This document shows positions 1 through 64,000 of a stretch of 64,000 bases of DNA, in pieces. Under the pieces are notes generated by a model, which did not search any database, had not been told where the DNA came from, and saw only the letters and a list, made by a program, of their open reading frames with translations. Source of the stretch: Leptothermofonsia sichuanensis E412 (GTDB lineage Bacteria; Cyanobacteriota; Cyanobacteriia; Leptolyngbyales; Leptolyngbyaceae); NCBI RefSeq assembly GCF_019891175.1, contig NZ_CP072600.1, forward strand, positions 5,394,001 to 5,458,000, given 5' to 3'. Position 1 is the stretch's first letter. Every line of letters begins with the position of its first letter. The position numbers and the translations under genes are program-made.

Positions 1-82
1 CTATCTGAAACGAAACCGCTTTGACGGCTTCGACAGCACCGTAGTTCTTTTGCAGGTTTTCAACTAAAACAGTAGGAGCCAT
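1..82 (-). CDS. ABC transporter ATP-binding protein (5' end only)
   Basis: Only the first 27 codons lie in the window; the gene runs off the left edge. The visible N-terminus (MAPTVLVENLQKNYGAVEAV, then KAVSFQI) is the typical first strand of an ABC ATPase, before the Walker A loop. The ATG is preceded by GGGAGT at a good distance, which supports this start. It lies downstream of ctaB on the same strand. As I recall, many cyanobacteria have a drug-export-type ABC ATPase and permease after ctaB, which fits. The substrate cannot be told from this fragment. Confidence 0.75.
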   Translation of the reverse strand, partial: MAPTVLVENLQKNYGAVEAVKAVSFQI

Positions 83-142
83 AGATACTCCCTATCAAAA
101 TCGATACAAATCTCAATCTTCATTGTAGCGGGGCGATCGCAT

Positions 143-868
143 TCACGCTTCCAGATCGATCCCTTTCCTTTGCAGTTGCGCCCGTAGCTCCCGTAATGTT
201 TGCTCTGCCTGCTCTGCCCGCTGACGTTCCTGCTCTGCCCGCTGGCGTTCCTGTTCTACCAGTTCTTCTGGAGTCAGTAAGCGATTGCCCTGCTGATCGT
301 ACCAGTACAACCACTCCCGTGTACGCCCCAGGTAAGTCCCCCGCTCCCGTCCCAATGCCAGCCCAATTTCAGGCATCCAGATTCGATCACCCTTCTGGAG
401 AACATACTCTCCATCCACCAGCCGATGTACCTCAAGCAGTTGTCGCCTGCAACGATGGCGACGATCGGGGACATAGATTACGTAGTAAAGCACTCCTAAT
501 TCAGCGTAGTCCTTTTTTTTGCGCTCGTATTCTCCACCATAGGTTTTTGAAGCCACTTCCAGGGTCAGGATGGGGACAATATTATCCTCTTCCCACAGTA
601 CATAGCTCAACCGTCCCTCTTCCCCAACAAACCGTTCTACCCCTAAGCTGAGAAAGCCATCAGGTACCAGGGGTGGTACTTCAGGGGCATAGTAAATGCC
701 CATGTCAATCCCCATAAACCAATCCTGGCGATCTGCCCAGGCGATCGCCAGGATTGCCTCCAGTAAATTGGGAATCAGGTTTTGGAGTTCATTGTCCACA
801 GGGGTGTCATCCGAATCGGGCAACTCTGCTGCCGAAGGAAGACAATGGCGGGGGTCGTAGTGCAGCAT
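143..868 (-). CDS. Uma2 family (DUF820) putative endonuclease
   Basis: A 241-residue protein of the Uma2/DUF820 family, a PD-(D/E)XK nuclease-fold group greatly expanded in cyanobacteria and of mostly unknown function. The family core is visible: PDGFLSLGV in the first half, LTLEVASKTYGGEY with the E-x-x-x-K pair, then KKKDYAELGVLYYVIYVP. The last 45 residues form a charged coiled coil built from a repeated RAEQERQ unit, encoded by a short direct repeat around 200-256. It sits between ctaB and the ABC ATPase on the same strand, 32 bp after the ctaB stop. It may be an insertion into an otherwise conserved gene order. Cellular role unknown. Confidence 0.85.
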   Translation of the reverse strand: MLHYDPRHCLPSAAELPDSDDTPVDNELQNLIPNLLEAILAIAWADRQDWFMGIDMGIYYAPEVPPLVPDGFLSLGVERFVGEEGRLSYVLWEEDNIVPILTLEVASKTYGGEYERKKKDYAELGVLYYVIYVPDRRHRCRRQLLEVHRLVDGEYVLQKGDRIWMPEIGLALGRERGTYLGRTREWLYWYDQQGNRLLTPEELVEQERQRAEQERQRAEQAEQTLRELRAQLQRKGIDLEA

Positions 869-900
869 GGGGAACTTGCCTGAAAAGCTCTGGCTGCATC

Positions 901-1899
901 TTAGCGAATTTCAGCAGGGGCGATCGCGGTCACTGCCTGTAGCCAGGTCTGCCAGTTGGTCGCCACCAGATTTATGACCTGGTGGGAGAAAGGCAGGCTA
1001 TCTAGTGCCATGCCAGCACAGAGCAACATCAGATAAAGAATGGAGTATTTAAAGACCGAGCGAGCCATCTGGAGGTCTGACGGAGTCTGCATCAACTGCC
1101 ATGCCTTTTTGACAAAGATGCCCCCCAGCAGCAGGGCGATCGCGGCATAAATCGCCCCCATGACCTGTAAGGGATAAACCAGCAGCAACGTGACCGGAAT
1201 CAGTGCCAGGGTGTAGTAAAAGATCTGGCGAGCCGTCGGTTCTGTCCCTTCCACCACAGGCAGCATGGGTACCCCAACTCTGGCATAGTCCTCCCGAATC
1301 ATGACAGCCAGTGCCCAAAAGTGGGGGGGAGTCCACAAAAAGATGATGGCAAACAACACCCAGGCAACCCAACTGAGTTCACCTGTGACGGCGGCCCAAC
1401 CCACCAGGGGTGGAATTGCCCCAGCCGCCCCGCCAATCACAATGTTTTGAGTGCTGTGGCGCTTCAGCCAGTGGGTGTAGACCAGAACGTAGACTACAAT
1501 CCCGGACATGGCAAGACAGGCACTCAGCAGATTGGCAAACACCGTCAGCAGCAAGAAGGACAGAAGGGCAAGGGCGATCGCAAACAGCAGCGCATCCCGT
1601 GGTTGTACCCGCCCAGACGGCAATGGACGATGACGGGTACGTTCCATAATGTAATCAATATCGCGATCGTAGAGGCAATTAATTGTATTGGCTGCCCCCG
1701 CTGCACAGGCTCCACTGATCAGGGTTACAAGCAGCAGCAGGGGGTTGACCTGCCCTTCCGCCGCTATCCCCATTCCTCCCGCCGTTGTAATTAACAGCAA
1801 CAGAATGATACGAGGTTTTGTCAATTGCCAGTAGCTTTGAATCACCTGGAGGAAGTTGTCGTGTCGGCGGGAAAACCCCGCTAAGGATGTTTCTTGCAT
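901..1899 (-). CDS. ctaB: Protoheme IX farnesyltransferase (heme O synthase)
   Basis: Transfers a farnesyl group to heme B to make heme O, the first step to heme A for aa3-type cytochrome oxidase; an integral membrane enzyme of the UbiA prenyltransferase superfamily. The first Asp-rich motif is visible in [19 protein letters not shown] and the second in [12 protein letters not shown]. Repeated hydrophobic spans are consistent with the usual nine helices. I start at 1899 ([16 protein letters not shown], 332 aa), the N-terminus I recall for cyanobacterial homologues. The reading frame stays open upstream to 2094, but that stretch is low-complexity intergenic repeat sequence. It is downstream of ctaA and on the same strand. 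Confidence 0.95.
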
Positions 1900-2135
1900 T
1901 CGCTCGTTTCCTACAAACAGGAGTAATGGAACCGTTGAATTGGGTGAGGAGATCGGGTATCGGGTACTGGGTATTGGGAGGTGAGGAGTGAGGAAGTAAG
2001 AAGCGAGGGAGTAAGAAGTGAGGAGTTGAGAGTTGGAAGTAGAAAATTTATCCGTACATGAATCAACCCTGCTTCTCATCTTCCCTGCTCCCAATTTCTA
2101 ATCCCCGTACCAACCCCACACCCTGTAGCTCTCCC
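1900..2135. repeat. Low-complexity spacer between ctaA and ctaB
   Basis: The spacer holds runs of imperfect GGGTATCGGG, GTGAGGAG and GTAAGAAG units (about 1940-2040). This text recurs in many other gaps of the window, for example near 15960, 32010 and 46210. No terminator is evident, so ctaA and ctaB may still be cotranscribed. Confidence 0.5.
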
Positions 2136-3116
2136 TCAAGCTGGCTGGCTCTCAGCACTGTGATTTTGAAAGGATATGGCTTCTGGAGACTCCGGGGTGG
2201 ATTTTATATTCAAGACAGGAGCAGGGACATCGCGCCATGCCAGCACCGTAAAGGCAACCAGAGTGCCCAGTAGTAGCGCTCCCATGGCATGGTGGGCAAC
2301 GGTTAAAGGTTCTACCTGGAGCCGGAGCTTAAAGGTGGCAATCCCCAGTCCAATCTGAAGCACGACCAGTCCACCTGCCAGATTGGCAAGTCGTCTCAAA
2401 TAGGGGTGGAGGGCAGGAGTACGCCATGCCAGCACCATCAGGAAAAGCGTTCCCAGAGTGGCTGGAATCACCCCTGCAATATGACTATTCATCACCTGGC
2501 AGAGGTTGGAAGTACTCAGGCATTGATGCAGTGCCCATTGGGAGGCTACCAGTGCCCCTAAAATACTCTGGGCATAGACCAGAACTGCTGCCACCAGCCC
2601 TACCCAGCGAAGTTTTCCGGCACTTCCTGTTCCCTGGTAAGGGAGCAGGGCGCATCCCATTGACAGCAAGGTGATGAAGAACAGAAACCCGACTGCCAGG
2701 TGAGCTGTGACAATGTCAAACCGCAGCAGTTCGGTAACCGTCAGCCCTCCCAGGACGCCCTGCAAAATAATCAGTCCTAACACTAGGACAGATGCCCAGG
2801 GAAGCCATTGGGGAATTAATCGCCGATACCACCATGCCATTGCTACCAGGGCGATCGCAAACAACCCCATAGAAGAAGCTGCCAGACGGTGAAACCATTC
2901 CAAGAAGACTTGCAGATTCATCTGCTGGCTGGGGAAAAGCACTCCGTAGCAAAGGGGCCAGTCGGGGCAGGCGAGGCCTGCATTCATGACGCGGGTAGCA
3001 CTCCCAATTGCCAGCAAAATCCAGGTTTCGCCAGTCATCCCAAATATAAGGCTGCGGATCTGCTTTTGGGGATGGGGGGTTTCATCGGTCGATGGATGAA
3101 AGAAAATATCCGTCAT
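2136..3116 (-). CDS. ctaA: Heme A synthase (COX15/CtaA)
   Basis: A 326-residue polytopic membrane protein that oxidises the C8 methyl of heme O to a formyl group, giving heme A. Family signatures are the early GSATRVMNAGLACPDWPLCY segment, EWFHRLAAS with a heme-binding His, and later conserved His residues in AHLAVGFLF and VAHHAMGALL. Length is typical for the family. The cysteine pair CPDWPLC and later cysteines CLSTSNLC match the redox cysteines known from CtaA. It is upstream of ctaB on the same strand, and together they supply heme A to a cytochrome oxidase whose subunit genes are not in this window. Confidence 0.95.
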   Translation of the reverse strand: MTDIFFHPSTDETPHPQKQIRSLIFGMTGETWILLAIGSATRVMNAGLACPDWPLCYGVLFPSQQMNLQVFLEWFHRLAASSMGLFAIALVAMAWWYRRLIPQWLPWASVLVLGLIILQGVLGGLTVTELLRFDIVTAHLAVGFLFFITLLSMGCALLPYQGTGSAGKLRWVGLVAAVLVYAQSILGALVASQWALHQCLSTSNLCQVMNSHIAGVIPATLGTLFLMVLAWRTPALHPYLRRLANLAGGLVVLQIGLGIATFKLRLQVEPLTVAHHAMGALLLGTLVAFTVLAWRDVPAPVLNIKSTPESPEAISFQNHSAESQPA

Positions 3117-3539
3117 TCAAAAAACCTTCAAAAACAAACATCAAACTTCAACCAGTCCTGAGTTCTGACTCACCAGCATGAAACAATTGCTCATCTAAAC
3201 ACGATCCTAGCTATTACTTTAATGACAGAGCCGTTGGAGGCTACTTCCTTTAGGAATTTCTTTGGATTAGGGCTTGTTCGCAGTATCATACTTTGCATAA
3301 ATTCTTAATTATTTCGGAAGCTTATAGAAACAGAAAGCTGGGGGCTGAAGGGCTGAGGGGCTGAAGAACAAAAGACCACAAAACTTTCTCCTGTCCCCTG
3401 GCCTAACCCGACATAGAATTTAGAATTATTTAATTCTGATCCCCTGAAAAAGAATGAAGAATGAAAAATTAATCTACTGATCGAGTGATCCTGAAGAAAT
3501 TATTAAAACGAACCAGGCGACTTAATCGTTAACTCGTTC
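3117..3539. other. Gene-free spacer between divergent ctaA and nfi
   Basis: No credible coding sequence. It must hold the promoters of ctaA (minus) and nfi (plus). A low-complexity run of GGGCTGAAG-type units lies at about 3337-3366. The rest is AT-rich and I see no recognised RNA or operator. Confidence 0.4.
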
Positions 3540-4280
3540 ATGAAGATTGAACACCGTCACGAATGGTGCCTGACAGCAGAAGAGGCCGTCACTATTCAGC
3601 AATCGCTGCGAAATGAAATCATTACCACAGATCAGTTGGGTGAGATCCAGTTCGTTGCTGGAGTTGACGTGGGGTTTGAGTCGGAAGGCCACATTACCCG
3701 CGCGGCTGTTGCTGTTCTCAGGTTGGAAGATTTGAAGCTGCAAGACCGGGCGATCGCCCGCCGCCCAACCACCTTCCCCTATATCCCTGGTTTTCTTTCC
3801 TTTCGAGAAGTGCCTGCTGTTCTGGACGCGCTGCAAAAGCTATCGATTGTGCCTGATTTACTACTCTGTGACGGACAGGGTATCGCCCATCCCCGACGGT
3901 TTGGGATTGCCTGCCACCTGGGGCTACTGACCGATCTCCCCTCCATTGGCGTTGCCAAATCGCTCCTGGTCGGCCACCATGGGGAAGTACCGAACGATCG
4001 GGGCCATTGGGTTCCCCTCACCCACAAAGGAGAAACTGTCGGAGCTGTCCTTCGCACCCGTCCCAGCACCAAACCCCTGTATATCTCCAGCGGACATCGA
4101 ATTAGTTTACCAACGGCGATCGCCTACGTCATGCGCTGTACCACTCGATATCGCCTCCCCGAAACCACTCGCTTTGCCCATAAGCTGGCTTCCGGTCCCG
4201 CGATCGACCAGCCCGATAAGCAGGTATCTGAGCAGATGTCATTGTTTTATAGGGAGGGGGAGAAGGAGCGGAATAAATGA
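3540..4280 (+). CDS. nfi: Endonuclease V (deoxyinosine 3'-endonuclease)
   Basis: Repairs deaminated purines by cutting the second phosphodiester bond 3' to deoxyinosine. The Mg-binding acidic residues known from Thermotoga and E. coli Nfi are all recognisable: GVDVGF (Asp), [14 protein letters not shown] (Glu), and [18 protein letters not shown] (Asp). The family motif [13 protein letters not shown] and the late [10 protein letters not shown] with its His are also present. At 246 aa it is slightly longer than the usual 220-230 owing to a charged tail. It is divergent from ctaA, and I see no operon partner. Confidence 0.95.
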
Positions 4281-4427
4281 CTCTCCCTCCCAAGCCTCAA
4301 CTCTCAACTCCCAAGTCTCAAGTTTCAAGTTTCAGCTTTTAACATTTTTTAATAATCTTTATAAATTCCAACTCTCCCGACACCCTATACTCCACACCCT
4401 GGTCCCTATCCTCCGCCACCTCCGCTG

Positions 4428-4865
4428 ATGCACCTTCCCTCCTTCCTCTGGCTCTGGAAAACGGCTGCCTGGTCAATGGGCTTTGCTGTTTTCGCCTATC
4501 TGTTACTGGCAATTTCGGGTGGGTGGATGATTTTTATCCGGCAACGGCGGCAGGCCCGCCCCGGTTGGCTGCGCCCGTCTCACTACCTGATTGGGATTGT
4601 CATGATCGGTCTGGTGTTGTTATTGCTGGGGATTGGTATTGTCGGTACTTTGGGGCATTACGGCAGGCTGGGACATTCGCTTCATTTACCTGCCGGGCTG
4701 GTTGTGGTTGACCTGGTATTTTTGTCTGCCTGGAGTGCGGTGCAAATTAGCCCAGAGCGTCCCTGGGCACGGTGGCTCCACATTGGTACTAATGGGATTC
4801 TAGGCATAGCTTTCATTTTGGTTTCCCTCACCGGCTGGAGTGTAGTGCAGAAATATTTGCCCTGA
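4428..4865 (+). CDS. DUF4079 family membrane protein
   Basis: A 145-residue protein with four hydrophobic spans (about residues 10-35, 50-75, 85-105, 115-140). The repeated Gly-His pattern GTLGHYGRLGHSLHLPAG, then SAWSAVQISPERPWAR and LHIGTNGILG, identify the cyanobacterial and plastid DUF4079 group. Conserved His residues between the helices suggest a cytochrome-b561-like or ferric-reductase-like fold, which is inference. Function unknown. It starts about 150 bp after nfi and precedes trmL. Confidence 0.8.
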   Translation: MHLPSFLWLWKTAAWSMGFAVFAYLLLAISGGWMIFIRQRRQARPGWLRPSHYLIGIVMIGLVLLLLGIGIVGTLGHYGRLGHSLHLPAGLVVVDLVFLSAWSAVQISPERPWARWLHIGTNGILGIAFILVSLTGWSVVQKYLP

Positions 4866-5032
4866 TTCCTATATCATCTCTTCCCTGATTCCAGCAAAAA
4901 CAACCAAAAAAGTTCAGAATATTTAATCAGTCTGCTCAGACATTCCTGGGTATTAAAAAAAACTATCAATTTGCTGATGTTGGGGATTGATAGGCTGGCA
5001 TCATTCAAACCAACATCAGGTCCTGGAAAATT

Positions 5033-5488
5033 ATGCTGAGAGTTGTCCTTGTTCACCCCCAAATTCCGCCCAATACAGGCAATATTGCCCGTACTTGCGC
5101 TGCTACGGACACGGAGCTACATCTGGTCGGTCCTCTGGGATTTGAAATCAGCGATCGCTACCTTAAACGAGCAGGGCTGGACTACTGGAGGTATGTCAAG
5201 TTGCGCTATCACCACTCAATTGAAGAATTTCAAACATTCTCAGCCACCCAGCCTGGTCGGTGGATTGGCTTCAGCACTTCTGGAAGTTGTAGTTATGTCA
5301 AATTCACCTTTCTCCCGGATGATTGGTTGCTTTTTGGCAGCGAAACAGCAGGCCTTTCAGCCGATATTCTCAATGCCTGCGCAGCGACCGTGCATATCCC
5401 CATGACCCAACCCGGAGTCCGGAGCCTCAACCTTTCTGTCAGTGCTGCCGTAGGACTGTTTGAAGCTCGCCGCCAGCTTGGCTACTGA
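5033..5488 (+). CDS. trmL: tRNA (cytidine(34)-2'-O)-methyltransferase
   Basis: A minimal SPOUT-fold (SpoU/TrmH) enzyme of 151 aa that methylates the 2'-OH of the wobble base of tRNA-Leu isoacceptors using SAM. Motif 1 is PPNTGNIARTCAATD, motif 2 is WLLFGSETAGLS, and motif 3 is IPMTQPGVRSLNLSVSAAVG, which forms the trefoil-knot SAM site. Length is exactly that of TrmL/YibK, with no N-terminal RNA-binding extension. The start ATG follows the spacer after the DUF4079 gene. Confidence 0.95.
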   Translation: MLRVVLVHPQIPPNTGNIARTCAATDTELHLVGPLGFEISDRYLKRAGLDYWRYVKLRYHHSIEEFQTFSATQPGRWIGFSTSGSCSYVKFTFLPDDWLLFGSETAGLSADILNACAATVHIPMTQPGVRSLNLSVSAAVGLFEARRQLGY

Positions 5489-6496
5489 CAGCAGACTCCT
5501 TCTGCCCTTCGCGATCGCTGTCTATCCTTTCTCTGGAAAGTTCTCCTGGCTGCCGTTCAAGGGGCTATGTTGCAGCTTTATTGGTGCCTGGATACATTGC
5601 GACGTCTGTTCTGAAAACACTACGCTCAGAAAACACCCCATCTGAAAACACTACTATATAATATGTCTCCATCAAGTTAAATGATGTAAGGCAGCTTTGA
5701 ATGGCTGAGGTTGCTCCGATTCTAGTTTTCTTTCAAAACAGAAAACGGCACTCAACAGGCTCTGAAGACGGTTATCTATAAATTAGTTCACGGACAATCA
5801 ATGACCAGACAACGGAAACCCCACCCATGGAGTGATGCACTGCTGCAACTGAATGGAAATCGTTACCCAGGATACCAGAAACCTAACTTGTAATAAGAAA
5901 TTTCTATACGAAGCAGGGACTTGCTCGTAGCCACGCGACGAAATTGTTACATAACGAAATTGTTACATAAATTTCAGAACTATTTGCCTGATAGGTACCA
6001 GAAACCGTGAGAAAGTAACTGAATACTCTTTTAAGCTTTTTGTCAATCTTTACCTTTCGTTTGAATCTGTGCTAAAGTTCACGACCTTAAGGCGGTTGTT
6101 TAATCACATCAGCCTGCAAACCGTTCCAAAAACTCCGTTAAACGCGGCTGATTGGACGTTTCAACTCTGTCCCCGGTAAGTTCCTTTATGCTTTTTCCAG
6201 AGCAGCAACTCGTGTTTTGTCCAGGTTGGATTTTTAACCCGATTGACGCCAGACTGGCTCCCTCGGCTCAAGATTTACCTGGATTCAATCAACTCGGTCT
6301 GCCAGTGTTTAGCAAGCAAGCCAGAAGTGGGAATAATCAACTGAAGACTTTTCTAAAGCTTGGTATTGATTTTTCCAACTTATGTAAACTTGTCTAAATC
6401 GAAAAAGCAGGGTAATCTTGCCTAAGTGTGTTTACCCTCGGTGATTCGGATCCTCTCTTTCATGTGATCCATGTCATTGACTGGTGAATTCTTTGC
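5489..6496. other. 1-kb leader upstream of the LysM/M23 hydrolase
   Basis: No convincing gene. Features seen: a direct repeat of CTGAAAACACTAC at about 5612 and 5643; a TATAAT-like box at about 5656; and a perfect 16-bp tandem duplication ACGAAATTGTTACATA at 5938-5953 and 5954-5969. A possible 5' untranslated region of several hundred bases precedes the hydrolase ATG at 6497. Cyanobacterial LysM/M23 hydrolases are often controlled by c-di-AMP (ydaO) riboswitches, but I could not find that element's conserved core here. Confidence 0.4.
5938..5969. repeat. Perfect 16-bp tandem duplication
   Basis: Two adjacent copies of ACGAAATTGTTACATA (5938-5953 and 5954-5969) in the long leader of the LysM/M23 gene. 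Each copy contains TTGTTACAT. It could be a tandem protein-binding site or a replication slip. Confidence 0.7.
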
Positions 6497-8626
6497 ATGA
6501 CTCGAGGACAGTTAAACGCTGGACATTTAGGAGGTCGTTTTTTGAAACGAGCATTTCCGCAGAAGGTTAAGCCTGTTCTTCCCTGCGTCACCAATAATGG
6601 CGAGGTGACGGACCAATCTAAACAGGCACTTTTGGAGGGCAGTCGTCGCTCTCGTACCTCTGCCGCAATGATTGGATTGGCGGCAATTTCAATGGGTGCT
6701 CAAAGCCTGTTGATGGTTCATCAGGGAGAAGAGGCGATCGCAGCCGAACCGCTACCCAGCGAATCGTCCGCTGCAACCCCTTCAACTTTTGAAGTAGCTG
6801 CCTTATCCTCTGGCGAAGATGCGGCTTCCCTCGCTCAAATTCCCAGTTTGGCAGGCGCTACGCTGATTGACCATGTTGTCCAGGAAGGCGAAACCCTATG
6901 GCAACTGGCTCAGTTCTACAAAGTTGACGCTGTTACGGTTGCTGCCCTGAATGGGCTTCCGCTGAATCCGGTACTGCGGGTAGGTCAGGTTTTAAAGTTT
7001 CCAGTTGATACTCGGGTTGCCAGCTCGGTTACGCCAGGAGTTGTAGAACGCCCAACTCCCGGCTACTATGGCCTGATTGAAAAAGTTGAAATTGACTCTT
7101 CTCCAGTTTCTGAGGCACCAGTTTCTGAACCTGCATCGGTTGATACTCCGTTGAAGCATCGGCAGGATGAAGCCCTCGATGAGCTAAGGCAAAAGCGTGA
7201 GGACCTCCGGGTTAGCCTTGCGAAAATGAAGGCTACTCAGCAAGAACCACAGGTTTTAGAATCCCCAATCAATCCTCAGACCCAACTGAATGATGCATCG
7301 TTGACCCATCGGATCGCTCCTGGTGACACTCTGAGCGCGATCGCCAGAGCCTATGGTATTTCTCAGAGAAAGCTGGCACAGGTGAATGGCATCACGAATC
7401 CAGATGTGATCCGGGTGGATCAGGTACTGGTAATTCCCCAAGATGAAACCTCGGCTTCATCTCAGCAAGCGAGTGCAGCGAATAAATCCCTTGCTGTGCC
7501 TAATCTTATAGCGTTAAAGCCTCAGTCTGCCTACCCTGAGGTCCCTGTCATTACGGTGGATAGTGGATCTGAGGCTCCAACTGCCACAACAGTTGGGTCC
7601 AAGTTTCAGCCCTCAGCAAGTTCTGAGTTTCAAGGCAGACTTGCTTCATTGCCGTCCCCGCCTTCATCCCCAGGCAGAGAAGGGGTTGATGATTCTCTGT
7701 CACCTGCATCTACGGGCATTACTCAGAATAATATTCAGGTGGCGACGGCTCCCTTTGTGCGGCAGCAGCCTGTTGAGGCTGGAGAGTCCACGGCTCAGCG
7801 GTACGACTACGTTGAAAACCTGCGTCTGGAAATTGTTAAGTTGAGGGAGAAGTACAGGAATTCTTCGACGGATTCCCATGTGTCTGCTCAGCCTGGTACC
7901 AGAGTGGCAGCGGTTTCTCTACCCGCAGGTGCTGCAACGTCAGGTGAAGCCAGTTCGACGCGGATCAACCCGGAATTCAAACCTGTAAACCCCAGTGAGT
8001 CATTGCGATCGCAGGTTCGCAAACTGCAAACCAAAGTGCAAACTCGTGAAGTTGATGCCTCTGTACCGGCTGCCTCAGGCTTAACTTCAGAAGCATCCCA
8101 GCCTCAATTGATGGCAGCGGCACCTCTGGGTTCTGAGAACTATGAACCACTTCTACCCTCTTCTCTGGGTAAAATGGTTTCCCCAGATCTTCCTCCTTTA
8201 GGTTCAGTAGATACCTATCTGCCTGGAGCTTCTGGCAAGTTTAATGGCTACATTTGGCCCACCAGGGGTGTTTTGACTTCTGGCTATGGCTGGCGCTGGG
8301 GGCGGATGCATAAAGGAATTGACATTGCGGCTCCTACTGGCACACCAATTATGGCGGCTGCATCTGGTGTCGTGATTACAGCAGGTTGGAACTCTGGTGG
8401 CTACGGTAACCTGGTCGAAATTCAGCACCCTGATGGTAGTGTGACGCTTTATGCTCACAACAATCGGATTCTGGTGCGCCAGGGTCAACAGGTTGAACAG
8501 GGGCAACAGATTGCTGAAATGGGTAGCACTGGCTACAGTACAGGTCCTCATTGTCACTTTGAGGTTCACCTGCCAGGGCATGGAGCCGTCAATCCAATGG
8601 CTTATTTGTCCAGACCTGGAGCATAG
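6497..8626 (+). CDS. LysM-LysM-M23 peptidoglycan hydrolase (NlpD/EnvC-like)
   Basis: A 709-residue envelope protein. A hydrophobic anchor or signal segment lies at about residues 55-75. LysM 1 is at 126-169 (VQEGETLWQLAQFYKV) and LysM 2 at 271-314 (APGDTLSAIARAYGIS), with a charged coiled-coil-like stretch between them at 220-250. A long Ser/Ala/Pro-rich linker follows. The C-terminal M23 (LytM) domain spans about 585-700. The zinc ligands look intact: H605 and D609 in HKGID, H654 in TLYAHN, H685 and H687 in GPHCHFE. It should bind and cut septal or side-wall peptidoglycan in the periplasm. It is a single-gene unit with its own terminator at 8680. Confidence 0.9.
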   Translation: MTRGQLNAGHLGGRFLKRAFPQKVKPVLPCVTNNGEVTDQSKQALLEGSRRSRTSAAMIGLAAISMGAQSLLMVHQGEEAIAAEPLPSESSAATPSTFEVAALSSGEDAASLAQIPSLAGATLIDHVVQEGETLWQLAQFYKVDAVTVAALNGLPLNPVLRVGQVLKFPVDTRVASSVTPGVVERPTPGYYGLIEKVEIDSSPVSEAPVSEPASVDTPLKHRQDEALDELRQKREDLRVSLAKMKATQQEPQVLESPINPQTQLNDASLTHRIAPGDTLSAIARAYGISQRKLAQVNGITNPDVIRVDQVLVIPQDETSASSQQASAANKSLAVPNLIALKPQSAYPEVPVITVDSGSEAPTATTVGSKFQPSASSEFQGRLASLPSPPSSPGREGVDDSLSPASTGITQNNIQVATAPFVRQQPVEAGESTAQRYDYVENLRLEIVKLREKYRNSSTDSHVSAQPGTRVAAVSLPAGAATSGEASSTRINPEFKPVNPSESLRSQVRKLQTKVQTREVDASVPAASGLTSEASQPQLMAAAPLGSENYEPLLPSSLGKMVSPDLPPLGSVDTYLPGASGKFNGYIWPTRGVLTSGYGWRWGRMHKGIDIAAPTGTPIMAAASGVVITAGWNSGGYGNLVEIQHPDGSVTLYAHNNRILVRQGQQVEQGQQIAEMGSTGYSTGPHCHFEVHLPGHGAVNPMAYLSRPGA

Positions 8627-8679
8627 AAAGCTTAAGGTCTATTTACCAGATCCCTCAAGGGCTGGTTCGAATAAGATTA

Positions 8680-8702
8680 GGGAGCCATGAGGCTCCCTTT
8701 TT
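8680..8702 (+). terminator. Intrinsic terminator of the LysM/M23 gene
   Basis: A 7-bp GC-rich stem GGGAGCC/GGCTCCC with loop ATGA, followed directly by five T. It is 54 bp after the stop codon, so the gene is probably monocistronic. Confidence 0.85.
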
Positions 8703-9182
8703 GATTCGCTTTATCGTGCTATATTTTTCCAGTACTTTGCCGGGCAAATTCTGAAGGGATGCAGCCCTATCCCCTATCCCCTGCGATACCCGGCATAAAT
8801 CTGGTGAACATTGCTGACTCCTGAATGCTGAATGCTGATGGAGTACACACCTAGCCGTAGAACTCTTGACTCCCATGAATGAGACCACCTGACGCAGTCA
8901 GAAAAGGGGTGTTGCTGAAAAGTGGGATGCGGCGATAACAACGTCGAATTGATTTGAGGCTACTACCACTGCGGTCACGCACCTTCGGCATCTGAATTTC
9001 TGCTTCCCCAAAACCCCGGTCACAATCGTGCGCTCTGAAGGTATCCGTTGCCAGCGATCGCCGGTCGTCCCTGGTTGTCCTTAAAAGACTGGTACTGCCT
9101 TAAAAACTCAGCCAATTCCGCTTTTGTAGATTCTTCACAATTATGGGGAACTTTAAAGCTGTCCAGTGTTGGGAGTGCTTCT
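8703..9182. other. Spacer upstream of a putative small membrane peptide
   Basis: No larger gene is seen. GTTGCTGAAAAGTGGGATG at 8911-8929 is identical to the left end of the palindromic element at 12028, so it is an isolated half of that repeat. A promoter for the small frame at 9183 should lie in the right half. Confidence 0.4.
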
Positions 9183-9260
9183 ATGATTCCATTGACAATT
9201 TTAACCGGGCTGACTTTATGGTCGATTTATATCGTTGGTTGGCACAGACCCTACAACTAA
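9183..9260 (+). CDS. Putative 25-residue single-span membrane peptide
   Basis: The frame reads MIPLTILTGLTLWSIYIVGW then HRPYN: about 18 hydrophobic residues and a short basic tail, typical of small thylakoid or inner-membrane subunits. Three signs suggest it is real. A GGGAG Shine-Dalgarno sequence (9171-9175) lies 7 nt before the ATG. The single hydrophobic helix runs nearly the full length. A 20-bp-arm intrinsic terminator starts 2 nt after the stop. The WSI..V.W stretch loosely recalls PetN, but PetN is far more conserved, so I do not call it that. Function unknown. Confidence 0.45.
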   Translation: MIPLTILTGLTLWSIYIVGWHRPYN

Positions 9261-9261
9261 G

Positions 9262-9305
9262 AGAAAAATAAGCGGGGTATGGAATCATACCCCGCTTATT
9301 TTTCT
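9262..9305. terminator. Bidirectional intrinsic terminator, 20-bp perfect arms
   Basis: Perfect inverted repeat: arm AGAAAAATAAGCGGGGTATG at 9262-9281, loop GAAT, second arm 9286-9305. Both strands end in TTATTTTT. It lies between the small plus-strand frame ending at 9260 and the minus-strand gene ending at 9325, so it can terminate both convergent transcripts. Confidence 0.9.
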
Positions 9306-9324
9306 GAATGATCTTCAAACATTT

Positions 9325-9912
9325 CTAGAACCTGACCCCAACCCCACCTTGAAGGGAAGCGGCGGTACCACCACCCTGGCGATAGGCATTGAAGGCAATT
9401 ACAGCATTGCCAAACAGGACCCAATTGCTATTAGGTAACACATAGTCAACGCCTGGTTGGACCGCAAACGCGGCCTGGTTGCCAACTGGAGTGGTTGTAT
9501 CGCCTGTCAAGGGAAGGGAAGCACCAACCCCAAGATAAACATCCGTTCGCCAGTTTACTGGAAGATCATAGGAAACAACAGGTACAATCGCAGCACCGTT
9601 CCCCAGCATTGCCTGTGCTCTCAAAGAAACGGGTACTTTCAGGAACTTATAACGAAAGGCAATTAAGCCAGCGGTTTTGCTCGGCTCAATATTGTCCACA
9701 TCACCATTCGGTAAAAGGATTGAGGCCCCATCAGTTAAGCCAAAGGATACACCTGTACCCAAATAACTTCCATAGGCTGCCTGAGCAGTTGCTGACGATG
9801 GGGTAAATAAGGTGAATCCAGTGGCAATGGCCAGACTCCCTAACGCAACTAATCCGCCTTGCCAGAGGGGTTTTATGTGCTGATTGGAAACCAAACTTTT
9901 AAGATAGTTCAT
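9325..9912 (-). CDS. Secreted beta-barrel-like outer membrane protein
   Basis: A 195-residue protein beginning MNYLKSLVSNQHIKPLWQGG, with a signal peptide ending near SSATAQA. Starting at 9912 rather than the upstream in-frame codon at 9954 is favoured by GGAG seven bases before this ATG. The mature part has alternating hydrophobic and polar strands (VSLRAQAML, AAIVPVVSYDL, TDVYLGVGASLPL, GVDYVLP, WVLFGNAVIAF) and ends GVGVRF. A C-terminal Phe is typical of outer-membrane barrels. I do not recognise the exact family. It ends at the shared terminator at 9262-9305. Confidence 0.65.
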   Translation of the reverse strand: MNYLKSLVSNQHIKPLWQGGLVALGSLAIATGFTLFTPSSATAQAAYGSYLGTGVSFGLTDGASILLPNGDVDNIEPSKTAGLIAFRYKFLKVPVSLRAQAMLGNGAAIVPVVSYDLPVNWRTDVYLGVGASLPLTGDTTTPVGNQAAFAVQPGVDYVLPNSNWVLFGNAVIAFNAYRQGGGTAASLQGGVGVRF

Positions 9913-10676
9913 GCTTTTTCTCCTTACCACCCACGCAGCAAAAGCTCTATTCAAGATTCAATTTAGCCCAATTTCTAAGGATTGATCTATTTTTTTAGTC
10001 AAAATAGCCAGGCTTACAGTAAATTTCCTTTCCGTTGATAAGCCATCCTCTAGCGTTTCCTTTCCGGGTGAGGTACACCTCATTTGGTTGACCCAAGGAT
10101 TCTACAACTATGTATGTACCTTACTGGATTCAAAAACACTATGAGTCAATCGCCCTAACACAAGAGGTTAAAGATCTCCAACTTCTCCGGGAAGGGAGAT
10201 CTGAGCGAGCACATTCGGCTTAATTCAGTGACATTCCACTATGAGTAGTTGTGAGAGCGAGAGGTTTTGTGGGAAGGGATTCTGTGGGAATCCTTGCTCA
10301 TAATTCAGATAGGATTGCTATAGCATTACTTGAAAATCGAAAAAATCTCTTTGCCTATCACGCCTATCACGGTTGGATTGTCTTGAAGGGGCGATCGCCA
10401 AGCTTCTGTTTTGGATGAATGGTTCTTCATTATGACTGAAATCACTCAATTTGTTTCAGTAAATTTTGAGTGATCCTGGTAAATTATGAGCGGATTGACG
10501 AATTGATCTTGTGTAGTTTGAGGTGAAGGGCGGAAGAGCTTCAAGTGACCGCATTTTCTGGATTTGTTTGGACAGGGGACACTTGAGGAACAGGAACACA
10601 TCCCTCAACGGACTGATTTGTAGCTAGAGATACTGGATATAAAGAGCAACTTCAGGTGATGAGCGAGGTGAGATGG
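9913..10676. other. Repeat-rich spacer between divergent genes
   Basis: No gene. It contains an imperfect palindromic element at 10051-10143 with a second copy at 49856-49948. It also holds a degenerate repeat (about 10190-10248, AGATCTGAGCG...CGGCTTAATTCAGT) that matches 27178-27236. A stem AGATCTCC/GGAGATCT lies at about 10173-10203. Promoters of the flanking divergent genes should be here. Confidence 0.5.
10051..10143. repeat. Palindromic dispersed repeat, copy 1 (MITE-like)
   Basis: About 93 bp with imperfect terminal inverted repeats: TAGCGTTTCC...GGGTGAGGTAC at the left and the complement of TAGTGTTTTTGAATCCAGTA at the right. A homologous copy lies at 49856-49948. No coding capacity. 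Confidence 0.6.
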
Positions 10677-11099
10677 ATGAAGAGAAGGCGCTGGCTGGCA
10701 GTTCCCATAATGGTTTTGATTGCAGTTGGAACGGCAAAAGCGGTTTTGAGTCAGAGTGTTGTGGCAATTACGTCTACTTCCCAAACCGTTGAGCTGAGGG
10801 GTACATCTGGTGGTAATCGGAAGGTGGGTGGATGTGCTGGTTATATTTCATCCGCCCCCAACCATATTATCCAGGTCGCTGAGGATACTAATCTGCGAAT
10901 TTCTCTACAAGCCAGCGGTGGTCAACCGTCGTTGCTGATTCGCAACCCGTCCGGGCAGGAATTTTGTGTCCCGGCTGACAGGTACTCTGGCGGCAAAATT
11001 GATGTGCCTGGTCGCTGGACCCAAGGAAATTATTCGGTTTATGTGGGCGATCGCGACAACGGCCAGTATTCCTACACGTTACGCATTTCCCCAAATTAA
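10677..11099 (+). CDS. Small secreted protein, PPC-like fold suspected
   Basis: A 140-residue protein with a clear signal peptide: MKRRRWLAVP, then IMVLIAVGTAKAVLSQS. I chose the ATG at 10677 because GAGGTGAG lies just before it; in-frame GTG/ATG codons at 10656 and 10659 are possible. The mature part has one pair of cysteines (GGCAGY and EFCVPA) that could form a disulfide. The beta-rich ending (GRWTQGNYSVYVGDRDNGQY) resembles bacterial pre-peptidase C-terminal (PPC) domains. Likely periplasmic or extracellular. No operon partner seen. Confidence 0.6.
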   Translation: MKRRRWLAVPIMVLIAVGTAKAVLSQSVVAITSTSQTVELRGTSGGNRKVGGCAGYISSAPNHIIQVAEDTNLRISLQASGGQPSLLIRNPSGQEFCVPADRYSGGKIDVPGRWTQGNYSVYVGDRDNGQYSYTLRISPN

Positions 11100-11307
11100 C
11101 CAAAATTAATCAAGTCCTGGCACTACCGATTTGAGGAGTATAAAGAGAGGGTGCCTGAAACTTTATTGCACGGTAATTTTGATTAATATACGTGTCATGT
11201 TGATATGTGTCATGTCAATCTCGCGTTCCGTCTGAATGAAAAGGCATTGGTGGCATGGCGCTCCTCGAAACCCGCTGCAATTCGCTCCAGTTTTTCGGAA
11301 ACCCCAT

Positions 11308-11769
11308 TCATTCCTCAATTTTCTGAGCTGGGATTTCAACGGCACTCACGTCAATTGTTCCAGGAGGTGCCAGGCGGTGAAACTGGCCATTTTCTGCCTT
11401 CAGGGGTTCGCTACAGTTGGGACAGCGAAACTCAGTCTGCTTCAGACTCATAAACTCATACTGGCAAACCGGGCAGACAGATTGAATTAAATTTCGTTTT
11501 AACCACCACTGAAATCCCAAAAAAGCGATGATGGGGGTGAGCAGAATCAGCCCAATCAGAATCAAAAAGGACTTGACCAGCCACCCTAACCCGATGGCTC
11601 CCAAAAGCCACAAAACAGCTAAGGGCAGGAGTAGCCGACTGACACCTGCCAGCCCTATTTGAATATTTTTGAGACTGTCTTGATTCACAGCAAGCTCCGG
11701 TAAGCGATCGGGGAGTAAATACTTTAACTCAAATCTTGCAGCAGTGTCAGAAACCGGGTTTCTTGCCAT
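11308..11769 (-). CDS. Membrane protein with C-terminal zinc ribbon
   Basis: A 153-residue protein with two adjacent hydrophobic spans (about residues 42-65 and 68-90). A zinc-ribbon follows, built from CPVCQYE and CPNCSEP about 18 residues apart. The N-terminal segment FELKYLLPDRLPEL is soluble. The first codons (MARNPVS) lie over a dispersed palindrome (AGAAACCGGGTTTCT at 11749-11763), so the annotated N-terminus may be repeat-derived. There is no good Shine-Dalgarno sequence. It looks like a conserved hypothetical protein; function unknown. Confidence 0.6.
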   Translation of the reverse strand: MARNPVSDTAARFELKYLLPDRLPELAVNQDSLKNIQIGLAGVSRLLLPLAVLWLLGAIGLGWLVKSFLILIGLILLTPIIAFLGFQWWLKRNLIQSVCPVCQYEFMSLKQTEFRCPNCSEPLKAENGQFHRLAPPGTIDVSAVEIPAQKIEE

Positions 11770-11816
11770 TCACTCAACCTAAAAGCCCTGATTCTTCGTT
11801 CAGAAACCCGGTTTCT
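11749..11816. repeat. Pair of palindromes AGAAACCCGGTTTCT
   Basis: AGAAACCGGGTTTCT at 11749-11763 and AGAAACCCGGTTTCT at 11802-11816. Each is self-complementary, and the two bracket the start of the zinc-ribbon gene. I recall this palindrome as a common cyanobacterial intergenic repeat. Beyond it, to 12027, I see no gene. Confidence 0.55.
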
Positions 11817-12027
11817 CAAGGTTTGTTGAGAATGGTGCAAGACCTAAGTTAATCCTAATGGGAATTTACGGTAGCGTGATGCGGGCAATTTCTCCAGCCT
11901 GTGGGCAGGTATCGTCACCAGGTAAAGTCCATTTTCTGTGATGCCAGCCTTTTTTCCCAGTTTCTTAAGAAATTTCCAACCTATTGGGGAATAGCCCCAG
12001 GAAAATCAAGGGGCAGCATTAGTAATC

Positions 12028-12108
12028 GGCGTTGCTGAAAAGTGGGATGAATTGAAACTTCGTTTCAATTCATCTAGCACCTTTTCCATCCCCAGATTCA
12101 GCAATGCC
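12028..12108. repeat. Palindromic MITE-like element, family GGCRTTGCTGA
   Basis: 81 bp bounded by GGCGTTGCTGA and its near-complement TCAGCAATGCC. The centre is a perfect hairpin: GATGAATTGAAAC, TTC, then the complement (12048-12076). A related element with the same ends lies at 59576-59657, and a left-half copy at 8911. It separates the zinc-ribbon gene from the convergent end of the GT4 gene. Confidence 0.65.
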
Positions 12109-12127
12109 AGTAATCTGTCGAGGTGTA

Positions 12128-13228
12128 TTAGGGAGATGGGTGGGTGTGATGGGGGTGGTCATCGAATGCCTGGGTAATAAACCACTCTAGTTTGGCAACA
12201 AAGACTGATTCAGCAAATTCTTCAGCCCTTTGAATGCAGGCATGGGAGAAGAATCGCAGCCCTTCAAATTGGGATAGTGTTTCACAGAGGCTTTCTACCG
12301 TAGGTTCTGCAAACAGTAAGCCAGTGCGATAGTTCAGGACGATTTCCTGGATACCACTTTGGGCTGAAGCAATGACAGGCACGCCCCGCCCCATTGCCTC
12401 TACTGGAGGAAAGCCAAAATCAGCGTCAGGATTGAGAAACAAGAGCGCTTTGGCATGGGCATAGAGTTCGGTCAGGTTCTGGTCTGGAACAGCCCCCAGA
12501 AAGCGGATGGATTTGCCAGCAAGTGCCTGCAACCTCTGGGCATCGCTACCAGTACCGACTATCCAGAGGGGGCGATCGCTACGAGTGCAGGCGGCTACTG
12601 CCAGATCTACGTGCTGATCGCGGGTCAGTGGTCCGACATAGAGGTAATATTGATTACCTGCCTGGCCCTCGCCCTGAATCGATACTGGCGGTGGAATCAC
12701 TTCAGCCGTGCAGCGATAGAACTTTTTGATACGGCGAGCCACTCTTGCAGAGTTTGCAACGAAGCGATCGCACCGTTGGGCTACATGAAAGTCGTACTGG
12801 CGCAACTGGCTGTCTATCCAGGGGGTGTACCAGCTGGGCAGGGCGTGGGTTGCTGGCTCCCACAGATATCGGGGGGGCGTGTGGCAATAGCAAACATGCA
12901 GAGTATCGGCACGGGTGAGGACTGCTTTGCTCAGGTAGTTGCCAGAGGAGGAGATAACCAGATCATAGGCAGACAGGTCAAGGGATTCCCAAAAATAGGG
13001 CAGGAGGAAACGGTAAGTGTTGTAGTGATGGGCGATCGCAGGTAATCTGTGTGCCCAGGTTGTTCGAATATCCCATCCCGCAAAACGGTCTATGGTTGCA
13101 CCCAAGCCTCTGGGGTCAACAAATGCAGTATAAACCGGAGCCTCCGGGTACATCCGATGCAATACTTGCAGGACTCGTTCAGCATTACCATATTCCCGAA
13201 GATAGTCGTGAACCAGTGCTACTCTCAT
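12128..13228 (-). CDS. Family 4 glycosyltransferase (WbaZ-like)
   Basis: A 366-residue GT-B enzyme, presumably moving a sugar from a nucleotide-sugar to a polysaccharide or lipid acceptor. The N-terminal domain opens MRVALVHDYLREYGNAERV and contains HVCYCHTPPRYLWEP, typical of the WbaZ/mannosyltransferase branch. The C-terminal domain has YYLYVGPLT, then FGFPPVEAMGRGVPVIAS with the nucleotide-phosphate-binding Glu. The start ATG at 13228 lies only 6 bp from the start of the divergent methyltransferase gene, so its promoter must lie inside that gene. Donor and acceptor are not predictable. Confidence 0.9.
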   Translation of the reverse strand: MRVALVHDYLREYGNAERVLQVLHRMYPEAPVYTAFVDPRGLGATIDRFAGWDIRTTWAHRLPAIAHHYNTYRFLLPYFWESLDLSAYDLVISSSGNYLSKAVLTRADTLHVCYCHTPPRYLWEPATHALPSWYTPWIDSQLRQYDFHVAQRCDRFVANSARVARRIKKFYRCTAEVIPPPVSIQGEGQAGNQYYLYVGPLTRDQHVDLAVAACTRSDRPLWIVGTGSDAQRLQALAGKSIRFLGAVPDQNLTELYAHAKALLFLNPDADFGFPPVEAMGRGVPVIASAQSGIQEIVLNYRTGLLFAEPTVESLCETLSQFEGLRFFSHACIQRAEEFAESVFVAKLEWFITQAFDDHPHHTHPSP

Positions 13229-13234
13229 ATTTTT

Positions 13235-14551
13235 ATGGATTTAACCGAGAAAATTCGGCAGCAGTTTGACAGTCTGCCCTACCCTCAAGTTCCCTTGGAG
13301 CAATCTCCGCTGGACGATCCCAATTTGTTATTTATTCACAGTTTGATGACTCCTTTTTATTTGAGAAGCCAGACGATTCCTGATACGCAAAATACTGCCA
13401 TTTTAGATGTGGGCTGTGGTAGTGGCTATAAATCCCTGGCGCTGGCAGTAGCCAATCCCCAATCGGTCGTGATTGGGATTGACCTGTCAGAACCATCCCT
13501 TGAAGTTGCCAGGGTTCGGGCGCAAACCCAGGGGATTGGGAATGCTGAGTTTCATCTGCTTGCGATCAGTGACCTGCCCCAGCTTGGACGAAACTTTGAC
13601 TACATTAACTGTGATGAAACGTTATACCTGTTTCGAGACATTGGAGAGGGATTTCAACTACTGAGGTCTGTGCTCAAACCTGAGGGTATAATCCGGGCTA
13701 ATTTGCACAGCGCCTACCAGCGGGCCACGTATTTCCGCGCTCAGGAATTGTTTAAGCAGCTTGGATTAATGGCGGCTAACCCTGGTGAATTAGAAGTTCA
13801 AATTGTAGCGGATACCCTCAAATCCCTGAAACCCGATGTTAACCTCGCTAAAACCTGGACCAAAGACCCGTTTGAGCCGGAAGGTACCATTAATTCCTCA
13901 GCCGTTTTAATGAATTTTTTATTTCAGGGTGATAAAGGATACACCATCCCTGATTTATTCGATGCTCTGAGGCAGGCGGATCTGGAGTTGATCAGCATGG
14001 TAAATTGGCGAGAATGGGACTTACTGAGCTTATTTCAAAATCCAGAGGATCTCCCCTTATTCTGGGAAATCACGCTGCCCGAATTGTCGGATGAAATGCA
14101 TCTCACCCTGTTTGAGTTGATTTCTCCCCAGCATCGGTTGTTAGATTTTTGGTGTGGGTATGCGGGACAGAGAAAACCTTACCGCCCTCTCAATGACTGG
14201 TCGCGGGCTGAATGGGAACAGGCCCACATTCACCTGCATCCGGTATTGAGCACCCCCAGAGCAAGAGCCGATCTGGTGGACAGTATTCAAGCCCAGCAAC
14301 CCTGGGAAGTCAGCCGCTACCTCTCAACTACCATTAAAACTCCCTGCCAGGTTGAGAGCCATCTGGCAGCCTGCCTGCTTCCTTTGTGGGATGCCCCTCA
14401 AACAATTCAGTCGTTGATTGACAGACGCCTGCAAACCTGCCCAAATGATTTAGTGACGCTTGTTCCATTAAGTGAGGAGCAGGCATTCGAGCAACTGAAG
14501 GCACTGCTGATGCGGCTGGAGACGTTTTTGTATGTTCTGGTTGAATGGTAG
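13235..14551 (+). CDS. Class I SAM-dependent methyltransferase
   Basis: A 438-residue protein. The N-terminal Rossmann domain carries ILDVGCGSGYKSLALA (motif I, about residues 53-68), then VVIGIDLSEPSLEVAR (motif II) and FDYINCDETLYLF (motif IV region). The C-terminal half (from about residue 230) has no family I can name and contains VNWREWDLLSLF. The frame is open upstream to 13049, but that part overlaps the divergent GT4 gene, and MDLTEKIRQQFDSLPYP is the natural start. Substrate unknown. I recall related proteins in cyanobacteria, sometimes linked to TPR repeats. Confidence 0.8.
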   Translation: MDLTEKIRQQFDSLPYPQVPLEQSPLDDPNLLFIHSLMTPFYLRSQTIPDTQNTAILDVGCGSGYKSLALAVANPQSVVIGIDLSEPSLEVARVRAQTQGIGNAEFHLLAISDLPQLGRNFDYINCDETLYLFRDIGEGFQLLRSVLKPEGIIRANLHSAYQRATYFRAQELFKQLGLMAANPGELEVQIVADTLKSLKPDVNLAKTWTKDPFEPEGTINSSAVLMNFLFQGDKGYTIPDLFDALRQADLELISMVNWREWDLLSLFQNPEDLPLFWEITLPELSDEMHLTLFELISPQHRLLDFWCGYAGQRKPYRPLNDWSRAEWEQAHIHLHPVLSTPRARADLVDSIQAQQPWEVSRYLSTTIKTPCQVESHLAACLLPLWDAPQTIQSLIDRRLQTCPNDLVTLVPLSEEQAFEQLKALLMRLETFLYVLVEW

Positions 14552-14662
14552 AAAGCAGAGGTTTTCCAGACAAGAACCCATGCCCAGGGTGGTAGGATGG
14601 CTATCTCTCGATCTCTACCCCCTCCCCTGTCCTCTCCTCTGACCTCTTGAATCAGCACTCCC

Positions 14663-15982
14663 ATGCGTTTACTTTGCCTGAGCAATGGGCACGGAGAAGA
14701 TGCGATCGCCCTCCGCATTTTGCAAGCCCTCCAGTCTTCTCCCCATGCCCCCCAGATCGAAGCCCTGCCCATTGTGGGGGAGGGTCATGCCTACACCAGA
14801 GCCGGGATTCCCCTGATTGGTGCGGTCAAGACGATGCCATCTGGTGGCTTTGTTTATATGGATGGCAGACAGCTTGCAAGAGATATTCGGGGAGGGTTGC
14901 TGAAGTTGACAGTGACACAATTGCAGGCTGTGCGTGCCTGGGCGAGAGGGGCGGGGAGAGGAGAGGCCTCTCCCCTCTCCCACTCCCCATCATTTATCCT
15001 CGCTGTGGGCGACATTGTGCCACTGCTGTTTGCCTGGTTCAGTGGGGTGCCCTATGGTTTTGTGGGCACTGCCAAGTCCGAATATTACATTCGGGATGAG
15101 GCCGGTTGGCTACCGAGGAAGTCGTGGTGGAGTGATCGCCTGGAACGCTGGACTGGCTGTATTTACCATCCCTGGGAGCGCTGGCTGATGAGTCGTCCTG
15201 GTTGCAAAGCCGTTTTTCCCAGAGACAGCATCACAGCTCAAAACCTGCGTCGTTATGGGATACCAGCGTTTGACATGGGGAACCCAATGATGGATGGGCT
15301 GGAGTGGGAAGCGCCAGATAAAGGCGGAAGGATACCGGGTGAACCAGTGATTTCCTCGTTCATCCCCCATCCGTCATCCTTAACAATTGTCCTTCTCCCT
15401 GGTTCCCGTCCACCGGAAGCCTATGGAAATTGGGAAATGCTGTTGCTGGCAGTGAACGGACTTCTGGCTCAAATGGAACGACCATTGCTGCTGCTGGCGG
15501 CGATCGCCCCCGGGCTTGATCTGGATCGATTGCACCAGGCGGTGCAGGCTTTCCGCTGGCAACCCACTGCCGATGGAACTTACGCCGTGGGCTTCGGTGA
15601 AAACCGGGCAATCCTGGTGCTGGCACAGGATCGGTATGCTGAGTTTTTGCACCGGGCAGATTTGGCGATCGCTATGGCGGGGACGGCAACCGAGCAATTT
15701 ATTGGTCTGGGGAAACCTGCGATTACCCTCCCTGGCAGGGGACCCCAGTTTACTCCAGGATTTGCCGAAGCTCAAACCCGGCTGCTGGGTCCCTCTGTTA
15801 CCCTGGTTCAGACACCAGAGCAGGTTGCTTCTGCCATCCAGGCTCTGTTGAAAAACCCCGATCGCCTGCAATTGATTGCTGAAAATGGTCGCCGCCGCAT
15901 GGGTCCCCCTGGTTCTGCCCGGCGTATTGCCCAATGTTTAATCGAACAATTCAGGGGACAGGAGATAGGGAATAGGAGATAG
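14663..15982 (+). CDS. Lipid-A-disaccharide synthase-related protein
   Basis: A 439-residue cyanobacterial protein of the LpxB-related group (TIGR03492 type). It starts MRLLCLSNGHGEDAIALRIL; the SNGHGED motif takes the place of the nucleotide-sugar entrance loop of LpxB. Later motifs are ILAVGDIVPLLFAW, FVGTAKSEYYIRDEAG, LPGSRPPEAYGNW and AIAMAGTATEQFIGLGKPAI. It probably acts as a GT-B glycosyltransferase at the inner membrane; the substrate is unproved. Two in-frame segments look inserted: one at about 14944-14990 (a palindromic GGGGAGAGG/CCTCTCCCC block) and one at about 15328-15380 (translation SSFIPHPSS, read from intergenic-type text). Confidence 0.85.
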   Translation: MRLLCLSNGHGEDAIALRILQALQSSPHAPQIEALPIVGEGHAYTRAGIPLIGAVKTMPSGGFVYMDGRQLARDIRGGLLKLTVTQLQAVRAWARGAGRGEASPLSHSPSFILAVGDIVPLLFAWFSGVPYGFVGTAKSEYYIRDEAGWLPRKSWWSDRLERWTGCIYHPWERWLMSRPGCKAVFPRDSITAQNLRRYGIPAFDMGNPMMDGLEWEAPDKGGRIPGEPVISSFIPHPSSLTIVLLPGSRPPEAYGNWEMLLLAVNGLLAQMERPLLLLAAIAPGLDLDRLHQAVQAFRWQPTADGTYAVGFGENRAILVLAQDRYAEFLHRADLAIAMAGTATEQFIGLGKPAITLPGRGPQFTPGFAEAQTRLLGPSVTLVQTPEQVASAIQALLKNPDRLQLIAENGRRRMGPPGSARRIAQCLIEQFRGQEIGNRR

Positions 15983-16032
15983 GGGGACAGAGGCGGATGG
16001 GACAGGAGAAAGGAGAGGGGACGGGGAAATAC

Positions 16033-18270
16033 TCAATGCTTAACTTCCTGCTTCAAACTCTCCAAACTTTCCAAATTCTCTAAATTTTCCAAATTCTCTA
16101 AATTCTCTAAATTTTCTACACTCTCTAAAACCTGTTTTACCATTTTTGCCAGTACATCCAGATCGATGGGCTTAGAAATGTAATCAACCGCTCCGGCTTC
16201 CAGGCAAAGGTCGCGATCGCCCTTCATTGCCAGGGCTGTCTGGGCAATGACAGGAATCGCCTGGTAGCGATCGTGCTGTTTAAGCTGGCGGGTTAGGGTC
16301 AGTCCATCCACCTCTGGGAGATGAATATCCATCAAAATCAGAGCTGGCAGAGACCGCTCAAGTGCCTGCCACATTTCCCGTCCATCCTGCACCCAGGTTA
16401 CCTCGTAGCCTGATTTGCTCAGAAATGTCAGCATCAGCTTGGCATTGTGAACATTATCTTCCACTAACATCAGATGGTTGGGACGGAGAGTCCTGATTGG
16501 ACTGGGAGTACCCTCTGAAAAACACTGAGGCAGTGAGGACCCCACTGGAGAGTGGAGCTTCTTTTTACGGCGGTTGGTAGGACGCACATCTCGCCGGGAT
16601 GCCGCCCTGGAGTGTGGCTCCATCTCACAGGGCCGTGGATGTTTGGGGGCAGATGTCTCCTGCAAATTCAGATCAACCGATGCTGGCTTTGTTTCAGATA
16701 CCGACTTTGTTTCAGATACCGACTTTGTTTCAGATATCGGAGTTTCAGTTGCTTCTAAAGTGGGGGCAGGCAGGGATGGCGGGACCAGGGGCAGGGCAAT
16801 GGTAAAGCGCGATCCCTGGTCAGGTTCGGAGCAAACCTCCACCCAGCCACCGTGAAGCTCGGCCAGCTTTTGAGTCAATGCCAGTCCCAACCCGGTTCCT
16901 TCCCCCGGCCCAGTCGCCACGTTTGCCAGTTGGGCATAGGGGCGAAATAATAACTGCTGCTGCTCTTGTGAAATGCCGGTTCCAGTATCCCAAACGGTAA
17001 ATCGCAAAATATCCTTTGCCAATGTGACCTCAATCCCAATTTCGCCCTTCAGGGTAAATTTGATTGCATTGGACAGCAGGTTGAATAGCATTTGCTTCAG
17101 CCGCAGACCATCGGCAACGAGGGTGGTCACCGTGGGGGCAATTTGCAGATGGGTTTTTAGCCCTTTATCACTTGCTTTTTCTTTCACCAGTGTTATTGCC
17201 ATCTGGCAAAGGTTGCGCACGTCCACCGTTTCCCACTGCAAGTCGAGCTGGTTTGCTTCAATTTTCGACACATCGAGAATGTCATTAATCAGTGAGAGCA
17301 GGTGTTGCCCACTGGTCAGAATAATGTTGAGGTACTCTTGATGCCGCAGGTTCATCGGGCTGAAACCCTGCGCCTGCAACAAATGGGTAAAACCCAGGAT
17401 TGAACTTAAGGGGGTGCGAATTTCATGGCTGGTGTTTGCTAAAAATTCACTTTTAAGCTGGTTGATCTGTACCAGATCACGGTTGCGATCGCGGAGTTGC
17501 TGCCGTTGTTGGCAATGTGCCTGGATCAGCCGGATCTGTTGTAGCGCCACCACACCCAGACGGATGCTCTGTTGAATCAGGCGGGAACTGGGTAAATCGA
17601 TTGACGGGTTCACCCCAGATCGGAATGACGAACCTGTATGGATCACTAGCCAACCATAGGGGGGCTGCTCATCTCCGATTGCCCAGACCTCTTCTGGTGC
17701 CTGTGCTTGCCAGTGTTGTAAATCGTCGAGAGCAAGCCTGGCTCCTAACTTGGGATAAAAAAGATTGCCGGAAGCAAGGAGGCAGGAAATGGGGGATTGG
17801 CTATTTACATCGTGCTGGAGCTTAATCTGACAGACCTCGAACTCAACCCCGTTTGGGGGGCAAGACTCGGATGGCATGATGGTAAGCTGCTGGCTATTGC
17901 TGCCGAAACAGCCACTGAGCCTTTCTGATGACCCCGTTACGGCTTCACAATTGGGAACAGTCTTTGCCTGAAACAGAATTACAGTGGCATTAACCAGGAC
18001 CTCAGACAGTTCCTGGGCGATCGCCTGAAAAATCTCTAAATCGCCTGAAGCTTCCCCATTCTCCTGAGAATTTACAGTTTCACTCAGGCAAGCAGTCACG
18101 ATCTGATTGAGTCGTTGCCCCAAACGATTTAAGCACTGTTCATAGGTGAGTTGCGTTGCTGTTTGCACCGTTTCTGGCACGTCCGCACTGGATGGAGTAG
18201 GCCAGTTTACCCCGCTGGCGGCCGGGGTCTCCAGGTATTTTCGTTCAGACAGGTTTGAAGGCTGTTTCAT
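16033..18270 (-). CDS. Hybrid sensor histidine kinase with receiver domain
   Basis: 745 residues from the ATG at 18270; an in-frame TTG at 18291 is less likely. The N-terminal ~250 residues form a degenerate GAF-like sensor. HisKA is canonical: SEFLANTSHEIRTPLSSILG, with the phospho-accepting His at about residue 282. HATPase_c has MLFNLLSNAIKFT (N box) and VWDTGTGIS, GTGLGLALT (G boxes). A linker with three copies of SETKSV leads to a receiver domain with LVEDN, the phospho-acceptor Asp in ILMDIHLPEVDG, and ISKPID. No transmembrane span is obvious, so it is probably cytoplasmic. The C-terminus ends in a run of ENL triplets. Signal unknown. Confidence 0.92.
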   Translation of the reverse strand: MKQPSNLSERKYLETPAASGVNWPTPSSADVPETVQTATQLTYEQCLNRLGQRLNQIVTACLSETVNSQENGEASGDLEIFQAIAQELSEVLVNATVILFQAKTVPNCEAVTGSSERLSGCFGSNSQQLTIMPSESCPPNGVEFEVCQIKLQHDVNSQSPISCLLASGNLFYPKLGARLALDDLQHWQAQAPEEVWAIGDEQPPYGWLVIHTGSSFRSGVNPSIDLPSSRLIQQSIRLGVVALQQIRLIQAHCQQRQQLRDRNRDLVQINQLKSEFLANTSHEIRTPLSSILGFTHLLQAQGFSPMNLRHQEYLNIILTSGQHLLSLINDILDVSKIEANQLDLQWETVDVRNLCQMAITLVKEKASDKGLKTHLQIAPTVTTLVADGLRLKQMLFNLLSNAIKFTLKGEIGIEVTLAKDILRFTVWDTGTGISQEQQQLLFRPYAQLANVATGPGEGTGLGLALTQKLAELHGGWVEVCSEPDQGSRFTIALPLVPPSLPAPTLEATETPISETKSVSETKSVSETKPASVDLNLQETSAPKHPRPCEMEPHSRAASRRDVRPTNRRKKKLHSPVGSSLPQCFSEGTPSPIRTLRPNHLMLVEDNVHNAKLMLTFLSKSGYEVTWVQDGREMWQALERSLPALILMDIHLPEVDGLTLTRQLKQHDRYQAIPVIAQTALAMKGDRDLCLEAGAVDYISKPIDLDVLAKMVKQVLESVENLENLENLENLENLESLESLKQEVKH
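16048..16125. repeat. In-frame ENL triplet repeat in the kinase C-terminus
   Basis: The DNA alternates TCTAAATT and TTCCAAATT units, encoding VENLENLENLENLENLESL after the receiver domain. This 9-bp-unit tract is prone to slippage and keeps frame. It would form a short amphipathic helix with Leu every third position. Confidence 0.8.
16681..16740. repeat. 18-bp coding tandem repeat in kinase linker
   Basis: Three consecutive units of about 18 bp (GACTTTGTTTCAGATACC) encode SETKSV repeats between the kinase core and the receiver domain. The third unit has one changed base. A likely length-variable linker. Confidence 0.85.
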
Positions 18271-18994
18271 AAATAACAAAGAAGCACCCAATGGAAAAAC
18301 CTGGGTGAAGCGAAATATGGTGATGTCTAAACTTCAGGCAGGCAGTGATGGAATTGACGGCAGAGTGGCCTTTACCTCTGGCCCGGCTCCTCCAGGTGAA
18401 GAAAACAAATCTTCATCCTTTGGGGTGCTCAAGAATTCGTATAGATAATTGGTCTGACATCGCTAACTGAATAGATACTAGATGGATATTAACAATTCTC
18501 GTGTGAAGATCAATTGGTTGCATAGGTGAAATTACTGTATAGATTCGCGCTGAATGGCGGAGATCTTTAGCCAGGTGGCGGAGGTCATCCCAGGAAGCGG
18601 CAGAGTCAGATATTTAGTGAATGTTCTGATTCCATCTCAGGTTTTCAGCTTACATTTTTAGAGTGCCACTATACGCAGGCCACAATCACTCCTTAATATG
18701 AAATAGATCACTCTCTGGTACAAATGACCCAGATATTCGTATGGGATTAGCGCTATCTACACTCGTTGCCAGGCTCTGTAGGTGTTTAGCGCCATTTATG
18801 AGGATGTACGTTCCTTGCCAGGCAGGAGCCTGTCTACCAGTCACCTGTCCAGGTACTCTGGGATCTGGAGCTTCCACGCACTGTTACCAGGCTGGAGCGT
18901 GGTAACGAGGCCAACGAGGCTAACGAGGCTGCGAACGAAGTTATGAGCACACGCTAATCAGATACAAGTATTCACCGTGAACTGAGTAACCCTA
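18271..18994. other. Spacer with repeat fragments before the BrxD-like gene
   Basis: No gene supported. It contains the dispersed repeat GTATGGGATTAGCGC... (18739-18772, second copy 44956-44989). Nearer the next gene is a short tandem array with unit AACGAGGCY (three units at about 18904-18931). The last 60 bp before 18995 should hold the start region of the BrxD-like gene. Confidence 0.4.
18739..18772. repeat. 34-bp dispersed repeat, copy 1
   Basis: GTATGGGATTAGCGCTATCT then ACACTCGTTGCCAG. The copy at 44956-44989 differs at two positions. Both copies are intergenic. Confidence 0.75.
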
Positions 18995-20326
18995 ATGGCA
19001 ACTTCATCGAAGATTCCCAAGCGAATTTCAACAGCTCTGATCAACGCGCTCAGTGCTGGTGTTGTTCCCAGGGTGGGGCTGGACCACATCGCTGTGGGGC
19101 GGGAACGGGAAATGCAGGTTTTATTACAAGATTTAGACAATATCGCGGGGGGTGGGGCAGGATTTCGCTTCGTTATTGGGCGTTATGGAGCCGGTAAAAG
19201 CTTTACCCTGCAACTGGTCCGCAATCATGCGATGGAAAAAGGGTTTGTTGTTGCCGATGCAGATATCACCCCAGAGCGCCGGTTGGCTGGAGGTAATGGG
19301 GCAGGTGTGGCAACGTACCGAGAGTTAATGAAAAATCTCTCTACTAAATCTCGTCCGGATGGAGGGGCATTATCCACCATTCTGGAACGCTGGATTGCCG
19401 GAATTCAGACCCAGGTTGTTCAAGAATCAGGTAAAAAACCAGCCGATGAGGGGTTTGATGACCTGGTGGAAGATAAGATTCGCGAGGTCACGAAGGATGT
19501 GGCAGATCTGGTGAACGGGTTTGAATTTGCCAATGTGATCATTGCTTACTGGAATGGCTACCGCACGGATAACGACGCCAGGAAAGAAGCCGCTCTCCGG
19601 TGGTTAAGGGGTGAATTTGCAACTAAAACTGAGGCAAAAGCTGCCCTGGGTGTGCGCGTCATCATTGACGATGAGAACTGGTACGATTACGTCAAGCTAT
19701 TCGCCCGGTTTGTCTGGGATATTGGCTATAAAGGACTATTAGTGATGCTGGATGAGGTTATTCACCTCTATAAAATCAGCACCTCTGTCTCGCGGCAGAA
19801 TAACTATGACAAGCTACTGGCCATGTTTAATGATGCGATGCAGGGGCGGGTGACTTATCTGGGGCTGTTGATTGGTGGAACTCCCCAGTTTCTAGAAGAT
19901 CCGCGCCGCGGGCTTTACAGCGACCCGGCATGGCAACGGCGGACATCCCAGAGCCGGTTTGCCAGCAAGGCAGGTCTTCAAGAAGCGAATGGTCCTGTGA
20001 TTCGGCTGGAACCCCTTACCCGTGACGAAATTCTAACCTTGCTGGATCGCCTGGTACAAGTTCACATGACGCATTACAGTCTTAAGCAATCTTTAACGAA
20101 GGCAGAGTTAGAGGAGTTTTTGCATGTGATTGTCAGTCGTTTAGGGGCAGAAGCGTTGCTCACCCCTGGCGAAATTGTGCGTGATTTTATGAGTGTGCTT
20201 AATATTCTGCACCAGAATCCTCAAATGACCTTGCGCCAGTTAATTCAAAGCACGAACTTTCAACCTGCAAAACCACTCGACGCTCAGGTGGATGAAGACA
20301 GTGAGTATGCAGAGTTCACTGTATAG
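18995..20326 (+). CDS. BREX BrxD-type P-loop ATPase (DUF2791), stand-alone
   Basis: A 443-residue ATP-binding protein of the BrxC/BrxD (PF10923, formerly DUF2791) group. Walker A is GRYGAGKSF (residues 62-70) and Walker B is LLVMLDEV (248-255). The family-typical GGTPQFLEDPRRGLYSDPAW lies at about 294-313. BrxD partners a helicase in BREX phage defence, and relatives occur in TerB/helicase cassettes. None of those partners is here: upstream is a kinase on the other strand and downstream an infC paralogue on the same strand about 110 bp away. Role therefore uncertain; it may be a remnant or a separate housekeeping-like version. Confidence 0.8.
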   Translation: MATSSKIPKRISTALINALSAGVVPRVGLDHIAVGREREMQVLLQDLDNIAGGGAGFRFVIGRYGAGKSFTLQLVRNHAMEKGFVVADADITPERRLAGGNGAGVATYRELMKNLSTKSRPDGGALSTILERWIAGIQTQVVQESGKKPADEGFDDLVEDKIREVTKDVADLVNGFEFANVIIAYWNGYRTDNDARKEAALRWLRGEFATKTEAKAALGVRVIIDDENWYDYVKLFARFVWDIGYKGLLVMLDEVIHLYKISTSVSRQNNYDKLLAMFNDAMQGRVTYLGLLIGGTPQFLEDPRRGLYSDPAWQRRTSQSRFASKAGLQEANGPVIRLEPLTRDEILTLLDRLVQVHMTHYSLKQSLTKAELEEFLHVIVSRLGAEALLTPGEIVRDFMSVLNILHQNPQMTLRQLIQSTNFQPAKPLDAQVDEDSEYAEFTV

Positions 20327-20424
20327 CTGGGGATGGGAACCAACCATTCTATTGTTCTGCAAGACCAGGAGTGGCTGTGTTACTCTAGCAATGCCTGATC
20401 AAGGCAGCATGTTGAGTTCACACA

Positions 20425-20437
20425 AGAGGAAACGATT
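20425..20437 (+). promoter_or_regulatory. Shine-Dalgarno and AUU initiation site of infC
   Basis: AGAGGA, a 4-nt spacer (AACG), then ATT in the IF-3 reading frame. This is the only well-placed ribosome-binding site before the conserved INRQIK motif. It suggests translational autoregulation as described for E. coli infC; that part is inference. Confidence 0.55.
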
Positions 20438-20929
20438 ATCGCAGCCCAGCAACAATTGATTAATCGTCAGATAAAGTCCCCTCAGGTCTTTTTGATTGAT
20501 CACGAAAATAACAATCGTGGTTTGATGGATACCCGCGAAGCCCTGGAGATGGCTGAGAGTATGGAGCTTGATCTTGTCGTCGTCTCTCCTGGTAAGGATG
20601 CTCCAGTGGCGAAGATTTTGAACTATGGCAAGCTTCGTTATCAGCAGAAGAAACGACAGAGTCAGAGTGCCCGACCAACCGTCAAGGAGGTCAGACTGCG
20701 TCCTAATATTGGCGAATCCGATTACCAGTTGAGTATTAATAAAGCGATTCAGTGGCTAGGAAAAGGGGACTCCGTGAAGTTTTTGATCCGCTTACGGGGG
20801 CGAGAAAACCAGTTTCGCGATCGCGCTGGGTTAATGCTGGAGCGTATTGTCAATGATTTGAGTCAGGCTGGCAAAGTCCAGTCAATCGATAAACGGGCAC
20901 TCATGGTGCAGATTACCCCTGCCCCCTAG
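20435..20929 (+). CDS. infC: Translation initiation factor IF-3 paralogue, probable AUU start
   Basis: 164 residues with both IF-3 domains. The N domain is INRQIKSPQVFLID...LMDTREALEMAE...LDLVVVSP, then APVAKILNYGKLRYQQKK. The C domain is VKEVRLRPNIGESDYQ and VKFLIRLRGRENQF. It differs from the usual cyanobacterial IF-3 at strong motifs (AKILNYGK for CRIMDYGK), suggesting a second paralogue. No ATG or GTG opens the frame. AGAGGA (20425-20430) followed after 4 nt by ATT at 20435 gives IIAAQQQLINRQIK. An AUU start is known for infC in enterobacteria, where IF-3 discriminates against it and so autoregulates. The alternative TTG at 20456 has no Shine-Dalgarno sequence. Confidence 0.85.
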   Translation: MIAAQQQLINRQIKSPQVFLIDHENNNRGLMDTREALEMAESMELDLVVVSPGKDAPVAKILNYGKLRYQQKKRQSQSARPTVKEVRLRPNIGESDYQLSINKAIQWLGKGDSVKFLIRLRGRENQFRDRAGLMLERIVNDLSQAGKVQSIDKRALMVQITPAP

Positions 20930-21255
20930 TTTGTGGTCGCGGCTGGTCGTTTTTCACATCTGCATTTCATATCTGCATTCAGCACTGCCGAAAATTGGGC
21001 TATCTGATTGCCTATGCCACAGGCCTATCCTTTAAATAAAAATTCAGCCACCTTTCAGGACTTAACATCCATTGGTTCAGCTCAGAGAGCTAAATTTTCC
21101 TGTAGATACCGTGATCCCATTGGATTCGGTGGAAGCATAGTTCAGAACGATTTCTTGCCAGAACTCAATTTTATTCGGCAGAGATGGATTTTGAAGTATC
21201 AGGGTTGCAGGTGAGAGGTCTGGATAGCAGTTGGAGGTTGGAAGGAGAAGTACCT
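20930..21255. other. Spacer between infC and the glycoside hydrolase
   Basis: No supported gene. The frame of the next gene is open back to an ATG at 21184, so its last 72 bp could be coding. No terminator is evident after infC. Confidence 0.35.
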
Positions 21256-23247
21256 ATGGCAATGGGGATTAATTTTGGACGGGAAGTTTGCGGCAACCTG
21301 AGTGAAGCAGAAACGCGGGAGTGGCTGGTCACCAATGGAATTGGAGGCTATGCATCGGGGACTCTGGCCGGGCTTTTGACCCGACGCTATCACGGGCTGC
21401 TGGTTGCGGCACTCCATCCACCCCTGGGGCGGACGCTGATGCTGGCGAAATTTGATGATACAGTGCTGTACGGCGATCGCTTCTATCCCCTGCATACCAA
21501 TCGCTGGGCAGATGGCACCGTGGGACCGCATGGTTATCGTCACATTGAGCGCTTTACGCTGGAAGGCACCATCCCCACCTGGCGGTATGCCTGTGCCGAT
21601 GCCCTGTTGGAAAAACGGGTATGGATGCAGCCAGGATCCAACACCACCTATGTCTATTACCAGCTACTGCGGGCAACTCAGCCACTGACTCTGACCCTGA
21701 AGGCGATGGTCAATTATCGGGACTATCACAGCCGGACACGGGGCAATGGTTGGCAGATGAGCATTCTACCAATTGATTCAGGGGTGGTTGTGTCGGCGTT
21801 TCCTGATGCAGTTCCCCTGCGGTTGATGAGCGATCGCGCCGAGGTCAGCACTGCTCACGACTGGTATTATGGCTACGAACTGGTCGCTGAACATGATCGG
21901 GGGTTAGACGACCAGGACGATCACCTGAATGCTGCAACGTTTCAGGCAACACTTGCAGTTGGAGAAAGCCTCACCCTGGTTGCCAGCACCGAGCAACCGC
22001 TGGAACTGGCAGGAGAAGTGGCGCTCAAGATCCGGCGTAACTATGAGCAGAAGTTGTTGGGAATCTGGAAAAGCAGTTGTCCGGTTGATGCCAAGGAGCC
22101 TTCAGCCTTTATCAGTCGCCTGGTAATTGCCGCCGACCAATTTATTGTAAATCGCTCGTCTCCGGATGAACCCAACGGCAAAACTATTATTGCCGGATAT
22201 CCCTGGTTTAGTGACTGGGGACGGGATACGATGATCAGCCTGCCAGGGCTTACCCTGGCAACAGGGCGCCCTGAAATTGCCCGTTCGATTCTCAGAACCT
22301 TTGCCCGTCACGTTAACCAGGGGATGATTCCCAATCGCTTCCCAGATGAGGGGGAAGTCCCGGAGTACAACACCGTTGATGCAACCCTCTGGTATTTTGA
22401 GGCCGTGCGGGCTTACTACGGAGTTACCGAAGATGATGATCTGGTGCAGGAACTGTTCCCCACGCTGGCAGACATTATTGACTGGCATTGCCGGGGGACT
22501 CGTTACAATATCCACCTTGACCCAGCCGATGGGCTGCTCTATGCAGGTGAGCAGGGGGTTCAGCTCACCTGGATGGATGCCAAGATAGGAAATTGGGTGG
22601 TCACTCCACGGATTGGCAAACCCGTAGAAGTCAATGCCCTCTGGTACAATGCCCTGCGAACCATCGCAAAACTGGCCCGACGAGTAGGGAAACCCCATCA
22701 GGAATATGACGCGATCGCGGATCGTGCCCATGCCCGGTTTGTCCGATTCTGGAACCCCAGCCTGGGGTACTGTTACGATGTGCTGGATGGTCCAGATGGG
22801 GATGATGCGTCCCTGCGACCGAATCAGATTTTTGCCGTTTCTCTGCCAGAAAGTCCATTGAGTCCTTCCCAGCAGAAGGGAGTTGTCGATATCTGTGGGC
22901 GGGCACTGCTCACATCCCACGGTTTGCGATCGCTCAGCCCTGACGACCCCCAGTACCAGGGGCGCTATGGTGGGGACCAGCAGCAGCGCGATAGTGCCTA
23001 CCACCAGGGTACGGTTTGGGGATGGTTAATTGGACCCTTCGTGCTGGCCCATCTGAAAGTCTATGGCAAGCCTGACCAGGCACGGGCATTTCTGGAACCG
23101 ATGGAAAATCACCTCCATGCCCACGGCGTCGGTAATTTGAGCGAAATTTTTGATGGCGATCCTCCGATGACCCCCAATGGCTGCATTGCCCAGGCATGGA
23201 CAGTGGCAGAAGTGCTGCGTGCCTGGTTAGCCACTGAACACTCCTGA
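21256..23247 (+). CDS. Amylo-alpha-1,6-glucosidase (glycogen debranching enzyme family)
   Basis: 663 residues from ATG 21256, which has GGAG 8 nt upstream; an in-frame ATG at 21184 would add 24 residues. The N-terminal substrate-binding domain starts REWLVTNGIGGYASGTLAG and has TRRYHGLLVAAL, hallmarks of the archaeal/bacterial GDE family. The C-terminal (alpha/alpha)6 barrel has WFSDWGRDTMISLPGLTLAT, the RFPDEGEVPEYNTVDATLWY region with candidate acid residues, and LTWMDAKIGNWVVTPR. It would remove alpha-1,6-linked glucose stubs from glycogen, or act on sucrose-type glucosides as some relatives do. Cytoplasmic; single gene. Confidence 0.88.
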   Translation: MAMGINFGREVCGNLSEAETREWLVTNGIGGYASGTLAGLLTRRYHGLLVAALHPPLGRTLMLAKFDDTVLYGDRFYPLHTNRWADGTVGPHGYRHIERFTLEGTIPTWRYACADALLEKRVWMQPGSNTTYVYYQLLRATQPLTLTLKAMVNYRDYHSRTRGNGWQMSILPIDSGVVVSAFPDAVPLRLMSDRAEVSTAHDWYYGYELVAEHDRGLDDQDDHLNAATFQATLAVGESLTLVASTEQPLELAGEVALKIRRNYEQKLLGIWKSSCPVDAKEPSAFISRLVIAADQFIVNRSSPDEPNGKTIIAGYPWFSDWGRDTMISLPGLTLATGRPEIARSILRTFARHVNQGMIPNRFPDEGEVPEYNTVDATLWYFEAVRAYYGVTEDDDLVQELFPTLADIIDWHCRGTRYNIHLDPADGLLYAGEQGVQLTWMDAKIGNWVVTPRIGKPVEVNALWYNALRTIAKLARRVGKPHQEYDAIADRAHARFVRFWNPSLGYCYDVLDGPDGDDASLRPNQIFAVSLPESPLSPSQQKGVVDICGRALLTSHGLRSLSPDDPQYQGRYGGDQQQRDSAYHQGTVWGWLIGPFVLAHLKVYGKPDQARAFLEPMENHLHAHGVGNLSEIFDGDPPMTPNGCIAQAWTVAEVLRAWLATEHS

Positions 23248-23262
23248 ATGACCCGATGTAAA

Positions 23263-23303
23263 CATTCCTCTGTGCCCTCTGTGTCTCCGTGGTGAAGTTC
23301 CAG
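23263..23303. repeat. CCTCTGTG-type dispersed repeat, copy 1
   Basis: ATTCCTCTGTGCCCTCTGTG followed by TCTCCGTGGTGAAGTTCCAG. Related copies are at 29506-29543 and 37307-37361. Intergenic, between the debranching enzyme and ureC. Confidence 0.6.
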
Positions 23304-23460
23304 CCTATAAGCTTCTCGTTCTTCAGACTGAACTGAACTTACCCATAGGGCGCTTGGGGTAGTTAACCCACCATCCGGCGGATCAAAAATAAGTTGTCTT
23401 CCAAACAAAAATGAGTCAATCGACTTTAGTATTTTATTGAAACTGTGTGAGGAATGCTCC

Positions 23461-25191
23461 ATGAGTTACCGCATGAATCGCCGCGCCTACGCCGAAACCT
23501 TTGGTCCGACGGTAGGGGATCGGGTGCGCCTGGCTGACACTGACTTAATCATTGAAGTCGAGCAGGATTACACCACCTATGGGGACGAGGTAAAGTTTGG
23601 GGGCGGCAAGGTAATTCGGGAAGGGATGGGGCAATCCCCAATCACAAATGCTGATGGCGCGGTGGATGCGGTGATTACCAATGCCCTGATTCTGGATTGG
23701 TGGGGCATTGTTAAAGCTGACGTTGGCATCAAGGATGGCAAAATTCACGCGATCGGCAAAGCGGGCAATCCTCACATTCAGGACAATGTCACTATCATCA
23801 TTGGTCCCGGTACAGAAGCAATCGCGGGCGAGGGGATGATCCTGACCGCTGGTGGGATTGATTCTCACATTCACTTCATTTGCCCGCAGCAGATTGAAGT
23901 TGCGATCGCAGCGGGAATCACCACCATGTTGGGCGGGGGCACAGGTCCAGCGGCAGGGACCAACGCCACCACCTGTACCCCCGGTCCCTGGAATATTTAC
24001 CGGATGCTGCAAGCGGCAGATGGGTTTCCCATGAATCTGGGGTTTCTGGGGAAGGGGAATAGTGCTAAACCAGAGGCTTTACGAGAGCAGGTGGAGGCAG
24101 GGGCAATGGGGTTGAAACTCCATGAAGACTGGGGCACTACGCCAGCGGCGATTGACACCTGTCTCACGGTTGCTGATGAGTACGATGTGCAGGTGGCGAT
24201 CCACACAGACACCCTGAATGAAGCAGGCTTTGTTGAAGATACCATCGCCGCCTTCAAGAACCGGGTGATTCACACTTACCACACCGAGGGTGCAGGCGGT
24301 GGACATGCCCCCGACATCATTAAAGTCTGTGGTGAAATGAATGTCTTGCCTTCTTCCACCAATCCTACTCGCCCCTATACGGTGAACACCCTGGACGAAC
24401 ACCTGGATATGCTGATGGTGTGTCATCATCTGGATTCTGCGATCGCGGAGGATGTTGCCTTTGCTGAGTCCCGTATCCGGCGGGAAACCATCGCCGCTGA
24501 GGATATTCTGCATGACCTGGGAGCCTTCAGTATGATTTCGTCCGACTCCCAGGCTATGGGACGAATTGGGGAAGTCATTATTCGCACCTGGCAGACGGCC
24601 CACAAAATGAAATGCGATCGTGGTTGGCTGGCACCTTCCACTGAGGGAACAGTGGAATCCCATGACCGGAATGACAATTTCCGCGCCCGGCGCTATGTCG
24701 CTAAATACACCATCAATCCGGCCATTACCCACGGCATTGCCAGCTATGTTGGCTCGGTGGAAGTAGGCAAACTGGCAGACCTGTGTCTCTGGCGTCCTGC
24801 CCTGTTTGGGGTCAAACCAGAATTAGTGCTCAAAGGGGGCATGATTGCCTGGGCACAAATGGGGGATGCCAATGCCAGCATTCCGACGCCACAACCCATC
24901 CACATGCGCCCCATGTTTGGCAGCTTTGGAGGAGCGATCGCGGCAACCTCTCTCACCTTTGTTTCCGAGGCAGCCCTTGACAGGGGAATTCCTGCCCAGA
25001 TTGGCTTACAAAAACCTGCTGTTCCTGTATCTGGAATTCGCCATCTGACCAAGAAAGATCTGAAGCTGAATGATGCGACTCCCCGAATGGAAGTAGACCC
25101 TGAAACCTACGAAGTTCGTGCCGATGGGCAACTGCTCACCTGTGAACCTGCCACAGCGTTACCAATGGCGCAACGGTACTTTTTGTTCTAG
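23461..25191 (+). CDS. ureC: Urease subunit alpha
   Basis: The catalytic subunit of nickel urease, hydrolysing urea to ammonia and carbamate in the cytoplasm. Active-site residues look complete: the His pair in DSHIHF, the carbamylated Lys and adjacent His in GLKLHEDWG, the mobile-flap Cys-His in MLMVCHHLD, and the metal-ligand Asp in [14 protein letters not shown] start at ATG 23461 ([20 protein letters not shown]; 576 aa, close to the usual ~570); the frame is open 8 codons further up. ureA, ureB and the accessory genes are absent from this window, which is not unusual in cyanobacteria. The stop codon is formed by the edge of a repeat (25190). Confidence 0.97.
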
Positions 25192-25379
25192 TGCAGGTTG
25201 GCGAAAATAACCTGCCAGTTTCAGGTTGAACTACAAAGACACAAAGCGCACTAAAAGCCTATCCGAAAAGCCCGAATGGACAAAGCTCAAATCCAGACTA
25301 AGGAAATTTTCGGATAGGCTTTAAGAAACGTTGTGTCCCTTCGTGCCTTTGTGGTGAAAAACTTATGCCGCAATGCACT
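25190..25379. repeat. AGTGCA-ended MITE, copy 1, interrupted by a second MITE
   Basis: Bounded by AGTGCA and TGCACT. Homologous full copies are at 38378-38517 and 44787-44905, and a fragment at 47862-47912. This copy is 190 bp because a 69-bp element is inserted at 25254-25322 with a TA duplication. Removing 71 bp leaves 119 bp, exactly the length of the 44787 copy. The first bases complete the TAG stop of ureC. Confidence 0.85.
25254..25322. repeat. 69-bp MITE nested inside another repeat, copy 1
   Basis: Perfect 16-bp terminal inverted repeats (AAAGCCTATCCGAAAA), total 69 bp, flanked by TA on both sides. A second 69-bp copy is at 47749-47817. TA target duplication is the signature of IS630/Tc1-mariner-type transposition, and an IS630-like element lies 640 bp away. 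Confidence 0.88.
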
Positions 25380-25499
25380 GGTGGTCTGTCAAGAATTATT
25401 TTGTGGGTTGAAAACCCCAAAATAATAACCTTTTCCTGACTCCAGACTCACAAATACAAAGGTTGATAAACCACCAGGTTGGGTAGATTTCATCTCCTA

Positions 25500-25571
<72 letters not shown>

Positions 25572-25783
25572 TGGATAAAGGTTCCAGGCCTATGCAGGTT
25601 TGCTTTATGCAAATTGACTACCTTGTGTGATAGTTAATTGCATAGACTACACTTTTGTTTCAAACAAGATGAGCCAAGAACACTGCTTAACCAGGATAGC
25701 CTAAATAACCTCTTGAGTACAGACCTATACTTTATCAGGGGACAGACTTTACTTTAACTGGGGTCAAACCGAAAGGGAAAGTG

Positions 25784-25922
25784 CAGTGACAGTTTCGTAC
25801 TACTTACCTCTATGATGTGGTCGAGCCTGCCACTGGAGCACACTGCTTCTACGAGTTCACCCACCGCAACACCGACTGTTTTCAGGTGTTCCTTACCCTG
25901 GGCGCTATTTTGTTTATTTACT
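25784..25922 (+). pseudogene. Fragment of an IS630-type transposase
   Basis: One frame around 25805-25904 reads YLYDVVEPATGAHCFYEFTH then RNTDCFQVFLTLGA. This matches the middle of IS630-family DDE transposases and is paralogous to LYGAVEPATGESFFLQFSH in the element next door. It has no start, no third catalytic residue and no ends, so it is a dead remnant on the opposite strand from the neighbouring element. Confidence 0.7.
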
Positions 25923-25960
25923 AATGACGATGAAGCAAAGCTTACCCTCCGGGTCTGATA

Positions 25961-27105
25961 CCAATTTAAATGGGGTTCAGGGCAGATAGGGCATTCAGGA
26001 TGAAGGAATATCCTGTGATCGAAGCAATAACTTCTGGAGTCAATTGAGCCAGGAGTTGATCGACCTTCGCTTGGAGTTGCTCTAGCGTTTTGAACGAAGC
26101 CCACTTCAAATCTGCCTTGAGGTATTCCCACAACCTTTCAATCGGATTTAACTCTGGGCAGTAAGCAGGTTGAAACAATAAAATCACATTCTCTGGCACC
26201 ACTAAATCTTTACTGCTGTGAAAACGCCCGTTATCCACTTGTAGAATGTTGAGACTATCGGGGTAGGCTTTGGAGAACTCCTCGAGGAACGCTTGATAGC
26301 AAGCAGTATCCACATGGGAGAATTGCAAGAAAAACGACTCTCCGGTTGCTGGTTCGACGGCCCCATAGAGCCAAAACGCTTTGAACAACCATAGCCATTG
26401 CCCAATCGGTTTGATACCACAAGCAGTAATCAAGCGCCCAATCAGGGTTTTGAGTCCAAAGCGACTTTCATCCTGAGCAAAATAACGGATAGGACGCTCC
26501 TCCTGGATGACTTGCCGAGCATACTGGCTCAACAACTCCAGGTCATCTGCAAGGTTTTTTTAAATGATTCGCGCCGTTCACAATCCTGCTTGATATTTTG
26601 CGGACGAGCCACTTTCAGCTTCGCTTGGAGGCGATAGCGCGTCATTTGGTATACCGCATGATACTCCGCTTCGACACCCAACTCCTCCGCTAACCACTGT
26701 TGCACAGCTCCATAACTGGCAAATCCATGTTCCGAGTTCTTTAATCGCTTAGCCAGTGCCTCTTCCGCCCATTGTGGAATCTTGCGGACACCGCCAGACG
26801 ACACTTTACGTTCCAGCATGGCACTCACCCCACCTTCCCGATACTGCAATAACCATCTCCCTACTGTATTGCGATGTTTCCCGATCGCCTTGGCAATCGC
26901 ACCAATGCTGGGTGGCTTTTCCTGTTTGAGCCAGTACAGCACTTGCAGGCGTTCCTTGTCCTTTGGTGTTTCCACTTGTTGCAATTGTTGGACTAGCTCA
27001 TCGAGACTTTCTTTGACTTTAACCGAGGTGACTCCAGCCATTGCAGAGGGAATCTAAACTACCCTCTCAGTCTACTCTATTTGCCCTATATCCAATTTAA
27101 ATCGG
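25961..27105 (-). mobile_element. IS630-family insertion sequence
   Basis: About 1145 bp. The ends are CCAATTTAAATGG (left) and the complement of CCGATTTAAATTGG (right), each flanked by TA (25959-25960 and 27106-27107), the family's target duplication. It encodes one transposase split into two overlapping frames. The stop of the second frame lies inside the left terminal repeat. Confidence 0.88.
25966..27041 (-). CDS. IS630 transposase, two frames joined by -1 frameshifting
   Basis: The first frame (26529-27041, 170 aa) is the helix-turn-helix DNA-binding part: SIGAIAKAIGKHRNTVGRWL, then a winged region. The second frame (25966-26535) is the catalytic DDE domain: FAQDESRFGLKT (D1), ILQVDNGRFHSS (D2) and PELNPIERLWEYLKADL (E3). 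They meet at a run of seven A on the coding strand (26555-26561). Slipping back one base there gives KKNLADDLELLSQYARQV and a full-length ~350-aa transposase. IS630 elements commonly use such A-runs. All catalytic residues look intact, so the element may be active. Confidence 0.85.
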
Positions 27106-27256
27106 TATGACTTTGCTCCATTTCTTTCATATTTCGTGGAATAGACTTCTCCTCAAATGGCTAAAGTCGAGTCGAAGAAGTTGGAGATCTGAGCGATCGT
27201 ATCTGGCTTAATTCAGTACCATTCCTGTATAAGTAATATCCGCTACGGATTTTGGA
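27106..27256. other. Spacer after the insertion sequence
   Basis: Contains a degenerate repeat (27178-27236, AGATCTGAGCG...GGCTTAATTCAGT) shared with 10190-10248. It ends at the stop codon of the RarA-like gene. Confidence 0.45.
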
Positions 27257-29506
27257 TCATCTACTGCTCTGTCGCGGATAGGCATGAACAAAGGCGATCG
27301 TGCTTTTCCATTTTACTGATTGATTTTGCAATCGTTCAAAAGCATGGCGAATTCGTGTAATTTCAGCTTCAGAAAGTGCTTTTTTTAGATAAAAGGAATA
27401 GGTTGGCTGAGTATCGCTACCAGGCTCAAACCACCGATTAATTATAGTTTGTGTGATTAATAACTCAGTCGAGACAGGCTCAATATCAATGGTTGTGATG
27501 AAGTTGAGTTCTGAAAACAGGTTCTCTATATCTTCAATGCCCCAATTCCTCGCGGAATCAGCATGGTGAGCATAAATGTTCTCCTCTGTCTGAACGAGCT
27601 TTTTGTATAGTTTTGCACTTAATCCCGTGAACTTAAGTAATCCCGTGGACTCAAGTAAATGGTAGAGCCGCTGGGCTTCACGGGGTACCACTTCTGCCAG
27701 GGTAATGGTTCCATCTGGCTGAAGGTAGTTCACCAGAGATTGAATCATCTGGGGCCTGTCCGGCTCCTTGATTAAGGCATTGCGCCCAATGATGCGGTCA
27801 AACCGAATCCCCGGTACCTGGCTGGTTAATACCTCCGCCAGATTGGACAACTTCGATCGCAACACAATTGGACGAGATAAAGCTGGCAATGCCGCAGCCT
27901 GTTCGGTTAAAGCGATCGCATCGGTTTCATTGTGAACGCAGGCATAAACGCCTCCTTCTGGAACCTGACGCACCGCTTCCCAGGTTAGCAGTCCACTACC
28001 TGCATTCAGGTCCAGTATGACATGGTGGCGCTGAGGGTTGGCGAGCGAGAAGAGGCGATCGCGCACGGCCCCCAATCGTTCCCCGGACTGTCCCAGCGTG
28101 CGTTGCAGCCAGCGTTCCCGGGCTGAATCAACCGCACTAAACGTCAGAATTTCGGGATCGGCAATCCCACTTCCTTCTACCAGTGCGGCCAGTTGAGCTT
28201 CCCGCTTACGGGTCACCTGATGGCGAATGGTCGCTTCGTAACCCTGGTCAGAGGGTTGATAAAACACCTGCCCTTGCAGACTGGTCGGCAGGTACTGCTG
28301 GGCAACCCAGTGATCCCGGTAGGCATGGGGATAGAGATAACCCGCTCCATGCCCGAATCCTTTTTTGTCCCGATTGGCATCTCTCAATGGGGCAGGCACC
28401 TCTGCCTCCCGCTCCTGCTCGACGGTAGATAGGGCATCGAAAAAGCCCATCACACTATTGGACTTTGGTGCCGTCGCCAGATAGAGAGTTGCATGAGCCA
28501 GGGGATAGCGTCCCTCCGGCATCCCTACGCGATCAAATGCCTGGGCACAGGCGTTGACCATCGCGATCGCATGGGGGTCTGCCATCCCCACATCCTCGCC
28601 TGCCAGAATCAACAAGCGACGAAAGATGAAGCGGGGATCTTCGCCCGCATAGACCATCCGCGCCAACCAGTACAGCGCAGCATCTGGATCTGAACCCCGT
28701 ATACTTTTGATGAAGGCACTGATGGTATCGAAGTGGGCGTCGCCCTCTTTGTCGTAGAGCACTGCCCGTTGTTGAATGGACTCTTCGGCCACAGCCAGGT
28801 CAATCCAAATCACTCCATCCGAATTCGGAGCAGTAGTTTCGACGGCGAGTTCAAGGGCGTTGAGCAATGTCCGGGCATCTCCATTCGCCACATTGACCAG
28901 ATGGTCTAATGCGTCTGGATCCAGGTGTACATTTCGTTGACCATAGCCCCGCTCCTGATTGGTTAAGGTCTGATGTACTACCTTTCGCAGATCCTCTTCC
29001 TCTAAGGGTTTCAGTTGAAAGATGCGCGATCGCGAAACCAGTGCTTTATTCACCTCAAAATAGGGATTCTCAGTGGTTGCTCCAATTAAAATCACCGTCC
29101 CATTTTCGACCCAGGGCAACAATGCATCCTGCTGTGACTTGTTAAAGCGATGCACTTCATCCACAAACAGAATCGTTCGCTGGTGGTACATGCCGCGCTT
29201 TTCCTGGGCAATGGCGATCGCCTCCCGGATTTCTTTGACCCCGGCTAAAACGGCATTAATTGAGATGAAATGGGCCCTGGTTGTATTGGCAATTACTCGC
29301 GCCAGGGTCGTTTTCCCGGTCCCTGGAGGACCATAGAAAATCAATGACGATAACTGATCTGCCTGAATCGCGCGGCGTAGAAGCCGACCCGGACCCACAA
29401 TCGCATCCTGCCCCACAAACTCATCCAGAGTTCGAGGGCGCATCCGTGCAGCTAATGGTGCCTCTGCTTCCGTGATTTCCTGACGGTGCTTTTCAAACAA
29501 ATCCAT
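27257..29506 (-). CDS. rarA: RarA/MgsA-type AAA+ ATPase fused to a methyltransferase-like domain
   Basis: 749 residues from ATG 29506. The N-terminal ~430 residues are replication-associated recombination protein RarA: RTLDEFVGQDAIVGPGRLLR, Walker A FYGPPGTGKTTLAR, Walker B ILFVDEVHRFNKSQQDALLP, sensor 1 ILIGATTENPYFEVNKAL, then the clamp-loader-like C-terminal domain with KGFGHGAGYLYPHAYRDHWV. After it, from about residue 490, comes a Rossmann methyltransferase-like fold: VILDLNAGSGLLTWEAVR (motif I) and IRFDRIIGRNAL. RarA acts at stalled replication forks. I recall this fusion from other cyanobacteria. The upstream in-frame codons to 29545 are repeat sequence (see 29506-29543) and I exclude them. 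Confidence 0.9.
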   Translation of the reverse strand: MDLFEKHRQEITEAEAPLAARMRPRTLDEFVGQDAIVGPGRLLRRAIQADQLSSLIFYGPPGTGKTTLARVIANTTRAHFISINAVLAGVKEIREAIAIAQEKRGMYHQRTILFVDEVHRFNKSQQDALLPWVENGTVILIGATTENPYFEVNKALVSRSRIFQLKPLEEEDLRKVVHQTLTNQERGYGQRNVHLDPDALDHLVNVANGDARTLLNALELAVETTAPNSDGVIWIDLAVAEESIQQRAVLYDKEGDAHFDTISAFIKSIRGSDPDAALYWLARMVYAGEDPRFIFRRLLILAGEDVGMADPHAIAMVNACAQAFDRVGMPEGRYPLAHATLYLATAPKSNSVMGFFDALSTVEQEREAEVPAPLRDANRDKKGFGHGAGYLYPHAYRDHWVAQQYLPTSLQGQVFYQPSDQGYEATIRHQVTRKREAQLAALVEGSGIADPEILTFSAVDSARERWLQRTLGQSGERLGAVRDRLFSLANPQRHHVILDLNAGSGLLTWEAVRQVPEGGVYACVHNETDAIALTEQAAALPALSRPIVLRSKLSNLAEVLTSQVPGIRFDRIIGRNALIKEPDRPQMIQSLVNYLQPDGTITLAEVVPREAQRLYHLLESTGLLKFTGLSAKLYKKLVQTEENIYAHHADSARNWGIEDIENLFSELNFITTIDIEPVSTELLITQTIINRWFEPGSDTQPTYSFYLKKALSEAEITRIRHAFERLQNQSVKWKSTIAFVHAYPRQSSR

Positions 29507-29543
29507 AGAGGAATTGCTCTGTGTTCTCTGGGCCTCTGTGGTC
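29506..29543. repeat. CCTCTGTG-type repeat, copy 2, touching the rarA start
   Basis: On the minus strand the 20 bases CACAGAGCAATTCCTCTATG are identical to 37319-37338. The final ATG of this repeat copy is the start codon of the RarA-like gene. Confidence 0.7.
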
Positions 29544-29570
29544 AAATATCCGGTTATAAACTCCTCATTC

Positions 29571-30608
29571 CTAATTGAACAGACTTAACTGAAGTGCCCG
29601 GTTCAGGTGTTCTAAGAGAAACAAACCAGCAACGGAATTGCCCGCCGAGTCAATCGCCGGACTGTAGCAAGCGATCGCCCCCTGTCCCGGCACCACCGAT
29701 AGCAGCACCCCACTCACTCCAGACTTCGTAGGGATACCCACTCGAACCGCAAACCGTCCAGACACTTCGTACAATCCACAGGTAAGCATGAGAGCATTGA
29801 CGGTCTGGCGAGAGAGGGAAGACGGGGAGGAATGCCGGGTATCGGGCATCCAGTATCGGGTGCCAGGGATGGAATATTCCATGCCAGGAATGGGAACTCC
29901 ATCGCCTGTGTTGTCCTTTGTTCCCTCTCTGTCCCCTGTCTCCTGTCCCCTGTCTCCTGCCAGCACAACTCCCAACTTTGCCAGGTCATTGACGGTTCCC
30001 GACAGGCAACAGATCTGGTTGTAGGTATCCAGAGCAGTTTCCACTGAGTCCACATGGCCAGATTCAGCCAGTAAATGGGCGATCGCCCGGTTCACTTCGT
30101 TGGGGAGCGATCGCACCGATGCAAGCACCTGCTCATCTAAAAAGAGCTGGCTGCCAGAAATCTGGTTCAGCCACTGACGTAGCGCTTCACAGCGGCTGGT
30201 TCCATCCTGACCGGGCAATCGGGAGGCAAGGGCGATCGCCCCACTATTAATCATTGGGTTGCGGGGAAATCCCCGGTCTTGTCGGAGTTGCGTCAGGGAA
30301 TGAAATGACTGATCCGACGGATCCATCCCGACGTGGGCAAAAACTTCCTGACTCCCTGAATGCTCCAGCAAAAACAACAGTAGTAGTGGTTTAACAACAC
30401 TCATCAACACAAACGGTTGATAAACTTCCCCTGCTGCCCAGACCTGTCCATCCAAGGATTGAACCTGCACCGCCACCCATTCTGGATTGACTTTGGCTAG
30501 CAGGGGAATGTAGTCAGGCAAATCCCCCTTAAAGGTCTGTGACCTGGCTTCAGCGACCCATCTGTCCAGATCAGTCTGAGTCAACGCTGCCAGTCCTGTC
30601 CTTGCCAC
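29571..30608 (-). CDS. glsA: Glutaminase with an in-frame repeat-derived insertion
   Basis: Hydrolyses glutamine to glutamate and ammonia in the cytoplasm. It has the serine-dependent beta-lactamase-like fold, with the S-x-x-K motif in VLMSVVKPLL and the conserved FPRNPMINSGAIALAS, CCLSGTVNDLAKLG, LMLTCGLYEVSGRFAVRVG and PTKSGVSG segments. Length is 345 aa against about 300 usual. The excess is a block at about residues 218-266 (nt 29811-29957), low in complexity and reading GDRGQETGDREGTKDNTGDG, then IPGMEYSIPGTRYWMPDTRH. Its DNA is the same GGGGACAGG/GGGTATCGG text as the intergenic repeats. Without it the protein is about 296 aa. The conserved flanks remain in frame. Confidence 0.92.
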   Translation of the reverse strand: MARTGLAALTQTDLDRWVAEARSQTFKGDLPDYIPLLAKVNPEWVAVQVQSLDGQVWAAGEVYQPFVLMSVVKPLLLLFLLEHSGSQEVFAHVGMDPSDQSFHSLTQLRQDRGFPRNPMINSGAIALASRLPGQDGTSRCEALRQWLNQISGSQLFLDEQVLASVRSLPNEVNRAIAHLLAESGHVDSVETALDTYNQICCLSGTVNDLAKLGVVLAGDRGQETGDREGTKDNTGDGVPIPGMEYSIPGTRYWMPDTRHSSPSSLSRQTVNALMLTCGLYEVSGRFAVRVGIPTKSGVSGVLLSVVPGQGAIACYSPAIDSAGNSVAGLFLLEHLNRALQLSLFN

Positions 30609-30701
30609 CCTTAGCCTCCTTAAGAAACCAGCCTCTTTTCCGACTTTTGTTCAGCCAGCAGGGAATCCAGCGGAGGACCGTTCGGAACAGGGCACCCGGC
30701 A

Positions 30702-31058
30702 TCAACTGGATCCATGAGGCAGTTGACCAATCATTGGACGCCCTTCCACCGCCAGCCGGAACCGTTCTACCTGCTCGGTGTACTCGATCGGCAATACGGC
30801 TTCCACGTTCTCGTGGGGATTTGGAATAATCACCCAGGTTTCCACTGTTCCGCCATAGGTTTTTTCAGCCGCTTCCACCCCAGCCTCGACTGCCCGCTTA
30901 ACTTCAGAAACATCTCCCCGAATGTTGACTGTAAAGCGGGCACTCCCTGCTCGAATATAGCCCACCAGCGTAATCCGACCCGACTTTACCATTGCATCAG
31001 CCGCTGCCATCATTGCAGGGAAGCCCTTTGTTTCGATTGACCCGACCGCTTTTGGCAT
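30702..31058 (-). CDS. ccmK4: Carboxysome shell hexamer protein CcmK4-like
   Basis: 118 residues, one BMC domain (residues 4-90): AVGSIETKGFPAMMAAADAM, VKSGRITLVGYIRAGSARFT, IRGDVSEVKRAVEAGVEAAE. Pore region and interface residues are as in CcmK proteins. A C-terminal tail (AVEGRPMIGQLPHGSS) matches the longer CcmK4 type. It forms the flat facet of the beta-carboxysome around Rubisco and carbonic anhydrase. The start has AGGAG just upstream. It follows ccmK3 by 80 bp on the same strand; as known for this pair, it lies away from the main ccm cluster. Confidence 0.95.
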   Translation of the reverse strand: MPKAVGSIETKGFPAMMAAADAMVKSGRITLVGYIRAGSARFTVNIRGDVSEVKRAVEAGVEAAEKTYGGTVETWVIIPNPHENVEAVLPIEYTEQVERFRLAVEGRPMIGQLPHGSS

Positions 31059-31138
31059 TGTGAATCTCCTGAATTAAGCAATATAAAGTGAAACTTTTTC
31101 GTTGACTGCCCGCCGCCACCTTCAACAGCCCAGGCTTC

Positions 31139-31450
31139 CTACACCCGGAAGCGTTCCACCAGTGGAGTAAACTCCAGCGGTAGCACCGCCTCCACATTTT
31201 CTGGTGGATTTGGAATAATGTACCAGGAGACGAGTTTTTCCCCAGGAGGTGCGGTATTGGCTGCTTCGATGCCTGCCTGCACTGCCCGGTTGACTTCGGC
31301 AGTAGGTCCACGCACAGCCACCAAAAACTCTGCCCTTTCAGCCAGACCAAAGTAAACCAGCGTCACTCGTCCAGCCTTTACCATGGCGTCAGCCGCTGCC
31401 AGGACAGGGGGAAACCCATCCGTCTGAATCACCCCAACCGCGACTGGCAT
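31139..31450 (-). CDS. ccmK3: Carboxysome shell protein CcmK3-like
   Basis: 103 residues, one BMC domain: AVGVIQTDGFPPVLAAADAM, VKAGRVTLVYFGLAERAEF, VRGPTAEVNRAVQAGIEAAN, then IIPNPPENVEAVLPLEF. AGGAG lies just before the ATG. The changed pore-side sequence and short C-terminus fit CcmK3, which is known to form mixed hexamers with CcmK4. The two genes should be cotranscribed. Confidence 0.93.
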   Translation of the reverse strand: MPVAVGVIQTDGFPPVLAAADAMVKAGRVTLVYFGLAERAEFLVAVRGPTAEVNRAVQAGIEAANTAPPGEKLVSWYIIPNPPENVEAVLPLEFTPLVERFRV

Positions 31451-31607
31451 GTGTTTCTCCTGTAACTATCAACACTATCGAATTTATTCTATGCCTCTTC
31501 GCAGGCACATGGGCTGAAATCACAACTCATTTCAAATCAGGAATTTTTCTTAAATAGATTTGATTTTCTTAACAGGGGAAAGCGGGAAACGGGGAGGGTT
31601 GTGAAGC

Positions 31608-31994
31608 TTATGGGTTGTAATACGAAACATGAGCTGAGACAATTTTCCAGCCTTCTGGGAGTTTGCGCCATAGCTGGCTTTGTCTGCCCAGACGTGGGAT
31701 GCCCTCAATGGTACGGCAAAACTCAAGGGTGACCGATGCAGTATCGCTGCCGAAGGTAATCACTTGCAGGTGGGAAATTTCCCTCGCCAAATCTCTGGTT
31801 GGACGGTTCTGGCGAAAGGTGCGAATGGCATCGATCCCATAGAGGTTTTCAGTGGCTCCAAACCGCAGCACATGGGGAGAGTCCCAGAACAGCGCATCCA
31901 GCACAGCCATGTCGTTTTCACACAGGGCTTTCTCATATTTCATGTAGAGATCGGTGACTTCGGCAACGATCGCCGGGTCGTTGAGTTGGGTCAT
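31608..31994 (-). CDS. hpxZ: HpxZ-like NTF2-fold protein (DUF3225)
   Basis: 128 residues with the SnoaL/NTF2-like cone fold. The family sequence LYMKYEKALCENDMAVLDAL, FWDSPHVLRFGATENLYG, EFCRTIEGIPRLGRQSQLWR and AHVSYYN matches oxalurate-catabolism HpxZ. In purine-degrading bacteria hpxZ sits with an amidase; here no such gene is adjacent, and the next upstream gene on the same strand is an alpha/beta hydrolase 61 bp away. The biochemical role is unproved. Confidence 0.85.
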   Translation of the reverse strand: MTQLNDPAIVAEVTDLYMKYEKALCENDMAVLDALFWDSPHVLRFGATENLYGIDAIRTFRQNRPTRDLAREISHLQVITFGSDTASVTLEFCRTIEGIPRLGRQSQLWRKLPEGWKIVSAHVSYYNP

Positions 31995-32055
31995 GGATGC
32001 AGTCGGGAGGTATGGCAGGGAATAGAGGATAGGGGGACAGGGGACAGGAAATCGG

Positions 32056-32952
32056 TTAGCGGTAGATAAATTCCAGGATGTGTTGAGCGGTCGTCTGGGG
32101 TTTTTCCAGGTGGGGCACGTGACCGCACTCTGGGATCCAGATTAACTGGCTCTGGGCGATCGCCGCTTTAAACCGCGCGGCATCCGCTGTACCCAGGATG
32201 CGATCAGAGTCTCCCCAGAGAATCAGAGTGGGGACAGTGATCTGAGCAATTTTGTCGGTCAGGAAGGTGTAACCACCGCTACGAGTAAAGGCAATCATGG
32301 CTGGCAGCCATCCCGGTTGCTTCAGGTGCAGGCTGGCGCATAAGAGCGCATCGACTGTGACCAGCCGGGAGTCTACATAGGCATTCAAGCTCACTCGTTT
32401 GCGCACGGCAGGATGGCGCAGAAACTCGGCTGCCAGATAGCCCAGGGGAGGGATCAGCCATTTCCCCAGTGCTGGACCCTGGGCAAACCCGGCACTATCA
32501 ATCAGCACCAGTTTCTCAACACTCTCTGGGTAAGAGAGGGCAAAGTCAATGGCAACGGCACCTCCCATCGAGACTCCAACCAGAACCACAGGCTGCTGGA
32601 TCAGCGTTTTCCAGAATGAATACAAGTGGGTTTTGATCGCAGGCGGGTCAAACTGGACTCCAGCGGGGCGATCGCTAAAGCCAAAACCCAGCAGATCGAC
32701 TCCCCAGGTTTCCTGATGCTCAGCCAGGAGGGGAAACAGGCGACGAAATTCCAGAATGGAACTATCGAAGCCATGCAGTAGCAGAATAGGAGTGCTCCCC
32801 ATTCCCTGTTGAATGTACGTGGTTTGAATCGGTTGGGGACTCAGGGGAGTGTTCAGTCCTATCTGCCGGATGCGTTTGGCCAGGGCGATGGAGGCTGGCT
32901 CCGTCAGGTGCCGCACATCAGAAGGAAGAAATCCAGGGAACGCTTGATTCAT
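32056..32952 (-). CDS. Alpha/beta hydrolase
   Basis: 298 residues. Oxyanion-hole motif LLLHGFDSS, nucleophile elbow VGVSMGGAV (Ser), acid in LILWGDSDRIL, and catalytic His in IPECGHVPHLEKP. The fold is that of esterases, C-C hydrolases and epoxide hydrolases. No signal peptide. The substrate cannot be assigned. It is on the same strand as hpxZ with 61 bp between them, so cotranscription is possible. Confidence 0.88.
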   Translation of the reverse strand: MNQAFPGFLPSDVRHLTEPASIALAKRIRQIGLNTPLSPQPIQTTYIQQGMGSTPILLLHGFDSSILEFRRLFPLLAEHQETWGVDLLGFGFSDRPAGVQFDPPAIKTHLYSFWKTLIQQPVVLVGVSMGGAVAIDFALSYPESVEKLVLIDSAGFAQGPALGKWLIPPLGYLAAEFLRHPAVRKRVSLNAYVDSRLVTVDALLCASLHLKQPGWLPAMIAFTRSGGYTFLTDKIAQITVPTLILWGDSDRILGTADAARFKAAIAQSQLIWIPECGHVPHLEKPQTTAQHILEFIYR

Positions 32953-32991
32953 GGAGACCGGTTAGGAAATCTGGCAATCCATTATCTCAGT

Positions 32992-33462
32992 TCACTGGCT
33001 TACCTGCTCCCCGTTGATCACTGCCAGCAATTCGGAGGGGGTTGCCACCAGCGGATTGTGCAGCACCATCGTTGTACTGCTGTTGTATTCAAACCCGATG
33101 CGCTCATAAAACTGCTGCTGGTGGGTAGTCATCAGGTAAATACGTTCCACCCGATTCATACGGGGATGGGCAAGCACGGTTTCCACCAGCCTGCGCCCTA
33201 AACCCAGGCCCTGGTAATTCGGATGAATCACGACATCCCAGATCGTGGCACGGTAGATGCCATCAGACGTAGCTCTGGCAAACCCAATCAGTTGGTCATT
33301 GTCCCAGGCAGTGATCACTGGCTCACTGTTGATAATTGCTACCGCTAAATCTTCGGTTCGTCGCTCCTGCGCCCAAAAGGCTGCCAGTTGCAATAATGCT
33401 TTGAGTTGTTCCAGATCTATCTGTCCCTTCTGGTCACAAAACTGAATATGACGACAATCCAT
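32992..33462 (-). CDS. GNAT family N-acetyltransferase
   Basis: 156 residues from ATG 33462; an in-frame TTG at 33477 is possible. The acetyl-CoA site is VVIHPNYQGLGLGRRLVETV. It is followed by ERIYLMTTHQQQFYERIGFE and a short C-terminal tail. The sequence resembles the plant and cyanobacterial NSI-type group, where plastid members acetylate photosynthetic proteins; that link is inference. It lies 39 bp upstream of the hydrolase on the same strand. Confidence 0.88.
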   Translation of the reverse strand: MDCRHIQFCDQKGQIDLEQLKALLQLAAFWAQERRTEDLAVAIINSEPVITAWDNDQLIGFARATSDGIYRATIWDVVIHPNYQGLGLGRRLVETVLAHPRMNRVERIYLMTTHQQQFYERIGFEYNSSTTMVLHNPLVATPSELLAVINGEQVSQ

Positions 33463-33732
33463 CCTGCCTGCTAACAAACAATAAGGTGTGCCTCCTCAAA
33501 ATAGAGCAATTTTCAGGGAACTGGTTCATGGTGATAGCAGATTCTGCTCATTCTTTGAGGGTTTGCAAAGGGTTAAACAGCCATTTTATAGGGGTGGAGG
33601 AGGGCAAGAATGTGCGATTGCTGTCAGAAAACCATGAAATTCTCATAGGGGAGTCGCTAAAATACATAAGGGCAAGTGTATTCTGACAAATTTGCTTGCT
33701 GCAATTGGTTCTCTCAGTTTTCCTGATAAAGC

Positions 33733-34347
33733 GTGCGTTATCCGGTTCGTTCTTACACCAGAAATGCCAGACAGCACCCATCTCACGGTGGACAGTCGGT
33801 CACTGTTCTGCTGCTGCTGTTGCTGCTCTGGAGTATCTGTCTGGGGTGGGGACTGTCTCTGGCAGCAGAACCCCACGTCATCAACCGGGTGGCCCAGGAA
33901 GTAGCCCCTTCTGAGGCTTCGCCTGATGGGGCGGGTTCCACGGGGGCGATCGGTACAGTAGATCTCGTTCCTGATCGCCTTAAATCTGGACAATCCCTCT
34001 ACCTGGAAAATTGCGCTACCTGCCATGTCGGCCTACCCCCCGCGGTCATGCCAACAGAAACCTGGCGGCAGTTATTACAGGATCCTCAACACTATGGGGT
34101 GAATATTCAACCCCTGACCAGCCCCTACCTGCAAATCGTCTGGGAATATATTCGCTACGCTTCCCGTCCCCAATCTGAACGGGAGCAGACTCCCTATCGG
34201 TTATACCAATCCAACCATTTCAAAATCCTGCACCCCCGCGTCAAACTCCCCTCACGTCCCGGACTTTCTAGCTGCATTTCCTGTCATCCCGGTGCCGGTA
34301 AATACGATTTCCGAAGCTTAAGCAGTGAGTGGCAGAACGCCCCTTGA
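33733..34347 (+). CDS. Membrane-anchored diheme cytochrome c
   Basis: 204 residues with a GTG start. A strongly hydrophobic segment at residues 23-42 (VTVLLLLLLLWSICLGWG) acts as signal or anchor. Two c-type heme sites follow: CATCH at about 98-102 and CISCH at about 185-189. Between them is a region with GVNIQPLTSPYLQIVWEYIRY. This looks like the cyanobacterial diheme cytochrome group of the thylakoid or periplasm; redox partners unknown. No alternative ATG exists in frame near the signal sequence, and the Shine-Dalgarno sequence is weak. It is divergent from the GNAT gene. Confidence 0.82.
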   Translation: MRYPVRSYTRNARQHPSHGGQSVTVLLLLLLLWSICLGWGLSLAAEPHVINRVAQEVAPSEASPDGAGSTGAIGTVDLVPDRLKSGQSLYLENCATCHVGLPPAVMPTETWRQLLQDPQHYGVNIQPLTSPYLQIVWEYIRYASRPQSEREQTPYRLYQSNHFKILHPRVKLPSRPGLSSCISCHPGAGKYDFRSLSSEWQNAP

Positions 34348-34460
34348 AAGGATGAAAGATGAAGGATGAAGACTGAGTAATAAGCACCTTTCAGCTTTCA
34401 GCTTTCATTTTTCCTACTTCCCTCTCCTGCTCAATTTTGGAAATTTATCACTTCACTACC

Positions 34461-37295
34461 ATGTTAAAGACTCTGTTAGGCGACCCTAACGCTCGCAAAC
34501 TCAAAAGATATCAGCCGATTGTCACAGAAGTTGCTCTGCTTGAAGACGAAATCGCAGCATTGTCTGACCAGGAACTCCAGGGCAAAACCGTGGAGTTCAA
34601 ACAGCGACTTGAAAAAGGCGAATCTCTGGATGACCTGTTGCCCGAAGCCTTTGCCGTTGTCAGAGAAGCAGGAAAGCGCGTTTTGAATATGCGCCACTTT
34701 GATGTCCAGATTCTGGGCGGCATGATCCTGCACGACAATGAGGGGGGACGAATTAAAGGGCATATCGCCGAAATGAAAACGGGGGAAGGAAAGACCCTGG
34801 TTTCAACGCTGCCCGCCTATCTGAATGCCCTGAGTGGCAGGGGTGTTCATGTGGTTACAGTCAATGATTATCTGGCTCGCCGGGACGCGGAGTGGATGGG
34901 GCAGATTCACCGGTTCCTGGGCTTAAGCGTCGGGCTGATTCAGCAGAATATGAGCCAGCCTGAGCGTCAGCGCAACTACAACTGCGATATTACCTACGCC
35001 ACCAATAGCGAACTGGGCTTCGATTACCTGCGCGACAACATGGCAACCTCAATGGCAGATGTGGTGCAGCGCCCGTTCAACTACTGCATTATTGACGAAG
35101 TGGACTCTGTTCTGATTGACGAAGCCCGGACGCCCCTGATCATTTCAGGACAGGTGGAGCGTTCCAGTGAGAAGTACCTCCGGGCATCGGAAGTTGCCGC
35201 CGCTTTGATCCGCAAACAGGACGAAGATGACCCCAACGGTCACTACGAAGTCGATGAGAAACAGCGCAACATTATCCTGTCTGATGAAGGCTTCATTGAA
35301 GTCGAGAAAATGCTGGGGGTGACGGACCTGTTTGATCCCCAGGATCCCTGGGCACACTACATCTTCAATGCGATTAAGGCGAAGGAACTGTTTATCAATA
35401 ACGTGAACTACATTGTTCGCAATAATGAAATTGTGATTGTAGACGAATTCACGGGACGGGTAATGCCAGGGCGGCGCTGGAGTGATGGGTTACACCAGGC
35501 GATCGAAGCGAAAGAGCGAGTTGAAATCCAACCGGAAACCCAAACCCTGGCAACGATTACCTATCAGAACTTTTTCCTGTTGTATCCCAAACTGGCGGGT
35601 ATGACTGGCACTGCCAAAACGGAGGAAGCGGAGTTTGGCAAGATTTATAACCTGGAAGTTGCCACCATTCCCACCAATCGTCCCAATATCCGGAAAGACC
35701 TGTCGGATGTGGTCTATAAGACAGAAGAGGCGAAGTGGAGAGCCGTTGCCAACGAATGTGCTGAGATGCACGAATTGGGTCGCCCGGTGCTGGTGGGCAC
35801 AACCAGTGTGGAAAAGTCAGAATTGCTGTCGCGCCTGCTGTACGAGCGTAAAATTCCCCATAACCTGCTGAATGCAAAGCCAGAGAATGTGGAGCGAGAA
35901 TCTGAAATTATTGCCCAGGCAGGTCGCAAGGGTGCCCTGACGATCGCCACCAACATGGCAGGGCGGGGGACGGACATCATCCTGGGTGGTAACGCTGACT
36001 ACATGGCACGCCTGAAGGTGCGGGAATACTTTATGCCGCGCATTGTGCAACCCGAAGATGAGGATAGCTTCAGTGTCACTGATGTCCCCGGTGCTGATCA
36101 CAAACAGGGTGGTGGACAGGGCTTTGTTCCGGGTAAGAAGGTCAAAACCTGGAAGGCGTCGCCCCAAATTTACCCCACCCAACTGTCGAAGGAAACGGAG
36201 AAGCTTCTGAAAGCCGCGGTGGACTTTGCCGTTCAAACCTATGGTGAACGGTCTTTGCCTGAACTGGAAGCAGAAGACCGGGTTGCAATTGCCTCTGAAA
36301 AAGCACCCACTGACGATCCTGTGATTCAAAAATTGCGGGAAGTCTACAATCTGATTCGGAAGGAATACGAGGTTTACACGCAACGGGAGCATGAAGAAGT
36401 GGTGCAGTTGGGGGGTCTCCATGTCATTGGTACGGAGCGCCACGAGTCCCGACGCATTGATAACCAGCTACGAGGACGCTCTGCCCGCCAGGGTGACCCT
36501 GGAACCACCAAGTTCTTCCTCAGTTTGCAAGATAATCTGCTGCGTATCTTTGGGGGCGATCGCGTAGCTGGCTTGATGAACGCCTTCCGGGTTGAGGAAG
36601 ACATGCCAATTGAATCCGGGATGCTGACGCGATCGCTGGAAGGTGCCCAGAAGAAAGTTGAAACCTACTACTACGACATCCGAAAACAGGTATTTGAGTA
36701 TGACGAGGTGATGAATAACCAGCGTCGCGCCATCTATGCTGAACGGCGTCGCGTTCTGGAAGGGCATGACCTGAAGGAACAGGTCATCAAATATGCTGAA
36801 CTGACGATGAACGACATCGTAGAGGCAAAGATCAACCCCGATCTGCCCCCAGAGGAATGGGACTTGAAAGGGCTGGTGGCAAAAGTCCAGGAATTTGTCT
36901 ACCTTCTCTCCGACCTGGAACCAGCGCAACTGGAAGATATGAGTGTCGGCGAGATCAAAACATTCCTGCATGAACAGGTGCGCATTGCCTACGATCTTAA
37001 GGAAGCTCAGATTGAGCAGACCCAGGCTGGTTTAATGCGGCAGGCAGAGCGCTTCTTCATCCTGCATCGGATTGATACCCTCTGGCGAGAACACCTGCAA
37101 CAGATGGATGCGCTGCGGGAATCAGTTGGGCTGCGTGGCTACGGGCAAAAAGACCCCCTGATTGAGTACAAGAGTGAAGGCTATGAATTATTCCTCGAAA
37201 TGATGACAGCAATCCGGCGGGATGTGGTCTACTCAGTCTTCCAGTTCCAACCTGAAAGGCAGCCTGCGGCTACGGCAGCCTCAGAAGTGGTATAG
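34461..37295 (+). CDS. secA: Protein translocase ATPase SecA
   Basis: 944 residues from ATG 34461 ([20 protein letters not shown]), the N-terminus usual in cyanobacteria; the frame is open 8 codons earlier. Walker A is [15 protein letters not shown]-like Walker B is [18 protein letters not shown], and helicase motif IV-VI is [17 protein letters not shown] with [17 protein letters not shown]. The cyanobacterial insertion ([20 protein letters not shown]) is present. The C-terminal zinc-binding SecB tail is absent, as usual in this phylum. It drives preproteins through SecYEG in plasma and thylakoid membranes. Confidence 0.97.
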
Positions 37296-37306
37296 CGAAT
37301 CTGGCT

Positions 37307-37361
37307 ACCACACAGAGGGCACAGAGCAATTCCTCTATGCCCTCTGTGCCTCTGTGGTGAA
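37307..37361. repeat. CCTCTGTG-type repeat, copy 3 (hairpin)
   Basis: CCACACAGAGGGCACAGAG on the left pairs with CCTCTGTGCCTCTGTGG on the right around CAATTCCTCTATGC. It shares CACAGAGCAATTCCTCTATG with the rarA start region and GTGGTGAAGTT with 23263-23303. It lies just after secA. Confidence 0.65.
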
Positions 37362-37551
37362 GTTTCAGATGATATAGCGAGCCATGGGAGTCAGGACAGG
37401 TAGCGATCGCAAACCAGTCATACTCTCTTTTTGCCCCCGTTCCCGGTTCTCTATCCTCTGTTCCCTGCTATAAAATGCTCATTTCCACGCATCGGATAAA
37501 AGCTTGTTGAAAACCTTTGCTAGGCTGTAGGTGCTTTATTCGTTGGAGTTT

Positions 37552-38379
37552 ATGCACCCTCTCCTTACAGGTTCATTATCCATAGAACGCATCCAGGTCA
37601 ACATCCCAGACCTGCCAGCCTCCCTGAAAGGATGCCAATTAGTTCAGCTTTCCGACTTTCACTTCGATGGATGGCGACTTTCTGTCTCGCTTTTAGAGGC
37701 CGCGATCGCTGCCAGCAATGCCGCCAGACCAGACCTGATCCTGTTAACGGGTGACTTTGTGACGGATACGCCAGCGGCGATTCACAACCTGGTCCCCTGG
37801 TTACAAAAGCTGGAAAGCCGGAATGGAATCTATGCCGTCTTAGGAAACCACGATATCTGCTATTCGCGATCGCGCTCGGAAATCACTCAGGCACTCAGTA
37901 ACATTGGCATCCATGTTCTGTGGAACCAGATTGCCTATCCCTGGGGATCCGCGTTACCCATTGTTGGTCTGGCTGACTTCTGGTCGTCTGACTTTTGCCC
38001 AGGTTCGGTGATGGACCAATTAGACGAAACCACTCCCCGCATTGTCCTCTCCCACAACCCGGATAGTGCTGAACCGCTTCAGCCGTGGCGTGTCGATCTG
38101 CAATTATCGGGTCATAGCCACGGCGGTCAAATCGTAATACCTGGCGTGGGCACCCTCTCTCAACATCTCTCAACCTTTTACAAAAACACACCCAAACAAA
38201 TCCGGCACCTCTTTCCTCTTATGAAAGTATGTTATCGGACAATGAAACATTGGGAATGGTCACAGGGCCTTCACACCCTTCGCCCAAATCACCTTCTTTA
38301 TGTCAATCGTGGCCTGGGCACTTATCTGCCTGGTCGGCTGTTTTGTCCTCCAGAGGTTACCGTAATCACACTGAACTAG
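37552..38379 (+). CDS. Calcineurin-like metallophosphoesterase
   Basis: 275 residues from ATG 37552; a GTG at 37531 is in frame. All five metal-binding blocks are present: LSDFHFDGW (D-x-H), ILLTGDFVTD (GD), VLGNHDICY (GNHD), IVLSHNPDS and LSGHSHGGQIVIPG (GHSHGG). The layout matches YkuE/LpxG-type enzymes that hydrolyse phosphodiester or pyrophosphate lipids such as UDP-diacylglucosamine. No transmembrane span is obvious. The TAG stop is formed by the first bases of an AGTGCA-type MITE (38378). Confidence 0.88.
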   Translation: MHPLLTGSLSIERIQVNIPDLPASLKGCQLVQLSDFHFDGWRLSVSLLEAAIAASNAARPDLILLTGDFVTDTPAAIHNLVPWLQKLESRNGIYAVLGNHDICYSRSRSEITQALSNIGIHVLWNQIAYPWGSALPIVGLADFWSSDFCPGSVMDQLDETTPRIVLSHNPDSAEPLQPWRVDLQLSGHSHGGQIVIPGVGTLSQHLSTFYKNTPKQIRHLFPLMKVCYRTMKHWEWSQGLHTLRPNHLLYVNRGLGTYLPGRLFCPPEVTVITLN

Positions 38380-38517
38380 TGCAAGCTGGCGAAAATAATC
38401 CGCCAGTTTTAGCTTGAACCACAAAGACACAAAGTGCACTAAGATACACAAAGTGCACTAAGATAACGTTGTGTCCCTTCGTGCCTTTGTGGTAAAAAAC
38501 TTCTGCCGCAATGCACT
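38378..38517. repeat. AGTGCA-ended MITE, copy 2
   Basis: 140 bp from AGTGCA to TGCACT, homologous to 25190-25379 without the nested element. It carries its own tandem duplication of about 21 bp (ACACAAAGTGCACTAAGAT) that explains the extra length over the 119-bp form. It overlaps the stop codon of the phosphoesterase gene. Confidence 0.8.
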
Positions 38518-38547
38518 GGTGAGCCATGTGTCAGAGTTTTGCAACAC

Positions 38548-39090
38548 TCACATCATCCGCGGTTTGCCAACGGCCCAATTGGGCACGGGTGGAGTCAAAT
38601 GATGAGTGGGCGGGGGAGTGGTAGCTTGTCCAACATTCATGGAGGTGGCTACCCCAGAGGGGTAACTGCTAATCTGCACAAAACTGGGCGTGAACAGAAA
38701 AATATGTTCGCCTAAACGTTCCTGATGCCCGTCGATCGCGAAAGCTGCCCCTGCCACAAAATCGACGCAGCGTTGAGCCGTATCTGGATCCATTAAACTC
38801 AAGTTGAGAATAATCGATTTTCGCTCTCGTAACGCAGTCACCGCCTGCGGCATATCCTCAAAAGAACGCGGCTCCATCAAACACATCTCTGTATGAGAGA
38901 GGTTTCGATTGGGCATCCCGACTACATTGGTTGCCGGAGCATTTACCGGAGCCGAACGCGGATCGGCGGGATAACGCTCATCTGATGAGTAGAAATTAGG
39001 TGGCATCTCTTCGTCATACTCATACTCATACTCATCGTCGTATTGGTCTCCCAATCCAAGTGTGCCCCACATACGTTGAAAGATGTTCAT
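38548..39090 (-). CDS. sepF: Cell division protein SepF
   Basis: 180 residues. The N-terminal amphipathic membrane-targeting helix (MNIFQRMWGTLGLG) is followed by an acidic linker (DDEYEYEYDEE). The SepF core (about 70-145) has EPRSFEDMPQAVTALRERKS, ILNLSLMDPDTAQRCVDFVA and GEHIFLFTPSFVQIS. It tethers and bundles FtsZ at the division site. A Pro/Thr-rich C-terminal tail follows, as in other cyanobacterial SepF (Cdv2). Single gene. Confidence 0.95.
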   Translation of the reverse strand: MNIFQRMWGTLGLGDQYDDEYEYEYDEEMPPNFYSSDERYPADPRSAPVNAPATNVVGMPNRNLSHTEMCLMEPRSFEDMPQAVTALRERKSIILNLSLMDPDTAQRCVDFVAGAAFAIDGHQERLGEHIFLFTPSFVQISSYPSGVATSMNVGQATTPPPTHHLTPPVPNWAVGKPRMM

Positions 39091-39138
39091 AGCACCAGCA
39101 GCCCTTACCCCAGTTCATGCGTTCCATTCTATCAGAAT

Positions 39139-40632
39139 TCACAGCCCCTCCGTTGCCTCAACAAGCTGAGGCAGGCTGATGAGATAGCGATAGCCTGTTT
39201 CTGGTGAACCTTGAACCGTAATCTGCCCGCCATGCATTGCTGCCAGTTGGTGGCTGAGGAGTACTCCCAAATTAGAATGAAGAGTTTCTTTAGAGTCTGG
39301 TTTTGGCACGGCACTTCGAGATTTTTCCGCCCCCTCTCCTTCGGGTGCAACCAGCCCCAACTTTCTGCCGGTAAAATCACCCTCCCACCCGGGTGAATGG
39401 ACTCCGTATAATTCAACATCGGTGATGGTTGCACAGGCGGATGCCAGGGAGGGTTGCCCACCCAGATCTGGATAGGGCAATCCTTCACCCAACCAGGGAT
39501 GGGACACCCAAACGGAGATAACTAGATTTTTCCCACGATGGGATACATGCAAACGGACAATGCTTCCTGCATTAGAAACCTGAATGACGCTGAAGACCAG
39601 ATGGTAAAGCATCTGTCTAACTTTATCTTTGTCCAGTAGCCAGATCCGGCGTCCTGGTTCTACTGAAAGGCTGATTTCCTGTTCCCGGCGTTGAGCCACC
39701 TGTTCCAGCGTATTAATCGCCTGCTGACACAGCATCTCAATATCAACCGCCGCCAGGTTTAACCCCTGATGGCTGTAATCCAAACTGGATAGTTCAATGA
39801 TTTCATTCACCAGAGAAAGTAAATATTGACCGCTGTTGTGGATGATGTTCAGGTACTCCTTTTGCTTGCCAGTCAGGGGGCCATAAATTTCCCGATTCAG
39901 CACACTGGCCATCCCCATCACGGATGTCAAAGGAGTCCGCAATTCCTGGGTCAGATGACTGAGTAATGCAACTTTCAACTGGTTAGCCACTGATTGACTT
40001 TCAGACACTAGCTGTGTAGAGGATTGGGCTAAAGTGGGAGATTCGGGGATAACCCCCTGCATCCGCTCAAATTCACTCATGCACCAGCGAGCCGTCAGTT
40101 CCAAAAACTCAATTTCTTTCGTTGTAAACTGATGGGGGCTTAAATCCATCACAGCCAGGGTGCCAACACAAAAGCCCCCAGATGTCAGCAGGGGAACGCC
40201 CAGATAGGAACGGATACCATACTGGTGGGTCAAGATACTGCTGGCAAAAGCAGGATGGCTCAGTGTATCTCCAATTGAAAGTATCTGATGGCTATCAACC
40301 ACATGGGTACAGAAGGATTCGGTACGGGGGAATTGCCGCAGAGTTGCCAATTCGTTCATCAGTCCTAGCCTGGATAACCCGACGGCTGATTTGAACCGCT
40401 GCCGCTCCTGCTCCATGAGTCCCAGGATGCAAATAGACATATCCAGAAAATGGGCAGCCGTTTGAGCCGCTTCATCAAAGATAGGGATGCTCTTAGCTTC
40501 CAGTAAGCCAAGCTCCTCCATTGCCAGCAGCCGTTTTTGCTCTCGTGTCGCAGCCGTTAAGCCATCAAGACGGCAGGATAACCTGTGTTCAGGGTTTATC
40601 ATTTCGGACCTGTAATCCCCGTGTTTCAGCAT
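39139..40632 (-). CDS. GAF-domain histidine-kinase-like protein with degenerate catalytic motifs
   Basis: 497 residues. The GAF domain (about 40-190) contains FPRTESFCTHVV and YLGVPLLTSGGFCVGTLAVM, close to phytochrome-type or small-molecule GAFs but without an obvious bilin Cys motif. The dimerisation segment reads LLSHLTQELRTPLTSVMG. The position of the phospho-accepting His in the usual SHELRTP is Gln229 (TQELRTP). The ATPase-like part has HLVFSVIQVSN in place of the N box and lacks DxGxG. So it is probably a non-catalytic sensor or scaffold. Cyanobacteria have relatives with the same QELRTP, as I recall. ATG 40602 is an alternative start. Confidence 0.8.
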   Translation of the reverse strand: MLKHGDYRSEMINPEHRLSCRLDGLTAATREQKRLLAMEELGLLEAKSIPIFDEAAQTAAHFLDMSICILGLMEQERQRFKSAVGLSRLGLMNELATLRQFPRTESFCTHVVDSHQILSIGDTLSHPAFASSILTHQYGIRSYLGVPLLTSGGFCVGTLAVMDLSPHQFTTKEIEFLELTARWCMSEFERMQGVIPESPTLAQSSTQLVSESQSVANQLKVALLSHLTQELRTPLTSVMGMASVLNREIYGPLTGKQKEYLNIIHNSGQYLLSLVNEIIELSSLDYSHQGLNLAAVDIEMLCQQAINTLEQVAQRREQEISLSVEPGRRIWLLDKDKVRQMLYHLVFSVIQVSNAGSIVRLHVSHRGKNLVISVWVSHPWLGEGLPYPDLGGQPSLASACATITDVELYGVHSPGWEGDFTGRKLGLVAPEGEGAEKSRSAVPKPDSKETLHSNLGVLLSHQLAAMHGGQITVQGSPETGYRYLISLPQLVEATEGL

Positions 40633-40797
40633 GGAACCCTTAATTTTTCCAAGGGTTTTAACTATACACAGCGTTCCCTAACATTTAGCTCGATGAACGC
40701 AACCCAGGCAGGGAGATTACTGAATTTTGCAGGCAACTAACGAACGCAAACAAGGAAGAATACTGAACTCAAGCAATAAGAACTCAAGCAATAAGTT

Positions 40798-41319
40798 TTA
40801 TTTTTTTGACCAGGCGGGGTGGGTCAGCAGGGACGCAATAACTCGTACCCCTCTGAGCTGATTAGACAGGGGTAAGTGCCCCCTGGGTGCTGTCAGATCC
40901 CAGGTAAATTCCTGAGGGTAACGAGTCCAATTATTGTCTGTCTTCCAGCCAATTTTCGCCCAAAATTTCTCCCAATTTTTGCCTAAACCAAGCCAAATTT
41001 CCCGCTGCACTGAATAGCCAAATTTGCCATCAGAGTACGTCAGCCAGAGGTTATTGATGGTCTGCAAGTCAGTGGAAGGAAACTGTTCAACTTCTGTAAA
41101 GTAAAGCCATTTCCGTTGAATCGCAGATGCGCCTGCAAGTTCGCAGAGTTTTTGAAGCGTTAACTGATCGGCTGCTTTAAAGTTCTGCTGGGCAAGGAGT
41201 TGTTGTAAGGGTGTGTAGTCAATTCTCGCGCTGAAAGTCAGGGGTGGAGAATTGGGAGGGATACTTTCAGGCTGGTCTTCAGGCGAATTGTTCATGGTGG
41301 ATTGATGCAGACTATTCAT
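40798..41319 (-). CDS. GUN4 domain protein
   Basis: 173 residues. A disordered Pro/Ser-rich N-terminus precedes the GUN4 core (about 33-165): [51 protein letters not shown] and [18 protein letters not shown]4 binds protoporphyrin IX and Mg-protoporphyrin and stimulates Mg-chelatase in chlorophyll synthesis. This protein lacks the helical N-terminal domain of canonical Gun4, so it may be one of the several GUN4-domain paralogues in cyanobacteria rather than the main one. Confidence 0.85.
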
Positions 41320-41499
41320 GGGCTAGAACCAATTGGGTTGGGAAAGATAGAAAGGAGGGAGAGTGATTGGTTGTCAGTTGTTCGTTGTTCGTTGTTGGTG
41401 AAAGAAGAGAAGCCACATTTTTCAAGTCACCAGTGCCCCAATGCCTGATATTCTGATCAGCCATTACTGATACCCAACTTCTGCGATTTTCCCCGGAAA

Positions 41500-41997
41500 T
41501 TAGAGATGATTGGATGTCAGTATACGGTTGATGATGGCAGTGGTTGAACTGGGTATTTCAATGTGGATAAGTTCAATCCGGCCATTGTATGCCTGCACAG
41601 CAGTGGTTTCAGGCAAGGTTTCGATCGCATAATCCCCTCCCTTGACATAAATGTCAGGTTTGAGCACTTGAACTAATCGGCTGGCGGTTGACTCGGCAAA
41701 GATGACGACTCCATCCACGGGTTTAAGGGCTGCCAGCACTTCAGCCCGTTGCGCTTCTGGCACAATGGGGCGTGCAGGAAATCCTGTTGTCTGGGGTTTA
41801 ATGAACTGGACAGACTGGTCACTGTTTAGACCTACAACCAGAGCCTTGCCCAGTTGTTTTGCAGCCTTTAAATACCGTACATGACCAGCGTGCAGAAGGT
41901 CAAAGCAGCCGTTGGTGAGAACGAGTGGACGCCAGTTATGAGGCTCCTGGGCGATCGCCTGCATCAGCTCATCCAGGGTATAAATACCGGGAATCAT
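41500..41997 (-). CDS. RfaE2-like nucleotidyltransferase
   Basis: 165 residues of the cytidylyltransferase-like superfamily: TNGCFDLLHAGHVRYLKAAK with the H-x-G-H motif, VVGLNSDQSVQFIK, RPIVPEAQRAEVLAALKPVD and DIYVKGGDYAIETLPE. This is the ADP-heptose synthase domain (RfaE2/HldE C-terminal) type, joining heptose-1-phosphate to AMP for polysaccharide or LPS. Its ATG overlaps the TGA of the response regulator gene (ATGA at 41994-41997), so the two are translationally coupled. Confidence 0.88.
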   Translation of the reverse strand: MIPGIYTLDELMQAIAQEPHNWRPLVLTNGCFDLLHAGHVRYLKAAKQLGKALVVGLNSDQSVQFIKPQTTGFPARPIVPEAQRAEVLAALKPVDGVVIFAESTASRLVQVLKPDIYVKGGDYAIETLPETTAVQAYNGRIELIHIEIPSSTTAIINRILTSNHL

Positions 41998-42701
41998 GCT
42001 TCTGAATTCTGCTCTGGGGTATCTTCCAGGGGGGGTTTATAGCCGCGCTCAAAAGCAAAGCGAACAAGTTGGGAACGGTTTTCGAGCTGGAGTTTGCTGA
42101 GGATATTGCTGAGGTGGGTTTGCACGGTGCGGGGGCTAACGAAGAGGCGATCGCCAATTTGCTTGTTGGTATAGCCCTGAATCACTTCCCAAAACACTTT
42201 TTCTTCAGCAGGAGTGAGCGGCAGCGGGCTAAGCGTGTGGTTGGCAGCGGGAGCCAGAGTTGCGGCGGAACCGTTGGATTCAGCTTTTTGAAGCAGTCGG
42301 ATGATTTCGGTGTGGATACGGCGCGATCGCTCCAATTGTGCCTCAATTTTTGCCAGTAGTTCCCTCGGTTCAAAGGGTTTGATCAGGTAATCATCGGCCC
42401 CAATGGAGTGCCCCTGAACCCGGTCTTCAACTTCTCCTTTGCTGGACAGAAAAATGAAAGGGACCAACTGCCCTGAACGGGTTGCCCGCAGGCGACGGCA
42501 GAACTCAAACCCATCCATTTCAGGCATCATCACATCTGAAACCACCAGGTCGGGGGGGTCTTCTTCAAAGGCATGTAATGCTTCAACGCCCGAACCCACA
42601 TCTTGAACCAGATACCCACGTTTTTCCAGATACCGCGTAAGCGCCATCCGCAGTGTCGTGTCATCATCAACCACCAAAATTCTTTTCATCTCGATTCCCA
42701 T
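41994..42701 (-). CDS. NarL/LuxR-type response regulator
   Basis: 235 residues. The receiver domain (1-125) has ILVVDDDTTLRMAL, phospho-Asp in LVVSDVMMPEMDGFEF, the Ser switch in FIFLSSKGEVEDR and Lys in YLIKPFEPRELLA. A linker is followed by a LuxR-type HTH (about 160-220): LPLTPAEEKVFWEVIQGYTN then KQIGDRLFVSPRTVQTHLSN. It resembles cyanobacterial and plastid Ycf29/Rre1-like regulators, but I do not assign orthology. It is the first gene of a two-gene unit with the nucleotidyltransferase. Confidence 0.9.
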   Translation of the reverse strand: MGIEMKRILVVDDDTTLRMALTRYLEKRGYLVQDVGSGVEALHAFEEDPPDLVVSDVMMPEMDGFEFCRRLRATRSGQLVPFIFLSSKGEVEDRVQGHSIGADDYLIKPFEPRELLAKIEAQLERSRRIHTEIIRLLQKAESNGSAATLAPAANHTLSPLPLTPAEEKVFWEVIQGYTNKQIGDRLFVSPRTVQTHLSNILSKLQLENRSQLVRFAFERGYKPPLEDTPEQNSEA

Positions 42702-43264
42702 TCAGGTGTATGAGCAAGCACACTAAACAATGTTTAAAAATGTTTAAAGACCAATCCTATGGGGGAGAAGTAGGGCGAAATAGCGATGGAAGTGGGACAC
42801 CACACCTAAAGCCTATCTAAAATTGTTTCCAGTTGAGCACCCGATCTTAGCCATTTAAGGAATTCTGGATGGACTTTAAGCCGAGTAACCCAGAAATAAA
42901 CAGGCTGCTCATTGTTCTCATTTTAAGGTTCCCAAAAAATAGTAAACGAATGTAGGCAGTTATCAAGAGTTTATGAAAAATTTCCGCCAAATAAGACGGA
43001 TAAATTAAGCAACTGACGGACTCTCTGCTCAGAGCCAGATCGGGTTGTCATTTTTAATCTGTAGACAGAAATTTGTCTGATAACGATAAAGCGCTATCTC
43101 CATAGATTTTTGTCAGATCTTCGTCTGTCTTGCTGCATAATTCCTCTTTTGAAACTGTTAGTGTAAGCTGTGGAAACTTCTTATGCCTTTGGCTGAATTC
43201 TTTGGTGGCAATGGTTCTCTTACGAGTTTTCCCTGTCATGTTTACCCAGGAGTTGCTGTAGATG
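42702..43264. other. Spacer between the regulator and icd
   Basis: 563 bp with no supported gene; a minus-strand frame at 43054-43350 overlaps the icd start and looks like noise. A TAAAGCCTATC-like fragment near 42809 may be a decayed end of the 69-bp MITE. The promoters of both flanking divergent genes lie here. I found no clear NtcA box (GTA-N8-TAC). Confidence 0.4.
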
Positions 43265-44686
43265 ATGTATGAACGGATCACCCCCCCGGATACTGGCTCT
43301 CGAATTACATTTAAAGATGGTGAACCCGTTGTTCCAGATAATCCCATCATTCCCTACATTCGGGGAGACGGAACAGGCATCGACCTGTGGCCCGCTTCAC
43401 AGAGAGTCTTTGATGCGGCAGTGGAGGCAGCTTACGGCGGTAAACGGAAAATTGTCTGGTTTAAGGTATATGCAGGGGATGAGGCTTGCGAAAAATATGG
43501 CACCTATCAGTATCTGCCGGAGGATACGCTGCAAGCGATTAGAGAATTTGGAGTGGCAATTAAGGGGCCTCTGACTACCCCCATTGGGGAGGGCATTCGA
43601 TCGCTCAATGTAGCTTTACGCCAGATTTTTGACCTGTATGCCTGTGTCCGCCCCTGCAAGTACTATCAGGGGACACCTTCCCCCCATCGCACCCCTGAAA
43701 AACTGGATGTCATTATTTACCGGGAGAATACGGAGGATATCTATCTGGGGATTGAGTGGAAACAGGGTTCAGAGGTGGGCGATCGCCTGATCAAGATGCT
43801 TAACGAAGACCTGATTCCAGCGACCCCGGAACATGGCAAAAAACGAATTCCTCTGGATTCCGGGATTGGCATTAAACCCATCAGCAAGACGGGTTCTCAG
43901 CGGCTGGTACGGCGTGCGATTAAACATGCCCTCCGTCTGCCCAGACATAAGCAGATGGTAACGCTGGTGCACAAGGGCAATATTATGAAATACACCGAGG
44001 GGGCTTTCCGTGACTGGGGCTATGAGCTGGCAACCAGCGAATTTCGAGCAGAGTGTGTTACCGAACGGGAATCGTGGATTCTGAGCAATTTGGAGAAAAA
44101 TCCTGACCTCAGCCTGGAAGAAAATGCCCGCCTGATTGAACCTGGCTACGATGCCATGACCGTTGAGAAGCGGGAAACCACCTGTGCTGAAGTGAAGGCG
44201 GTGCTGGACTCCATCGGGGAAACCCACGGCAATGGGCAATGGAAAGCCAAGATTATGGTGAACGATCGCATTGCCGATAGTATCTTCCAGCAGATTCAGA
44301 CGCGTCCGGATGAGTACTCCATTCTGGCAACCATGAACCTGAATGGGGATTATCTGTCGGATGCCGCAGCGGCGATCGTCGGTGGGCTGGGCATGGGTCC
44401 CGGTGCCAACATTGGTGACGAGTGTGCCATCTTCGAAGCGACCCATGGAACAGCGCCTAAACACGCCGGGCTGGACCGGGTCAACCCCGGTTCTCTGATT
44501 CTTTCCGGTGTCATGATGCTGGAATATTTGGGCTGGCAGGAAGCCGCAGACCTCATTACCAGAGGAATTGGGGCAGCCATTTCCAATCGTGAGGTGACCT
44601 ATGATTTAGCGCGGTTGATGGAGCCACCCGTCGATCCACCGCTGAAATGTTCAGAGTTTGCTGAGGCCATTATTCGGCATTTTTAG
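43265..44686 (+). CDS. icd: NADP-dependent isocitrate dehydrogenase
   Basis: 473 residues. It makes 2-oxoglutarate, the carbon skeleton for ammonium assimilation and the nitrogen-status signal in cyanobacteria. Conserved segments are [35 protein letters not shown] (phosphorylatable Ser region and substrate site), [38 protein letters not shown], the metal-binding [20 protein letters not shown] and [13 protein letters not shown] start at the second of two ATGs (MYERITPP), as in homologues; 43262 is possible. Confidence 0.97.
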
Positions 44687-44728
44687 GCATTGGGTACTGA
44701 CGAGATATGCAACAATTCCCGGTTTCCC

Positions 44729-44779
44729 GGTGTCTGGGAGGATGATTTGGTCAACTTGACTGAAGTCAACCAGACACCA
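44729..44779. repeat. GGTGTCTGG palindromic repeat, copy 1
   Basis: GGTGTCTGGGAGGATGATTT at the left, TTGACTGAAGTCAACCAGACACC at the right; the outer GGTGTCTGG/CCAGACACC and inner TTGACT/AGTCAA arms pair. A diverged copy is at 48052-48103 (GGTGTCTGGGGAGGATTCAG...AGTCAACGAGACA). Confidence 0.65.
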
Positions 44780-44786
44780 GGGATCC

Positions 44787-44905
44787 AGTGCAGATTGTCA
44801 AAACAACCCATCCATTCTGGCTTGAACCACAAAGACACCAGGCAGACTAAGAAACTTTGTGCCCCTTTGGGCCTTTGTGGTGAAAAATTTCTGCCGCAAT
44901 GCACC
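44787..44905. repeat. AGTGCA-ended MITE, copy 3 (uninterrupted 119 bp)
   Basis: AGTGCA...GCCGCAATGCACC. It contains ACTAAGAAAC uninterrupted, the site at which copy 1 carries the 69-bp insertion, so it serves as the empty-site reference. Confidence 0.8.
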
Positions 44906-44955
44906 AAGCTTCCAGGTTGCACATGGCCTCAGTCACCCACCAGTTCAACTTTGAG

Positions 44956-44989
44956 GTATGGGATTAGCGCCATTTACACTCGTTGCCAG
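44956..44989. repeat. 34-bp dispersed repeat, copy 2
   Basis: GTATGGGATTAGCGCCATTT then ACACTCGTTGCCAG, two differences from 18739-18772. Confidence 0.75.
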
Positions 44990-45018
44990 ACACAGCATGG
45001 ATTAAAAAAACAGAGCAG

Positions 45019-46203
45019 TTATCGACTGTGGCGGATGAGAAGCGCTATCCCTGCTGCCAGGATGGTGATGTTGGGAAGCCAGGCGGCAACTGGTGCTGAG
45101 AGAATCTCAAGCAGATAAAGCGTGTCACAAATTTGGGTAAACAAAAAATAAAACAGAATGATTAACAAGCCAATCAGAAAGCGGATAGCGCGGCGGCTTG
45201 TGCGTTGCGATCGAATCCCTAAGGCAGCTCCGACCAGACCAAAAACTGGACAGATAAACGGAAACGAAACTTTTTGATGCAGACGCAACCGCAACCGGGT
45301 CACTTCTCTCTGATTGCTGGTTTCCCCGACCGTATCCAGATATTTCCGAATATCTGCCATATTCATTTCAATCGGGTCGGTGGTTGCTCGTGCAATATCC
45401 AGAGGGGCACGGGGGAGTTGGAGTTGTTGCTGATCAAACTTCAGGATATTACGGTAGGAACCACTCTGGTCAACGACGTAGATGGTGCCGTTGAAAAAAT
45501 CCCAGGTCTTCTGATCAGCGTTCCAAACTGCCGTCTCTGCCATCACAATCTGATTTAACCCGACCTGGGAGAAGTCTAAAATGGTTAGCCCCTTCATCTG
45601 CCTGCCGTCAAACTCTCTGGCATAAAAAATTCTGGAAAGCCCCCTTTCTGTTTCACCGGATGGGAGTTGTTGTCTACCAAATTCCTGGTAAATAATATTC
45701 CGTTCACGAAATCGGGCCTCTCTGCCTTTCAATGCTCGATCCAGTGTTTGGGTCGCCTGACGGTTGGCAGCAGGCACAACGGCTTCGTTGAAGACAAAGG
45801 TAATCCCTGTAATCAGCAGACTTAATGCCAGGGCAGGCACTACTAAACGCCAGATACTGACGCCACAACTGCGGAGAGCAATCAATTCACTATTGCCAGA
45901 GAGTTGATCATAAACGAACAGAAAGGCTATCAGCAGAGAAATTGGAAACGAAAAGCTGATGAAGTAAGGCAGCTTTAACAGCAGCACTTGCAGTGCAATG
46001 GTGGGTGGCAGTCCGGCATCTGCGATTTTGCGAGACAGATCAAATAACACCCCGATCGCAACCCCAATTGACGAGAATGCCCCCACACAAAACAGGAAGG
46101 GTGCCAACAATTCGCTAACGATGTAGCGATCCATAATGGGTATGCCCAGCCAGCCCAGTGGATTGCCAGGGAACTTGCGGAGAGGGGAGTAAGTAGAGGA
46201 CAT
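45019..46203 (-). CDS. LptF/LptG family permease
   Basis: 394 residues from ATG 46203 (MSSTYSPLRKFPGNPLGWLG); ATG 46134 (MDRYIVSELLAPFLFCVGAF) is a good alternative that matches homologues. The frame is open to 46320, but that part is low-complexity repeat text. Three N-terminal helices with the YjgP/YjgQ signature (PYFISFSFPISLLIAFLFVY, GNSELIALRSCGVS) precede a periplasmic beta-jellyroll domain, and three helices close the protein. With LptB it extracts LPS from the plasma membrane towards the LptA bridge. Many cyanobacteria have one LptF/G-type protein. It is the last gene of the lpt row. Confidence 0.88.
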   Translation of the reverse strand: MSSTYSPLRKFPGNPLGWLGIPIMDRYIVSELLAPFLFCVGAFSSIGVAIGVLFDLSRKIADAGLPPTIALQVLLLKLPYFISFSFPISLLIAFLFVYDQLSGNSELIALRSCGVSIWRLVVPALALSLLITGITFVFNEAVVPAANRQATQTLDRALKGREARFRERNIIYQEFGRQQLPSGETERGLSRIFYAREFDGRQMKGLTILDFSQVGLNQIVMAETAVWNADQKTWDFFNGTIYVVDQSGSYRNILKFDQQQLQLPRAPLDIARATTDPIEMNMADIRKYLDTVGETSNQREVTRLRLRLHQKVSFPFICPVFGLVGAALGIRSQRTSRRAIRFLIGLLIILFYFLFTQICDTLYLLEILSAPVAAWLPNITILAAGIALLIRHSR

Positions 46204-46338
46204 GGAGGAAAGAGGTGAGGGATGAGGGGTGAGGGGGGAAAGAGCGATGGCTGTACGAGTGGATGGGAATTCTATCCTCCCATCTCTCCATTTCCCCACC
46301 TCTCTGCCCCCAAAAACCACACTTGACAGACCACCGGG

Positions 46339-47067
46339 TTATGGCTGAAAGTTGTCGCCCAAATAATACTGCCTGACCAGGGGATTGCTGTAAAGTTCTT
46401 CGGCACTACCGGATGCCAGAATTTGACCATCGCGCATAATGTATGCCCGGTCGGTAATCGCCAGGGTTTCACGAACGTTGTGATCCGTAATCAGAATGCC
46501 CATCTGGCGATCGCGTAAACGGGCAATAATCTGCTGAATCTCGGCAACCGCAATTGGATCGACCCCAGCAAAGGGTTCATCCAATAACAAAAACTTAGGA
46601 CCATCGCGCCCGCTGGCCAGCGCTCTTGCCAGTTCTGTCCGTCGCCGTTCACCGCCTGAAACCCTGACCGCTAATGTATTGGCTACTTTATTCAGATGGA
46701 ACTCATCTAACAGATAAGACAGACGCTTTCTGCGTTCGTGGGAGGGAATATTTGTCTGCTCCATGATGAGGAGAATATTCTCACGGACACTGAGATGGCG
46801 AAAAATACTGGCTTCCTGAGCCAGATAGCCAATTCCCAATCGTGCCCGTTTATGAATGGGCATCGATGTAATTTCCAGGTCATTTAGCCAGACCCGTCCG
46901 TGATCTGGTTTTTCAAGTCCGGTCGCAATGTAAAACGTGGTTGTTTTGCCTGCACCGTTGGGACCCAGTAGCCCAACCACCTCTCCACGAGCGACGGAAA
47001 GGCTGACCCGGCTGACAATGGCACGTTGACCGTAGGACTTATGAACATTCTCAAGGGCAATTTTCAA
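46339..47067 (-). CDS. lptB: LPS export ABC transporter ATPase LptB
   Basis: 242 residues. Walker A is [19 protein letters not shown], the Q-loop region is [20 protein letters not shown], the signature is [17 protein letters not shown], and Walker B is [20 protein letters not shown] with the switch His in [12 protein letters not shown]. These are the diagnostic LptB sequences. It powers the LptF/G permease encoded 135 bp downstream. lptA lies 55 bp upstream on the same strand. Confidence 0.96.
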
Positions 47068-47122
47068 CCGTCCTCTCCTGCCTGTGCCACGCTACAAAGA
47101 GATCATCTTATCAGACTAAGGA

Positions 47123-47713
47123 TTAACGACCACCTGGCGGTAGAGGGGTTGCAGGTGAGGTCGTTTCCAGTCTCACATCTGGAGATAGGGTAGAAGCAGG
47201 GGGCGAAAATTCTGACTGGGTCCCAAAGGGAGAAAGTGTTGCCCCTGGTTGGGGTTGGGGTGGGTTTTCGTCTGGAACAAGGTAAATAGACTCCACCTGC
47301 TGGGGGGGGGCTGGCAGGGCAACAAAGCGCCCCTCATCAATCAGATAGGTGATGGTTTCGCCCCGCATACTGTTTCCCTCTTGCAAGACATAAACGTTGC
47401 CACTCAGCACAATTCGCCGTTCCCGGCTGAAGTACTGAGCTTGAGCAGCTGTCGCCTGAAGCTGGCGAGCCGGATAGTTAATTTGAACATTACCACGGGC
47501 AGTGACTACGCCAGTTTTAGCGTTCGCTTCCTGGACATCTGAGCGCAGCGTCATTGCCTGCCCCTGGGTTGTTTGGGCTTCAGCAGGCGTGCTACCAGAA
47601 AAAAAGTTGACCAGACAGTCCGGGCAAGAAGAAACTGCCAGCAGGAACAGTGCTGTAATCGCCAGCTTGAGCTGGTGACCTGAAAAATGAGAAGTTTCTG
47701 AAGAAGAGGTCAT
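47123..47713 (-). CDS. lptA: LptA/OstA-like periplasmic LPS transport protein
   Basis: 196 residues from ATG 47713. The signal segment LKLAITALFLLAVSS ends in a Cys-containing stretch. The OstA-like beta-jellyroll repeats follow: LRSDVQEANAKTGVVTARGN, VQINYPARQLQATAAQAQYF, SRERRIVLSGNVYVLQEGN, MRGETITYLIDEGRFVALP. A Pro/Ser-rich tail of about 50 residues ends the protein. It should bridge LPS across the periplasm. The frame is open upstream to 47785, but that part runs into a 69-bp MITE (47749-47817), so the shorter start is preferred. Confidence 0.88.
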   Translation of the reverse strand: MTSSSETSHFSGHQLKLAITALFLLAVSSCPDCLVNFFSGSTPAEAQTTQGQAMTLRSDVQEANAKTGVVTARGNVQINYPARQLQATAAQAQYFSRERRIVLSGNVYVLQEGNSMRGETITYLIDEGRFVALPAPPQQVESIYLVPDENPPQPQPGATLSPFGTQSEFSPPASTLSPDVRLETTSPATPLPPGGR

Positions 47714-47748
47714 GGAGCAGAGACTTGACAAGGAAGAAGGGGTTATTA

Positions 47749-47817
47749 AAAGCCTATCCGAAAGATCCCAACGGCCAAAATTCAAACCCAGACTGAGGAA
47801 GTTTTCGGACAGGCTTT
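47749..47817. repeat. 69-bp MITE, copy 2
   Basis: Same ends as 25254-25322 (AAAGCCTATCCGAAA ... TTTCGGACAGGCTTT), the same 69-bp length, flanked by TA. It sits 35 bp upstream of the lptA start codon, so it may change the lptA leader or promoter. Confidence 0.85.
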
Positions 47818-48088
47818 AAGTAGGGTTGAGATGAATCCTGGGGATAGTCTACTCAAATTTTAGTAGCGCACTAAGAAACTTTGTGTTCCTTCGTGCCTTT
47901 GTGGTGAAAAACTGTTGATAGCTAATGGGATGGTTCGGGGAATCAAACAGGTACCTGAATCTATCAGTGTATGACTGAAGCTGACTCTGTGAAGTTTCAC
48001 ACCATAGCATTTTGGAATCCAGTAACGGGATGTGCAATAATCTTCTGTTCACCGGTGTCTGGGGAGGATTCAGTGAATTTGACTGGAG
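47818..48088. other. Spacer between DUF309 and lptA with repeat fragments
   Basis: Holds the right half of an AGTGCA-type MITE (47862-47912, containing an uninterrupted CACTAAGAAAC) and most of a second GGTGTCTGG palindrome (48052-48103, which runs into the end of the DUF309 gene). No gene. The row of lpt genes may be split here into two transcripts. Confidence 0.5.
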
Positions 48089-48538
48089 TCAACGAGACAT
48101 TGAGTCAGGGGAGATTCTTTCCAGCCTTGGGAGAGCGATCGCCCCAGCTATAGTTTTCCTTCCATCATCAGTTTGATCCGTGCGATCGCCAGCCTGCTGA
48201 ACAATTTCAGATACCCGTTCAGGTCCAGTCTCCTGGAGAATATTGAGTATTCGGGCAGTGTCTGCCAGTAATTGATTCACATTAATGCCCCCATAATCCG
48301 GCTGGTAGCTGCTTAATCGGTTCATCCCCTCCCCCATCAATATGACCGCACCACGCCAGTTTTGATTCTCCAGATGGTAGAGTGCCACCGCAATTTGCAA
48401 AATTCCCTGATAGAATTTTTTGTCGGGTTCAGTCGCCTCCATCCATAGGGATTCGAAGGTGTCGTGACAGGCATAAAACTGGTGCTGGTTAAACTGAGCA
48501 ACACCCTGCCAGAATTCATCAGGTTGGGAGTCAGTCAT
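48089..48538 (-). CDS. DUF309 domain protein
   Basis: 149 residues, all-helical. The family motif is FNQHQFYACHDTFESLWMEA followed by KKFYQGILQIAVALYHLENQ and NWRGAVILMGEGMNRLSSY. The conserved His and Glu in YACHDTFE are typical of DUF309, whose function is unknown. I recall it next to lptA in other cyanobacteria, which may point to an envelope role. The last ~20 residues (after QQAGDRTDQT) overlap a dispersed palindrome and may be repeat-derived. Confidence 0.82.
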   Translation of the reverse strand: MTDSQPDEFWQGVAQFNQHQFYACHDTFESLWMEATEPDKKFYQGILQIAVALYHLENQNWRGAVILMGEGMNRLSSYQPDYGGINVNQLLADTARILNILQETGPERVSEIVQQAGDRTDQTDDGRKTIAGAIALPRLERISPDSMSR

Positions 48539-48552
48539 TCGTAAAAAATGGG

Positions 48553-49749
48553 TCAGAGGTGGAGGGAAGGAGGCAGAATATTCTCCAACTGAGGTTGTAA
48601 GGGTTGGTCAGATTTGATGCTGATCCCAGTTGTATTTTGAAGCAGAGCGGGGGCGTCTGTGCCTGACTGAGGCAACTGGGTATCTGTCCATAGAATCCAG
48701 AGGCTACCGGGTGGCAGGGTTTGTAAGCTGGCAGGGTTTTGGGTTAGCCAGATGAAAGATAGGGGAGGCAGATTCTCTACGGACTGGTCTTCCCCTGCCT
48801 GGACAGCCGCTAGAGTTTCCAAAACCGCCTGCGTCCCCTGAACAAACCCTGAGCCTGCTGTCCAGAGCCGGACACTCAAATGGTGCTGGTTCGCGTAGAA
48901 GGAAAGGGAGGCTGCCGTAATCACTGCCTGTTCAAAAGGGTCTGAAGGGGAGTCCGCCGCCACCCCACTCCGCCAGGGTGTGGCACTGTCCAGGCAAATG
49001 ACCAGTTCCTGTCCCCCTGTTAACACTTCCAATTCTCGGACCCGCAATTCTCCATAGCGGGCACTGGTTCGCCAGTGGACGAGGCGGATAGGGTCACCCC
49101 AACGATAGGGACGCAGGGAGCGGGTGATTCCTTCCGTAGCTGCCTGGTGACGGCGATCGCGACTGAATTGCAACCTGGACTCTCGGACCATTTTATCGAT
49201 TAAGGGGCAGCGGGTAAGGGGCAGAACAGTAGGATACACCACAGCTTTCACCGCTTCTGTTCGGCTCCGCCGACACCAGAATAGCCCCAGAGGAGCGGCT
49301 GTCCTTAACTGCACAGTCTGCCAGCGGTAGATGCCGCGTCGTTCGGTAGGCTGAAAGTAAATCCAGTAGTAGGATCCCTGGGGAGGAAGGCTTTCAACTG
49401 CGTGGACAACAGGCCTGCCGAGGACGTGGGGCAGCATATCCTGGAGCTGAATTAATGCTTTTGGGTGCTTTGTTGGGTTTTCTAACACAAGCTCGACTCT
49501 TAACTGGTCGCCCACACTGACTGGATGGATAGGCTTGCGGCGAACGAAAATGTTGCGTAGTATACGCTCAGGTAGAATAGCGGCGATCGCTAGAAGTGCA
49601 ATGCCAATTCCGCTCAACACATAGAGCCAGCCTGCTAAGGTATTGGTAGCAGCCACAAAGAAGAAGAAAGTCAGCCCAGCTAACAGCCAACCACTGTAAG
49701 CGGGGTTCACCCATCGGGTTTCCAGCCATTCGGCAATTTGTTGAGCCAT
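48553..49749 (-). CDS. DUF58 domain protein (vWA-like)
   Basis: 398 residues. Two adjacent N-terminal transmembrane helices (about 18-38 and 40-60) precede a beta-rich domain. The DUF58 signature lies at about 215-240: TEGITRSLRPYRWGDPIRLV then HWRTSARYGELRVREL. A vWA-like region follows (LVICLDSATPW). DUF58 proteins often partner MoxR ATPases, but none is adjacent here. It is 14 bp upstream of the DUF309 gene on the same strand and so probably cotranscribed. Confidence 0.88.
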   Translation of the reverse strand: MAQQIAEWLETRWVNPAYSGWLLAGLTFFFFVAATNTLAGWLYVLSGIGIALLAIAAILPERILRNIFVRRKPIHPVSVGDQLRVELVLENPTKHPKALIQLQDMLPHVLGRPVVHAVESLPPQGSYYWIYFQPTERRGIYRWQTVQLRTAAPLGLFWCRRSRTEAVKAVVYPTVLPLTRCPLIDKMVRESRLQFSRDRRHQAATEGITRSLRPYRWGDPIRLVHWRTSARYGELRVRELEVLTGGQELVICLDSATPWRSGVAADSPSDPFEQAVITAASLSFYANQHHLSVRLWTAGSGFVQGTQAVLETLAAVQAGEDQSVENLPPLSFIWLTQNPASLQTLPPGSLWILWTDTQLPQSGTDAPALLQNTTGISIKSDQPLQPQLENILPPSLHL

Positions 49750-50169
49750 GCTTATGGATTGTCAGGGTAGGTCAGTTGTCAGGGTAAGTCAGAAGTGGGT
49801 TTTCGTGAACAGCCTTGCCACAGGCAATTGCTCTAGCAATCCACAGACTTTGATATAGGGCTTCCTTTCCAGGTGAGGTATCTCTCATTGATTTAACACA
49901 AGGGTTTTAGAGCTATCCATTTACCTCACTGGACTCAAAAATGCTATGACAAGAATTCTAAAAATACAGCTCACTCTGGTTTGAGTCGATACAATTAGTG
50001 GATATTTTCTTAATGAAGAGTCGTCAAAAACCATTACTTTAATTTTTTAATAGCTTTAGAAGGATTCCCTGATCCTCCCACGCTAGTTTACCCAGAACCT
50101 CACCTGTTGAACGACTCGGCTCCAACCCATCTGTTTCTCTAACCAAAAAACTAACAAGTAGAGATACCT
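49750..50169. other. Spacer between divergent DUF58 and PilU-like genes
   Basis: No gene. Contains the second palindromic repeat copy (49856-49948). The AT-rich stretch at 49950-50070 probably carries the promoter of the pilus ATPase gene. Confidence 0.4.
49856..49948. repeat. Palindromic dispersed repeat, copy 2 (MITE-like)
   Basis: TAGGGCTTCCTTTCCAGGTG through TTACCTCACTGGACTC and AAAAATGCTATGA; homologous along its length to 10051-10143. The ends are imperfect inverted repeats (TCCAGGTGAGGTA against TCCAGTGAGGTAA). Confidence 0.6.
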
Positions 50170-51375
50170 ATGAACGGTTCTTCATCCCGATCCCACGATC
50201 ATTCGCCGGTACCCCCTCCTCCCCCCGTGCCTATTTCTGCGCATGGGCATCAGGTTGAAGCACCCTCAGTCAGTACCATTGAGCAAATGGTCAGGGATGC
50301 CCATTCAAGGCAAGCATCTGACATTCACATTCGGGTCGGAGAACCTCCCAGGTTCCGAATTCGCGGCCAGATGATGCAGCCCAGAGATCAGGCCACAGTA
50401 ACGCCTGAGATCTTTGAGCAATATCTGTCCGAAATCCTTACCCCTGCCCAGATAGAGCGCTTTAAGCAGGATAAGGAACTGGATACGGCTATTTTTTATC
50501 CAGGGTTCCTGCGCTGCCGGGTCAATGTCTTCGAGACGTTGCGCGGTGGGGCGATCGTACTCCGTTTGATTTCCCTGGATGTGCCAACCATTGATGGTCT
50601 GGGGTTGCCGCCTGTCCTGAAGCACCTGGCAACTCAGCCGCAGGGTTTGATTCTGGTCACGGGACCGACGGGTTCTGGTAAATCTACAACGATCGCTGCC
50701 ATGATCCGGCATATGAACGAAACCCAGACCCGGCACATTGTTTCCATTGAGGACCCGATTGAGTATGTGCACATCTCCCATCGCTGTTTGATCAGCCAGC
50801 GGGAAGTGGGGTTGCATACCCATGAGTTTCACAGTGCGCTGCGGTCTGTTCTGCGGGAAGACCCGGATGTGATTTTGATTGGGGAAATGCGCGATCGGAT
50901 TACGGTTGATACCGCTCTCAAAGCTGCCCAAACAGGTCACCTGGTTCTGGGAACTCTGCACACCCGCAATGCGATTAACGCAGTCAGCCGTTTGCTCAAC
51001 ATTTACAATCCCGATGAGCAACCAGCGATGCGGGTACAGATTACTGAATCGTTGATTTCAGTCATCGCCCAAGTGTTGATTCCAACAACCGATGGTCGCC
51101 GTACTGCCGCTCACGAAATTCTGATCAATACTCCGGCAATGGCAGACTACCTGTTGAAGGGTGAAGAGGGAGAAGCCTTCCATCTGATGGAAACCGATAC
51201 CAACGAAGGCATGCAGGTGCTCAACCAGGCACTCTGCGACCTGGTATTGCTGGGCAAGATCAGTCCAGACGATGCCGTCCGCGCCTCCACGGATGCAGGC
51301 GACCTGCGCCGCCGCGTCAGAAACGAAGGCTTTGACCCCTCTCGCAATGCTGGTCGGGATTTCTCCCACGCCTGA
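50170..51375 (+). CDS. Type IV pilus retraction ATPase, PilT/PilU family
   Basis: 401 residues of the secretion-ATPase superfamily. A Pro-rich N-terminus precedes the PAS-like N domain (ASDIHIRVGEPPRFRIRG). The ATPase core has Walker A LVTGPTGSGKSTTIAAMI, the Asp box SIEDPIEYVH, Walker B DPDVILIGEMRD and the His box AAQTGHLVLGTLHT. Where canonical PilT has AIRNLIREGK, this protein has AMADYLLKGEE, and its end (GMQVLNQALCDLVLLGKISP, DAGDLRRRV) resembles PilU. It is therefore more likely an accessory retraction ATPase (PilU or PilT2 type) than the main PilT. Single gene. Confidence 0.9.
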   Translation: MNGSSSRSHDHSPVPPPPPVPISAHGHQVEAPSVSTIEQMVRDAHSRQASDIHIRVGEPPRFRIRGQMMQPRDQATVTPEIFEQYLSEILTPAQIERFKQDKELDTAIFYPGFLRCRVNVFETLRGGAIVLRLISLDVPTIDGLGLPPVLKHLATQPQGLILVTGPTGSGKSTTIAAMIRHMNETQTRHIVSIEDPIEYVHISHRCLISQREVGLHTHEFHSALRSVLREDPDVILIGEMRDRITVDTALKAAQTGHLVLGTLHTRNAINAVSRLLNIYNPDEQPAMRVQITESLISVIAQVLIPTTDGRRTAAHEILINTPAMADYLLKGEEGEAFHLMETDTNEGMQVLNQALCDLVLLGKISPDDAVRASTDAGDLRRRVRNEGFDPSRNAGRDFSHA

Positions 51376-51479
51376 AGTTAAAGTAGGGAGCAGGTAACAG
51401 GGGGGCAGGGAGAAGAAGAGACTAACCCACGGCTCCCTGCTATAGCGTTTCTTAATCGAGTGAGATATGGGAGTGTGAG

Positions 51480-51533
51480 GCACAGTGGGGTGCTCCGTAC
51501 CTCACTGTGCTACACCCTTAAAAAGGGCTACAC
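51480..51533. repeat. Hairpin between convergent pilus ATPase and typA
   Basis: GCACAGTGGGGT pairs with ACCTCACTGTGC (one mismatch), followed by a small CCCTT/AAGGG stem. No T-run follows, so it is not a classic intrinsic terminator, but it lies between two convergent genes. Confidence 0.45.
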
Positions 51534-51569
51534 CTGTCTCCTGTCACCTAACCCTCTACTACCAGAGTA

Positions 51570-53366
51570 TTAGCGCTTTGCCAGTTTCTTCTCTTTTGCC
51601 ACCTTACGCAGGCGGATAGATTTGGGTGTAACTTCTACCAGTTCGTCGGGACCGATGTACTCCAGGGCACGTTCCAGACTCATATCCACGGGGGCCTGGA
51701 GTTGAACCAGTTCTTCCCCGCTGGATGCCCGGTGGTTGGTTAACTGCTTGGTTTTACAAATATTCAACTCCAGATCCTGGGGGCGATTGTGTTCACCCAC
51801 AATCATGCCCTTGTAGACCTTCACCCCAGGGGTGATAAAGAATACACCCCGGTCTTCCGCATTTTTCAGGGCATAGAAGGTCGCAGTTCCTTCTTCAAAG
51901 GCAATTAACACTCCGTTCCGACGGGCATCAATTTCTCCACTGATGGGGCGATAGTCCAGAAAACTGTGGTTCATAATGCCATTGCCACGGGTCAATCGCA
52001 TGAACTCACCCCGAAAGCCAATCAATCCCCGTGCTGGAATCACAAATTCTAATTGGGTACGGCCATTAGCGCTAACCTGCATATCCTGCATTTCGCCTTT
52101 GCGCTGCCCCAGGCGCTCCATGCAGCTACCGACCGCCTCTTCAGGTACATCCAGAACCAGGGTTTCGTAAGGTTCACAGGGTTGCCCATTGACCTCCCGA
52201 TAGATCACCTGAGGCTGGGAAACCTGGAACTCGTAACCTTCTCGCCGCATGGTTTCAATCAAAATGCCCAGGTGAAGCTCACCCCGACCAGAAACCAGAA
52301 ACTTGTCAGGGGAGTCCGTTTCTTCCACACGCAGGGCGACGTTAGTTTCTAACTCGCGCATCAGGCGATCGCGCACCTGACGGGAAGTAACCAGTTTTCC
52401 TTCCTGCCCGGCAAAGGGGGAATCGTTGACAGAGAAGGTCATTTGCAGGGTGGGTTCATCAACCTTAATCAGAGGCAATGCCTGGGGATCATTGGGGTCC
52501 GTAATCGTCTCACCAATGTTGGCATCGGCAAAACCAGCGACTGCAACAATATTGCCTGCCGACGCAGATTCAATATCAACCCGCTTCAACCCTTCAAAGC
52601 CCATGAGTTTGGTGATCTTGGCTTTCACAATTGCCCCACTCTCAGTCACCAGGGCTGCCTGTTGCCCCATCTGAATGGTGCCGTTGTGAATTTTGCCAAT
52701 CACAATCCGACCCAGGTAGTCGGAGTAGTCCAGGGTAGTCACCTGCAACTGGAGGGGTTTGGTAGCGTCGCCAATTGGGGGGGGGACGTGATGCAGAAAT
52801 GCCTCAAACAGGGGCTTCATATCCACGGGTTCATCATCCAGGTGTTCGATCGCAAACCCTGCCAGCCCGGAGGCAAACAGGTAGGGAAACTCGCACTGGT
52901 CATCATCGGCTCCCAGTTCAAGGAACAGATCCAGTACCTTGTCGATGGCTCCGTGGGGGTCTGCCTGGGGGCGATCAATCTTGTTGACCAGCACAATGGG
53001 ACGGAGTCCTTTTTCCAATGCCTTCTTGAGGACAAAGCGGGTCTGCGGCATTGGACCTTCGTTGGCATCGACAATCAGCAGACAACCATCTACCATGCCA
53101 AGCACGCGCTCGACTTCGCCACCAAAGTCGGCGTGACCGGGGGTATCTACAATATTGATCAGCGTATCCTTATAGCGGACCGCCGTATTCTTAGAGAGAA
53201 TCGTAATGCCCCGCTCCCGTTCCAGGTCATTGGAGTCCATGACGCAATCCGGCACCTCTTCTCCTTCACGAAAAGTGCCTGCCTGCTTGAGTAATGCGTC
53301 TACAAGAGTTGTTTTACCGTGGTCAACGTGAGCAATGATAGCAACATTACGGATGGGAAGAGTCAT
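51570..53366 (-). CDS. typA: GTP-binding protein TypA/BipA
   Basis: 598 residues, an EF-G-like ribosome-binding translational GTPase involved in stress adaptation and ribosome assembly. G1 is [16 protein letters not shown]2 RERGITI, G3 [16 protein letters not shown]4 [12 protein letters not shown]-like domains III and V follow ([20 protein letters not shown]), then the TypA-specific C-terminal domain with [20 protein letters not shown] and [19 protein letters not shown] lies upstream of the ATG. Length and motifs are standard. Confidence 0.97.
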
Positions 53367-53972
53367 AGAAAAATCACCTGCAAAAGGTCAGGGCGTTCAG
53401 GATGGATCGAATGGGGTGAAAGCAGACAGGGGCAGAAACCGCTTCTTAAGAAAGTTTTCTCAAAATCTGATTACAAATTCTGGTAAAGAAGCCTTAACGA
53501 TTCTAACGTGTTTGTTTACCGATCTGGGGTGCAGGAAACCAACTTCTGAATTTTCTCTGTCAGCAGGTTCCAGGAGGTCTTCGCTGTCTACCCAACCGAG
53601 GTGATGGGTGCATTTGCCCACCGCCAAGCATCGGCGAGGAGAAAGGGGGGCAGGTCCGCCTGTTCATGCACGAGGACGAACAGATCGCTACAGGATCCGA
53701 GTTGTATTTCAAAGTCGGGGCAATGAAACCACTCAAACCTATGCGATCGCCTGGTGGACGATGCCCGTGCCATCAAAGTAGGTTAAGAAGGGGATCGCAC
53801 GGATTTCGCGGTAACTGAGGGGTAAAGAAGGGGAGAAGGGCGATCGGGATTTTAGCCAGACCCAGTGGTTTTCCTTGTGGTGCTTTTACGGAAGCCTTTG
53901 TGAATCTGGGCTAGAATCTGGGCAACCTTTTTAAGGGTGAACCATTCAAACAGGACAGAAAAGGTCAGACCC
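53367..53972. other. Spacer upstream of the three-gene cassette, with a decayed gene
   Basis: 606 bp between divergent typA and the cassette. About 53585-53825 on the minus strand reads as broken coding sequence (see the pseudogene entry). The last ~150 bp (53820-53972) should contain the cassette promoter. I see no obvious operator. Confidence 0.4.
53585..53825 (-). pseudogene. Short frameshifted coding remnant, family unknown
   Basis: On the minus strand one frame gives YREIRAIPFLTYFDGTGIVH before a stop. The adjacent frame then continues FEWFHCPDFEIQLGSCSDLF and VLVHEQADLPPFLLADAWRW over 62 codons. The protein-like composition in two consecutive frames suggests a former gene broken by a frameshift near 53740. 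I do not recognise the family. Confidence 0.3.
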
Positions 53973-54836
53973 ATGCAAGCAATTGAACTGAAGTTTCTGT
54001 TGAAATTACTGGGTTTTCCAAATTACCGGGCAAAAATCACAGATGACAAACTAAAGCCTAATAAGGGAACTACTGCCCCAGACCGGGACAGAATTTGTCG
54101 TGAACTCAGCAAGCGAGGTATTGTAAGTTACTCTCGCGAAGTCGGTAAGTTCAAGATTAACCCTACAGGAAAGAATTTGCTTAACGCAAACGATGCAGAA
54201 ATCCCCTTAACAGATGAGCACTTTAAGATTCTGAAAGCTTGTGAAAAAGAGACGATTACACCGGGCAAAGTAAAAGGTGTTGCCCCAGAAAGACGACAAT
54301 CTGTAATTCAGGACCTGGAAGCAAAAGGGTTGATCAAAGTTGAAAAGGAAGTAATTAAAGAGGTTTGGCTAAATGATAAAGGGCATGAATATCTGTTAGA
54401 AGATTATCTTCCTGGTGGGGGAGACCAACCTGCCATCAGCTTAAACATGCTGAAAAACTACCTTGTCTTTTTACGAAAAGCGGCCCAATTTTCTGCTGAG
54501 AAACCCACCACTCAAATGCCCTCCCGGGTTGAGGAGGATGCAAACTCCACTCCGATTTCAGACAAGCCTGACGATGAAACGATTCTGGCAACCATTAAAT
54601 CGTTGGATAAACAACTGAATACAGGTAACTATCTACCAATTTTTCATCTTCGCCAAAAGTTGCAACCTCCCTTATCCAGGGATGAGTTAGATCAGGCACT
54701 TTATCGCTTACAGCGGCAGAACAAAGTTGAACTCAGTTCTCTGGTGGAATCAATTCGCTACACACCTGAACAAATTGAAACTGGGATTCCTCAAGACGCT
54801 GGAGGTCCCCTGTTTTTCCTGGTTGTGAATGGCTAG
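53973..54836 (+). CDS. Multi-winged-helix protein, first gene of the cassette
   Basis: 287 residues from ATG 53973; a GTG at 53937 is also in frame. I predict three winged-helix units. The first (about 1-60) has ICRELSKRGIVSYSREVGKF. The second (about 65-140) has LTDEHFKILKACEKETITPG, VIQDLEAKGLIKVEKEV and VWLNDKGHEYLL. The third (about 205-265) is near the C-terminus: LDQALYRLQRQNKVELSSLV. An acidic, Pro-rich linker separates the second and third. Winged-helix proteins of this shape act as DNA-binding or bridging subunits of multi-protein ATPases. The next gene starts 58 bp later on the same strand. I do not recognise the family. Confidence 0.75.
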   Translation: MQAIELKFLLKLLGFPNYRAKITDDKLKPNKGTTAPDRDRICRELSKRGIVSYSREVGKFKINPTGKNLLNANDAEIPLTDEHFKILKACEKETITPGKVKGVAPERRQSVIQDLEAKGLIKVEKEVIKEVWLNDKGHEYLLEDYLPGGGDQPAISLNMLKNYLVFLRKAAQFSAEKPTTQMPSRVEEDANSTPISDKPDDETILATIKSLDKQLNTGNYLPIFHLRQKLQPPLSRDELDQALYRLQRQNKVELSSLVESIRYTPEQIETGIPQDAGGPLFFLVVNG

Positions 54837-54894
54837 ATCTGTAAGCACCCCAAGTTTTTGACCCTGTTCCAAAAATCCAGTTGGAGGCAGTAAC

Positions 54895-56847
54895 GTGGCA
54901 ACCATTGATGAAATCATTCAGCAGGAAGTGAACCCCTTTGATCCGGTCACCTTTAAGACTGGAAACTTCTGGCAGGAAGAGGATAACGACTTTGATTCAA
55001 CGGTCGAATCGATTCATCAAGAGGCGATCGACCAAATTACTCAAGTCGTCAATCAGGTTGCAAAAGATCACCATACCCGCACCATTCTGCTTGCGGGAGA
55101 TGTGGGTTCTGGTAAAAGCTATCTCCTCAAACGGTTAAAGCAAAGTCTGAATGATAAAGCCTTCTTTGTCTACATTCCGCCCTTTGTAGACAGTGATTAC
55201 ATCTGGCGGCATACCCTGCGAAAAACGGTTGACAGCCTGATGCACAAACCGGACGGGAAGGACGAGTCTCAATTGCTGCTCTGGCTTAAAAGTCTGTCTG
55301 TCTTCAAAGAAGGCAGTTTGATGAAAACACTCCTGGGTGAGCGAAATTTGTTTATTAATAATTTCCAGAGTGCTTACCCATCAGGCATCTTTCAGGCAAG
55401 AGAGTTTTTTGGGGTGTTGTTTGATCTGACAAATCCAGAGCTTTACTTCACTGCCTGTAGCTGGTTGCGAGGAGACGATCTGGATGAAGAGGATCTGAAA
55501 GCTCTAAAGGTAAAAAAATCCATTGATAGTGAGGCGGCAGCCCAGGGGATTCTGTCCAATTTGGGCAAAATCTCTGTTTCAACCTACCCGATTGTGCTCT
55601 GTTTTGATCAGGTTGAAAGTAAACAGTTACCAGATGGTTCAGCCGATATTCAACCTGTTTTTAACATCAGTACATCCTTCCATAACGAATATCTGAAGAA
55701 CTTTCTAATTATTATCAGCATTGTTACAAATACCTGGAAGCAAAATAGCGATCGCATCCAGCAATCGGATAAAGATCGAATTGAAAAGTCTATCCTCTTA
55801 AAACCAATTACCCTTGACCAGGCGGAATCACTCTGGGCAAATAGACTATCTCTATTGCATCGTCAGGCAGATCCAAAGCCTGAATCAAATATCTACCCAT
55901 TATCTAGAGAAACTTTAGAAGACAAATTTCCCGGAGGCAAAACAACTCCTCGTCTGACGCTTGTACTGGGACAGAAATTATTTTTGCATCACAAGCTAGA
56001 TGGTGAGGAACCCAAACCGGATACAGTCGCTTTCTTTAAACTCTTATGGGAACAGGAACTTAGAAAAACTGAACAGAAAGTAACCAGAATTCGCCATTTT
56101 TCTGAACCGGAATTAATCTCAATGTTGAGCAGAGCGTTGACTGCTCTACAGGTAAAAGAAATTCGGCTAAAGCTCCTACCCAGTAAGGCATTTGCCAGCT
56201 ATTCTTTCGCCTACCAGGATCCCAGGCAAAATAGAAAGACGGGTCTTGTCTGGGCAGAAAATCCAGGTACATCGTTTTTCCACACAATGAATGCCTGTCA
56301 AAAAGTTATGGAAGAGAAAAAATGTCAGGCATTATGCCTCATTCGGGCAGAAGGGATCGGCAAAGCCAATAGCAAGAGCTACGGTACTTATAAAAAGATT
56401 TTCATTGATGGAGCGAACAACCAGCACATTAAACCAGATCTTGAGTCGGTTCACTATCTGGCAACCTACGATCGCCTGGTCAACTCCGTCCATTCACAGG
56501 AACTGGTTGTTGCGGGAGAAACGATTAACCTCAGAGAGCTTGAAACGCTGGTTCGGAATGCGGAGGTATTAAAAGAATGCCGTCTTCTGCAAGATTTGGG
56601 GATTTATCCTCCCATCAAACCTCCTCCACTAGATCGAGAAAAAGAGTTTCTCCTGAGTTTTATTAAAATCCACCACTTAATCGCAAGAAGGGTTGCCGCT
56701 CAAAATACCACCAGCCAGTTCCCCCGGCTAAATGACACTCAAATGGAGCAACTGATTCAAGAGCTTTGCGAGGAAAATCTCATCAGAATTTTGGATGCAT
56801 CGGTGCCACTGGATGAACAAATTATCTGTTTAGTACCCAAACAGTAA
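54895..56847 (+). CDS. Large P-loop ATPase, second gene of the cassette
   Basis: 650 residues with a GTG start, supported by GGAGG at 54883-54887 seven bases upstream. Walker A is LLAGDVGSGKSYLLKRL (about residues 65-81), and Walker B is PIVLCFDQVE (232-241; Gln follows the Asp). A sensor-like IIISIVTNTW (272-281) and a helical lid (ILLKPITLDQAESLWANRL) follow, the layout of an AAA+/STAND-type ATPase such as ORC-like or BrxC-like proteins. The C-terminal ~240 residues contain KTGLVWAENPGTSFFHTMNA and a conserved-looking ALCLIRAEGIGKANSKSYGT, which I cannot assign; a nuclease-like or sensor role is possible. It ends with a helical segment. No transmembrane span. Confidence 0.8.
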   Translation: MATIDEIIQQEVNPFDPVTFKTGNFWQEEDNDFDSTVESIHQEAIDQITQVVNQVAKDHHTRTILLAGDVGSGKSYLLKRLKQSLNDKAFFVYIPPFVDSDYIWRHTLRKTVDSLMHKPDGKDESQLLLWLKSLSVFKEGSLMKTLLGERNLFINNFQSAYPSGIFQAREFFGVLFDLTNPELYFTACSWLRGDDLDEEDLKALKVKKSIDSEAAAQGILSNLGKISVSTYPIVLCFDQVESKQLPDGSADIQPVFNISTSFHNEYLKNFLIIISIVTNTWKQNSDRIQQSDKDRIEKSILLKPITLDQAESLWANRLSLLHRQADPKPESNIYPLSRETLEDKFPGGKTTPRLTLVLGQKLFLHHKLDGEEPKPDTVAFFKLLWEQELRKTEQKVTRIRHFSEPELISMLSRALTALQVKEIRLKLLPSKAFASYSFAYQDPRQNRKTGLVWAENPGTSFFHTMNACQKVMEEKKCQALCLIRAEGIGKANSKSYGTYKKIFIDGANNQHIKPDLESVHYLATYDRLVNSVHSQELVVAGETINLRELETLVRNAEVLKECRLLQDLGIYPPIKPPPLDREKEFLLSFIKIHHLIARRVAAQNTTSQFPRLNDTQMEQLIQELCEENLIRILDASVPLDEQIICLVPKQ

Positions 56848-56986
56848 CCAGATAACCGTGATGTGAACCTGGCAGCCAGGATCTCCGGCATCTCGTTGAT
56901 CTGCAAATTGGCTGAAGCAAATCTTACAGATACCAGGGATCTGGGGATGACTGCACACCGAAGATGAACAAGAATACTCCCTTTTA

Positions 56987-59566
56987 ATGCCCTATTTAAC
57001 CCAATCAACGGATATTCAGGTAGCCATTCATCAATTATCTGCCTATTCAATTCTCTGGTTGGATACAGAAACGGCTGAATGGTGGACACCCCACCCCAGG
57101 CTATCCCTGATTCAGGTACTGGCGAATCGGGATGATCTTAATGGAGATTCAGTTTATCTGCTGGATGTACTCAATCAGCCAGATCTGGTGCAGCTTTTCG
57201 TTGACCGAATCATGAGCAATGCCGAAATTGAAAAGGTCTTTCACAATGCCAGTTATGATTTGAAATTTCTAGGGAAAACAGATGCGAAAAATATTACCTG
57301 TACCTTAAAACTTGCAAAGCAACTCCCAAAAGCTGTTTTAGGAACCTCGAACTGTAAACTCAAAACACTGGCAAAAGAGCTTTGCCAGTTTACAAATGTT
57401 GATGCGGAACAACAGGGAAGCGACTGGGGCAGACGTCCTCTTGACGCAAAACAGCTACTTTACGCCAGAATGGACACAGTTTATCTGGCTCACGTCCATC
57501 AACATTTACTCAGGCTAACAACCCCAAAACCTCCTGAAACTGTGAGTAAAGCGAACCAAACCCAAGTGCCATCTTTCAGCGTTACCAAAGTTCGGGTTGC
57601 CTTTGAATGCGCTCGCCTGTTCTACTTAGTGCACCATTTCGGCGGAATGGCGGTCTTTCTCCCCAATGGGCAATCTGGTGGACTCGGTACTGCATTTCAT
57701 GATTTGTCGGATCAGTTTGTCAGGACGGCACTGAAAGAACCCCAGTTTCAGGAATTATTGAAGCCCGTACCTGACCACCTGAAGGCTGAGGAAGTGGCTA
57801 CCAGGATGCAAGAGCAGTTCTACAACCTGGTTTTCTTTCCCCATCTCCAGTCTGTGATTCAGCAAGATCCAGGTAAGGCAAATGCGCTCCATCAGCTCTG
57901 GCAGGGTTTAACGGGATTAATCGAGCGGTGGGCGCAATTGCTGGTGAATAATCGGCGTTACTGCTCTGCTGAGGAGGTAATCAGTAAAACCTTTCTGGCG
58001 CAGGAACTCAATGTTAAGCATCATTTTGCTTTACCCAACGGTGGTCAACAGTTGGTTAAAGGACGCTTCGATAGCCTGGTCTACGATTTCGAGAAGCATC
58101 GTCTTTGCGTGGTAGAGTACAAAACTTACCAGTCGCCCGATCAATCTGCTCAACTTGCTCAGGTTGCCCTTTATAGCTACATGCTGAAGGAACGGGTCGG
58201 GGTTCCGATTAACTCGGCTGTCTATAGTGTTTTGCCGGATTGGAAAGAATTGACATTTACCTGGGATGAACTGGAGCAGACGGTTCACCAAATGATTCCG
58301 CATCGATTACAGCAGATGCAACAGTGGGCAGCGTGGGAACAGGGACAACCTGATCCTCCTCCCCCTACAGCCCAATCTCATCTCTGCGAGATTTGTCCCC
58401 AGCGCACTAAATGCCAGACCTTTTTTACATCTACTGAACCCGAATCAAAAACGAAGACATCTAAAAAAGTTATCAATCCCAGACCCAGGCCCTCTGAGCC
58501 TGTCACCCCGTCTGTTACTTCAGAAATTGAAGCGATCGCTCACCAACTCGTCCAAACCCTTCAGGCATTTGGCATTGATGTAGAACATCAGGGGGTTGTG
58601 CTGGCTCCTGCATTTATTCGGGTCAAGCTGAAGCCCAATCTTGGGGTTAAAGTGGGTTCTATTCTCAAATCATCTAATGACTTGCGGGTTCAGCTTGGCT
58701 TGACCTGCCCACCCCTGATCGCACCCCAGGCGGGATACGTCAGCGTGGACCTGCCCCGTCCTGATCGTCAGGCAGCCTATTTTGATCGATACATTCAACA
58801 CCAGACCCTACCACCAACAGGACCGATTAAAATTGCCATCGGGGTTAACCTCGATGGTCAACTGCTGGAAGCCGATCTGTCTGACCCCAATACCTGTCAT
58901 TTCCTGGTGGGAGGCACCACAGGCAGTGGTAAGAGTGAGTTTTTGCGATCGCTCCTCCTCAGTCTCCTCATAAGACACGCTCCCAATCATCTCAAAATTG
59001 CCCTGGTCGATCCAAAGCGCGTCACCTTCCCAGAATTTGAACAGATGCCCTGGTTGTATCAGCCCGTGGTCAAAGACAGTGAGCAGGCGATCACTCTGAT
59101 GGAAAGTCTGGTGCAGGAAATGGATTCTCGCTATCGGCTATTTGAGGTAAACCAGTGCAATAGTCTGAGTAGCTATAACCAGAAATTTAATCAGCAACCC
59201 AATAAGTTACTGCCGCGCATCGTTTGCATTTTTGATGAATACGCTGATTTCATGGCAGAAAAGGAAACCGCTAAAGCACTGGAGTTAAGCATTAAACGAT
59301 TGGGAGCAATGGCACGGGCAGCTGGTATTCATCTGATCATTGCTACCCAGCGTCCAGAAGCAAAAATTGTGACTCCTGTCATTCGCTCTAACTTGCCCGG
59401 ACGGGTTGCCCTGCGGACTGCCAGTGAAGCTGATTCGATGATTATCTTAGGTGGCAGGCAAATTGAAGCAGCCTATCTGCTGGGGAAAGGTGACCTCCTT
59501 TATCAGGCAGGGGCACAACTGATGCGATTGCAAAGTTTATTTGCGCCCAACATAGAGCTTCCCTGA
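56987..59566 (+). CDS. DEDDy exonuclease - Cas4/RecB-like nuclease - FtsK motor fusion
   Basis: 859 residues, three enzymes in one chain. (1) Residues 1-178: RNase D/WRN-type 3'-5' exonuclease with WLDTETAEW (D26, E28), FHNASYDLKFL (D91) and YARMDTVYL (Y159, D163). (2) About 195-480: PD-(D/E)XK nuclease of Cas4/AddB type with GRFDS (D362), VVEYKTY (E377, K379) and QVALY (Q392, Y396); C208, C467, C470 and C476 (CEICPQRTKC) are placed like a 4Fe-4S cluster. (3) About 510-859: FtsK/SpoIIIE ATPase with Walker A VGGTTGSGKSEFLRSL (641-656), Walker B IVCIFDEYADF and the IIATQRPEA motif. It has no N-terminal membrane domain and no C-terminal gamma domain. Likely moves along DNA while degrading it. 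Confidence 0.88.
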   Translation: MPYLTQSTDIQVAIHQLSAYSILWLDTETAEWWTPHPRLSLIQVLANRDDLNGDSVYLLDVLNQPDLVQLFVDRIMSNAEIEKVFHNASYDLKFLGKTDAKNITCTLKLAKQLPKAVLGTSNCKLKTLAKELCQFTNVDAEQQGSDWGRRPLDAKQLLYARMDTVYLAHVHQHLLRLTTPKPPETVSKANQTQVPSFSVTKVRVAFECARLFYLVHHFGGMAVFLPNGQSGGLGTAFHDLSDQFVRTALKEPQFQELLKPVPDHLKAEEVATRMQEQFYNLVFFPHLQSVIQQDPGKANALHQLWQGLTGLIERWAQLLVNNRRYCSAEEVISKTFLAQELNVKHHFALPNGGQQLVKGRFDSLVYDFEKHRLCVVEYKTYQSPDQSAQLAQVALYSYMLKERVGVPINSAVYSVLPDWKELTFTWDELEQTVHQMIPHRLQQMQQWAAWEQGQPDPPPPTAQSHLCEICPQRTKCQTFFTSTEPESKTKTSKKVINPRPRPSEPVTPSVTSEIEAIAHQLVQTLQAFGIDVEHQGVVLAPAFIRVKLKPNLGVKVGSILKSSNDLRVQLGLTCPPLIAPQAGYVSVDLPRPDRQAAYFDRYIQHQTLPPTGPIKIAIGVNLDGQLLEADLSDPNTCHFLVGGTTGSGKSEFLRSLLLSLLIRHAPNHLKIALVDPKRVTFPEFEQMPWLYQPVVKDSEQAITLMESLVQEMDSRYRLFEVNQCNSLSSYNQKFNQQPNKLLPRIVCIFDEYADFMAEKETAKALELSIKRLGAMARAAGIHLIIATQRPEAKIVTPVIRSNLPGRVALRTASEADSMIILGGRQIEAAYLLGKGDLLYQAGAQLMRLQSLFAPNIELP

Positions 59567-59575
59567 TATAGTAGG

Positions 59576-59657
59576 GGCATTGCTGATTTCCGGTATAAAA
59601 ATAAGGCTGAATGATTTGGAACTTCATCCTAAATCATTCAGCTTTTTAGCAACGCTG
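59576..59657. repeat. Palindromic MITE-like element after the cassette
   Basis: Starts GGCATTGCTGA and ends TAGCAACGCT, the same ends as 12028-12108, with a strong central hairpin. It begins 9 bp after the stop of the fusion gene and supplies its terminator. Confidence 0.65.
59606..59647 (+). terminator. Intrinsic terminator of the three-gene cassette
   Basis: Arms GCTGAATGATTT and AAATCATTCAGC around a GGAACTTCATCCT-type loop, followed by TTTTT. It lies 40 bp after the last stop codon of the cassette. Confidence 0.85.
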
Positions 59658-59752
59658 ATATAGCAGGAGATAGGGAACCGAGGAAAATGGCGACGGGATC
59701 AGGCTTTCTCGAATCTATGTCGTCGAACCTATGTCACAGACTACCGGTCGGG

Positions 59753-60919
59753 TTAAAGCCTGCCCACGGCTGTTTCAATCCGTTGTAATGCCTCCTGGAT
59801 ATTCTCCAGAGAATTGGCATAGGAAAGTCGCAGATAACCGTCACCCCATTTGCCAAAGGCAGTTCCTGATAGGACGGCAACTCCGGCTTCTGCTAACAGA
59901 TAATCTGCCAGTTCATCACAGGACAGGGGAAGCCGGGTGACGTTGGGGAAGACGTAGAAGGCTCCGGCGGGTTTGAGGCAGTGAATGCCTTCAATCCGAT
60001 TCAATCCCTCGACGATCGCATCCCTCCGTCGTCTAAATTCTGCCACCATCTGGATGACGGCATCCTGGGGTCCTGTGAGAGCCTCGATGCCAGCAATTTG
60101 AGTAAAGGAGCAGGTGCAGGAGTTGGAGTTAATCATCAGGCGGGTGATGTGCTCAACAATGGGCTGGGGGGCAACTCCGTAACCCAGTCTCCAGCCAGTC
60201 ATGGCATAGGTTTTGGAGTGCCCGTCAAGCAGGATAGTACGCTCCTTCATGCCAGGAAACTGGAGGATGCTGGTGTGCTGTCCGTCGTAGATGATGCCGG
60301 AATAGATTTCATCGGCAAGGATGTAAAAGTCGTGTTCCTTAGCAAGCTGGGCGATCGCTGCCAGATCTTCCTCCGTCAGCAGTCCCCCGGTGGGATTTTG
60401 GGGAGAATTCAGGATTAATAATCTGGTGCGATCGGAAATAGCATCAATCAGGTCATCCATCCGAAATCGAAAATCGACTTCTTCTAGAAGAGGTAAGGAA
60501 ATAGCTTTAGCACCGACAAAATTAATAACAGATTCGTATACTGGGAAACCTGGATTAGGATAAATTACCTCATCCCCCGCATTTACTAATGCCATTAAGG
60601 TGAAGAAAATAATCGGCTTGGCACCGGGAGTCACGACTACTTCGTTGGGAAGTACCTCAATTCCCCTGGTTTTGGTGATGTGGTCTGCGATCGCCTGCCG
60701 AAACTCCATCAATCCAGCCGCGGGACCGTAGCCGGTATATCCCTGTTTCATCGCCTGACAGGCAGCCTCACAAATATTATCTGGAGTTGGGAAGTCGGGT
60801 TGACCAATTTCAAGATGAATAATGCTTCTGCCCTGGGATTCTAAATGTCTGGCTCTGGCAAGGACTTCAAAGGCGGATTCAGTGCCCAGACGGTTCATTC
60901 GTTCGGCAAATTTGATCAT
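59753..60919 (-). CDS. Class I/II PLP-dependent aminotransferase
   Basis: 388 residues, fold type I. The PLP lysine is in LLDGHSKTYAMTGWRLGY. Other conserved sites are EIGQPDFPTP, YGPAAGLMEFRQAIADH, NSPQNPTGG (Asn), ILADEIYSGIIYDG (Asp and Tyr) and YLRLSYANS (carboxylate-binding Arg). It belongs to the AspC/AlaT-like group that uses aspartate, alanine or aromatic amino acids; the exact substrate is not predictable. It lies 119 bp downstream of the indoleamine dioxygenase gene on the same strand, so a kynurenine or tryptophan aminotransferase role is a testable guess. Confidence 0.92.
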   Translation of the reverse strand: MIKFAERMNRLGTESAFEVLARARHLESQGRSIIHLEIGQPDFPTPDNICEAACQAMKQGYTGYGPAAGLMEFRQAIADHITKTRGIEVLPNEVVVTPGAKPIIFFTLMALVNAGDEVIYPNPGFPVYESVINFVGAKAISLPLLEEVDFRFRMDDLIDAISDRTRLLILNSPQNPTGGLLTEEDLAAIAQLAKEHDFYILADEIYSGIIYDGQHTSILQFPGMKERTILLDGHSKTYAMTGWRLGYGVAPQPIVEHITRLMINSNSCTCSFTQIAGIEALTGPQDAVIQMVAEFRRRRDAIVEGLNRIEGIHCLKPAGAFYVFPNVTRLPLSCDELADYLLAEAGVAVLSGTAFGKWGDGYLRLSYANSLENIQEALQRIETAVGRL

Positions 60920-60959
60920 GGTTAGCTCGCTTTTGGAATAGGGGTGAGGGGTTGTTCGT

Positions 60960-61020
60960 AGTATCCAGACCTCGGAGGTTTGTATCCAGACCTCGGAGGT
61001 TTTGAAAACCTCCGAGGTCT
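60960..61020. repeat. CAGACCTCGGAGGTTT tandem and inverted repeat
   Basis: GTATCCAGACCTCGGAGGTTT occurs twice in tandem (60961-60981 and 60982-61002), then the complement AAAACCTCCGAGGTCT (61005-61020). A perfect 16-bp hairpin is formed by 60988-61003 and 61005-61020. There is no T-run on either side in the right place, so its role as terminator is doubtful. Confidence 0.75.
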
Positions 61021-61038
61021 GAAGCTTTTTTCCAACTT

Positions 61039-62289
61039 TTAACTCAAAAGATGTTGGTGGCTTTCGTCGCGGTGTTTTTTCAGGTAATTCATGAAGGGGG
61101 TTCCTCCGGTGCCAATGTTGGGGTCGTTATGGGAGTGGGCAGCTTGCTGGTGGATGTAGCGGGCGGCAAATTCTAAATGTTTGGTTCTGAATTTTTCAAT
61201 CAGGGAAACACAATCGTTGTACAAATCTTTCAGTTCCGGTATCTGTTCCTTATGGGTTTCAACAAAGGAACGCAGGGTGGAACGTTGCTCAATGACTTCG
61301 ACAAAGGCACGGTGTTTGGGTGGCATATACTGGCGCATTTCCATCAGAAATTGCCACAGGATGTCGTGTTCGTGGGTGATGTTGAATAGGGCATCCATTG
61401 TGGGGACGATCGCGCTCTGGGCACCCGTTTCTCCCCGGAACTGTTGGGGGGTTCCCTGGTAAGCTTCGACGCCTTCATAAAGCAGTCCATCGGGGAGAGA
61501 GGGGTTATTTTTCCAGCCATGAATGTAGGGTCGCACGCGGTTGTAGTAGATGTAGGGGTCGCAGCCTTCAGGCATCCGGTTCATGGTGGTGTTGATTTCA
61601 GTCCAGGCGGTTCGGATGGTTTTCAGGGCGGGCATGAGGGCGATCGCGTTATCGCTGGCAATGGCTTCCAGGATTGAGGGGATGGTTGCCAGAGCAGGGG
61701 CGGCTTTGGCTTCTATGTCAATGTGGATCAGAATAAACCAGTCTTCATCCAGCCCGCCGAGGAAGTTCTGCCCAATGATGATGTTGCCGATGGCGATCGG
61801 TCTGGTTGCATCAATGCGGAGCCAGTTATCCATTGCGTAGGAAGCGTAGGATAAAACGGGAGGGCGTCCCAGGTGATGGGCAATCTGGTGGAAGGGAACT
61901 GCCAGGTTACGGGGCAGAACATTGACAGGAGGGGATTCGCCCCAGACGTAGGCGTGGGTGAGGTAGGCATACGCCTGCATGGCGCGGCGGAGTTGGAGGT
62001 CATTGAGCGAATGTTGCTCGATCGGAATTTCTGGGAGCCGTTGCAGTCTGTGGCGAATCTGTCCGAGGGTGAGCCATTTGGGTAGTTGGGAAGCAGTTGA
62101 CTGAATGGGTTGAAACGCTTCTGGTAGGGGGATGTTGACGGGGGGTTGAGGTGGCAGGAAACCGGTTTCCTGGTTGATCTGGTAATCTTCAAGGTTAAGC
62201 GAAAAGATGGGCTGTTCTTTAAATGTGGGGAGAACCATAATTTTATCAATAGAAATTTTGGAATGAGGCGGGGTCTGGCTGAAAGGCAA
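61039..62289 (-). CDS. Indoleamine 2,3-dioxygenase family heme protein
   Basis: 416 residues. Family hallmarks are LRRAMQAYAYLTHAYVWGES in the small domain and DWFILIHIDIEAKAAPAL in the large one. The proximal heme His lies in RTKHLEFAARYIHQQAAHS, followed by NIGTGGTPFMNYLKKHRDES. The family opens the indole ring of tryptophan (or related indoles) with O2 to give N-formylkynurenine. It is on the same strand as the acyl-CoA-synthetase-like gene (92 bp upstream) and the aminotransferase downstream. Bacterial IDO proteins are widespread but poorly characterised; some act on other indoles. Confidence 0.93.
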   Translation of the reverse strand: MPFSQTPPHSKISIDKIMVLPTFKEQPIFSLNLEDYQINQETGFLPPQPPVNIPLPEAFQPIQSTASQLPKWLTLGQIRHRLQRLPEIPIEQHSLNDLQLRRAMQAYAYLTHAYVWGESPPVNVLPRNLAVPFHQIAHHLGRPPVLSYASYAMDNWLRIDATRPIAIGNIIIGQNFLGGLDEDWFILIHIDIEAKAAPALATIPSILEAIASDNAIALMPALKTIRTAWTEINTTMNRMPEGCDPYIYYNRVRPYIHGWKNNPSLPDGLLYEGVEAYQGTPQQFRGETGAQSAIVPTMDALFNITHEHDILWQFLMEMRQYMPPKHRAFVEVIEQRSTLRSFVETHKEQIPELKDLYNDCVSLIEKFRTKHLEFAARYIHQQAAHSHNDPNIGTGGTPFMNYLKKHRDESHQHLLS

Positions 62290-62307
62290 CGGTGAAAGCG
62301 TAGACCT

Positions 62308-62368
62308 GGCTTGGGGGGCTGCCCCCCAAACCCCCCGACCTGGGGGACGGCTGCGTCCCCCAGACCCC
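62308..62368. repeat. Two GC-rich hairpins between the ligase and IDO genes
   Basis: TTGGGGGGC/GCCCCCCAA (loop T) and CTGGGGGAC/GTCCCCCAG (loop GGCTGC) lie side by side. Similar C-rich stems are frequent cyanobacterial repeats. Without a T-run they are not classic terminators, but may attenuate transcription into the IDO gene. Confidence 0.6.
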
Positions 62369-62381
62369 CTCCAGAACTACC

Positions 62382-64000
62382 CTATTGATTCGTGGGAAGT
62401 GTGGGTTGGTTGGTTTTTGTTTGGCTGGAGAGTGGGAGGAGCGGGGGGGAGTGGGGTTGGTAGCTATCACGCAAAATTCGCCGCATGACTTTGTTGGAGG
62501 CGGTGCGGGGGAGGGTGTCTACGATAACCAGATCGTGGATTTTGAACAGGGGGTTGAGTTGCTGTTTGATGGCGGTTTGGAGGGCGATGAGCAGTTCTGG
62601 TTTGGTTTTCTGGGTATGGGGGGAGGGGACGACGTAGATGACCAGTTGGCAGGGACCACCTTCGGTGGGGGAAACGGCGATCGCAGCGGTTTCGCAAACA
62701 TCTTCTACGGTGTTGAGCACCTGTTCGATCTCGGCAGAACTGACTTTGATGCCGCCTAAGTTCATCGTGTCATCAACGCGACCGTGTGCCTGGAAGTAGC
62801 CGTTGGGAAGACGTTCTAGCTGGTCGCCGTGACGACGGAGGAGAAGTGGATATCGGGCGGGTATTGAGTTTTTCCGGGAACCAGGGACCGGGGACCCTGC
62901 CACCCCATGCCTGGGGGTCTGGGCAAAGTAGACCTCATGGTGGTCCTTGTTCAGGAGTTCGGTGGAAAGCCCAATGGAGGGGGGAATGATGAAGGCTTCC
63001 CCTTTGGGAGCGGGGTTGCCGTTGGAGTCGAGGATGGCGATATCCAGACCGAGGGCGGGGGTGGTAAAGGTGGCAGGGATACAGGGCTGAATCAGAGTGC
63101 CTGTGATGTAGGCACCCCCGATTTCAGTGCCACCACAGTATTCAATTACAGGTTTGTTGCCTGCCAGAGCCATCAGGTAGTGCATGTCCTGGGGGTTGGA
63201 GCATTCCCCGGTGGAACTGAAGGCTTTGATGGCACTCCAGTCCAGTCCCTGCATACAGCCAGTTGTTTTCCAGGTGCTGACCAGGCTGGGAACAACTCCA
63301 AGCAGGGTAACACGGGCATCCTGGATGAATTGTCCGTAGGCGCGATTAGTGGGGACATCCGTATAAAGGGCGATCGCCGCCTGATTAATCAAACTGGCAT
63401 AAATTAGCCACGGTCCCATCATCCAGCCCAGGTTGGTATACCATGCCAGCACATCACCGGGATGAATGTCATGGTGCAGGTAGGCATCGGTGGCACATTT
63501 AATCGGGGTGGTGTGGGTCCAGGGTATGGCTTTCGGTTCGCCTGTGGTGCCGGAGGAAAACAAGATATTGCTATGGCTGGAGGGGGCTACAGGAATAGCA
63601 TCAAACTCTTCGTTGTCACTCAAAAACTGTCGCCAGGTGAGATCACCGGGACGCAATTCCACAGACAGTTGATTACTCAGCGGTAGCACGATCGCCCCTG
63701 GTGCTTCTGCCTCAATGACTTTGGTGTAGAGCGGTAATTCTTTTCCGCAGCGTTGGATAAAGTCCTGGGTAAAGATTGCCCTGGCCCTGGCTATGCGCAG
63801 GCGGGTCGCCATTTCGCTGGCAGCAAAACTATCGGCAACGGAGACGACCACACAACCCGCTTTGACAATCCCCAGGTAAATAGCAACGGATTCGGGAGTC
63901 ATCGGCATCGCAATGGCGATCGCATCCCCTGGTTGAAATCCCGCCCTGACCAGACCATTGGCAACCCGATTAGTCAGGGCAAGCAGTTCACCATAGGTGA
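62382..64000 (-). CDS. Acyl-CoA synthetase-like AMP-binding enzyme (5' end cut off)
   Basis: The frame runs to the right edge, so the N-terminus is missing; the visible start is YGELLALTNRVANGLVRAGF. ANL-superfamily motifs: ILFSSGTTGEPKAIPWTH (P-loop), VIEYCGGTEIGGAYITG (A5), HGRVDDTMNLGGIKVSS (A8 hinge) and the catalytic Lys in PRTASNKVMRR (A10). It is closest to the acetoacetyl/acetyl-CoA synthetase-like group (plant AAE17/18 type). Around nt 62847-62909 the protein carries an extra stretch (HGVAGSPVPGSRKNSIPARY) just before LLLRRHGDQ. It reads like translated intergenic repeat. The substrate acid is unknown. Confidence 0.9.
   Translation of the reverse strand, partial: TYGELLALTNRVANGLVRAGFQPGDAIAIAMPMTPESVAIYLGIVKAGCVVVSVADSFAASEMATRLRIARARAIFTQDFIQRCGKELPLYTKVIEAEAPGAIVLPLSNQLSVELRPGDLTWRQFLSDNEEFDAIPVAPSSHSNILFSSGTTGEPKAIPWTHTTPIKCATDAYLHHDIHPGDVLAWYTNLGWMMGPWLIYASLINQAAIALYTDVPTNRAYGQFIQDARVTLLGVVPSLVSTWKTTGCMQGLDWSAIKAFSSTGECSNPQDMHYLMALAGNKPVIEYCGGTEIGGAYITGTLIQPCIPATFTTPALGLDIAILDSNGNPAPKGEAFIIPPSIGLSTELLNKDHHEVYFAQTPRHGVAGSPVPGSRKNSIPARYPLLLRRHGDQLERLPNGYFQAHGRVDDTMNLGGIKVSSAEIEQVLNTVEDVCETAAIAVSPTEGGPCQLVIYVVPSPHTQKTKPELLIALQTAIKQQLNPLFKIHDLVIVDTLPRTASNKVMRRILRDSYQPHSPPLLPLSSQTKTNQPTLPTNQ

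Follow-up and report, generated by a model that had tools for sequence, protein, structure and literature searches.

Organization of the locus

Three genes lie in close succession on the + strand of the 64,000-nucleotide stretch of DNA analysed here (the window). They are separated by spacers of 58 and 139 bp and encode proteins that we term P1, P2 and P3.

53973-54836, + strand: P1, predicted tandem winged-helix protein of 287 aa (open reading frame, homologue alignment, AlphaFold model)
54883-54887, + strand: GGAGG, ribosome-binding-site-like motif of P2, 7 nt upstream of the P2 GTG (sequence)
54895-56847, + strand: P2, predicted Orc/Cdc6-fold AAA+ ATPase of 650 aa (Pfam, predicted model, Foldseek, VIA, alignment)
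56987-59566, + strand: P3, 859-aa exonuclease / PD-(D/E)XK nuclease / FtsK fusion (open reading frame, Pfam, PDB profile search)
56996-57514, + strand: DEDD-type 3'-5' exonuclease domain of P3, aa 4-176 (DNA_pol_A_exo1, PF01612, E 4e-25)
57572-58417, + strand: PD-(D/E)XK nuclease domain of P3, aa 196-477 (PDDEXK_1, PF12705, E 2e-16)
58514-58756, + strand: FtsK alpha domain of P3, aa 510-590 (FtsK_alpha, PF17854, E 1.4e-7)
58817-59356, + strand: FtsK/SpoIIIE motor of P3, Pfam stretch aa 611-790 (FtsK_SpoIIIE, PF01580, E 6e-41)
59603-59645, + strand: intrinsic terminator hairpin (folding compared to shuffles)

A first-pass annotation had described a same-strand cluster with these spacers, a GGAGG/GTG start for P2 and a terminator after the last stop codon, and the reading frames, strands, spacers, motif and hairpin all agree with it. 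The hairpin begins 36 nt past the P3 stop and has a U run at its end; its energy is -21.9 kcal/mol, whereas shuffled sequences average -6.7 (z -6.6), and none of 200 shuffles equalled it. It does not appear in the list produced by a simple terminator scan, and terminator-like sites across the region (10, compared to 7.5 in shuffles, sd 2.8) show no excess beyond one standard deviation. The frame of P1 is open from a GTG at 53937; because the 12 extra residues are missing from most aligned homologues, translation probably begins at the ATG at 53973.

The GC-content of P1 (0.429), P2 (0.434) and P3 (0.483) is lower than that of the nearby typA (0.530) and of the window (0.506). The AT-richness suspected at first sight in the first two genes is real; its reading as a sign of transfer is rejected. 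Cassette genes are also GC-poorer than their neighbors in other cyanobacterial loci (P2 in 40 of 41, P1 in 33 and P3 in 36), and this recurrence means that low GC-content provides no evidence of recent transfer.

Domains and conserved residues

The four Pfam domains of P3 bear out the nuclease-nuclease-FtsK fusion read from the sequence at first pass. Conservation was assessed in an alignment of 45 proteins chosen as long open frames (the P3 of the window and 44 relatives of 640-950 aa). Exonuclease residues D26, E28, D91, Y159 and D163 are invariant in all 37 proteins that bear the domain; nuclease residues D362, E377 and K379 are present in 45 of 45, as are cysteines C208, C467, C470 and C476. 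We take the four-cysteine set to be the iron-sulphur pattern of Cas4 and AddB, and the nuclease probably carries an iron-sulphur cluster. Walker A and B motifs of the motor are likewise present in all 45, save for one T644S substitution. The conserved frame of the motor extends to the C-terminus, beyond the Pfam stretch, and the P3 profile matches FtsK in the PDB at 3e-63.

P2, annotated at first pass as a P-loop ATPase, matches AAA_22 (E 3e-7). Its Walker A (K74) and Walker B (D238) residues are retained in 55 of 55 proteins of the alignment, these too chosen as long open frames. The best Foldseek matches of its predicted model (pLDDT 88) are mostly ORC/Cdc6 (top E 1.2e-5, to ORC), and VIA returned Z scores of 15.0 for ORC, 14.4 for Cdc6 (rmsd 4.0 over 241), 13.9 for TnsC and 13.4 for BrxC. 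On this fold-level evidence P2 is predicted to be an Orc/Cdc6-fold AAA+ ATPase. In the full-length model an alpha-beta domain lies between the core and a winged-helix-like part at the C-terminus, with bounds of about 376-575 or, more narrowly, about 400-510. The middle domain shows no E-x-K-like motif in the alignment, and a profile comparison gave no support for similarity to the P3 nuclease.

P1 matches no Pfam family above its cut-off. Its AlphaFold model (pLDDT 89, pTM 0.59) has winged-helix-like units in the N and C parts: VIA matched model range 1-144 to a MarR-type regulator (Z 10.4, 71 residues) and range 196-286 to the ScpA winged helix (Z 8.2, 69 residues), and Foldseek alone found nothing at E 0.001. 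P1 is predicted, at the level of fold only, to be a tandem winged-helix protein, in keeping with the multi-winged-helix protein first proposed. Searching PDB sequences with profiles of P1 and P2 turned up weak, partial matches only.

Relation to known systems

Wadjet (JetABCD) unites a winged-helix subunit, an ATPase and a nuclease, and employs SMC and a Toprim nuclease. The cassette shares this logic, but the Pfam matches of P1-P3 include neither SMC nor Toprim. P3 resembles AddAB and RecBCD in coupling a DNA motor to a nuclease with Cas4/AddB-like cysteines; the motor, however, is FtsK and not a UvrD-type helicase, of which there is none among the Pfam matches of P1-P3. We know of no Chi-recognition part in the cassette. 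The fold of P2 resembles that of BrxC, an Orc/Cdc6-clade ATPase (PMC12839542); unlike BREX, P1-P3 comprise no methylase or PglZ. No modification gene is found among the three, and the initial description of the cassette as free of SMC and methylase holds for P1-P3.

The first-pass statement that the combination fits no known system does not hold. Orc/CDC6-coupled 'HerA/FtsK capture' counter-invader systems were described in silico by Rakesh, Aravind and Krishnan (NAR 2024, PMC10853773), and the class was thus already predicted from sequence. As set out there, it comprises an Orc/Cdc6 ATPase with an inactive REase domain between the AAA+ core and the C-terminal winged helix, a HerA/FtsK motor (with FtsK-alpha in a subset) and an active REase from one of two families; subsets have a partner with 2-4 winged helices or a 3'-5' exonuclease fused to FtsK. 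As judged from its domains and models, the cyanobacterial cassette matches this class. It shares the predicted Orc/Cdc6 ATPase (VIA Z of 15.0 to 12), the FtsK motor with FtsK-alpha, a REase predicted to be active, the exonuclease-FtsK fusion (in 37 of 45 aligned P3 proteins) and, at fold level only, the winged-helix partner. The four-cysteine set of P3 is absent from section 22 of PMC10853773, whose main text mentions cyanobacteria 0 times, although figures or supplements may hold examples. In the open-licence PMC literature we found no experimental test of the class. New here are the cyanobacterial counts, the co-occurrence of P2 and P3, the unlinked cases, the largely vertical tree and the shared Nostocales site.

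DndFGH and SspFGH share the three-gene logic of a P-loop ATPase with an FtsK/HerA motor; winged helices occur in DndG, and DndFGH itself is often decoupled from phosphorothioate modification genes (PMC10853773). This logic, together with a 226-bit match of the P3 motor end to SspH, could indicate the restriction arm of a phosphorothioate system, a reading that we regard as the least credible of those considered. The SspH match covers the FtsK end only; P2 matches DndF models around the P-loop alone (aa 40-88, 16.8 bits), one of 12 P2 family members matches SspF weakly (0.023), P1 matches none of the DndFGH or SspFGH models, and the nuclease is different. Nor was dependence on DndC found. DndC has no match in the window's own genome (at 1e-10), and it does not track the cassette: 17 of 28 carriers have it above the cut-off, as do 10 of 24 non-carriers, a set from which G001, a genome with truncated P3 and no P2 match, was excluded.

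Distribution and loss

P2 relatives are present in 48 of 386 cyanobacterial genomes and P3 in 40, with 39 genomes having both; the sole genome with P3 only (G094) contains a P3 remnant. Copies may be under-counted, as these phylum searches were limited to three (P2) and two (P3) scored candidates in each genome and the family search described below to eight. Co-occurrence is tight, with some copies decayed: among the 39 genomes, G106, G348 and G428 have a broken cassette. Open P2 and P3 frames lie 0.9-2.1 Mb apart in G103 and G278, and P2 lies about 150 kb from a P3 without exonuclease in G151, the one of these three in which P1 was looked for.

In the best-sampled family P2 occurs in 81 of 145 genomes, in single copy in nearly all carriers, and presence and absence are mixed within genera. 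P3 remnants were seen by eye at two of nine non-carrier sites inspected, that of G094 being confirmed by search. The cassette is dispensable and frequently lost in cyanobacteria. Its genes are usually together, patchily distributed and not universal, and neither pattern named at first pass as speaking against the reading (genes usually apart, or the first two universal) is seen.

A scan of genome contigs with the P2 sequence alone returned no relatives; a profile scan returned 207, and because the best 80 of these were kept (78 loci), distant forms are under-represented. Of 27 loci without an adjacent P3, 22 were followed further. No relative was found in the viral contigs scanned.

Inheritance and chromosomal site

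A tree of P3 (frames shorter than 600 aa excluded) largely matches taxonomy, with a few rows misplaced, and many Nostocales copies occupy one common chromosomal site. Both observations argue against the 'mobile' label that PMC10853773 gives to neighborhoods of the class, and against free movement of the three genes. Within the window's genus and family the cassette is found at differing sites (comparison of the typA site in G001 and G014 reached contig ends), and one copy, without exonuclease, resides on a conjugative plasmid. The cassette appears to be largely inherited vertically, with moves near the window's lineage and one plasmid copy.

The plasmid copy and the reported mobility could suggest a remnant of conjugation or transposition machinery that plays no part in immunity. 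We consider this very improbable in view of the largely vertical tree and the conserved catalytic sites; moreover, no relaxase, integrase or transposase recurs, by eye, among families common to at least 4 of the 78 loci.

In 12 of the 78 loci (from the best 80 of 207 relatives) a ParA gene lies 98-237 bp downstream of P3 on the same strand. Given the FtsK-type motor, this could point to a chromosome-segregation module acting with ParA, but the idea is disfavored. ParA is no rarer in genomes lacking the cassette (17 of 24) than in carriers (18 of 28), occurs at cassette-free sites, and has no match in the window's genome at 1e-30. We reject ParA as a fourth cassette gene; the pattern shows that it belongs to the site. 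Upstream of the cassette in a close relative (G006) are an XPB-type helicase gene and, by eye, a RecN-like gene.

Sister cassettes and defense genes

The P2 core also occurs in sister cassettes with other nucleases: one of a wHTH protein, an ATPase and a DUF1802-Mrr_cat protein, and another containing an exonuclease-ATPase fusion. In one genome the latter adjoins a RAMP gene and repeats that look CRISPR-like by eye; in another it adjoins Thoeris genes. Further Orc/Cdc6 operons, related but with another nuclease, are reported in PMC10853773. Divergence of P1 and P2 is more rapid than that of the ParA and IleRS encoded in the same loci (28 pairs from 8 loci).

Enrichment of known defense genes next to the cassette was not clear. 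PADLOC models were compared between random samples of genes within 2.5 kb of the cassette (110 of 297) and beyond 4 kb (110 of 254). There were 75 models matched near and 40 far, many being overlapping methylase or kinase models, and these counts are of models, not proteins; among the best 25 listed on each side, the top family matched 3 of 110 near genes and 1 of 110 far. Neither P1, nor P2, nor P3 over its full length is covered by any PADLOC model; strong matches are confined to the FtsK end of P3 (SspH as above; mad8, 91 bits).

Possible functions

The first-pass annotation had proposed a defense, plasmid-clearing or chromosome-end-processing complex. The reading as a DNA-processing cassette is supported, defense is plausible, and end processing or repair is the main rival. 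We think it rather likely that the cassette encodes a machine that degrades the DNA of invaders and belongs to the Orc/CDC6-coupled HerA/FtsK capture kind, mainly vertical and often lost. We infer that P1 and the Orc/Cdc6-like P2 would attach to duplex DNA or surround it and bring in the P3 motor; P3 would assemble into a ring of FtsK type and pump this DNA past the PD-(D/E)XK nuclease and 3'-5' exonuclease that it carries, which together would destroy it, the substrate being invading DNA. This reading is supported by the class-matching domain set, the invariant catalytic residues, P2-P3 co-occurrence, frequent loss, sister cassettes with other nucleases, fast divergence of P1 and P2, and the conjugative-plasmid copy. 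Counting against it are the largely vertical P3 tree and the chromosomal site kept by many copies, unlike typical defense islands, the lack of clear PADLOC enrichment, the absence of a PADLOC model for P1, P2 or full-length P3, and the absence of relatives from the viral contigs scanned.

The same largely vertical tree and fixed site would suit a machine for repair or for the processing of DNA ends, functionally a counterpart of RecBCD/AddAB but with FtsK as its pump, chromosomally inherited and dispensable in some niches. The cysteine-rich nuclease coupled to a motor and the helicase and RecN-like genes of G006 are consistent with such a role. So too is the window's genome, with no RecB match (1e-30) and no FtsK-like motor besides P3 (E 0.001), the latter also true of 18 of 19 genomes searched. 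Dependence on RecB was nonetheless not found: its presence does not track the cassette, RecB being matched in 6 of 28 carriers and in 5 of the 24 non-carriers. P2 is confined to 48 of 386 genomes and sister cassettes adjoin CRISPR-like and Thoeris loci, and we judge such an end-processing or repair role to be unlikely, if a serious contender. Somewhat more doubtful is a combination of the two, in which a vertically inherited Orc/Cdc6-like loader and an FtsK pump with two nucleases would act on DNA ends or foreign DNA as a RecBCD-like gatekeeper that would mend broken chromosomes as well as destroy invaders, in genomes that, as sampled, mostly have no RecB match or other FtsK motor.

If the counter-invader reading is true, many filamentous cyanobacteria would have a DNA-degrading immunity that is stable and chromosomal, and inheritance in the manner of housekeeping genes would be shown for Orc/FtsK machines. 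The class could be tested unusually cleanly in cyanobacteria, where a single conserved operon of three genes, in single copy in nearly all carriers of the best-sampled family, is present and absent within genera, with conserved catalytic sites and in genetically tractable hosts.

The cassette and its proteins

The three genes lie where the first-pass annotation had placed them, as sequence and open reading frames bear out, within a P2-bearing genome of a single 6.43 Mb contig, and the predicted terminator hairpin after the last gene was recovered. Features are as follows.

53973, + strand: ATG, probably the start codon of P1, as shown by most aligned homologues
7 nt 5' of the P2 GTG, + strand: GGAGG, from sequence
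P3 residues 4-176, + strand: DEDD exonuclease domain (Pfam)
P3 residues 196-477, + strand: PD-(D/E)XK nuclease domain (Pfam)
P3 residues 510-590, + strand: FtsK alpha domain (Pfam)
P3 residues 611-790, + strand: FtsK motor (Pfam)
59603-59645, + strand: hairpin closing the three-gene unit (-21.9 kcal/mol, z -6.6)

P1 is predicted from its AlphaFold model (pLDDT 89) to be a tandem winged-helix protein: the model aligns with a MarR-type protein (VIA; Z 10.4, rmsd 2.4 over 71) and with the ScpA winged helix (VIA; Z 8.2, rmsd 3.3 over 69); Foldseek alone gave no match at E 0.001. The P2 sequence shows weak Pfam matches to AAA and KAP ATPases, and in a Foldseek search with its model (pLDDT 88) ORC/Cdc6 ranked top (E 1.2e-5), above other AAA+ proteins. 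VIA comparisons gave Z 15.0 for ORC (rmsd 14.2 over 301), 14.4 for archaeal Cdc6 (rmsd 4.0 over 241), 13.9 for TnsC and 13.4 for BrxC.

In an alignment of 45 P3 proteins, selected as long open frames, nuclease residues D362, E377 and K379 and cysteines C208, C467, C470 and C476 are invariant (45/45), as are the Walker motifs with the single exception of T644S; the exonuclease residues are invariant in all 37 of the 45 that retain the domain. The parts of the cassette and their active-site residues are shown by these comparisons. The spacing of the four cysteines resembles that of the iron-sulphur nucleases Cas4 and AddB.

Distribution and gene order

All 78 named loci with a P2 relative (from the best 80 of 207 relatives) are cyanobacterial by record title, and strong relatives (E <=1e-100) occur in 11 of the 58 genomes of the relatives set, the window's genome counted. 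The patchy distribution that the first-pass annotation had named as support for its reading is evident across the phylum: P2 was found in 48 of 386 genomes (one, G056, holding a remote sister) and P3 in 40 of the same 386, from searches that scored few candidates per genome and may therefore miss copies. The co-occurrence named alongside it is also tight: 39 of the 40 P3 genomes carry P2 too, a few of these sets being broken (G106, G348 and G428); nine genomes have P2 only, and the one with P3 only, G094, retains a remnant. Within one family, probably Nostocaceae, P2 is present in 81 of 145 genomes, as a single copy in 79, and carriers and non-carriers share a genus.

P3 immediately follows P2 in 51 of the 78 named loci, with P1 also in front in 48 of these; among these loci from the best 80 of 207 relatives, the gap has a median of 55 bp between P1 and P2 and of 19 bp between P2 and P3. 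At 17 places, many in Oscillatoriales, the order is instead P1-P2-P2', with P3 missing. Where P1-P2 lacks an adjacent P3 (21 genomes), the P3 motor lies elsewhere in eight, sometimes broken or partial, the exonuclease only in four, and neither matched at 1e-40 in nine. In three genomes P2 and P3 are unlinked, by 0.9-2.1 Mb (G103, G278) or about 150 kb (G151, whose P3 has no exonuclease); that both are retained so far apart suggests that they work together and are not merely linked. At one locus without P3 (L037:7276-12605), P1-P2 is directly followed by an AbiLi/RloA-like ATPase and RloB/AbiLii.

Inheritance and movement

Low GC had been noted, by eye, as something that would fit transfer; comparison across loci showed it to be a property of the P1, P2 and P3 genes themselves, not specific to the window's genome. 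When 53 P3 proteins were placed on a quick tree, all 25 Nostocales fell in one clade, and the tree requires 8 changes of order (minimum 7; shuffle mean 16.4), 11 rows without a named order being left uncounted. Glycosyltransferase-like genes on one side and ParA on the other, often with IleRS beyond (gene names by eye), flank the cassette in many Nostocales and in some Oscillatoriales. ParA is 98-237 bp from the cassette in 12 of the 78 named loci (best 80 of 207 relatives), is found downstream, at any distance, in 22 of the 41 loci that are complete, and is equally common with (18/28 genomes) and without (17/24) the cassette. By eye, two of nine non-carrier ParA sites viewed (L165, L166) retain an FtsK fragment, and the P3 phylum search confirmed the case of G094. 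The largely order-congruent tree, the shared site and these fragments suggest that the history of the cassette is usually one of inheritance and loss.

Movement also occurs. Oscillatoriales alone account for 4 changes on the tree, and the P3 of G015, from the window's family, falls beside Nostocales and apart from the window's P3, which together argue against purely vertical inheritance. In the sister species G001, transposase genes precede a truncated P3 whose site differs from that in the window; the cassette of the close relative G006 is at yet another site; and Pseudanabaena sp. PCC 7367 carries P1-P2-P3, minus the exonuclease, on a conjugative plasmid. In G001 (L051:1745-4403) the genes ahead of the P3, which is truncated at its N-terminus, are a Cmr1-like RAMP fragment and a pair that resemble transposases (all by eye); in G006 an XPB/Rad25-type helicase (L031:5538-7076) is directly upstream; a SNF2 helicase and a SWIM protein adjoin the plasmid copy (L173).

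Of the five genes compared, P1 and P2 diverge fastest: mean identity over 28 pairs from 8 loci is 0.645 for P1 and 0.588 for P2, against 0.685 for P3, 0.734 for ParA and 0.802 for IleRS. A two-gene module, comprising a ParB_N protein and an HSDR_N nuclease-like/ParA ATPase fusion (L058:12166-14622, the one locus assigned by Pfam), recurs near cassettes and at their site (L055, L059, L068, L069, L073, L076, L165, L172 and others, by clustering or by eye).

Related systems and function

The first-pass annotation held that the cassette fits no known system; it does match a class. PMC10853773 describes neighbourhoods in which an Orc/CDC6 ATPase bearing an inactive REase accompanies an active REase, a protein of 2-4 winged helices and a HerA/FtsK, in some cases with FtsK-alpha, acquired from cellular FtsK, and in some with FtsK fused to a 3'-5' exonuclease, and proposes a counter-invader role. 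The cassette fits this Orc/CDC6-HerA/FtsK class as there outlined. A 2026 BREX paper (PMC12839542) cites that study as its authors' own and returns to the theme; we found no experimental test of the Orc/CDC6-coupled FtsK capture class in the open-licence literature. SspFGH (PMC8092258) follows the same logic, but DndC does not track the cassette across genomes, and a role as the arm of a phosphorothioate system is very unlikely.

Full-length P2 relatives, with a profile probability of 99.9 across 598 columns in one comparison and 99.7 across 569 in another, also accompany other nucleases. One arrangement, a wHTH protein, a P2-like ATPase and a DUF1802-Mrr_cat protein, is apparently a sister system; it is found in L042, L043, L044, L045 and L050, where the wHTH protein is short, the ATPase is of the Orc type and the third gene is DUF1802 + Mrr_cat-like, as assigned by Pfam in L042-L044. 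Another is a DEDDh exonuclease-P2-like ATPase fusion (L046, L047, L048, L049; Pfam in L046 and L047), whose neighbours in L047, genome G049, are a RAMP gene and what by eye are CRISPR-like repeats, and in L048, genome G045, Thoeris ThsB_TIR and ThsA_Macro (ThsA/ThsB).

Most likely, P1 and a P2 ring would locate DNA and load onto it, and P3 would pump and degrade it; we infer the assembly, step order and target. A role in defence is the reading we favour, with some confidence, because of the system class, the sister contexts, the pattern of loss and the fast evolution of P1 and P2. PADLOC comparison of near and far genes did not bring out a clear enrichment of known defence genes next to the cassette, a point on which the first-pass annotation had looked for support. 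This, together with the largely vertical P3 tree and the fixed chromosomal site, keeps a repair or end-processing machine as a serious, though less probable, rival.

Elsewhere in the window, 27260-29545 encodes an MgsA/RarA ATPase of 762 aa, whose last ~300 residues match no Pfam family at 1e-6. An indoleamine 2,3-dioxygenase-family gene (61042-62289) adjoins an AMP-binding enzyme, and this stretch has a strong GC skew of about 0.3.
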